A stretch of DNA of 32,965 nt from Parcubacteria group bacterium. Its GTDB lineage: Bacteria; Patescibacteriota; Minisyncoccia; UBA6257; UBA11618. Positions 1-32,965 of the stretch are shown piece after piece (positions within the stretch are counted from its first letter, which is position 1; each line of letters begins with the position of its first letter). The translations under genes and the position numbers were made by a program. The stretch spans positions 1 through 32,965 of the forward strand of contig CALQZH010000006.1 of the NCBI GenBank assembly GCA_943349395.1, written 5' to 3'. A model generated the notes under the pieces. That model was not told the origin of the DNA, did no database searches, and saw nothing but the letters and a program-made list of their open reading frames with translations.

Positions 1-99
1 CCCGCGTCTAAACCGCCCGAGAAAATCGAGAAACGGGACGGAGTCCGAAGAAACGCGGAACCCGACGCCATGCACGATGAATGATCTGCCCTGCGTCAT
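1..99 (-). CDS. 5' end of a truncated protein (MTQGRSFIVHGVGFRVSSDSVPFLDFLGRF...), runs off the left edge
   Basis: ATG at 99-97 overlaps the stop codon of the upstream gene (ATGA junction); open to the window edge; same strand as the cluster. Not in the ORF track because it is truncated. Confidence 0.45.
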   Translation of the reverse strand, partial: MTQGRSFIVHGVGFRVSSDSVPFLDFLGRFRRG

Positions 100-854
100 G
101 ATGCGATGACGAGATAAAGGGCGATCTCGCCGAACATCCTGTTGCCGCCGGGAAGGGTCGCGTGGAATCGCTTGCCGCCCCATGAGAACGGCGTGAGAAG
201 CACGTTGCGATTGTATGATACGACGCACCGGAATTTCCTGCCCGTTTCGCGGCTGATGATCCCGAGAAACATCTCCATGAGGAATGGCGAGACGGGAGTG
301 ATATGCCCGAACGGCTTGGGATTCCGCTCGAACATAGAGGGTATGCCTGTAAGGAAGATCTTCAGGGCGGAATACGCATTCGCGACGTTCGGCGACGAAA
401 CGCACAATATCCCGCCCGGAACGACGCACGAAAGCGCATGCCGGAGGAAATGCAACGGATTTTCCAGGTGCTCGATGACTTCGGTGGCGACGACCGCGTC
501 GAAAAGGCCCGGATGAAAATCGGCATTCAAATCGGCCCACACGAAAGAGATATGGGGGATATCCCCTGCCTTGAAAAACGAAGGGTCGATGTCCGCGCAT
601 ACGATCTCATGGGGAGTGGCGGAGGCGGCGAGGAGTTCGGCGATGAGCGAAGCGGTATATCCCTCGCCGCATCCGAGCTCGAGGATGCGGCGAGGCGCGG
701 AGGATCCGTCCATGCGGCGGGAAAGCGCATCGCATACGGCGCGGGCGGCCGAACGGTTGATATTCGGGGCATTATTGGTTCCTATGGCATGGCGCGGCAT
801 ATCAGTTCTATATACCTCATATCCGGCCGAAAGAGAAATATTCTCTCGCGGCAT
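96..854 (-). CDS. Class I SAM-dependent methyltransferase
   Basis: Motif I ILELGCGEGYTASLIAELL, then VCADIDPSFFKAGD, FDAVVATEVIEHLENPLHFLR and VVPGGILCVSSPN: typical Methyltransf_11/23-type order. Start could also be the internal Met at about 800. Confidence 0.85.
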   Translation of the reverse strand: MPRENISLSAGYEVYRTDMPRHAIGTNNAPNINRSAARAVCDALSRRMDGSSAPRRILELGCGEGYTASLIAELLAASATPHEIVCADIDPSFFKAGDIPHISFVWADLNADFHPGLFDAVVATEVIEHLENPLHFLRHALSCVVPGGILCVSSPNVANAYSALKIFLTGIPSMFERNPKPFGHITPVSPFLMEMFLGIISRETGRKFRCVVSYNRNVLLTPFSWGGKRFHATLPGGNRMFGEIALYLVIAS

Positions 855-1914
855 CCGATGCGCCAGGGAGAGAATCCGCGAAGAGTCCTGCCCGATCGAG
901 CATTGCGATCACGGCATCGTCCCGACCGATCGCCGTACGGATGGCATCCGGCAATCCGGACTCCGCGCCATATGCGAGAACATACCCCCTCCGCGAAAGA
1001 TCCGCGAATGCGGGAGTGCCGGAAACGATCGCGGGGACCCGGGCGGAAAACGATTCGAGAAGGACGAGCGGCATGTCCATAGTATCCCGTTCCGATCGGG
1101 GAGGGAGGACGACGGCTCCCGCGCAGGACAGGGCGGCCGGAACGTCTATATTCCTCTCGAGAAGGACGTTCGGAAGGTTCCCGGCCATGATGCGCCGTTC
1201 GAGGCAGGAAAATGCGCGCGCCCCGCGCCGGCCGAAATCGCGGATCGCGAGCCTGAAACGGCAATCGGGCAATGCGCGGGCGGCATCGAGCACGGCATCC
1301 GCTCCAGCTCCGGAATCGGCGCTCGAAAGATACAGGACAGTTCGCGGATAGGATTCGTCGGATGCGGAAGGTGGCGGGGCCGCCCTGCGGAGCCCGGCGC
1401 TCCATACGAACGTCGCGATGCGATCGGACGGAATGCCGAGCGCCATGAGCCTGTCGCGCATGAACAAGGACCGTACTGAATACGAAACGCTCTTGCCGCC
1501 GAATACGGCGAAAAAGAGACGCTGGACGAATCCGGCATCCCGAAGGGAAAAAATGGCGACGCAGAGGGGAATCCGCGGGCACAGGAGCCTCGCGAGGGCC
1601 AAGGGCAAGATGAACGACCAGTCGAGGGAAAAGGCCGCGATGCCCCGGACATCGCGCCTGCGGATCTCGCGCGCGATGCGGACGGCATTCGAAATCCATA
1701 GGAGATATTTGAGAGGGCGCGAGGGAAACGATGAGATCCACGGGAGCACAGTGGCATGGGGCGACGCCGGAACGTCTCCGCCATACGAATGCTGGGTAAA
1801 GACGAGAAAACGGTCTCCCCTGCCGCCTGCGGCGGATACGGCAGCCCAGGCGCTCTTCTGGATGCCCTCGATGAACGGCTCGTGGATTTCGGGGGCGAAA
1901 ACGGCAATGGTCAT
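817..1914 (-). CDS. Glycosyltransferase family 4-like (GT-B)
   Basis: MTIAVFAPEIHEPFIEGIQ... start gives a 4-nt ATGA overlap with the upstream gene's stop; C-terminal DMPLVLLESFSARVPAIVSGTPAFADL resembles the GT4 E-x7-E region. The ORF track start at 1965 would overlap the upstream gene by 55 nt. Confidence 0.75.
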   Translation of the reverse strand: MTIAVFAPEIHEPFIEGIQKSAWAAVSAAGGRGDRFLVFTQHSYGGDVPASPHATVLPWISSFPSRPLKYLLWISNAVRIAREIRRRDVRGIAAFSLDWSFILPLALARLLCPRIPLCVAIFSLRDAGFVQRLFFAVFGGKSVSYSVRSLFMRDRLMALGIPSDRIATFVWSAGLRRAAPPPSASDESYPRTVLYLSSADSGAGADAVLDAARALPDCRFRLAIRDFGRRGARAFSCLERRIMAGNLPNVLLERNIDVPAALSCAGAVVLPPRSERDTMDMPLVLLESFSARVPAIVSGTPAFADLSRRGYVLAYGAESGLPDAIRTAIGRDDAVIAMLDRAGLFADSLPGASDAAREYFSFGRI

Positions 1915-3671
1915 AAGGATGAGAATAGGTCCGCTTCCTGGCGCGAAACGGCCTCCGTGCCGCACGCGCGCACGACGACTTCCCGCGCGCGCGCCGCGTG
2001 CTCGCGAGCAACCGCCGGATTACGAAGGTAGGATACCATGTTCCCTGCCAATGCCGCGGCATCATGCGGATCATGGAAAAGGGCGGACTCCCGGAACACA
2101 CCCGCGAAGGAAAGGGTGCGCGGAAGGCAAAGGCAGAGCCCGCATGCGGCGGCTTCGTACGCCGCGAGGCACTGGCCCTCCGAAACGGAACTGTTCGCAT
2201 ACAGGTATCGCCGGCTCAACTCCTCGGGCAAGCGGCTATGGGGAACGAAACGACGAAGCACGACCGACCGTTCGAGGCCGAGGGAACGGACGAGGGGTTC
2301 AAACGAAGGATCACGCACCTCGCCTATGACATGGAACGCGATGTCCGGAAAGGAACGCCTCACGATGGCGAAGGCCCGAAGGATAGTCGGGATATCCTTG
2401 TCAGGGGTGACATTCCCGAGGAATACGATCCCGTTGCGCGCATGCGATCCCCGCTCGCGGAAATGGACGGAGTCGACCGCAAGCGGGATGACGGCGATTT
2501 TCACGGGAGGAAGTCCGCGCGCGACGAGAAATTCCTTCTCCTCGGGAGTGACGACGCGCACGCGCTTTGACAGGCGGAAGACGATATCCTGCACGATCTG
2601 CTTCCACGGCGCCCTCCTCCGCACGGAATCATGGGTCATGAAAGCGGTACGGGGGCATATGAAAGGAGCGATCATCGACTGCCATACGAGCGTGCCGGCA
2701 TACACGGCATCGTGCCGATGCGACCAGAAAAAAAGGAGATACCGGAAGGGATTCTCGTAGGTGAAGATTGGGAACCCGTCATACTGCGGATCATCCGCGA
2801 TCCGGACCTCGGGACGGACGGCGTAGAGGATCGGATCGAATCCGGCACGGCGTGCCGAGCGAAGGGCGTGCAGATGGTAATTCTCAACAGGAGAAAGGGA
2901 AAAGAGCTGGGCATGATAGCCGACGGCTATCTCGATGAGCGTGCGAGGACGCTTCCGGGCGATGATGAGGACATAGGGCGCGAACGCCGGGAACCGGGAA
3001 AGTCCGAGATAGAGGCGGTACGCGAAGCGCCGCCATCCCCGCAAGGAATCTTTCCCCGCCTCGGCAAGGGACGAATAACGGATGGGGATACAATGGAGGA
3101 TGTCGAAGCCGTTGCCGCGGAGGATGCGCATGGCGCGCCATGGGGAAAACGTATGGAATGAAAGGCCTTTTCGCCGGTTGCGGGCGTATCCGCGCGAGAC
3201 GAAAGGATTAGAAGAGTTACGGATGTCGCAGAGTACGTAGCCGCCGGAACGGACGGCTGATCCGGCATGCTCGAGGAATGAGGCGATATCATACCGAGAA
3301 CGGAGATTATGGAGCGTATTGCATGAAAGCACAGCATCGAAGCGGAGGGTGTTGCGGGGATCGGACAGCGAGCCGGCGAGAGATCCGAGAACGAGTTCCG
3401 TCTCGGAACCGGCTGCCGTCCTGGCAGCGGCGAGCATGTCAGGAGAATCGTCGACTCCCGTGAGATGCGCGCCGGGGACGGCCACGCGGAGCTTCGCGAG
3501 AATCGCGCCATTGCCGCAGCCGAGCTCGAGGAACGAGGGGGATGGCGGAAGATGGGAGGCATGCAGGAAATCAGCCGCGGCACGGCGAACCAGCTCTTCC
3601 AAGTCGGCCGCCCGCCCGTACGTATGGGAAATGCCGCGCCAAAAATCAGGTATGGGATCGCGATCGGGCAT
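1911..3671 (-). CDS. Fused SAM methyltransferase (N-term) + glycosyltransferase (C-term)
   Basis: N-term FLELGCGNGAILAKLRVAVPGAHLTGVDDSPDMLAAAR (MTase motif I); C-term GIVFLGNVTPDKDIPTILRAFAIVRRSFPDIAFHVIGEV ... LPEELSRRYLYANSSVSEGQCLAAYEAAACG (GT4 family). Confidence 0.8.
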   Translation of the reverse strand: MPDRDPIPDFWRGISHTYGRAADLEELVRRAAADFLHASHLPPSPSFLELGCGNGAILAKLRVAVPGAHLTGVDDSPDMLAAARTAAGSETELVLGSLAGSLSDPRNTLRFDAVLSCNTLHNLRSRYDIASFLEHAGSAVRSGGYVLCDIRNSSNPFVSRGYARNRRKGLSFHTFSPWRAMRILRGNGFDILHCIPIRYSSLAEAGKDSLRGWRRFAYRLYLGLSRFPAFAPYVLIIARKRPRTLIEIAVGYHAQLFSLSPVENYHLHALRSARRAGFDPILYAVRPEVRIADDPQYDGFPIFTYENPFRYLLFFWSHRHDAVYAGTLVWQSMIAPFICPRTAFMTHDSVRRRAPWKQIVQDIVFRLSKRVRVVTPEEKEFLVARGLPPVKIAVIPLAVDSVHFRERGSHARNGIVFLGNVTPDKDIPTILRAFAIVRRSFPDIAFHVIGEVRDPSFEPLVRSLGLERSVVLRRFVPHSRLPEELSRRYLYANSSVSEGQCLAAYEAAACGLCLCLPRTLSFAGVFRESALFHDPHDAAALAGNMVSYLRNPAVAREHAARAREVVVRACGTEAVSRQEADLFSSL

Positions 3672-3684
3672 AGTGCCTATATAA

Positions 3685-4323
3685 TCACGATTTCATGAAA
3701 TAAGCGAATCGCCTGACGGCTCCGAAGCGGCGGAAGTAGCGATAATAGGCGAAGCGGAGCCATGAGCATTCCTTGCGCTCGGGAACTTCGATTACCCCCC
3801 ACTTGCGCTTGAAGAATGCGACGCGGGCGAGATCCTCGTCGTGCATGCCATCGAATCCCAGGAGCCCGAGATTCGCATAACGATACGCGCGGGAACGGAA
3901 AAACGATAATGCAGCATCGAGCGCGGCGTAATTCGGGCATGCGGGCCGGAAACGCGCGTCGGTCGCGGACAGGGAGAGATACGCCGTCGCATGTCCCGGA
4001 AAATACGTATGGGCAGGATGGGGATCGAATAAGACGAACGAGCACGGGGTCTCCCCGGAATATGCGACGAAAAGATCGAGAGACCGGTCGGCGAGAAGCG
4101 TGTCGAATGCCGGATCGTAAGGTATCGATTCCGAGGCGAGAACGGATCGGAGCATTGCCCAGCATGCGGCAAGGACGGCATGCGGCCGATCGGAAAGATG
4201 AGAGACGCGGATGGAGGCATGGGCCGCACGACGGATTTCGGTCCGGCATGACAGCCGCGAACGCCAGGAAGCCTCATTCTCGGAAAAATCGATATACGCG
4301 TTCTTATAGGACAGTGCGGGCAT
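3685..4323 (-). CDS. Possible acyltransferase (GNAT/FemAB-like fold), hypothetical
   Basis: 212 aa in the same-strand cluster; LDLFVAYSGETPCSFVLFDPHP...FPGHATAYLSLSATD... is reminiscent of GNAT-like proteins; weak. Confidence 0.5.
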   Translation of the reverse strand: MPALSYKNAYIDFSENEASWRSRLSCRTEIRRAAHASIRVSHLSDRPHAVLAACWAMLRSVLASESIPYDPAFDTLLADRSLDLFVAYSGETPCSFVLFDPHPAHTYFPGHATAYLSLSATDARFRPACPNYAALDAALSFFRSRAYRYANLGLLGFDGMHDEDLARVAFFKRKWGVIEVPERKECSWLRFAYYRYFRRFGAVRRFAYFMKS

Positions 4324-5533
4324 AGGAAAATGTCACGGTGAAGTTCGCTGCCTGGGCGACGATGGAAGCGATCGCGGCTCCGTGCATCCCGTATGCGGGG
4401 ACGAGCATGAAGCCGAGAATCACGTTCAGGATTCCCGCGCCGAGAGTCGCAATGAAATCGGCGGACTGCCTGTTCCGCGCGAACAGGAAATAATCGAGGA
4501 AACTGCCGGGAAATACGAAAACGAGCATCCAGACGAGCAGGCGGAAAACCCCCACGGAAGGCTCGTATCCGGGCCCGAAAAGGGCGGGGATGAGATATCC
4601 CGCGAAAAGGGAGAGTAGGACCGCGACAAGGACGCCGCCGGAAGAAAGGATGAGCATCATCCGGGAAAAGATGCGCCGGCGGAACGCGGGATCGCCCGAG
4701 CGCTCCGAAAGCGCCGGGAATATCGCGCTCGAGAGGAAGGCGGGTATCAGGGCGGCCGAAGCGACGATCCGGGCCGCGACGGCGTATCGGCCGACATCGG
4801 CCGCTTCCCCGAAGATGCCTATGATGATCTGGTCGGCCGAGAAGAAAAGGAAACTCGTAAGGCCGAAAAGGGCCATGGGGAAGCCGTTCTTGAGAAGCCA
4901 GGCCCCCTCATGCGAGGAAAAGGAGGCTGGACGGAAGGCGCCGCGCGCGAATGCGAAGCTCGCGCACAGGCTGACTGCGGCACCCGCGAGATACATGGCC
5001 GCAAGGGCTTCGGGAGAAGGATGGGAATAGAGGAAGAAATAGGCCCCGATGAGAACAGCTGCGCTCTCCATGACATTCGCGACGAACTCGTATTCCATCC
5101 TCTGCATGCCCCGGAGGATACTGGCGAAGAAATCGCGGATATGGCTCACGACGAGGAGAAGGACGACGAAGCCGAACAAGGGTCCGGAAAGACGGGAGAA
5201 AAGATAGCCGACGCACGCAAGGATTCCGAAAACGGTCGCCGAGGCAATTTTCATTGAACGGGCCGTCGAGAGGAGCGCCGGACGGACGGTACGCGTATGA
5301 TATTCCCGAACCACCAACGTCCCGAGTCCTAGATCGGCGAAGATGAAAAAGGCGCCGGCAAAAGAAAGGCAATAGGAAAAAGATCCATATCCGGCAGGGC
5401 CCAAGATGCGCGCCGCGAGAACGGCGACGCCGAGCTTCAAGATGCGGGTGATGCCATAGCTCGCGGCAAGCCAGAACGCGTTCTTCATTACCGTCTGGCG
5501 GAAGGATACATTCGAAAAAAGAAATAGGAACAT
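4304..5533 (-). CDS. Polysaccharide flippase (Wzx/MATE-like, oligosaccharide transporter)
   Basis: 409 aa, many hydrophobic helices; N-term NAFWLAASYGITRILKLGVAVLAARILGPAGYGSFSYCLSFAGAFFIFADLGLGTLVVREY is characteristic of the PST family. Confidence 0.9.
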   Translation of the reverse strand: MFLFLFSNVSFRQTVMKNAFWLAASYGITRILKLGVAVLAARILGPAGYGSFSYCLSFAGAFFIFADLGLGTLVVREYHTRTVRPALLSTARSMKIASATVFGILACVGYLFSRLSGPLFGFVVLLLVVSHIRDFFASILRGMQRMEYEFVANVMESAAVLIGAYFFLYSHPSPEALAAMYLAGAAVSLCASFAFARGAFRPASFSSHEGAWLLKNGFPMALFGLTSFLFFSADQIIIGIFGEAADVGRYAVAARIVASAALIPAFLSSAIFPALSERSGDPAFRRRIFSRMMLILSSGGVLVAVLLSLFAGYLIPALFGPGYEPSVGVFRLLVWMLVFVFPGSFLDYFLFARNRQSADFIATLGAGILNVILGFMLVPAYGMHGAAIASIVAQAANFTVTFSYARTVL

Positions 5534-5535
5534 GA

Positions 5536-7770
5536 CTATTCGGGAAGGCCGAGATCGAGCAGAATACCTTTTAGCGACGGGTACTGAGGCGACTTCTTCA
5601 GGTCCTCGGACCTCATGACCTCGCGCAGGATATTGCGGGCGGCATCGAACTGCCGGTCAAAATAATACACAAGCCCGAGCTTGAGCTTCGACTCCGTATC
5701 GCGAGGATCGAAAAGGAACGCTTGCTGGAAATACCTGATCGAGCGGGCGTAGTCCTCGGCGTCGCCGAAATACGAGCCGAGCATGGCCGCTTCGGGAGCG
5801 CTCTTGGGCTTCCTGCCGAGCGTCTCCGCCGCATCGATCTCGCGGGCCGCGCCAGCCGCATCCCCTATCTGAATCAAGAGCATGCCGTACTCGAAATGCG
5901 AATCACCAACTTGAAGATCGAGAGAGATAGCCCGACGTAATGCATCCGTCGCCCCCTGCTTATCGCCTTTCAAGTACAAGATCTTCGAAAGGATAGAAAG
6001 TGTCGTCTGTCGGCCAGGAGAAAGCTTCTCGGCGGCAATAAGCGCCTGCTCGGCCTCGAAAAGATACGACGCATCGATATCGCTCACGGTCGTCACGAAT
6101 TCGGCGAATGCAATGAAAAAAGAATAGTCGAAAGGGTTGTTGCGGATTGCCGAGCGTAACTCGTCAGCCGCGCGAGCGATCGTTGTGCGCTCGTCGGGAA
6201 GCGCCACATTCTGCTGACGCAATTGTCCGAGAAGCGGCGCGAGATCCTTGCGAACGTAATCGATGTACGGCGTATGCACGGAAAGCGCCTCATCGAATGC
6301 CGCCTTTCCCTCGGGAATACGCCGCTGGATGAACTCGTTTAGCGCCGTCCACTCCGCATGGCTCGCCCGCCACACGGGATAATATGCGAAATAGGAAAGC
6401 GCGACGAAAGCAAGGCTACACGGAACGGCAAACGGAAGGCTTAGAGGATGTTCTGAACGGCTCGAGAGAATATCGGGCTCATCGGAAGAAGCGATATATG
6501 CCGCAACGATCGCGAGCATCACGTAGCTCGTCAGGGTATCGAATGCAAAGAAATTCTGGACGAGATAGGCGGCGAGCAAAGCCGAAAGCCACGGTTCGCG
6601 GCGAGACCGCCATGCGAGAAACCCAAACAGGAAAATATAAAGGGCGAAACCGACCACACCCGTTTCCGCGAGCGATTGTACGAAGGCATTATGAGGCTTG
6701 TCGAACCCGATCTCCCCGAAACCATACCGCAAAAGTCGCGGATCGTAATGCGTATTGAACCCCGCATGGAAATTCTCGGATCCCCAGCCGAAGATCGGCT
6801 TATCGGCGAAAGCTTTGAGACCGATCCGCCACGCCATGAGCCGCGGCGCGGCTTGAAATCCCTGAATAGATAGACGTGAGAAAACAGGTATGGCCTGCCA
6901 CGCGGGATTCGCTCGCGTAACCCAGAAGAAGCATGAAAAAACGATGAGGCAGGCCCATGCGACAGCTATCGCCGCCCGCCCCCTACGCGCAGAAATTCCG
7001 CCTAAAGGAACCGGACGCACGGCATAAAAAAGGGATAGGACGACGAGCCCGGTAATGAATCCAAGGAGAGCGCCGCGGGTCTGCGTCATCAGCATCACGA
7101 CCGTATCGAACAAGGCGATAACCGCGAAAAATGCGGCGAATCCCCTCTCCCTCCCCGCCCACGCCTGAAACGCATAGTGTCCCGCTATGAAGATATGGAA
7201 CAGAAGATATGCGGCGAGGAATATCGGATTACCAACGGTTCCCGAAAACCGATCGCCAACTGCCTCGAAGAAAATCGAAGGGAAAATGAGCTGGAGCACG
7301 GGAAAAAAGGCCACGAGAAAGCTCGCGCCTGACGACCATGCGAGGTACGTCCTCCAAGCAGCCAAGCCTCGGATCATCCCGGAAAGCATGACGAAAAACG
7401 CCCCTATATGAAGGATGAGAAAAAGGCCTGTCATCCGCTCGGGAATGGACCAGAAACTGCGCGCGAAATCGATGCCCAGCGCAGATGATAAGAAGAGAAC
7501 GGTAAAATAGGCGAGAAGTGCGAAACCGATGGCGCTCCGTCGCGGACGGAACTTGGGCTCGGCATAAGCGAGAACGGCATAGCACGCGGAAATAAGTGCG
7601 ATCAAAATCTCGAAAAAAAGGGTTTTCGCGGTGATGAGAGGACTCATCAAATGATGCTGGAATACGAGCGGCGTGAATAATAAGGCATAAAGCCCGAATA
7701 TCACGAAACGTCGCATGGAGAGGGAGAAAAGCATAGAGAGAGGGATTATATGGGCATAATCATACGGCAA
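5536..7770 (-). CDS. O-antigen ligase / Wzy-type polymerase with C-terminal TPR-like region
   Basis: Multi-TM N-terminal half, PIFGWGSENFHAGFNTHYDPR...DKPHNAFVQSLAETGVVGFALYIFLFG (Wzy_C), then TPR-like helical repeats. Start may be internal (MLFSLSMRRF). Confidence 0.85.
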   Translation of the reverse strand: MPYDYAHIIPLSMLFSLSMRRFVIFGLYALLFTPLVFQHHLMSPLITAKTLFFEILIALISACYAVLAYAEPKFRPRRSAIGFALLAYFTVLFLSSALGIDFARSFWSIPERMTGLFLILHIGAFFVMLSGMIRGLAAWRTYLAWSSGASFLVAFFPVLQLIFPSIFFEAVGDRFSGTVGNPIFLAAYLLFHIFIAGHYAFQAWAGRERGFAAFFAVIALFDTVVMLMTQTRGALLGFITGLVVLSLFYAVRPVPLGGISARRGRAAIAVAWACLIVFSCFFWVTRANPAWQAIPVFSRLSIQGFQAAPRLMAWRIGLKAFADKPIFGWGSENFHAGFNTHYDPRLLRYGFGEIGFDKPHNAFVQSLAETGVVGFALYIFLFGFLAWRSRREPWLSALLAAYLVQNFFAFDTLTSYVMLAIVAAYIASSDEPDILSSRSEHPLSLPFAVPCSLAFVALSYFAYYPVWRASHAEWTALNEFIQRRIPEGKAAFDEALSVHTPYIDYVRKDLAPLLGQLRQQNVALPDERTTIARAADELRSAIRNNPFDYSFFIAFAEFVTTVSDIDASYLFEAEQALIAAEKLSPGRQTTLSILSKILYLKGDKQGATDALRRAISLDLQVGDSHFEYGMLLIQIGDAAGAAREIDAAETLGRKPKSAPEAAMLGSYFGDAEDYARSIRYFQQAFLFDPRDTESKLKLGLVYYFDRQFDAARNILREVMRSEDLKKSPQYPSLKGILLDLGLPE

Positions 7771-7771
7771 A

Positions 7772-7806
7772 AGCCCCTGGCTCTCAAGACCAGGGGCTGT
7801 ATTGCC
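7772..7806 (-). terminator. Intrinsic terminator downstream of the S-layer-like gene
   Basis: Minus strand AGCCCCTGG-TCTTGAGAG-CCAGGGGCT followed by TTT: 9-bp GC-rich perfect stem with a T run. Confidence 0.6.
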
Positions 7807-7836
7807 TACGCTACACCACTATACCTAATTCCCAGG

Positions 7837-10800
7837 CTATTCGTAACTGACTGTTCCGATAAGCAAGGGGTAGGTAAGCGAGGGGTCCCACGTGATACCC
7901 GTACCCGTGCTCGTACCATCAGTCCACAAGAGTCCGCTTGAGGTATTGACAGTCACAGAGACCGAGTCCGCCGTGTTGGCGTTCTGGGTGAAGTTGACGG
8001 CATCGACCCTCAACTTAATACCCTTGGTCGTTCCGGCGCTGATAAGCGCGTTAGGAGCGAAGGTTACCGTGCAGGTATTACCCGCTATAGGCGTACAGGT
8101 CTGCGAGGTCGTCGCACTGCCCCAACCGCTGCCAGGGGTATCCGAGTCGATAAGTTCGACAGGGAAGGCCGTCGCTCCGCTCGTAACCGCCAAACCGGCG
8201 AACTTGAGAACGACAGTGCTCATCGTGAGCGAAAACTGGCTGCTCGCGCTGAAGTTGAGCATTGCGATCTCATCGCCGCTACCGCGAGTCCTGCCGGACA
8301 CTGCGCCGAGTATGGTCGACGTAAGCGACGGCTTGGAGCGGTACACGATCTGCGCGGAGTTCGATCCGGACGGAGTTCCCGAGACAGTCGTTGCCTGGCT
8401 CGAGTCCTTGCCGAATGCGATCACGCTCGTCGTGGCGCTGATGCCGAACACGTGCGAGGATCCGGACTTCGCGCCGTTCGAGCTGAAGGACACGACATCG
8501 CCCTTCAGGGTAACGGTCTTCGCGGTGTTCTTCGGAATGATGAACGTCGATCCGGAACCGAGGCTGAACGCGATCGTCGAGCTCGCGCTCGAGCTACCCA
8601 TGACGGGAGCATTGATCGTCGCAAGCAAGGTCGCGCCATCGTACAACGCGAGGTTGCTGAACGCGGTTCCGCCGCTCGTGTTGTTGGTGATCGTGTCGCG
8701 GAAGGTGATGTCCGTCACGCGGATATCTTCCGTGTTGTCGGCTTCGAGCCTCAGCTTGTAGAGGACGTTATCCGTCGACTCCATGACGAGGTACTTCGAA
8801 GACGTGTTAGACGAGTCGGTCGTGAGGGTCAGCGTGGATCCGGAAGAAATCGTCAGACTCTGTCCGTTCGCCACCGCGGGCCATGTAATCGCGCTATTCG
8901 ACGTCTGTCCGTTCGCGCTACCAGTCGAGAGGTCGAAGACCGTCGAGTGGGTCGCCTGCGTCGTAGACGTCAGGATGTCCGCGTACAGATCAACCGTAAC
9001 CGAACCGCCGGCCGGGACGATGATCGGGTTCGAGCCCGAGAACGACATGGCCAAATCGGTGTCGCCGACGATCGCCTGCGTGGTGCCGAACTGCGTTCCG
9101 CCGACCATTACCCGGAGGTTCTGGGCGTCGAAGAGGTCATTGGCCTCTTTCCTGAACGTGAGGGTCGATACCTTCTCTCCTTCTGCCGACGAGGCGTTCA
9201 AGATGAAGGATGCGACACGCACGCCGTTCGCACCCGCGACATTGGTCGAGGTTCCGAACGAGGGGTTCGTTGCAACCGTGAGCGGAGTCGTGGCAATTAC
9301 GAGCGAATTACCGTTCGCAGTGCCGCCAACCGATGAAACAAACGAGATCTGGCCCTCCAAGTTCGCGCTGATAGGCGCTCCCAAGGACGCGCGCAGGCTC
9401 GTGATGTTCGCGGTGCTCAACAGGTCAACCTTCACGGACAGCACGCGAGTCGTGTTGGCCGGAACGATGTAGTTGATGTACGACGAGCTCGTGCCGAAGT
9501 CTATGTCACACGAAGTGGAAGCGATAGACCCCGTAACGTTCGCGCTGTCGCAACTCGACTGGCCCCAAGAGCCGGAAGGCGAGGAAACTGTAGTTCCCAC
9601 GGAATTTCCGACATCGTCGATGACGGAGATGTTGCGAACGTCTCCGCTCACCGCGCCCGAGCTGTCACCGACGTTCAAGAGGGTAACGGGCAAGAAGCGA
9701 ACCTTGACCGGCTCGCCTCCCGCATAGAGGCTGAACTTCGCAAGGGTGATATTCGACGCGCCGAGCGGAATATTCGCCGTCGGAGTCGACGTATCCTTGT
9801 TGACCGTCACGCGGCCCTGGTTGATCGTAACCGTGGTCGGCGTTCCGGACGTCGTCGCAGTCACGTTCGTGTTGTACTGCGTGTCGTAGAAAACCGCGTC
9901 ATAGGGGCGGAGTATGTTCCACGCCATGGTGCGGTTCGGGCTTCCTGCTACATCAACGCGCACCTCGAAGGTGTTGTTACCGGTCGGGATGCGGACATCG
10001 GTAGTCGGAATGAAGACGACTTTGCCGTCCACACCGATCATCGAAGCCGTCGCGACGGCGACGCCATTGATGCTCAATTTCGCGTTCTTGAGGTCTGCCG
10101 TGTTCGCGGAACCGACAACGGTGAACTTAAGACTCTTCAAGAGAACTGCGCTGTTCGTCACGTTGACGGTCGCGGAGTGCGCGAGGAACGCGTTCGTTCC
10201 CGCATCGACGGTCGAACCGGACGAGGCGTAGGTGTAGGACACCGCGCCAAGAGACGGATTCGTGACCGTGGTAACGGTCAAGGTCGGGCCCGATACCGGC
10301 AAGCCGGTTACCGCGCCGTTTCCTGCGGTCGTCACCATGTCCAGCCTCCATCCGAGCGTGTTGCCCGCGGATGCGGACGAGCTCAAATCCATGCGGAGGG
10401 TAACGACGCGGCTCTGGCCGGCGTTAACCATCATGTTCAAGCCGTCGAACATCGCGATGCCGTTGTTCAGGGACGAGTACTGGGCGAATACGACGCCCGA
10501 TTCATCAGCCAAGTATAAGTTGCTGATGTTGCTGTCGCTTACCACGCCCGTGCGGGAAAGCTTCAGGTTCGTGACCGTGACGCCGGCCATGTTCGATGCC
10601 GTGAAGGTGTACTTCGCGACGTCAATCTGTCCTGCGCCTGCGATCGCGCTGCCGGAGGGCTGCATGCCCGCCGCGCTAACCGAGACGCCTGCTCCCGGAA
10701 CCGTGGTTCCCGGAACCGTCGGCATCGTCGGCATCGTCGGGTTCGGCATAGTGGTACCGTCCGCCATCATCGAGGCGTACTTCGCGCGCGAAATCGCGCC

Positions 10801-11097
10801 GAAAAAGCCTGATGCGGGTGAGACGCCTGCCGCCATCTGCCACTTCACAACTGCCGCCTTGGTCAAAGAACCAAAGTAGCCCGTCGGAGTCGCCGAGAGG
10901 AGGCCGCCGGCTACCAACGCGTTCTGGAGGCAGGTTACGTCTGCACCACGGCTACCCACTGTGAGGCTGCGGGTAAACGTGCACGACATGGTCTGCGCTC
11001 CCGACACTGCGGGGATCGCCAACGCCGCTCCCGAAAACACCGCAACGGTCGTTGCGGAAAGGGCGACGGAATAGATCTGTCTTACTGTTTTGCTCAT
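7837..11097 (-). CDS. Large secreted cell-surface (S-layer-like) protein with N-terminal peptidoglycan-binding domain
   Basis: 1086 aa; signal peptide (MSKTVRQIYSVALSATTVAVFSGAALAIPAVSGAQ), PG-binding-1-like VGSRGADVTCLQNALVAGGLLSATPTGYFGSLTKAAVVKWQMAAGV, Pro/Thr linker, then long Ser/Thr/Val/Gly-rich beta-type repeats. Confidence 0.85.
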   Translation of the reverse strand: MSKTVRQIYSVALSATTVAVFSGAALAIPAVSGAQTMSCTFTRSLTVGSRGADVTCLQNALVAGGLLSATPTGYFGSLTKAAVVKWQMAAGVSPASGFFGAISRAKYASMMADGTTMPNPTMPTMPTVPGTTVPGAGVSVSAAGMQPSGSAIAGAGQIDVAKYTFTASNMAGVTVTNLKLSRTGVVSDSNISNLYLADESGVVFAQYSSLNNGIAMFDGLNMMVNAGQSRVVTLRMDLSSSASAGNTLGWRLDMVTTAGNGAVTGLPVSGPTLTVTTVTNPSLGAVSYTYASSGSTVDAGTNAFLAHSATVNVTNSAVLLKSLKFTVVGSANTADLKNAKLSINGVAVATASMIGVDGKVVFIPTTDVRIPTGNNTFEVRVDVAGSPNRTMAWNILRPYDAVFYDTQYNTNVTATTSGTPTTVTINQGRVTVNKDTSTPTANIPLGASNITLAKFSLYAGGEPVKVRFLPVTLLNVGDSSGAVSGDVRNISVIDDVGNSVGTTVSSPSGSWGQSSCDSANVTGSIASTSCDIDFGTSSSYINYIVPANTTRVLSVKVDLLSTANITSLRASLGAPISANLEGQISFVSSVGGTANGNSLVIATTPLTVATNPSFGTSTNVAGANGVRVASFILNASSAEGEKVSTLTFRKEANDLFDAQNLRVMVGGTQFGTTQAIVGDTDLAMSFSGSNPIIVPAGGSVTVDLYADILTSTTQATHSTVFDLSTGSANGQTSNSAITWPAVANGQSLTISSGSTLTLTTDSSNTSSKYLVMESTDNVLYKLRLEADNTEDIRVTDITFRDTITNNTSGGTAFSNLALYDGATLLATINAPVMGSSSASSTIAFSLGSGSTFIIPKNTAKTVTLKGDVVSFSSNGAKSGSSHVFGISATTSVIAFGKDSSQATTVSGTPSGSNSAQIVYRSKPSLTSTILGAVSGRTRGSGDEIAMLNFSASSQFSLTMSTVVLKFAGLAVTSGATAFPVELIDSDTPGSGWGSATTSQTCTPIAGNTCTVTFAPNALISAGTTKGIKLRVDAVNFTQNANTADSVSVTVNTSSGLLWTDGTSTGTGITWDPSLTYPLLIGTVSYE

Positions 11098-11242
11098 TTG
11101 TATGTTTGGTTTATGCGACTGACGAATTGATTATCTTTCTATTCTTTCCAAAGATTATCCTCATAACCATCGACCTCACATTACCTGATTATGAAACAAT
11201 CTCTAAACACAAAGTGAATTTTCAGGCCTAGTGCCTAAAAAG

Positions 11243-11263
11243 AAAAACCGGACATGGGTCCGG
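11243..11263 (-). terminator. Intrinsic terminator of the candidate small RNA
   Basis: CCGGAC/GTCCGG 6-bp stem, 4-nt loop, followed by TTTTTCTTTTT on the minus strand. Confidence 0.7.
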
Positions 11264-11351
11264 AGGCTGAAAGGCAGGGAAATCGATCCCTGCTAAGCAA
11301 ACGATATGCCCGGTTCAGCCTCACCTGAACCTGTTCATACGTGGATTTTCG
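11243..11351 (-). ncRNA. Candidate structured small RNA / leader RNA
   Basis: Own sigma70-like promoter, three perfect stems (11312-11318/11325-11331; 11263-11271/11314-11322; GCAGGGA/TCCCTGC), terminating in CCGGAC-CCAT-GTCCGG-TTTTTCTTTTT. Confidence 0.6.
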
Positions 11352-11357
11352 CTTTAG

Positions 11358-11387
11358 AGCATACCGCATAATGCATGCGGAAGTCAA
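11358..11387 (-). promoter_or_regulatory. Sigma70-type promoter for the candidate small RNA
   Basis: Minus strand TTGACT (11387-11382), 18 nt spacer, TATGCT (11363-11358). Confidence 0.6.
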
Positions 11388-11458
11388 GCGAAATTACAGG
11401 CCTGAACAGTATATATAACGAATGGACACCTATAAGTGTTTCACGATATATATAAACT

Positions 11459-13360
11459 ATGCCCTACACACGCTCTTCGCGATTATTCATATATATAGCC
11501 CTTATTGCGCCCCTTATTATAGACCGATCGTTATTTTTCCCCTTCATAACGGGAAAAGCCCTATTTTTCAGGCTTTTCATAGAATTAGCATGTGTCGCGG
11601 CTATCGGGGCCATCGTCCGCGGAGAACTATCGCTGAAAATCCTACGAAAAACGGCTAAAAATCCAGTATTTATTAGTATTTTTGCGTTTTTAGGACTCAC
11701 CGTCATAAGCTCCCTAACCGCCCAAAACCCCTCATTTGCCTTTTGGTCGAATTTCGAACGAGGTGAAGGCGCCTGGCAGATCCTTCATTACTGCCTATTA
11801 TGCGCATTATTGCTCATTTTTTTTCGAACCGAACACGACTGGAAAAAGCTTATCGGATGGCAATCCATCATAAGCTGCCTCGTAGCCCTCTATGCGATAG
11901 GACAAGGACTAGCAAGTATCGTTTTAAAACAATATGGAGCGACTAAGGCCCAAATCATTACCAACTGGATCATAAACCCCTCGCCAGGAAGTCCTCCCTC
12001 GGGAAGCCTTGGAAATCCGTCGTATTTAGGCGGATACATGCTTTTCAGCGCCTTTTTGACGCTCTATCTCATACTAGAAACCCCTAAAGGAAAAGCACGA
12101 ATCGCATGGATCCTAGCATTTGCCCTGCAAACGATCATGTTCTTCAACGCAGAAACGCGTGGATCGTTCGCGGCACTCGGCGCGGGAATCTTGATAATGC
12201 TGGTATTGTGGGCGTCTCGAACAAAGCGAGACCTGAAGCGCAACTTCGCCCTCGGCGGCGCGGCACTTCTCATAACGTGCAGTATCGGATACCTAATCCT
12301 AAACATAAAAGGGGATGCCCTGAAGAGCCTAGAGCCCCGATTTTGGACATGGGGATCGGCGATTGCGGGAGTAATCGAAAAACCGCTCATCGGCTGGGGA
12401 ACGGAAAACTTTCCGGCAGTATTCGATAAATACTACAATCCCCACCACTACGGCATAGAATCGTGGTTCGACCGCGCGCATAACACGTTCCTCGAATATG
12501 CGACAAGCGGCGGAATCCCTCTCCTCCTAGCCTATATCGCCATCTTCGTCACCCTCTATATGCGCCTATGGAGACGCAAGAACGAGGGACTATGGCCGCT
12601 TGTGATGGCATTGCCCGCAATGTACCTCGTGAACGGGCTCGTCCTCTTCGAGATTCTCCCTCTCTATATAATACTCTTCTTCATGGTCGCGTTCCTCGTG
12701 TGCTACGCCGACGACTTCGAGATAGATCATGAAACGATGCGCCAAACCGAGTCGAAGCCATGGGCAGGGACCGTTATCGTGGTGATGATCGCGCTTCTCG
12801 CGATATCCTCCTACGCGACAATCTGGCTGCCGTTCAAGAAAAATACGCTCATGCTTACGGCGCTCCAAACGAACGGCAAGACGGATAACGACGCATTCAG
12901 GGAGAATTACGAGGCCATCTCCTTCGGCTCGCCCGTCGGAAACCAGGAAGCCGTGCAAAATCTCTACGCCTTTACCGTCGGATATTTCGAATTCCTAAAG
13001 AACAACGACCTCGTGAAACAGATTCCGAAAGATAAGATTAAGGTGATCATGGATAATAATAAGATGTGGCACAAAAAAACGGCTTACGATGCGGTCGGCC
13101 TGAAAACGGAATGCGGCTACATCACGGCCCTACTTGCAGCCGCGCAGGCAACCGGCGACACCTCGTACCTGAAAGAAGCGGAGGATCTCACGAAGAAAGC
13201 CACGGAAATCTCTCCCACCCGACTCGAATTCGTGCGTTTCGAAATGGCGATAGCAGTCCTCGAAAAAGACGCGAAAGCATACGGAGAGGCGCGGAAAAAA
13301 GGTATGGCCCTACGCCCCGATCTTCCCTGGGAGGCCTCGATCGATAAATTCGTGTATTGA
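11459..13360 (+). CDS. Second O-antigen ligase / Wzy-family protein (PglL-like possible)
   Basis: 633 aa; multi-TM; IGWGTENFPAVFDKYYNPHHYGIESWFDRAHNTFLEYATSGGIPLLLAYIAIF parallels the 5536-7770 protein, with a C-terminal helical extension. Confidence 0.85.
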   Translation: MPYTRSSRLFIYIALIAPLIIDRSLFFPFITGKALFFRLFIELACVAAIGAIVRGELSLKILRKTAKNPVFISIFAFLGLTVISSLTAQNPSFAFWSNFERGEGAWQILHYCLLCALLLIFFRTEHDWKKLIGWQSIISCLVALYAIGQGLASIVLKQYGATKAQIITNWIINPSPGSPPSGSLGNPSYLGGYMLFSAFLTLYLILETPKGKARIAWILAFALQTIMFFNAETRGSFAALGAGILIMLVLWASRTKRDLKRNFALGGAALLITCSIGYLILNIKGDALKSLEPRFWTWGSAIAGVIEKPLIGWGTENFPAVFDKYYNPHHYGIESWFDRAHNTFLEYATSGGIPLLLAYIAIFVTLYMRLWRRKNEGLWPLVMALPAMYLVNGLVLFEILPLYIILFFMVAFLVCYADDFEIDHETMRQTESKPWAGTVIVVMIALLAISSYATIWLPFKKNTLMLTALQTNGKTDNDAFRENYEAISFGSPVGNQEAVQNLYAFTVGYFEFLKNNDLVKQIPKDKIKVIMDNNKMWHKKTAYDAVGLKTECGYITALLAAAQATGDTSYLKEAEDLTKKATEISPTRLEFVRFEMAIAVLEKDAKAYGEARKKGMALRPDLPWEASIDKFVY

Positions 13361-14000
13361 AACAATACTTCCCTAAAGACGCCAGTAGGAGCTTAGGGCT
13401 ATGACGCCTAAAAGCGAGACGAAAAGAAAGGCTCTCCGGAATGACAAGCGACCCTCATGAAGGGTGTCGCCCATGAAAAGGAGCGTGAGAAATGAGAGGT
13501 TAGCCGAAGAAAGCGGGCCGATCGGGAGCCAGGAGGCCACCCATATGAGCTCGCCCATGACGCAAGCGGCAGGAAACGCCAAACGCGCATCGCGCAAAGC
13601 GACTATGAGCGAACATAGGACGAGAAGGAGAGTAAAAAGCCACGAAACGAGGAATGATCCCGTGGCAACGGATACGAAAAACGAAAGAAGGGAACAATAC
13701 GCGAGGCAATATGCCGTGGATTGCACCCAGAAATCCCGATGCGTAAGAGTGAGATTCTTCACGGAAACGACGATGGCGAACGCGGCGGAAATGACCGCGG
13801 CAAAGGCGACTTGGAAGAAAAGCGATTGAGGGTAGACGGCAAACGGAAGAGAGATGATGACGAAAAGAAGGGGAAGGAGAAGGGAGAAGTTGAAAATGGG
13901 CCGGCTATAGAGGATCGCGACGCATGCGACGTAGGCAATGGCCCACTGCCACAAATGCGCGCGTAAAAAAAGCAGGAGCAGGGAAAAGACGAGTACTCCC

Positions 14001-16625
<2,625 letters not shown>

Positions 16626-16632
16626 TGCTGGT

Positions 16633-16661
16633 ATTCTACCATATATGACGAATCGGGACAA
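16633..16661 (-). promoter_or_regulatory. Promoter of clpB (near-leaderless)
   Basis: TTGTCC (16661-16656), 17 nt spacer, TAGAAT (16638-16633); 7 nt between the -10 box and the ATG. Confidence 0.5.
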
Positions 16662-16693
16662 GACTTTATTTCATCGTCCACGCCCCATTTTAA

Positions 16694-16722
16694 TTGACAA
16701 ATAACGTAATAAGACGCATTAT
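16694..16722 (+). promoter_or_regulatory. Canonical sigma70-type promoter
   Basis: TTGACA (16694-16699), 17 nt spacer, CATTAT (16717-16722). Confidence 0.65.
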
Positions 16723-16762
16723 CTCCATAGCAACCCCGTCACCCGAACCGAAAGGAAAGATC

Positions 16763-17083
16763 GTGAATCCAAGTTCGAAATTCGCGCTATGGACCCTCAT
16801 TGCGAACCTGGCCCTCGCGAGCTGGTTCATGAGCAAGGCCTGGCTATTTATCGACCTGAAAGAGCAAGGAGTAGTAGTCGAAACGCTGGCTGGTGTGGGA
16901 AACCCGCTTAATTCAGCATTCTGGCAAAGCATGTACATCGTTTCGAATATCATGTGCCTCATCTGGATCCTGCACGGGAAACAGTCCCGCGATCCCAGGC
17001 ATGTGCCGAAATTCGAGCTTGCCGTGAGCGGCATCACCTTCGGATCGCACCTGATAGACCTGCTCGTGCGATACGCACCGTAA
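16763..17083 (+). CDS. Small membrane protein, hypothetical
   Basis: GTG start at 16763 preceded by AAAGGAAAG SD; the ORF-track start (16694) coincides with the -35 box and is unlikely. Three hydrophobic segments. Confidence 0.6.
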   Translation: MNPSSKFALWTLIANLALASWFMSKAWLFIDLKEQGVVVETLAGVGNPLNSAFWQSMYIVSNIMCLIWILHGKQSRDPRHVPKFELAVSGITFGSHLIDLLVRYAP

Positions 17084-17122
17084 AAAGGGGTCCGCGCGCA
17101 TCCCGACATGCCATGCACACGA

Positions 17123-17153
17123 CAGCCTCCGCCCCGCGGAGGCTGCTTTTATT
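17123..17153 (+). terminator. Intrinsic terminator
   Basis: CAGCCTCCGC-CCC-GCGGAGGCTG (10-bp perfect stem) followed by CTTTTATTT. Confidence 0.85.
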
Positions 17154-18435
17154 TCCCGAATCGCTCTTCGAAAATCTCGAGGAAGGCATCGATGTCGGCC
17201 TCCGTGGTCTGCCTGCCGAGCGAGAAGCGGAGCGATGACGACGGCCTATCGCCCGAAAAGCCGAGCGCTTCGATGACATGCGAGGGCTGAGACGCGCGCG
17301 AGGAGCACGCGGTACCGGGCGAGACGGCAATACCCTGCATATCGAGCTCTATGCACAAGTCCTGCGCGGAGTGGCCAGGGAAATACATATTGAGATTGTT
17401 CGGCACGCGATCTTCAACCGAACCGTTCACCTCCGCATCCGGCACGATCGTCTCGATGCCGTCCCGCAAGAGATCGCGAAGCAGGGAAACGCGTTTCGAT
17501 TCTTCGCCGCGAATTTCTTCGGTAATCTCGACCGCTTTCGCAAACCCGACGATCGCAGGCACGTTTTCCGTGCCAGAACGCATGCCATATTCCTGCCCAC
17601 CGCCTGAAATCTGCGGATCCAAGAAATCGGGATCGCCGACATAGAGGCACCCGATACCCTTCGGGCCGTATATCTTATGCGCCGAGAGCGTGAGCATATC
17701 GACGCCGAGCTCTTTCACATCGCACTCGAGATACTGAAACGCCTGCACCGCATCGGTATAAAAAAGAGGATATACAGGGCTTTTTGCCTCTATCTTATAG
17801 TTTTTGATAATCTCCCCAATCTCCTTGATCGGCTGAACAGTTCCTATCTCGCTATTCGCATACTGCACGGAAACCATTACAACGGAGTCGTCCAGTTGGC
17901 TTTTCAACAGGCTCAAGTCGATTATCCCCAAGTTGTCCACAGAGATATCCACAACAATGATGCCGTATGACTCCTCAAAACTCTTACACGCGGCCCGGAC
18001 GGATTCATGCTCTATTCCAGACACAAGAATACGCAGGGGGGCATTCGTCGTATGTTTCGGAACGCCCCGCAGTCCGAAGCGGGCTCGGTCGGCCTGATCG
18101 GCATCGGGCCGCCGCTTGGACGAGGGAGAAGAAATTTCCGCCGCCGGAGCGGAAATATTCTGGTTCCGAAATATACGATCGAATACCCCCCGCAAGGCCA
18201 AGTTATTCGCCTCCGTCGCCGACCCCGTGAAAACGATCTGCCGATAATCGGCGTTGAGCGCCTCCCCTATCGCCTTCCGCGCATGGAAAACCGCGCCCGA
18301 GGCCTCCTGGCCGAACGTATGTATCGCCGACGGGTTGCCGAACACGGACGAATAATACGGCCGCATAGCCTCTTCCACGCGCGAATCGAGCGGCGTTGCA
18401 GCCGCATAATCGAAATACAAACGATTCTTTTTCAT
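17149..18435 (-). CDS. Cysteine desulfurase (NifS/IscS family) with internal insertion
   Basis: YFDYAAATPLDSRVEEAM, TGSATEANNLALRG, SGIEHESV, FYTDAVQAFQYLECDVKELGVDMLTLSAHKIYGPKGIGCLYV (PLP-Lys), SPGTACSSRASQPSHVIEALG (catalytic Cys). Confidence 0.93.
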   Translation of the reverse strand: MKKNRLYFDYAAATPLDSRVEEAMRPYYSSVFGNPSAIHTFGQEASGAVFHARKAIGEALNADYRQIVFTGSATEANNLALRGVFDRIFRNQNISAPAAEISSPSSKRRPDADQADRARFGLRGVPKHTTNAPLRILVSGIEHESVRAACKSFEESYGIIVVDISVDNLGIIDLSLLKSQLDDSVVMVSVQYANSEIGTVQPIKEIGEIIKNYKIEAKSPVYPLFYTDAVQAFQYLECDVKELGVDMLTLSAHKIYGPKGIGCLYVGDPDFLDPQISGGGQEYGMRSGTENVPAIVGFAKAVEITEEIRGEESKRVSLLRDLLRDGIETIVPDAEVNGSVEDRVPNNLNMYFPGHSAQDLCIELDMQGIAVSPGTACSSRASQPSHVIEALGFSGDRPSSSLRFSLGRQTTEADIDAFLEIFEERFGK

Positions 18436-18478
18436 AGGCTATACGCGAGCACCTCTATTCTATATACTGTGGCCATCT

Positions 18479-18973
18479 ATGCAACCGGAAGGAACCGCGC
18501 AATTCAGGAGCTCGCTCGGCTTGATGCTCACCCCGCGCCAGGTAGTGGACGGCATCGTGAAATTCATGCGCGCGGACGACACGTACCGCTACAAGGTAAT
18601 CATCGGCAGCGACTCGGAAAAGACGGCGGAAGATGAAGCGGATTTCGTGACCGCGGTCGCCTGCCACCGCGTGGGAAACGGCGGCATCTACTTCTGGCGC
18701 GCCACGAAAGGAGGCAACTGCCGCGTACTGCGGAACCGCATATGGCAGGAAGTGCTGATGTCGATCGACATCGCGAAGGAAATCGTGGAACTCATGAAAG
18801 ATGCCGCGGCGCCGGTCTTCGACTTCGAGGTGCATATCGACGTAGGCGAAAAGGGCCCGACGCGCGAACTAATACAGGAACTGGTCGGCGTCGTGCGCGC
18901 GAACAACTTCGAAGCGCGTACAAAGCCCGACAGCTATGCGGCATCGAAGATCGCCGATAGGCACGTAAAGTAA
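18479..18973 (+). CDS. YkuK/DUF458-family RNase H-like protein
   Basis: VIIGSDSEKTAEDEADFVTAVACHRVGNGGIYFW ... VFDFEVHIDVGEKGPTRELIQELVGVVRANNFEARTKPDSYAASKIADRHVK matches my memory of the family. Confidence 0.75.
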   Translation: MQPEGTAQFRSSLGLMLTPRQVVDGIVKFMRADDTYRYKVIIGSDSEKTAEDEADFVTAVACHRVGNGGIYFWRATKGGNCRVLRNRIWQEVLMSIDIAKEIVELMKDAAAPVFDFEVHIDVGEKGPTRELIQELVGVVRANNFEARTKPDSYAASKIADRHVK

Positions 18974-19111
18974 GGCTCGCTACCACCCTCTCTTCTCATA
19001 ATCCACTTCATTCGTCGTCGTTCGGTTATGCGCACATGCGCCTGCACTTCGCCCTAGATTGCTCCGAAGGGAAGGCGACGGGCTCACGCAAGGGACCGAA
19101 TGAAAGAATTA

Positions 19112-19147
19112 TAAAAAAATACTCCCCGGAACCGAAATTCCGGGAAG
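19112..19147 (-). terminator. Intrinsic terminator for 19164-19877
   Basis: CTTCCCGGAA-TTTCGG-TTCCGGGGAG then TATTTTTTT on the minus strand. Confidence 0.75.
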
Positions 19148-19163
19148 CGACATTCACTTCGCA

Positions 19164-19877
19164 TTACTTTCGTAAACGCACGTCTTTCCGCACGCCGCCG
19201 GGCGAGAACACCCGGCAACCAGGTTCGAAAATCCTCTCATCACGAGCGGTAAACGCGTCAAGATGCCACCCCTCGTGGTTCCAGAGCTCGACGATACACT
19301 CATGACCGCCACCCAAACCATCCTCCACGCAAAAGAGATTCGAACGAGTCGTGAGAAGAGGAGAAGCAGCGTTATCCTGCGCATCATCTAAGAGATGCGC
19401 GATCATCAGGCAATCGGCATACGGCCGAGTGCCGAGCGCCTTGACGATCTCAACATTCGGCGAAGCGACCCCGAGGCAATACGGAAACAGCTCAACACTG
19501 TCTCGACACATGATCCGATGGTTCGGAAAAAGACGCCCGAAACGCTCGGAGATGTCGACGACATGGCACCGTGAGAACGAATCGTCTGAAAAACGACCCG
19601 AACCATAGATAGGAGGGATCTGGATCATCCCGACGTCCGAACAGGGTTTCATGAGCTGGGACGCCCCCGAAAGGGAGAACCGGTAATCGCACGCGAGCTG
19701 ATGCATAGCATCATCAAGCGCGAGCTTTCCATCGGGACTGCCGGACCAACGCAAAAAATCGAGGCCGATTCTGCGCGTCTTAAGCGCCCCGCGGAGCGCA
19801 AGCAACAACTCGAGCTGCAACGCCCCGAACTTGCCGAGAATCTCATCGAAATCGGTATCAGTCAGGTCACCAAGCAT
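19164..19877 (-). CDS. Hypothetical orphan protein (237 aa)
   Basis: ORF with its own promoter, SD-like AGAAGG and terminator; no family recognised. Confidence 0.7.
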   Translation of the reverse strand: MLGDLTDTDFDEILGKFGALQLELLLALRGALKTRRIGLDFLRWSGSPDGKLALDDAMHQLACDYRFSLSGASQLMKPCSDVGMIQIPPIYGSGRFSDDSFSRCHVVDISERFGRLFPNHRIMCRDSVELFPYCLGVASPNVEIVKALGTRPYADCLMIAHLLDDAQDNAASPLLTTRSNLFCVEDGLGGGHECIVELWNHEGWHLDAFTARDERIFEPGCRVFSPGGVRKDVRLRK

Positions 19878-19959
19878 GATTCACGAACCTTCTATTGTGT
19901 AGCGGCCTAAGCCTCATCAGGCACCATGCCCGACCCCGCCCTGCCGCAGAACTGAATAT

Positions 19960-19989
19960 ATAATACCATTATTTAATGTAATTTGTCAA
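19960..19989 (-). promoter_or_regulatory. Canonical promoter of 19164-19877
   Basis: TTGACA (19989-19984), 18 nt, TATTAT (19965-19960). Confidence 0.7.
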
Positions 19990-20042
19990 TAAATAAGGCG
20001 TATCCGATCACAAGCCTATAGATCAGGCATTCCTGAAATTAT

Positions 20043-20076
20043 TAGCGTTTTAAGTGCGACCGCACCTAAAACGCTA
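20043..20076. repeat. Palindrome copy 1 (TTAGCGTTTTAAGTGC-GACC-GCACCTAAAACGCTA)
   Basis: 15-nt arms with one mismatch around a central GACC; located just past the stop codon of the Cas2/PaaX-like gene. Confidence 0.85.
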
Positions 20077-20086
20077 TAAATAAACC

Positions 20087-20614
20087 CTACCTCGTCATCG
20101 TTCCCCGCTTCTCGATAGTAAAAATATGCATAGTGTTCATAAGATTTTTCTCCCGAACAAAATCCATGAAGGCCCCGGGCAAGGGACCGCCGCCGATCCA
20201 CACGCTTTTCTGCAATTGCTCGTATCCCAGCATCATAAGCTCGGCTCGCAAATAATCGCGTAATTTTCTCCGACTTTCAGGAACATCGAAAATAACGATC
20301 GTATTCTTCCGTTCCTGGGAAAGCGTACGTGCGCGGAAATAAGAATCTGCCCTATCTTCCGCGCCGCGTGCCAGATCACGCCCCTTTTTCGTAAGGCGCC
20401 ATAGTCCCCATCCACCGCTCTCAACGAGCCCGTCCTTTTTCAGGCGAGACAACATGACACGAAAAGATCGCTCGTTCATAACCCTCTTTTCGCGATTCTT
20501 GAGACGCTTGACCAATAAGCTATGCAGGACGCGTGCGCCAGCGGCGCCATTCGCGACACTTAATAAAGTAAGGGCTATGGTTACGGCTATTTTTTCTTTT
20601 GTTACAAGCTCCAT
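20087..20614 (-). CDS. Winged-helix + Cas2-like (PaaX C-terminal / Cas2 fold) protein
   Basis: N-term wHTH-like MNERSFRVMLSRLKKDGLVESGGWGLWRLTKKGRDLA; C-term NTIVIFDVPESRRKLRDYLRAELMMLGYEQLQKSVWIGGGPLPGAFMDFVREKNLMNTMHIFTIE resembles the Cas2/PaaX ferredoxin-like domain, with the conserved Asp after the first strand. Confidence 0.8.
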   Translation of the reverse strand: MELVTKEKIAVTIALTLLSVANGAAGARVLHSLLVKRLKNREKRVMNERSFRVMLSRLKKDGLVESGGWGLWRLTKKGRDLARGAEDRADSYFRARTLSQERKNTIVIFDVPESRRKLRDYLRAELMMLGYEQLQKSVWIGGGPLPGAFMDFVREKNLMNTMHIFTIEKRGTMTR

Positions 20615-20632
20615 AAAAAGATATGTTCTTTA

Positions 20633-20674
20633 ATTATAGCATTTCAGGTGCGACCGCACCTGAAATGCTATAAT
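20633..20674. repeat. Palindrome copy 2 (ATTATAGCATTTCAGGTGCG-AC-CGCACCTGAAATGCTATAAT)
   Basis: 20-bp perfect inverted repeat with a 2-nt centre (central GACC); 18 nt upstream of the Cas2/PaaX-like start codon. Each arm ends in TGCTATAAT reading outward. Confidence 0.95.
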
Positions 20675-20759
20675 CAAGAAACTGAAAAATAACGCGTAGA
20701 TGATAACGCGCAAAGCCGTAGATAAGTTTCGGACGCAATGATATGCTGATACGACCCAA

Positions 20760-21326
20760 ATGAAAGACAAGATCGTTTTCGACGTCGAGACCAAGAATTC
20801 CTTCGAGGATGTGGGCGGCAGGGACAACCTGGAAAAGCTCGACGTCTCGGTCGTCTGCGTCTATTCCTATAACCACGACACCTACGCGAGCTATCGCGAG
20901 GGCGAGTGGGAAAAGCTCGCGCCCGTGCTCCAGAACGCCGGGCTCGTGATCGGCTTCGCCATCACCCGCTTCGACCTGCCAGTACTGAAAAAATATTTCC
21001 CCTTCAACGTGATGGCGCTCCCCCGCCTCGACCTTTTGGACGAGATCGAGCTCGCGTACGGCGCGCGCATATCGCTCGACGTGCTCGCGAAAACGAACCT
21101 CGGCACGCAGAAGACGAGCCACGGCCTCCAGGCCATCGAGTTCTACAAGCAGGGCGACTGGGACAGACTGATCGAATACTGCACGCACGACGTGCGCATC
21201 ACGAAGCAATTATACGACCTTATTAGGAAGCAAGGCTTCATCAACATACCGAAGCGGTACACGAACGAGCTCATCAAAGTACCGCTTAATTTGAAGGAAA
21301 TTGAAATACCCGCGACATTATTTTAA
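20760..21326 (+). CDS. DEDD-type 3'-5' exonuclease / RNase H-like (YprB-type) protein
   Basis: IVFDVETKNSFEDVGG (DxE), LVIGFAITRFDLPVLKKYF (second Asp), LIEYCTHDVRITKQLYDLI (YxxxD): exonuclease motifs I-III. Confidence 0.8.
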   Translation: MKDKIVFDVETKNSFEDVGGRDNLEKLDVSVVCVYSYNHDTYASYREGEWEKLAPVLQNAGLVIGFAITRFDLPVLKKYFPFNVMALPRLDLLDEIELAYGARISLDVLAKTNLGTQKTSHGLQAIEFYKQGDWDRLIEYCTHDVRITKQLYDLIRKQGFINIPKRYTNELIKVPLNLKEIEIPATLF

Positions 21327-21357
21327 AAAAAGATGCCCGCACCGGAGAGGTGCGAGC
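21324..21357 (-). terminator. Intrinsic terminator for 21397-21969
   Basis: GCTCGCACC-TCTCC-GGTGCGGGC then ATCTTTTTTT on the minus strand. Confidence 0.75.
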
Positions 21358-21396
21358 AAGGTGGAAAAATGAGCTGAGACCGGAAAGCACTTCCGA

Positions 21397-21969
21397 TCAG
21401 GCAGGAATGGCAGAAGCCTTCTGCCGGGCGGTCAGGCACAGCTCCGGACGGTCGGCCGCCCGCGAGGATGCGAAAAAGACGTGCAAGTCTTTCTGCAACA
21501 GCAGAGCGAGAACCTCGAAACACGGGGCGTTGTACCGCGCGCCATTTTCGATGTAGAGAGGAAATTCTCCCAGATCGGTCCACGCGAACTCATCTGCCGT
21601 CCCGCAACCGGGAGCGATTCCGAAAACGACGATGAAATCGCGAGGCTCGAAGCCGAGAGCCTCGAACAATGCCTGCGCCGGAAGCCGCTCCGTCAAATGG
21701 TCGTGGACAAAGAACGAGAGCGACGAAAGACCGATCAATCCCGTCGGACGGAGCAAGAGGCATGGTTCGGAGGCGGCAACGAACCGCGCGAAGTCATCCT
21801 CGGAAATCCGTCTCGTAACGCCCGATGAGTCAGGCAAGCCGTCATCGGAATCGACAGGAGTAAGGCCGTTCGGAAACATCCGCTGCCAGATCATCCCGCG
21901 CGACCGAACGATCGTGAGGACCAAACTGACCGCCGCGCAACCCAACACCAACCAGCGAAAAGGAGTCAT
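21397..21969 (-). CDS. Hypothetical protein with N-terminal TM segment
   Basis: MTPFRWLVLGCAAVSLVLTIVRSRG start preferred over 22026; own promoter and terminator. Confidence 0.65.
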   Translation of the reverse strand: MTPFRWLVLGCAAVSLVLTIVRSRGMIWQRMFPNGLTPVDSDDGLPDSSGVTRRISEDDFARFVAASEPCLLLRPTGLIGLSSLSFFVHDHLTERLPAQALFEALGFEPRDFIVVFGIAPGCGTADEFAWTDLGEFPLYIENGARYNAPCFEVLALLLQKDLHVFFASSRAADRPELCLTARQKASAIPA

Positions 21970-22058
21970 ATCCGCGTGTCCCTTGTGATCATGGCGATGC
22001 GAGAATGCATCGCGACCGTGTGCCAAGAACCCGAAACAACATCAGGTTCGCCACGTAT

Positions 22059-22087
22059 ATAATAGTTTAAAAATTTGAATTTGTCAA
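22059..22087 (-). promoter_or_regulatory. Canonical promoter of 21397-21969
   Basis: TTGACA (22087-22082), 17 nt, TATTAT (22064-22059). Confidence 0.75.
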
Positions 22088-22094
22088 CTGAATA

Positions 22095-22125
22095 TAAAAG
22101 CCCCGGAGAGAATTTCCCTCCGGGG
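22095..22125 (-). terminator. Intrinsic terminator for 22157-22930
   Basis: CCCCGGAG...CTCCGGGG then CTTTTAT on the minus strand. Confidence 0.75.
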
Positions 22126-22156
22126 ATTCGTAAACGCGTTCCGATCGCACGCCCGC

Positions 22157-22930
22157 CTACCATCCTGACGTGCGCTTTTGTACAACAGCCTCAAAAGCGG
22201 CTCCGGATGACCCCGTAAACTGCGGGACATAGCCGAACGCCAGCTGGGCAAAGCCATGACGCACCTTCGGCAACTGATCCGCCGCAGCGCACGTCCCCTC
22301 CATCTTGATCGCCGCGAGCTTTTCAGCGACCGTGAGCGCTTCGCCCAGGCACGCCTTGAACGTTACGACCGATGACCGGATGAACGCTGCCATAGGGCCC
22401 GGTCCGGGACCGCGCCAATCGCGCAATTCATCGGTCATCTCGACCCTAACCTCGTTCCGAGCCATGCCGACAAGCCAAGGAAGAGTGAAATAGCGAATCT
22501 TGCCTGTGTTGCGCATATCACCCTGGAACTCGGGAACGGATAGACGCACATCGGAATCCTCCTGGCAATCGACATGCAGAAACTGGAACGGATTCCACAT
22601 CTCGCTCGTAGCGTAATTCGGATTGCTGAAGTAAAGATCAGCCCCCCAACGCTGAGGCCGTCCGGCATCACCACCGCTAAATCGGCTGAAGATACCCAGA
22701 AAAGCAAGCTTGGTGTGACATACCTCGCTGTCGGAGCCTAAGTCATTCATGTCGAGCTTGAGCTGGGCACTGGAGCCGATCGCCCACCACGGCAGGCAGA
22801 ACGAGTCCACCATCACGGCCATATGCCTTAATCCGCGGGTGCCGCGCGATCCAGGCACGCCATCTTGAATGGCCTCGCGCGCAACATGCAAGACATCATT
22901 ACGACTCTTCACTGACATTCTGATCACCAT
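22157..22930 (-). CDS. Hypothetical orphan protein
   Basis: ATG at 22930 (MVIRMSVKSRN...) preceded by GGGAGGA SD; own promoter and terminator. Track start is 22957. Confidence 0.65.
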   Translation of the reverse strand: MVIRMSVKSRNDVLHVAREAIQDGVPGSRGTRGLRHMAVMVDSFCLPWWAIGSSAQLKLDMNDLGSDSEVCHTKLAFLGIFSRFSGGDAGRPQRWGADLYFSNPNYATSEMWNPFQFLHVDCQEDSDVRLSVPEFQGDMRNTGKIRYFTLPWLVGMARNEVRVEMTDELRDWRGPGPGPMAAFIRSSVVTFKACLGEALTVAEKLAAIKMEGTCAAADQLPKVRHGFAQLAFGYVPQFTGSSGAAFEAVVQKRTSGW

Positions 22931-23046
22931 CGCACAATCCTCCCGCCTGCCTCGCAATCGCGGCCCCTATAGCCGTCACGCTCCGGAACAATCCGAAACA
23001 TGTGCGATCACTCCGCACGCCAATAATGGAAAGGTACTCTATATAT

Positions 23047-23076
23047 ATTATATCATAAATAATATGATATTGTCAA
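23047..23076 (-). promoter_or_regulatory. Canonical promoter of 22157-22930
   Basis: TTGACA (23076-23071), 18 nt, TATAAT (23052-23047): both hexamers match consensus. Confidence 0.8.
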
Positions 23077-23090
23077 TATATACGCATGAA

Positions 23091-23129
23091 TAAAAACGCC
23101 TCGCATGCACTAGGTACAAGCAAGGCGTT
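23091..23129 (-). terminator. Intrinsic terminator for 23156-23698
   Basis: AACGCCTTGC ... GCGAGGCGTTTTTA on the minus strand. Confidence 0.65.
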
Positions 23130-23155
23130 CGATGATCGAAACCGAAAGCGTCGTC

Positions 23156-23698
23156 TCAACTCATGGCGACGAGGCGCTGAGGAAGTGCGGTAAAGCCGTA
23201 CTTCGGCTCATCGATCTCGTCCCGGAACGCCAGCGGCGCTTCGTAGACATGGATCGTCTTGCCGAGGATCAACGCGAGCCGATCGAAAGGCCCGGTATTG
23301 AACCCTCCCTTTCCGATGCGAAGCGGCACAGTGCCGAGCTGAGCATAGAAATCAACTTCCATATCCGGCCCGTCAACGCTTCCGAAGACCGGCAGAAAGT
23401 CTGTAACTTCCATACCGAGAAGCTGGAAGATGAGCTGGCAATAGATCCGGTCGACCTTATGATCGTTGATCCAGAAGAATCCCTGCCCGACAGCGAACTG
23501 TTGATGTGCATAGAGATTGATTTCCCGCGCACTGCGGAAACGCTCCACATTAGGATCGAAGAACGCATCCTCCATAACGTCGGGGATCTTCTTCTTGACG
23601 AGCGGGACGACGATCCCGAACCAGAGCAGACCGATGATGCAAGCGATGCCGACGCACGCAAGAACGCCGTACATGAGGATATTCAGAATCAGGGACAT
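23156..23698 (-). CDS. Hypothetical protein with N-terminal TM segment
   Basis: MSLILNILMYGVLACVGIACIIGLLWFGIVVPLVKKKI; SD AAAGGAG; own promoter and terminator. Confidence 0.7.
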   Translation of the reverse strand: MSLILNILMYGVLACVGIACIIGLLWFGIVVPLVKKKIPDVMEDAFFDPNVERFRSAREINLYAHQQFAVGQGFFWINDHKVDRIYCQLIFQLLGMEVTDFLPVFGSVDGPDMEVDFYAQLGTVPLRIGKGGFNTGPFDRLALILGKTIHVYEAPLAFRDEIDEPKYGFTALPQRLVAMS

Positions 23699-23771
23699 GG
23701 GGAAACTCCTTTGGGAAAGAGAGGCGCAAGAGCGCCGAAACGTAGGTTTTCAACTATCTGACAACGTCTAT

Positions 23772-23800
23772 AATATAGCACTTAAATAGTAATTTGTCAA
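23772..23800 (-). promoter_or_regulatory. Canonical promoter of 23156-23698
   Basis: TTGACA (23800-23795), 17 nt, TATATT (23777-23772). Confidence 0.7.
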
Positions 23801-23851
23801 TATACCGAAAAATATCATTGATGAGGCGCGTTCAGGTGATATACTGTACGC

Positions 23852-26035
23852 ATGGCAAAGAGACGGGACGACGAGGAAGACGATGAGCTCGAGGAGCGGC
23901 CGCGCAAGAAAAAGAAAGGCAAGGAGAGGGCGCGCCTTTTGGACCACGTCCGGCACGAGATCAAGCGGAGCGTGATCGCCGTGGCGCTCTTCGGCGTGAC
24001 GATCGTCCTCATGCTCGCCCTGTTCGACAAGGCAGGGCCGGCCGGCCACTACCTCTACCTCGGCCTCACGAAATCATTCGGCTGGGGCTACTACCTGCTC
24101 CCCGCGACCACGCTCATACTGGGCGTCGTCTTCATATCCCACCACGAGCTCGAACTCTTGATCCTCCCACTCCTGGGCGGTGCAACGTTCATACTCGCCA
24201 CATTGGGCGGACTCGACGTAATATTCCCGGAAAAAGCCGGGTTCGTAGGCAAGGCTATTGGCATGATCGAAACGCCCTTCGGCTACCAAGCTTCGCTCGT
24301 GATCCTGGGCGGACTTATGATCGCCTCGCTCATCGTGACATTGGATATCCCGCTCCGCATCGCCCCACGCGAGAAGAAAGACGACAAGAAGAAGCTCGAA
24401 GGCGCGGCAGAGAACGGTAAGGACGTCGATGCGGCGGTGACGAAGGCGGAAACGGACACCAAGGCGGCCGCAGCCGAAGAAAAGGCGAAAGGTAAGAAGG
24501 GCGATGTAGACCCGGTCGTCGCCGAGCAGGCGGAACTGCCGAAGATGAACAAGAAGCCCGCGGTATTCGTGGACTACGTGCCGCCGCCCATGTCGCTCCT
24601 CCGATCGTCGATCGAACGGCCCACCGCCGGCGACCTGCGCGCGAACGCGAACATCATCAAGCGCACCATGGAAAGCTTCGGCATATCGGTCGAGATGGGC
24701 GAGATAAACATCGGCCCGAAATTCACCCGCTACACCCTGAAGCCCGCCGAGGGCGTGCGCCTGAACAAGCTCACGGCCCTGGGCCAGGACTTGGCGCTCG
24801 CCTTGGCCGCGCACCCCATCCGCATCGAAGCCCCGATCCCCGGAAAATCTCTCGTGGGCATCGAGGTGCCGAATAAGACTGCCGCGATGGTACGCCTCGG
24901 AAGTCTGCTCGCCTACCCCGAGTTCGCCGAATCTCCACCGCTCTCCGTGATACTCGGCCGCGACGTGACCGGCGAACCGATATCCGTGAACATCGCGAAA
25001 ATGCCGCACATGCTCGTGGCCGGCGCGACCGGTTCCGGAAAGTCCGTGACGATCCACACCTTCATCACCTCACTCCTCTTCAAAAACTCCCCGCAGACGC
25101 TCCAGTTCATCATGATCGACCCGAAGAAGGTCGAGCTCTCCGTATACAACGGCATCCCCCACCTCGCCGCGCCCGTCGTGACCGAGGGCAAGAAGGCCGT
25201 CGGCGTGTTCCGCTGGGCGACGCAGGAAATGGAACGGCGGTATGAGACGCTCTTGAAGGCCGGCTGCCGGGACATAACGGGATACAACGCGAAGAAGAAG
25301 GATGAGCAGATGTCCTACATAGTGATCGTGGTCGACGAGCTCGCGGACCTCATGGTCGCGTACGGCAAGGACATAGAGACCGCGATCGTGCGCATCGCGC
25401 AGATGGCACGCGCGACGGGCATGCACCTCATGCTCGCGACCCAGCGACCGTCGGTCGAGGTTATCACCGGCCTCATCAAGGCGAATATCCCCTGCCGCCT
25501 CGCGCTCCAGGTCGCGAGCCAGATCGACTCGCGCACCATACTCGACTCCGCGGGCGCAGAAAAGCTCTTAGGCGGCGGCGACATGCTGATCGTCTCCTCG
25601 GAATTCTCGAAGCCGAAGCGTCTCCAGGGCGCCTTCATCACCGAGGCCGAGGTGCACGCGGTCGTGGACTTCATAAAGGAAAACAACCAACCGAAGATCG
25701 TCGACGCGGGCCCCGTGCCCACGAACCTGGACGGCCAGCCGCTTCCCACGACACAAGACCTCGCGGTGACGCCCCCGGGCATATCGTTCGACGAATTCTC
25801 CGGAAGCGGCGATGATGATGACCTCTACGACGAGGCGATCGACGTGGTACGCGAGGCGCAGAAGGCGTCGGCATCCCTCCTCCAGCGGCGGCTCAAGGTC
25901 GGCTACGCGCGCGCGGCGCGGCTCCTCGACCTCATGGAAGAGAAGGGCATCATCGGCGCGGGAGATGGCGCGAAGGCGCGCGAGGTATTCCTCGAGAAGA
26001 CGGCCGACGAATTGTCCGCGTCAGACTTCCAATGA
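23852..26035 (+). CDS. ftsK: DNA translocase FtsK/SpoIIIE
   Basis: N-terminal TM helices, MLVAGATGSGKSVTIHTFITSLLF (Walker A), YIVIVVDELADLMVAYGKDIE (Walker B), ATGMHLMLATQRPSVEVITGLIKANIPCRLALQVASQIDSRTILD, C-terminal gamma-like winged helix. Confidence 0.97.
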   Translation: MAKRRDDEEDDELEERPRKKKKGKERARLLDHVRHEIKRSVIAVALFGVTIVLMLALFDKAGPAGHYLYLGLTKSFGWGYYLLPATTLILGVVFISHHELELLILPLLGGATFILATLGGLDVIFPEKAGFVGKAIGMIETPFGYQASLVILGGLMIASLIVTLDIPLRIAPREKKDDKKKLEGAAENGKDVDAAVTKAETDTKAAAAEEKAKGKKGDVDPVVAEQAELPKMNKKPAVFVDYVPPPMSLLRSSIERPTAGDLRANANIIKRTMESFGISVEMGEINIGPKFTRYTLKPAEGVRLNKLTALGQDLALALAAHPIRIEAPIPGKSLVGIEVPNKTAAMVRLGSLLAYPEFAESPPLSVILGRDVTGEPISVNIAKMPHMLVAGATGSGKSVTIHTFITSLLFKNSPQTLQFIMIDPKKVELSVYNGIPHLAAPVVTEGKKAVGVFRWATQEMERRYETLLKAGCRDITGYNAKKKDEQMSYIVIVVDELADLMVAYGKDIETAIVRIAQMARATGMHLMLATQRPSVEVITGLIKANIPCRLALQVASQIDSRTILDSAGAEKLLGGGDMLIVSSEFSKPKRLQGAFITEAEVHAVVDFIKENNQPKIVDAGPVPTNLDGQPLPTTQDLAVTPPGISFDEFSGSGDDDDLYDEAIDVVREAQKASASLLQRRLKVGYARAARLLDLMEEKGIIGAGDGAKAREVFLEKTADELSASDFQ

Positions 26036-26054
26036 ATCTAGAACCTGCCCCGCT

Positions 26055-26082
26055 TTGACTTCAGCCATGCGAGCCCTATACT
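26055..26082 (+). promoter_or_regulatory. Promoter of the RodZ-like gene (leaderless)
   Basis: TTGACT (26055-26060), 16 nt, TATACT (26077-26082), 7 nt before the ATG. Confidence 0.55.
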
Positions 26083-26089
26083 GGAACCG

Positions 26090-26800
26090 ATGGAAACCGC
26101 TTCTCTCAAGGACCTGCTCCGCGAGCATATCGAGCTCAAGGGCCTCACGCCCAAGAAAATCGCCGACCTTGCCGGCATCCCCGAACGCTACGTCGACATG
26201 CTCCTTGAAGGAGACACGGCGAAGCTCCCTCCCGCCCCGTATGTGCACGGATATATCGCGAAGCTTTCGGGAATCCTGAATTTTGACAAGGAGACGATGT
26301 GGCGCTTATATCAGAAGGAGTCGCTCCTTCGGCGCTCGGGAGACCGCGACCGCCTGCCCAATAACCGCTTCGCGGCGCGCAAGGTGACGCGGACATTCGC
26401 GATCGGCGGCGTGGTCGCGGTACTCGCGCTCGCGTGGTTCGGCTACGCCGCATACGACGCGTTCACCCCGCCCTCTCTCGCGATCACGGTGCCGGGAAGC
26501 GAGAGTAGTACGGTGGCCCAACCCACGATCCTCCTCCAGGGGAAGACGGACCCGGCATACACGGTGACCGTGAACGGCAGCGAGCTCTATGTGGCCGCGG
26601 ACGGCACGTTCCAAAAGGAGCTCCGCCTGCAGGAAGGCGTGAACACCGTCGAATTCGCGGCGAAGAAGTTCATGGGACACGAAACGAAAGTTATCCGCCA
26701 CATCGTATACGTGCCGAGCGTACAAGACGTCGCGCCGGAAGCGGAGAGCGTAAAACCGACACCTAAGAAAAATGGCCAAAGCACCAGCACCGCAGAATAA
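26090..26800 (+). CDS. RodZ-like HTH + single TM protein
   Basis: [55 protein letters not shown] (HTH_25-like), one TM segment, C-terminal beta domain. Confidence 0.75.
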
Positions 26801-27776
26801 GGAAAAAGGAACGGAACTGCACGACCTCTTGGTGTCGCTCCAGGACAAGTTCGGAGAAGGGTCCGTGATGACCCTGGGCGACGCCCGCAAGGTGAATATC
26901 GAGACGATCCATACCGGCTCGTTCTCGCTTGACCGCGCGCTCGGGGTGAACGGCCTGCCCAAAGGCCGCATCGTGGAAGTATATGGCCCGGAATCGAGCG
27001 GCAAGACGACCTTGGCGCTGAACGTGGTCGCCCAATCGCAGAAGGTAGGTGGAAAGTGCGCGTTCATCGACGCGGAGCACGCGCTCGACCCCGACTATGC
27101 GCAGAAGATCGGCGTGAAGATCAAGGACCTTATCATCTCCCAGCCCGACAATGGCGAGGAGGCGCTGAACATATTAGAAGCGCTCGTACGCTCGGGAATC
27201 ATCGACGTAGTGGTGGTCGACTCGGTCGCGGCGCTGACCCCCAAGGCGGAAATCGAGGGAGAAATGGGTCAGCAGTTCATGGGGCTCCAGGCACGCATGA
27301 TGGCACAGGCCTTGAGGAAGCTCACCGCGATCACCGCGAAGAGCGATACGCTGGTCATTTTCATAAACCAGATACGCATGCAGATCGGCATGATGTTCGG
27401 CAATCCCGAAACGACGCCCGGCGGCCGCGCCCTGAAATTCGCCGCATCCGTGCGGCTCGACGTCCGACGCATCGCGCAGGTGAAGAAGGGCGACGAGGTG
27501 GTCGGCAGCCGCGTACGGGTGAAAGTGGTAAAAAACAAGGTAGCGGCGCCCTTCAAGCTCGCGGAATTCGACATCATGTACGGCGACGGCATCTCATACG
27601 AGGGCGACGTGCTGAACGTCGCGATAACCGAAGGCATCGTCACGAAAGCGGGCTCGACCTACTCGCACGCGGGAACGAAGCTCGGCGTCGGGTTCGACAA
27701 CGCGCGGCTCGCGCTCAAGGAGGATCAGAAAATGCTGAAAGAGCTGGAAAAGAAAATCCGAGAAAAAACCCCGTAA
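26772..27776 (+). CDS. recA: Recombinase RecA
   Basis: [80 protein letters not shown]. Confidence 0.99.
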
Positions 27777-27787
27777 GGGGCTTTTTT
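27763..27787. terminator. Bidirectional intrinsic terminator overlapping the recA stop codon
   Basis: AAAAAACCCC-GTAA-GGGGCTTTTTT; the stop TAA (27774-27776) is in the loop. Confidence 0.85.
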
Positions 27788-27805
27788 CTGTCTCGAACGG
27801 TCGTG

Positions 27806-28108
27806 CTAGTTCGTCGTGTAATCGTACGGGAGGAACGCCGGAACCTCCGGTTCGGCATACGTGGCATCCTCACCCAAAAGGGTGTCGTAGGCCGATGCGC
27901 CATACGGGTCGGTAGCGGCGGGATCCGCGTAATACCCCGTCGTATTTGCGGCCATGTCGAGCTTCGTCTCAACGAGAGCGAGACGGCTGTCCAAGATCGC
28001 GAGCCCCATCTCGACGTTCTCGACGCGGCTTCCCACATAGACCACGAGCACGAGGAGGACGAGGAGCGGCACACCGACGATGTAATACAGTCTTTCTTTC
28101 ATATGCAT
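27806..28108 (-). CDS. Small single-TM protein, hypothetical
   Basis: MKERLYYIVGVPLLVLLVLVVYVGSRVENVE; convergent with recA; start may be 28102. Confidence 0.65.
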   Translation of the reverse strand: MHMKERLYYIVGVPLLVLLVLVVYVGSRVENVEMGLAILDSRLALVETKLDMAANTTGYYADPAATDPYGASAYDTLLGEDATYAEPEVPAFLPYDYTTN

Positions 28109-28170
28109 GAATCATACCACGCATCGCGCGCGGTCAATATGGGAAGTTATCCACAGAAAAACGAATGAAG

Positions 28171-28203
28171 TAAAAAAAAACGCGCCCGGAAGAAGCCGGG
28201 CGC
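28171..28203 (-). terminator. Intrinsic terminator for 28211-28492
   Basis: GCGCCCGG-CTTCTT-CCGGGCGC then GTTTTTTTTT on the minus strand. Confidence 0.85.
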
Positions 28204-28210
28204 TGGAAAA

Positions 28211-28492
28211 TCATTCGTCGACATCCTCCCACGGGATTATGCCTTCGAGCATCATCTGCCGCTCGCGCGTCGCGATGAGCCTATCCTTGATATCGATGAG
28301 CTTTTGTTGGTCCCTGATGACCCCCTCCTGAATACCCACGGCCTTCATCATGAGCCAGAGAGTAATCGACTCGAGGCTGAACCGGGAACGGAAGACCGAT
28401 AGGAGGAAAGCCGAAAGGATCATCCCCGCCGATCCCCAGGCGACCCACAGGCTTCCTGCCAATCCGCATACGAACGCCCACATGGCACGCAT
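28211..28492 (-). CDS. Small membrane protein, hypothetical (93 aa)
   Basis: N-terminal hydrophobic MRAMWAFVCGLAGSLWVAWGSAGMILSAFLLSVF; own promoter and terminator. Confidence 0.65.
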   Translation of the reverse strand: MRAMWAFVCGLAGSLWVAWGSAGMILSAFLLSVFRSRFSLESITLWLMMKAVGIQEGVIRDQQKLIDIKDRLIATRERQMMLEGIIPWEDVDE

Positions 28493-28526
28493 CCTTTCCT
28501 GAAGAGTACGGAGGATTCTAGTAGCA

Positions 28527-28556
28527 ATAATGCCATATTTTAAATACTTATGTCAA
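28527..28556 (-). promoter_or_regulatory. Canonical promoter of 28211-28492
   Basis: TTGACA (28556-28551), 18 nt, CATTAT (28532-28527). Confidence 0.65.
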
Positions 28557-28619
28557 GTAAATGAGGGTTATCCACACGCTAAAAAACCGCACGGCGTCAC
28601 AAAATGGTAGGATTATTAT

Positions 28620-29936
28620 ATGAATACATCCCTCATCGAAAAGAATATTGCCGGATTCCTCGCCACGGCGATCGTTATGATGACCTGCATGATCCCCGGC
28701 CCGCGCGCGCATGCAGGCCTGCCGACAGGAGAAGAAATCAAGGCTGAAATAGAAGCTCTGAAAAAACTCTTCGAAAAGGATCTGGAAATTTTAAAAGAAG
28801 CCGGCGGCACCGCACGCTCGCACGGGGAATACACAAGCAACCTCGTGAAGAGCACTGTGGCTGATAACCCGACGCTCAATGCACCTGCAGAAATAAGCGC
28901 CCTGGAAGATACCGCTAAAAAACTGAAAGATATGGCCACCGCGATAGACAAACGGGTAGGAAAAGGAAATGAAGCGATAGAACAGGTAAAAAAGACGCTG
29001 ATGGAAGTCACTAACTGGGAGGTAAAAAATAAGGCGATAGAGAACGCGGAAAAGGAAGCGATAAGGTTACTCAACGAACTCAACAAGGCTAGACTCCTAC
29101 CCGATGGAAGCCCCGAAGAAAAGCGATATAAATTCAATGAGCTTATAAGGATAGCAGAGCTTAGAGTCGAAGCGGAAAGAGCCCTACAAGGAGCGAAAGA
29201 TGCAGCCAAAGACCAACTCAAGGTAGTACGCGACGAAGCAAAAAAGGTACGGGATCTCCCTCAGACATGGAGAGATATCGTGAACACCATAAGAGGAACT
29301 ATTAATACAATACAATTGGCTCTAACGAGACAACTCAAAGCCCTCCTCGATGCGAAAAATGCATTCTTCGCGCGGCAAAATACCACTATGGCGGCACGAA
29401 TGTTATTACAAATGAAGGAGATGAGCGCACGAACGGCCGCGCAGGCAGCCGAACAGACACGGCGGGCGCTTTTAATAGCGCGCACGCAAGCGCGGATACT
29501 GGCGGACATGACACGAATATACCGAGAACAGATATCGGCCGCGATCGCAGCGGGATATACATGGCTAAAAGGAACAGGAGTAGCCCTCATCCCGAAATCA
29601 GTAGCCCGTATAGCTGCGGGGTCCGCGCAATTAGCCGGAGCAATAGTCGCGGGACTCGCCATCGGATGCGAAAGTCTCTATGGCGACTACGCAAAAGCAA
29701 CGGTCAATATAGAAATAGAATGCGGAGCGGAGCGGATATGCGCGGGCATGACGAGAACCGCGCAAATGGCGGGAATGCCAGCTCCTAAATGCGATGGGAG
29801 GACGCTCGCAGAAATAACAGCCGACCTACTCGCGAAGAAAAGGGATGGGGAAGCCGCAATAAACAGCTTCAACCTCGCATGCGCCTCGACCGGACTCGTA
29901 GACAAGCTCGAAATGGCGACGTTGAGGTGCGATTAA
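28620..29936 (+). CDS. Secreted, coiled-coil-rich hypothetical protein
   Basis: Signal peptide MNTSLIEKNIAGFLATAIVMMTCMIPGPRAHAG, long charged helical segments, a late hydrophobic stretch (SAQLAGAIVAGLAIG) and a Cys-rich C-terminus. Confidence 0.75.
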   Translation: MNTSLIEKNIAGFLATAIVMMTCMIPGPRAHAGLPTGEEIKAEIEALKKLFEKDLEILKEAGGTARSHGEYTSNLVKSTVADNPTLNAPAEISALEDTAKKLKDMATAIDKRVGKGNEAIEQVKKTLMEVTNWEVKNKAIENAEKEAIRLLNELNKARLLPDGSPEEKRYKFNELIRIAELRVEAERALQGAKDAAKDQLKVVRDEAKKVRDLPQTWRDIVNTIRGTINTIQLALTRQLKALLDAKNAFFARQNTTMAARMLLQMKEMSARTAAQAAEQTRRALLIARTQARILADMTRIYREQISAAIAAGYTWLKGTGVALIPKSVARIAAGSAQLAGAIVAGLAIGCESLYGDYAKATVNIEIECGAERICAGMTRTAQMAGMPAPKCDGRTLAEITADLLAKKRDGEAAINSFNLACASTGLVDKLEMATLRCD

Positions 29937-30715
29937 TGATCGCCTCGGAAACCGTATAGATTCTTAAATAGCATCGCGACGAGGATCGGCCCCGTGCCTC
30001 CGGGCGTCAGCGTATGAAAGCGCAATCTCGCCTCATCCGCCTTGAGCGCATCCTGATCTGCATCCGGCGGAACGCCGAAATCTATCAATGCCGCGCCGTC
30101 CGGAAGCGTTGCGGGATCGACAACGCCGGTCTTACCGACCCCTGAAATGACGAGATCCGCACGCGACATGATCGCCTGAGGATCTTCAGTATCTATATCG
30201 ACGACTTCATATAAAATCCCTTCATTTCGAAGCCAAGCCCCAATCGGCCCCCCTACCAGGAACCCCTGACCCACGAGAACGATGGTCTTGAAATCCCTTA
30301 TCACGCACCCCTGATCCGCGAGGATCGCGCGCACCGTTCCCACGGCCGGCGACTCGAAGGGCGCCATGCCCGTGAGATTGTCGATATCCTTCTTCGGATC
30401 GATGAATGAAATGAGGATATCGCGATCGAACCCGGATGGAAGCGGAAGTTGGAGCACGATGCCGGAAACGAATATGTCGCGCGAAAGCTCACGCAGGATA
30501 TTTTCCGCATCAGCCCGAGAGGCATCAGCCGCGAGCTCATGCAAACGGAAAGAAATGCCGAGTCGCTCGGCGACCGCACGCTTCCGCGCCACGAACGCAC
30601 GCGACGCATCGGTACCGCCGATCATCACCACAGCGAGCGATCCCGCAGGCTTCGGACGCGCCGCAAGGTCGACTATGATCCGCTCCGCTATCCCCCCGCC
30701 GTCGATCGCAGCCAT
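29933..30715 (-). CDS. folD: Methylenetetrahydrofolate dehydrogenase/cyclohydrolase FolD
   Basis: GIVLQLPLPSGFDRDILISFIDPKKDIDNLT, VLVGQGFLVGGPIGAWL, LVISGVGKTGVV, LIDFGV, TPGGTGPILVAML. Confidence 0.92.
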   Translation of the reverse strand: MAAIDGGGIAERIIVDLAARPKPAGSLAVVMIGGTDASRAFVARKRAVAERLGISFRLHELAADASRADAENILRELSRDIFVSGIVLQLPLPSGFDRDILISFIDPKKDIDNLTGMAPFESPAVGTVRAILADQGCVIRDFKTIVLVGQGFLVGGPIGAWLRNEGILYEVVDIDTEDPQAIMSRADLVISGVGKTGVVDPATLPDGAALIDFGVPPDADQDALKADEARLRFHTLTPGGTGPILVAMLFKNLYGFRGDH

Positions 30716-31930
30716 CTATTCGTAGAGCGGAAACTTCTTCATCATCGCCTCGACCTCTTTCTTCACGCTCGCCGGCTTTTCCTTCAAGACGAGCACGCGC
30801 TCGAAGAACCCGGCGATCGCGGCCATGTCGCGCTCCTTCATGCCGCGCGTCGTGACCGCGGGAGTGCCAACGCGGACGCCTGACGGATAAAACGGCGACG
30901 CGTCGCCAGGGATAGCATTGCGGTTCGCCGTAATACCCGCAGCCTCGAGCAAAGTCTCGGCTTCCATGCCCCCGAGCGGGATCGGCGAGCAATCGATGAC
31001 CATGAGATGGATGTCCGTGCCATCAGTCACGAGCCTGAACCCGCGCTTGATGAGAGCGACGGCAAGCGCCTTCGCGTTCAGAAGGACCTGCTTCTGATAC
31101 TTCTTGAAATCGGGACGGAGCGCCTCGAATCCCATGCGCGCGATCGCGGCCGTGACATGGTTGTGCGGCCCGCCCTGCAAGCCGGGGAACACGACGCGGT
31201 CGATGCGGTCGGCGAAATCCTTCCGGCAAGCGATGAACGCGCCGCGCGGCCCGCGAAGTGTCTTGTGCGTCGTCGAGGTCACGACGTCCGCGTGCGGGAA
31301 GGGCGACGGGTGGAGTCCCGCGGCGACGAGCCCGGCGATATGCGAGATATCGGCGACATGGTGCGCGCCCGCCTTCTTCGCCGCGTGCCCGAACTTCGCG
31401 AAGTCGAGCGCGCGCGGATAGCTCGTGACGCCCGACACGATCACCTTCGCCTGGTGCTGTATCGCCATGCGCTCGATCTCGATATAATCGAGCAAGCCGT
31501 CGGACCCGAGCCCGTACTGCACGGAATGGAACAGGCGGCCCGGCATGGCAACCCGGTGGCCGTGCGAAAGGTGCCCGCCCGCGGCGAGCCCCATGCCGAG
31601 CAAGGTCTCCCCCGGCTGCATGAGCGCGAGATACGCCGCGAGATTGGCGCCGGACCCGGAATACGGCTGGACGTTCACGTGCCAGTCGGCACCGAGACGG
31701 AAAACCTTCTTGATACGCTCCGCGGCCAAAGTCTCGATCGTGTCATACAGGGCATTGCCCGGGTAATACCGCTTGCCGGGATACCCCTCGGAATACTTAT
31801 TGATGAGGGGCGAGCCGAGAAGAGCCATGATCTCCTTCGAAGCATAGTTCTCCGAAGGGATGAGGTTTATCGTCCCCCGCTGGCGCGCGAGCTCCGAAAC
31901 GGCCGCTTTTTCGAGGACGGGATCCTTCAT
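30716..31930 (-). CDS. glyA: Serine hydroxymethyltransferase
   Basis: INLIPSENYASKEIMALLGSPLINKYSEGYPGKRYYPGN, ADISHIAGLVAAGLHPSPFPHADVVTSTTHKTLRGPRGAFI. Start at MKDPVLEKAAVSEL (31930); the 492-aa track ORF is over-extended. Confidence 0.97.
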   Translation of the reverse strand: MKDPVLEKAAVSELARQRGTINLIPSENYASKEIMALLGSPLINKYSEGYPGKRYYPGNALYDTIETLAAERIKKVFRLGADWHVNVQPYSGSGANLAAYLALMQPGETLLGMGLAAGGHLSHGHRVAMPGRLFHSVQYGLGSDGLLDYIEIERMAIQHQAKVIVSGVTSYPRALDFAKFGHAAKKAGAHHVADISHIAGLVAAGLHPSPFPHADVVTSTTHKTLRGPRGAFIACRKDFADRIDRVVFPGLQGGPHNHVTAAIARMGFEALRPDFKKYQKQVLLNAKALAVALIKRGFRLVTDGTDIHLMVIDCSPIPLGGMEAETLLEAAGITANRNAIPGDASPFYPSGVRVGTPAVTTRGMKERDMAAIAGFFERVLVLKEKPASVKKEVEAMMKKFPLYE

Positions 31931-31993
31931 ATGGGAATAAGTATATACCCCAATGGGCCGGAAAAATCCACGGCATCGTGATATCGTAAAGGA

Positions 31994-32965
31994 ATGAAAG
32001 CGCGCCCGATCATGATACGGACCGCGATCGTCGTGATCGCATGGCTCGCCGTCTTCGACGCGTCGATCGTCGCGAAGCGCGAGATCGCGCGCCGCATGCC
32101 GCGCGCGGAAAAGCCTAGGCCCTCGTTCGTGTTCGTAAAGCCGAACGCCGAAGAGATCGCCTCGATGGATGCAGGACGGATTCCCAAAGGACATGTCATG
32201 ATCCCGCTCATAAAAGATACGTCCGTATTTTCCTGCCCTGAAACGAAATGCGCGATCTTAGGAACGCTCCTCGCGGGAAACGAGATCCAGGTGGACATGA
32301 ACGCGACCGGAAACTGGATAACGGTGCCATGGAAGGGCCGGCCGGGAATGCCGGACACGACAGGATACGTTTCGGCAGAGGAGCTGTCACGCAACCTGCA
32401 AGAGCCCCCGCCGCCGCCCAAGGCGGCGTTCGAGCCGGACGCCACGACATCCGCGAACGCAGAGCCTGCGGACCCCGTAGCCATAGATCCGCAGACTATC
32501 GTGGGTATCGTATGCCAATTCGACAAGGACGAAGGCGGAGCCCAGGACAGGCGCATGACGCGCGGATCGGGGGTGATCGCGACGAACGACGGGTACGTGA
32601 TCACCGCGCGAAGCGTGGTCGATCTCAATTATCTGAATGAGGGGTTGGAAAACTACGAGCTCACAGGCTGCCTCGTGGGCCAGCTTCCCGCATCGGAACC
32701 GCTTCCGAGCGCGGAAGCGATACGGAAGATAAACGCCTTCGTACGCATCCCATACCTTGCGTACACCGCAGACCTCGCCTTCGTTCCGCCTCCGGGCGAC
32801 ATGAGCGAGTACGAAAAAGCATGGCTCGACTTCGCGGTGCTGAAAATCAAGGGCATGAACCCCGACGCACGTTGGTTCGGCGGCCCCACGGCGCTCCCCG
32901 ACGAATTTCCCGCGGCACCGCTCCTCATATCTGAATTACCGAAAGTAGGCGACAGCACGATGAAC
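31994..32965 (+). CDS. Truncated HtrA-like (trypsin-fold) protein with SH3-like N-terminal region; runs off the right edge
   Basis: Open frame 31994-32965 (324 codons): MKARPIMIRTAIVVIAWLAVFDASIV (membrane anchor), VFSCPETKCAILGTLLAGNEIQVDMNATGNWITVPW (SH3-like), GSGVIATNDGYVITARSVVD ... WLDFAVLKIKG (HtrA-like). Confidence 0.7.
   Translation, partial: MKARPIMIRTAIVVIAWLAVFDASIVAKREIARRMPRAEKPRPSFVFVKPNAEEIASMDAGRIPKGHVMIPLIKDTSVFSCPETKCAILGTLLAGNEIQVDMNATGNWITVPWKGRPGMPDTTGYVSAEELSRNLQEPPPPPKAAFEPDATTSANAEPADPVAIDPQTIVGIVCQFDKDEGGAQDRRMTRGSGVIATNDGYVITARSVVDLNYLNEGLENYELTGCLVGQLPASEPLPSAEAIRKINAFVRIPYLAYTADLAFVPPPGDMSEYEKAWLDFAVLKIKGMNPDARWFGGPTALPDEFPAAPLLISELPKVGDSTMN

Follow-up and report, generated by a model that had tools for sequence, protein, structure and literature searches.

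What is the structured segment that lies upstream of a long surface-protein gene at this locus, and does it act as part of the mRNA or as an RNA in its own right? The window, by which we mean the entire 32,965-nucleotide stretch of DNA analysed, comes from a Patescibacteria genome (622 kb, 22 contigs) close to Candidatus Harrisonbacteria, and a Candidatus Harrisonbacteria MAG is the closest relative sharing the locus. A reading based on the letters of the DNA (hereafter the sequence-only reading) had described a promoter, a local hairpin, a 9-bp alternative pairing, an enclosed GCAGGGA/TCCCTGC stem and a terminator, and all of these were located on the minus strand.

Anatomy of the element and its locus

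The putative promoter (11358-11387, minus strand, as are all parts of the element) comprises a -35 box, TTGACT (11387-11382), and a -10 box, TATGCT (11363-11358), separated by an 18-nt spacer. This TTGACT-N18-TATGCT pattern occurs once in the window, compared with 0.01 occurrences expected by chance. It is followed by hairpin P1 (11312-11331), in which the arms GGTTCAG (11331-11325) and CTGAACC (11318-11312) enclose the loop GTGAGG (11324-11319). The 5' strand of the alternative, or anti-terminator, helix, GAGGCTGAA (11314-11322), overlaps the loop and 3' arm of P1, and its partner strand, TTCAGCCTC (11263-11271), lies beyond a variable middle hairpin, P2 (11274-11293), formed by GCAGGGA (11293-11287) and TCCCTGC (11280-11274). 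The element ends with an intrinsic terminator, CCGGAC-CCAT-GTCCGG-TTTTTCTTTTT (11237-11263), whose stem is conserved in relatives and whose tail after GTCCGG reads T5CT5.

The alternative pairing is present as first described, but it proved to be longer, because the GGACC sequence in the terminator 5' arm and loop (11257-11261) can pair with GGUUC of the P1 5' arm (11331-11327) and thereby lengthen the anti-terminator. Since this added pairing is possible before the terminator 3' arm is made, the alternative helix is predicted to be in true competition with the terminator. The window RNA folds better than 200 of 200 dinucleotide shuffles (z = -4.6), and the fold of an 89%-identical homologue also beats its shuffles (z = -3.7).

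The gene presumed to be under control of this element (7837-11097, minus strand) encodes a secreted-looking protein of 1086 amino acids with an N-terminal PG_binding_1 domain, and its start at 11097 lies 139 nt past the terminator. The sequence-only reading had called this gene S-layer-like. A long, secreted-looking ORF with a PG_binding_1 domain is indeed present, but the S-layer label is a suggestion drawn from the length, the secretion-signal-like N-terminus and the PG-binding domain. The intervening leader (11098-11236, minus strand) carries a GGTCGA box at 11175-11170, and its last ~120 nt are identical in the relative designated G001. The gene upstream of the element is divergent. The surface-protein gene lies between two O-antigen ligase-like (Wzy_C) genes (5536-7770, minus strand, and 11459-13360, plus strand), of which one is oriented divergently to it.

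Several other features were considered and set aside. A CATAAT sequence in the leader lacks a suitable -35 box and is absent from the matching stretch of a second, far more diverged relative, G003, and so was rejected as a second promoter. An inverted repeat in the promoter spacer, CCGCAT/ATGCGG, was rejected as a conserved operator because the G001 dyad is in another register and G003 has none. No sigma-70-like site was found on the plus strand near 11200-11400 in a consensus-level scan of 7000-14500, and no tRNA or tmRNA was found in the window.

The element matched none of the RNA classes in Rfam, and the sequence-only reading had not recognised it as tmRNA, SRP RNA, 6S or RNase P. A scan of the window and 16 relatives with Rfam (release 15) yielded no match at the gathering threshold, and when the element was scanned under an E-value cut-off, all matches were at chance level, the best sub-threshold E being 0.37 or worse. 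Identity as SRP RNA was also rejected, because the element lacks the core features of SRP RNA, is restricted to one order and stands before one gene family. The bacterial small SRP RNA model gave no match in the window's own genome, where this RNA may be diverged or may lie in the missing part. Literature searches on S-layer attenuation, riboswitches or attenuators in Patescibacteria, and structured RNAs in Parcubacteria revealed no earlier description.

Conservation of the element upstream of one surface-protein family

The G001 region is 88-89% identical to that of the window, with the same promoter hexamers and P1, and with a terminator that is altered in its loop but not in its stem. The third pair of P2 is changed on both sides in G001, from A-T to G-C. 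Despite its greater divergence, G003 preserves the TTGACT-N18 promoter, the P1 stem, GUGAGG, the AGCCUC segment, the terminator and their order, and its element lies 119 nt ahead of the orthologous gene. Both relatives thus retain TTGACT and the spacing of 18 nt.

A search with the N-terminal 112 residues found relatives of the surface protein in 210 of 245 genomes of the order. The same anatomy, with P1 and its GUGAGG loop near the RNA start, a variable middle and a GCCUC(G/A)C segment running into the terminator, was present upstream of 54 of the 90 loci read. Among these relatives, the length of the middle region varies between about 10 and 140 nt. One locus (L115) carries a 62-nt version, consisting of P1, a short linker and the terminator, before a surface-protein paralogue.

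A covariance model comprising P1 and the terminator (R1), trained on loci picked by their downstream gene, matches 120 of 244 genomes of the order, mostly once per genome, leaving about half of the genomes unmatched. Across a phylum sample of 382 genomes, R1 gave two matches, both in the same order and one of them the window's own genome, so that this search also serves as a negative control for the model. Genome-wide searches with R1 revealed essentially no locations other than before the surface-protein family. There were 99 matches at E of about 1e-4 or better, and for 74 of these a gene match is listed no more than 2.5 kb away. In all 74 the element is upstream of the mapped PG-binding gene and on its strand, at a median distance of 364 nt, and most of the readable cases among the other 25 precede the same kind of ORF. 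Similarly, all 30 matches in the set of named genomes (80 loci) are upstream and on the strand of the gene. Comparison of these sequences demonstrates a link to one family and one strand. Carriers include genomes named Harrisonbacteria, Liptonbacteria, Wolfebacteria, Jorgensenbacteria, Colwellbacteria and Paceibacter, and R1 found no match at loci named Kaiserbacteria, Giovannonibacteria, Nomurabacteria and others.

Covariation and folding energies of the competing helices

Conservation and covariation among relatives, the lack of which would have spoken against a structured RNA, are strong. The GUGAGG loop is found in every clear member, in part by construction because members were recognised by GTGAGG, while the P1 stem varies freely. 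In 44 sequences, 89% of P1 cells are paired and six of the seven pairs change on both sides. The covariation score for P1 plus the terminator is 0.469, versus 0.224 +/- 0.015 in shuffles (0/500 as high) and at most 0.167 when the pairing is slid. Comparative data of this kind demonstrate both P1 and the terminator as helices.

The anti-terminator was evaluated with a separate alignment (A3), which was used for this helix only because the terminator 3' arm is misplaced in it. Its core, GUGAGGC:GCCUC(G/A)C, is pairable nearly always and is near-invariant on both sides, which makes it mostly uninformative for covariation. The first free position after GAGGC pairs as UA, CG, AU, GC, UG or GU (z = 5.5; 0/5000 shuffles), with pairs other than UA in at least six of the families to which the loci were mapped. 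When all 11 pairs were considered, in shuffle tests that, like the others here, ignore relatedness, the number of paired cells (1/500), the number of doubly changed cells (2/500) and the score (3/500) stood above the shuffles, and the number of pairs changed on both sides (232/500) and the number of pair types (162/500) did not. These comparisons indicate that a mutually exclusive anti-terminator using the terminator 5' arm has been kept by compensatory change, with the support concentrated at one pair. In the window's own lineage, only four of the six core positions pair, together with a CUGAA extension.

Calculated folding energies agree with a competition between these structures. As long as the terminator 3' arm is still missing, the anti-terminator fold is more stable than the P1 fold at 43 of 52 loci (median 6.3 kcal/mol); once that arm is present, the two folds are near balance (median 2.3). 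For the window, the anti-terminator fold is at -36.3 versus -35.1 for the P1 fold before the 3' arm, and at -38.3 versus -44.6 for the terminated fold after it. The finished window RNA therefore favours termination by 6 kcal/mol, and any read-through in the window would depend on kinetics or on assistance. In G003, the P1 5' arm pairs with a changed terminator arm, GGAUC, and the energies are nearly equal. The alternative helix and its competition with P1 and the terminator are thus demonstrated insofar as comparative sequence and modelled energies can do so.

A complement of the P1 loop in the downstream leader

All hexamers were counted in the leaders downstream of the terminator, without reference to P1. 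The most over-represented is CCTCAC, present in 36 of 52 leaders versus 1.0 expected, a hexamer whose reverse complement is precisely the P1 loop. Folding predictions place it in the loop of a hairpin in 22 of these 36 leaders, versus 7.9 +/- 2.5 after shuffling of the flanks, and the stems are mostly different. The second most over-represented hexamer is GGTCGA, found in 42 leaders versus 2.5 expected. These boxes follow the CCTCAC hairpin (for example in L034, L059, L067, L071 and L100); most loci have a single box, and some have as many as four.

The P1 loop could therefore pair with CCUCGC in the terminator arm, through a U-G pair, or with CCUCAC in the leader, through a U-A pair. The U of the loop is never C, even though, judging by duplex energies, C would be the stronger partner for the terminator arm, and the existence of two partners would explain this constraint. 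Comparison by eye revealed no complementarity between P1 and the leader loop beyond 6 nt, as the flanking bases do not correspond, and a kissing interaction would thus be limited to 6 bp. No CCUCAC hairpin of the kind seen in relatives (P4) can be recognised in the window's leader, and G003 has UCUCAC. The leader loop appears to have degenerated in the window's lineage, which makes the nature of the trigger more uncertain for this genome.

A proposed attenuation mechanism

We conclude from these comparisons that the surface-protein mRNA probably (at about 75%) begins with a transcription attenuator that acts in cis. RNA polymerase would start just upstream of P1, at the predicted promoter. As long as P1 is folded, neither its loop nor its 3' arm would be available, the terminator would form, and a short RNA of about 110 nt would be released. 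If, instead, the GUGAGG loop and the 3' arm of P1 pair with the GCCUC(G/A)C segment as it emerges, the resulting anti-terminator would occupy the terminator 5' arm, and polymerase would presumably read through into the surface-protein gene, an event that we expect to be regulated.

The best candidate for a trigger is an RNA loop, namely the CCUCAC leader hairpin that is present in most relatives and is complementary to GUGAGG. By kissing nascent P1, the surface-protein mRNA could block nucleation of the anti-terminator and so repress its own synthesis. We put forward such RNA-only autoregulation, in which the mRNA loop would act in trans to shut off its own transcription, tentatively and at odds well short of even.

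Alternative explanations

The sequence-only reading had proposed either an attenuator- or riboswitch-like leader or a free small RNA, and the conservation, the covariation and the gene link uphold this pair of options, of which the leader is favoured and the free RNA has fared less well. The latter would be an RNA of ~110 nt with its own promoter and terminator that kisses CCUCAC loops in trans, with the alternative helix being incidental. Its appeal lies in the compact promoter-to-terminator unit, in the exact complementarity of the P1 and leader loops, and in the loop U, which pairs with G in most terminators and with A in the leader, is never C, and so suggests a second partner. A consensus-level scan, which non-consensus promoters would escape, revealed no sigma-70-like promoter above background between the terminator and the leader hairpin: -10-like boxes occur in 11% of windows there, which is the background level, versus 43% of loci before P1 and 10% of other upstream sequence. 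In two genomes (L110 and L111), a single surface-protein gene is preceded by two full copies in tandem, of which only the first has a TATAAT in front of it, an arrangement expected of serial attenuators on one transcript. In one genome (L112), a second-site copy with its own TATAAT lies 33 nt before the ORF of a secreted protein of 505 or more amino acids that has no Pfam match. The enrichment of promoter boxes before P1, the tandem copies on one promoter and the copy only 33 nt before its ORF point to a cis-acting transcription attenuator, and the covariation of the alternative helix and the constant position beside one gene family, on its strand, likewise weigh against a free RNA, which we judge to be unlikely.

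A cis-acting attenuator might respond to something other than an RNA loop. An RNA-binding protein that recognises the (A/U)GUGAGG hairpin, with the CCUCAC hairpin as a separate or decoy site, would account for an invariant loop on a stem that is free to vary, as is seen in protein-bound hairpins, and the repeated GGTCGA boxes resemble binding sites. However, the two pairing partners already account for the loop invariance, and no candidate protein was identified, which leaves a protein trigger rather doubtful. Mutually exclusive stems before a terminator also recall a metabolite- or ion-sensing riboswitch, but conservation is confined to the P1 loop and its complement, with no conserved pocket or aptamer core; given also a middle region that can shrink to the 62-nt version and the lack of an Rfam riboswitch match, we regard sensing of this kind as highly improbable. 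Even less credible is ribosome-dependent attenuation through a short leader peptide. A five-codon ORF (ATG AAC AGG TTC AGG TGA) does overlap P1 in the window and in G001, but the RNA in relatives appears to start at or just before P1, an ATG is found within 20 nt before the loop in only 12 of 54 loci, and frames from the GTG of the loop are of chance length, so that a conserved short ORF overlapping the competing stems was not found among the relatives. A passive role, as an insulating terminator or as a 5' structure stabilising a long-lived mRNA, would fit a strong hairpin at the 5' end of the mRNA of a family that may be highly expressed in related Paceibacteria (PMC10936435). This role is very unlikely, since the divergent upstream gene provides no transcript to block in the window, and since the covarying alternative helix and the complementary loops would be left unexplained.

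Relation to known regulatory systems

The proposed attenuator most closely recalls the antisense RNA attenuators of the plasmid pT181 type, in which a kissing RNA traps a 5' hairpin containing the anti-terminator (PMC4878617). Here too, a 5' sensing hairpin holds an anti-terminator sequence that would sequester the 5' part of the terminator stem (ON), and a loop kissing this hairpin would trap the anti-terminator and allow termination (OFF). The likeness is one of architecture. The present element differs in being chromosomal and in preceding a surface-protein gene. In addition, no antisense transcript is evident for it, and the complementary loop is in the leader of the same mRNA. If the loops do kiss, the system would be a chromosomal, self-targeting counterpart of the plasmid antisense attenuators.

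Terminator/anti-terminator riboswitches and T-box leaders also place mutually exclusive helices and an intrinsic terminator between promoter and gene, and they occur in tandem copies. The element shares the exclusive helices ending in a terminator and the tandem copies, but it has no conserved aptamer, T-box features or Rfam match, and its conservation is limited to a hairpin loop and the complement of that loop. S-layer genes such as Lactobacillus slpA carry structured or stabilising 5' leaders. The element similarly forms a structured untranslated leader on a gene of surface-layer type, but it differs in having a terminator and a covarying anti-terminator, and in its confinement to one order of Patescibacteria.

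To our knowledge, almost nothing is known of gene regulation in Patescibacteria. An element that is absent from Rfam, is carried by roughly half of the genomes sampled from a single Parcubacteria order and is tied to one surface-protein family is a specific candidate regulator of the cell surface in presumed host-attached organisms. Among the secreted proteins of host-attached Paceibacteria, those with PG-binding domains rank with the most highly expressed (PMC10936435), a possible family link to the present protein being a lead. If kissing feedback operates, a genome-reduced bacterium would meter a major surface protein without a regulatory protein. As a native RNA part, the element could also serve as an expression tool in a group that lacks inducible ones (PMC11665869).

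A different terminator-like hairpin, GGCCG..CGGCC followed by a T-run, was observed about 280-340 nt upstream of a related gene at four loci (L163, L164, L166 and L168), two of them named Kaiserbacteria. The hairpin of this lineage is possibly an analogous attenuator.

Follow-up and report, generated by a model that had tools for sequence, protein, structure and literature searches.

Why would a small gene for a Cas2-like protein lie between two related palindromes in a stretch of DNA that holds no CRISPR array? The question is raised by 32,965 nucleotides from a Patescibacteria genome (G000; 622 kb in 22 contigs), a stretch that corresponds to contig C6 and is called the window throughout. 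Placement in the Patescibacteria (CPR) follows from loci of its order that are identical to those of named Parcubacteria (Jorgensenbacteria, Wolfebacteria and Brennerbacteria). The original prediction offered two answers: a palindrome-recognising mobile unit, laid out like RAYT/REP with a Cas2-fold protein in place of the usual one, or a regulator or nuclease acting on its own flanking sites. The layout of the family, the empty sites in relatives, the cognate solo palindromes and the fold of the protein favour the former and weaken the regulator form of the latter.

Results

A gene bracketed by two related palindromes

On re-reading the sequence, the coordinates and sequences of the ORF and of both palindromes proved correct (Table 1): the ATG is 18 nt from P2, the stop codon is 10 nt from P1, and the pair brackets solely this ORF. 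P2 is the 20-bp perfect inverted repeat that had been described; its 2-nt centre is non-palindromic (GT/AC), and the symmetry extends to 28-nt arms at 89%. P1 and P2 have the centre GTGCGACCGCAC in common and share, as predicted, an exact 12-mer core, which is found at just these two places in the window and in three palindromes of the whole genome. Two dyad pairs differ between them on both sides with pairing kept (G-C/A-T and T-A/C-G), and the third difference is the mismatch within P1. At the score threshold, ~490 kb of unshuffled sequence drawn from three genomes yielded 49 palindromes, many of them terminator-like, versus none after block shuffling, and palindromes of this strength are therefore not a product of chance. 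Of the two neighbouring genes, the left one encodes 237 aa without a Pfam match and has a sole homolog in six relatives, the 45% identical protein of congener G001.

Table 1. Features of the bracketed locus, in window coordinates
Feature	Position	Strand	Basis
wHTH + PaaX_M/Cas2-like protein, 175 aa	20087..20614	-	PF20803, TIGR01573, AF2 model, Foldseek
Codon of D110 (invariant Asp, FDxPE motif; aligned with catalytic-position Asp of Cas2)	20285..20287	-	Homolog alignments, HMM alignment
Palindrome P2, upstream of gene; 20 perfect pairs per arm, 2-nt centre	20633..20674		Sequence, shuffling control
Palindrome P1, downstream of gene; centre as in P2, one mismatch	20043..20076		Sequence
Possible extended -10 TGCTATAAT at P2 edge, on gene strand; by symmetry possibly also outward	20633..20641	-	Inference from sequence reading
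Segment missing at orthologous site of congener G001 (~7 nt there, BLAST); ends approximate	20001..20729		Genome comparison
Left neighbour gene (orphan), anchor for empty-site comparison	19164..19877	-	45% homolog beside exonuclease in G001
Right neighbour gene (RNase H/3'-5' exonuclease-like), anchor for empty-site comparison	20760..21326	+	PF01612/PF13482; 98% homolog in G001

A PaaX_M protein with a Cas2-like fold

A Pfam scan places residues 105-172 of the window protein in PF20803 PaaX_M (1.9e-14, 53.9 bits versus a gathering score of 24). Other models stay below their cut-offs: TIGR01573 cas2 just so (2.3e-4, 21.4 bits versus 24.5), the Cas2 model PF09827 (14 versus 23.8 bits), the N-terminal PaaX wHTH PF07848 (13.9 versus 24.8 bits) and the PaaX equivalog TIGR02277 (33.2 bits versus 264.55). 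Neither the Pfam scan nor the AlphaFold2 model (pLDDT 87.4) contains a PaaX C-terminal effector domain, the protein stopping after the Cas2-like domain; Pfam gives no match to Y1_Tnp, and the HxH motif is absent. Against the PDB, Foldseek ranks E. coli PaaX (8a39) first, followed by Cas2/VapD structures, and does the same for the model of one homolog; the E-values are modest (about 7e-3) and the matches consistent. In agreement with the predicted wHTH and Cas2-like architecture, the structure thus has a PaaX/Cas2-like fold, although the Cas2-like domain of PaaX is central and not, as had been stated, C-terminal. Judged by its sequence matches, the protein is a member of the PaaX_M superfamily and neither a PaaX equivalog nor a Cas2.

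In alignments of 40 and 33 homologs, the former too diverse for a pattern scan, the invariant residues are the Asp of the FDxPE motif, its Pro, one Arg and one Ser, joined in the second of them by a Trp. An HMM alignment with 6jhz, 8ia4 and 3exc pairs the FDxPE Asp with the one that Cas2 has in strand 1. The invariant Asp does not prove nuclease activity; Cas2 catalysis is itself often dispensable in CRISPR adaptation. Between two close copies dN/dS is ~0.12, indicating purifying selection, and the protein is therefore maintained. A viral origin was rejected, one IMG/VR scan having yielded no relative.

Like Cas2 and VapD, the protein has a ferredoxin-like domain whose first strand ends in an Asp (FDxP), and this Cas2-like domain is what could make the locus a remnant of a CRISPR adaptation module. 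We nevertheless rejected that origin, its probability being negligible. As originally noted, the window contains no CRISPR-like tandem array, and PADLOC detected no cas1 among the ten other window proteins scanned; homologs likewise have no cas1 or arrays around them and sit in single-gene contexts throughout. Unlike Cas2 and VapD, moreover, the protein is fused to a wHTH, and the cas2 models stay under their cut-offs.

The layout is a trait of the family

Searching related genomes for homologs and palindromes, as had been proposed, revealed the same layout across Patescibacteria, with different arms. Relatives and named genomes supplied 74 distinct homologs. Matched long palindromes flank 34 of them on either side, and in a further 17, which have a palindrome on one side, its partner is recognisable in decayed form (23-31 of 32 bases, versus shuffled maxima of 18-22); none of 113 control ORFs has a flanking pair under a stricter test. 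A phylum-wide sample of 29 new loci added six pairs and six one-sided cases. Orthologues without flanking palindromes, which would speak against the prediction, are thus not the rule, although 23 of the 74 homologs are without a detected pair. This comparison, made on sequence, establishes as a family trait that the gene is bracketed by palindromes of its own. The PaaX_M family occurs in about a third of the sampled Patescibacteria genomes, versus 1 of 14 control genomes, with up to nine gene copies per genome in the sample (G130). Several PaaX_M copies carry in-frame stops (G120:C1, G084:C1, G154:C2 and G098:C10), and decaying copies therefore exist.

The palindromes of different loci follow one rule at the centre and differ elsewhere. 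C at -3 and G at +3 from the dyad are present in all 33 loci tallied, and the centre conforms to CNNNNG, usually RCGATCGY, whatever the arms. Arm similarity, by comparison, is 0.94 within a locus, 0.52 between loci and 0.56 after shuffling, with similar arms retained in two close homolog pairs (91% and 62% protein identity). Even within G000, a 43% identical paralog (C15:14883-15380) is bracketed by two copies of a very different palindrome, ATATAAACAATTTTATACAATTGTATAAAATTGTTTATAT. A conserved central domain combined with a fast-evolving DNA-reading domain would be expected to produce such a pattern of constant centre and swappable arms. Co-evolution of protein and arms was considered and dropped: the correlation (Mantel r=0.14; for the wHTH part r=0.19, 0/2000) is carried by one close pair and is gone without it.

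Solo palindromes accompany the cognate gene

We refer to the palindrome of the window gene as type 1 and to that of the C15 paralog as type 2, and counted solo copies by a genome-wide pattern search and in sampled stretches, allowing the paralog type up to 3 mismatches. Type 2 has 13 copies in G000, two flanking the paralog and 11 solo; it has none in six relatives lacking the paralog (three congeners and three family members), and a reversed-pattern control also gave none. Type 1 has three copies in G000, one of them solo (C7:3879), and two in congener G003, precisely at its 62% homolog; the other relatives searched have none. A solo of the type found at another homolog locus (L026) was encountered in G024. 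Comparison thus establishes that palindrome type co-occurs with cognate gene type, at least as read from these genomes: in line with the original prediction, solos are dispersed only in genomes with the cognate gene, and palindromes scattered without relation to the gene family are not the rule.

The solos are intergenic and lie by unrelated genes (tsaD, uvrC, msrA, pyruvate kinase and others, named from their translations), often beginning no more than 30 nt past a stop codon. Similarity among the 13 type-2 copies stops at the palindrome edges, GAATAT...ATATTC, and nothing outside them is conserved, neither GTAG nor any other tetranucleotide. Solos as brackets of cargo genes were considered and discarded, as the genes between solos spaced by 1.4-1.7 kb are ordinary ones, pyruvate kinase and msrA among them. 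Two type-2 solos that lie 1.4 kb apart (G000:C2:48812 and 50239) have alike right-hand flanks, gtcgacgacgttcg, which suggests local duplication. Between the solo type-1 palindrome and tRNA-Val on G000:C7 lie three degenerate GGATCGAACCAGCGAC-like repeats (L005 1555-1665) resembling tRNA 3' ends, as if from repeated tRNA-targeted integration. A contig of another genome (G008:C8) carries two related loopless CNNNNG-centred palindromes of the CTTATTCCAATGTTCTTAAGAACATTGGAATAAG type (L159 1093-1126 and 19597-19634) with no family gene seen beside them; these are possibly orphaned solos.

The paired changes between P1 and P2 that the original prediction took as a sign of maintained symmetry are real, but covariation across the 13 type-2 copies is weak, with 22 of 500 shuffles reaching the observed value. 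Variable positions are often unpaired, two pairs being unpaired in 7 and 9 of the 13 copies, and conserved ACAA/TTGT elements recur about every 10 bp. Because covariation is weak, dyad symmetry seems to be kept for protein contacts and not for hairpin stability. The same data bear on the idea that the palindromes are RNA hairpins or terminators acted on by an RNase of the Cas2/VapD kind. Relatives among the Foldseek matches do include RNases, and the palindromes often lie directly 3' of genes; the symmetry, however, runs through the dyad without a loop, a hairpin loop would not need the invariant centre, and there is no T-tract. Together with the weak covariation and the unpaired positions, this makes RNA hairpins a very unlikely account.

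Empty sites in close relatives

In G001, the genes homologous to the left and right neighbours (45% and 98% identical) have their starts 275 bp apart, versus 883 bp in G000. The alignment with the window is continuous to 20000 and resumes at about 20727-20730, with about 7 nt between in G001; the missing segment reaches ~42 bp beyond P1 and ~55 bp beyond P2. G001 and G003 have an empty site where G000 carries the C15 paralog (107 and 52 bp versus 772 and 716 bp), the site of the G003 copy (G003:C1:19493-20118) is empty in G001 and G002, and three solos (C8:24281, C8:22602 and C7:5240) are missing from G001, which has roughly 73-103 bp fewer there. The search for empty sites thus succeeded in congeners at three gene loci and three solo sites, so that the same unit is found at different sites, with empty sites in close relatives, as expected of a mobile element. 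Further copies in G018 and G058 (89-90% nucleotide identity) share only ~0.79 kb, between unrelated flanks of 17 kb and 8 kb, and both contigs terminate 51 nt beyond the palindrome, at an identical base.

Comparison shows the gene and its palindromes to be an insertion relative to the sister species, a polarity that rests on congeners that lack the gene as well as the palindrome type and not on a rooted tree. No target-site duplication was seen at the compared sites, where divergence of the intergenic DNA leaves the ends of the inserts uncertain by tens of bases. Tens of bases beyond the palindromes also belong to the difference between the window and G001, between G018 and G058, and at the three solo sites.

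Three further observations concern insertion sites. A matching spot holds a type-2 solo in G000 (C1:79280) and the type-1 cassette in G003, and could be an insertion hot spot. The 51 bp outside the downstream palindrome (L021 1-51 and L022 2032-2082) are identical in two congeners with a synonymous difference of 0.29, and the contigs terminate at one common base. In G001, an insert of ~120 bp (L063, contig C19) that looks MITE-like, with ends ATCCCGTTAGAAACG and CGTTTCTAACGGGAT, separates the start of the exonuclease gene from the gene upstream of it; the insert adjoins ATGAAAGAC and is absent in the window.

Discussion

Altogether, we favour a model in which the block is a minimal palindrome-protein element, that is, a REP/RAYT-like and partly mobile cassette of ~0.7 kb with a non-HUH protein of the Cas2/PaaX fold, and we regard this model as probable. 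The genome comparisons show that gene and palindromes behave as a unit, with palindrome type following gene type and the solos being extra copies. A dimer, or a pair of dimers, would bind the ~40-46 bp palindrome as double-stranded DNA, so that the arms would be read by the winged helices and the dyad occupied by the Cas2-like dimer. Such binding is suggested by the loopless symmetry, the ~10-bp repetition of ACAA/TTGT, the 39-bp PaaX site and the often-unpaired variable positions. The Cas2-like domain would then cut at or near the conserved centre in an Asp-dependent manner, and these cuts would enable movement of the cassette and the seeding of solo palindromes in trans. That the protein is the catalyst is what we infer, and the dispersal would be analogous to the one proposed for TnpA-REP/RAYT on REPs, with unrelated chemistry. 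The low copy numbers, at most nine genes per genome and 13 palindromes in the sample, are a counterpoint to reading the block as an element.

A regulatory function provides the strongest rival. The protein would be a PaaX-like autorepressor acting through its flanking palindromes, the solos would be operators of its regulon, and gene and operators would come and go together through ordinary horizontal transfer or recombination. PaaX, a GntR-type repressor and an autorepressor, has the same order of a wHTH followed by a Cas2-like PaaX_M domain and is the top fold match; its E. coli site, TGATTC(N27)GAATCA, also has dyad symmetry and, at ~39 bp, is near the length of the palindromes (PMC9493321). 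The possible extended -10 that P2 would overlap, and the ~10-bp steps at which ACAA/TTGT recurs among the type-2 copies, as expected from a dimer on dsDNA, fit the same account. The window protein, in contrast to PaaX, has 175 aa and is without the effector domain, and its family's palindromes lie on both sides of the gene and are dispersed. A downstream copy would be superfluous for an autorepressor, the solos lie by unrelated housekeeping genes, many right after a stop codon, and they are 40-46 bp near-copies, inserted by comparison with a congener, while point mutation is the usual origin of operators. Thus, regulation accounts for binding, yet it leaves unexplained the downstream copy, the location of solos by unrelated genes and their insertion-like gain, and we consider it rather unlikely, if well ahead of the others. 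The CNAACGNNCGTTNG operator of the Thermus 'PaaX' was dropped as a parallel, the regulator there being the TetR-type PaaR (PMC9493321).

Alternatively, another transposase might have moved the palindromes as passive repeats, the Cas2/PaaX gene being a passenger or domesticated cargo between MITE-like copies. The solos do look MITE-like, and other short inverted-repeat elements exist in the genus (G001). Such a passive role is difficult to reconcile with the strict tracking of gene type by palindrome type, with the presence of the same gene family between different palindromes in dozens of genomes and with the lack of any other gene inside, and we consider it very unlikely.

The favoured palindrome-protein element is closest in organisation to REPtrons, defined as a tnpA-REP gene with its cognate palindromes (PMC8266576). 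As in REP/TnpA-REP (RAYT) systems, the gene is bracketed by cognate palindromes, solos are dispersed between genes (11 of type 2 and one of type 1 in G000), and gene and palindrome co-occur, each protein having its own palindrome. Unlike TnpA-REP, the window protein has neither the HUH motif nor the catalytic Tyr and is not an HUH/Y1 protein; the palindromes are loopless with an invariant centre, have no GTAG tag beside them and number tens at most, as against hundreds for REP. The position of the cassette also differs among relatives; evidence that tnpA-REP is mobile, by contrast, is reported to be lacking. With IS200/IS605 the element shares a small size and palindromic ends, but it has no HUH transposase, no guide sequences were identified, and its palindromes are loopless and of a dsDNA type.

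We tentatively go one step further, with somewhat less than even confidence: Patescibacteria could harbour a previously undescribed class of transposable element, in which a recombinase made of a Cas2-fold metal nuclease and a winged helix cuts at the dyad of long perfect palindromes and moves a cassette of ~0.7 kb together with non-autonomous solos. To our knowledge, no mobile-element or REP system based on a PaaX/Cas2-fold protein has been described, and a search of the open-access literature, with subscription journals and bioRxiv outside its scope, found no prior description of such a palindrome-protein system.

In these tiny, uncultured bacteria, the locus has the appearance of a novel type of minimal mobile element whose protein is CRISPR-Cas2-like. 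Because PaaX_M is present in about a third of the sampled Patescibacteria but in so few control genomes, a major repeat system of the Candidate Phyla Radiation could have gone unnoticed here, its genes being annotated as regulators of the PaaX kind or as stray Cas2. The gene-palindrome pairs, with their fixed centre and swappable arms, constitute dozens of natural specificity variants. If our model is correct, a mobile element would use the Cas2 fold as its catalytic module, which would bear on the origin of Cas2 and makes one part of that question testable, namely whether a Cas2-like fold acts as a site-specific DNA nuclease outside CRISPR.
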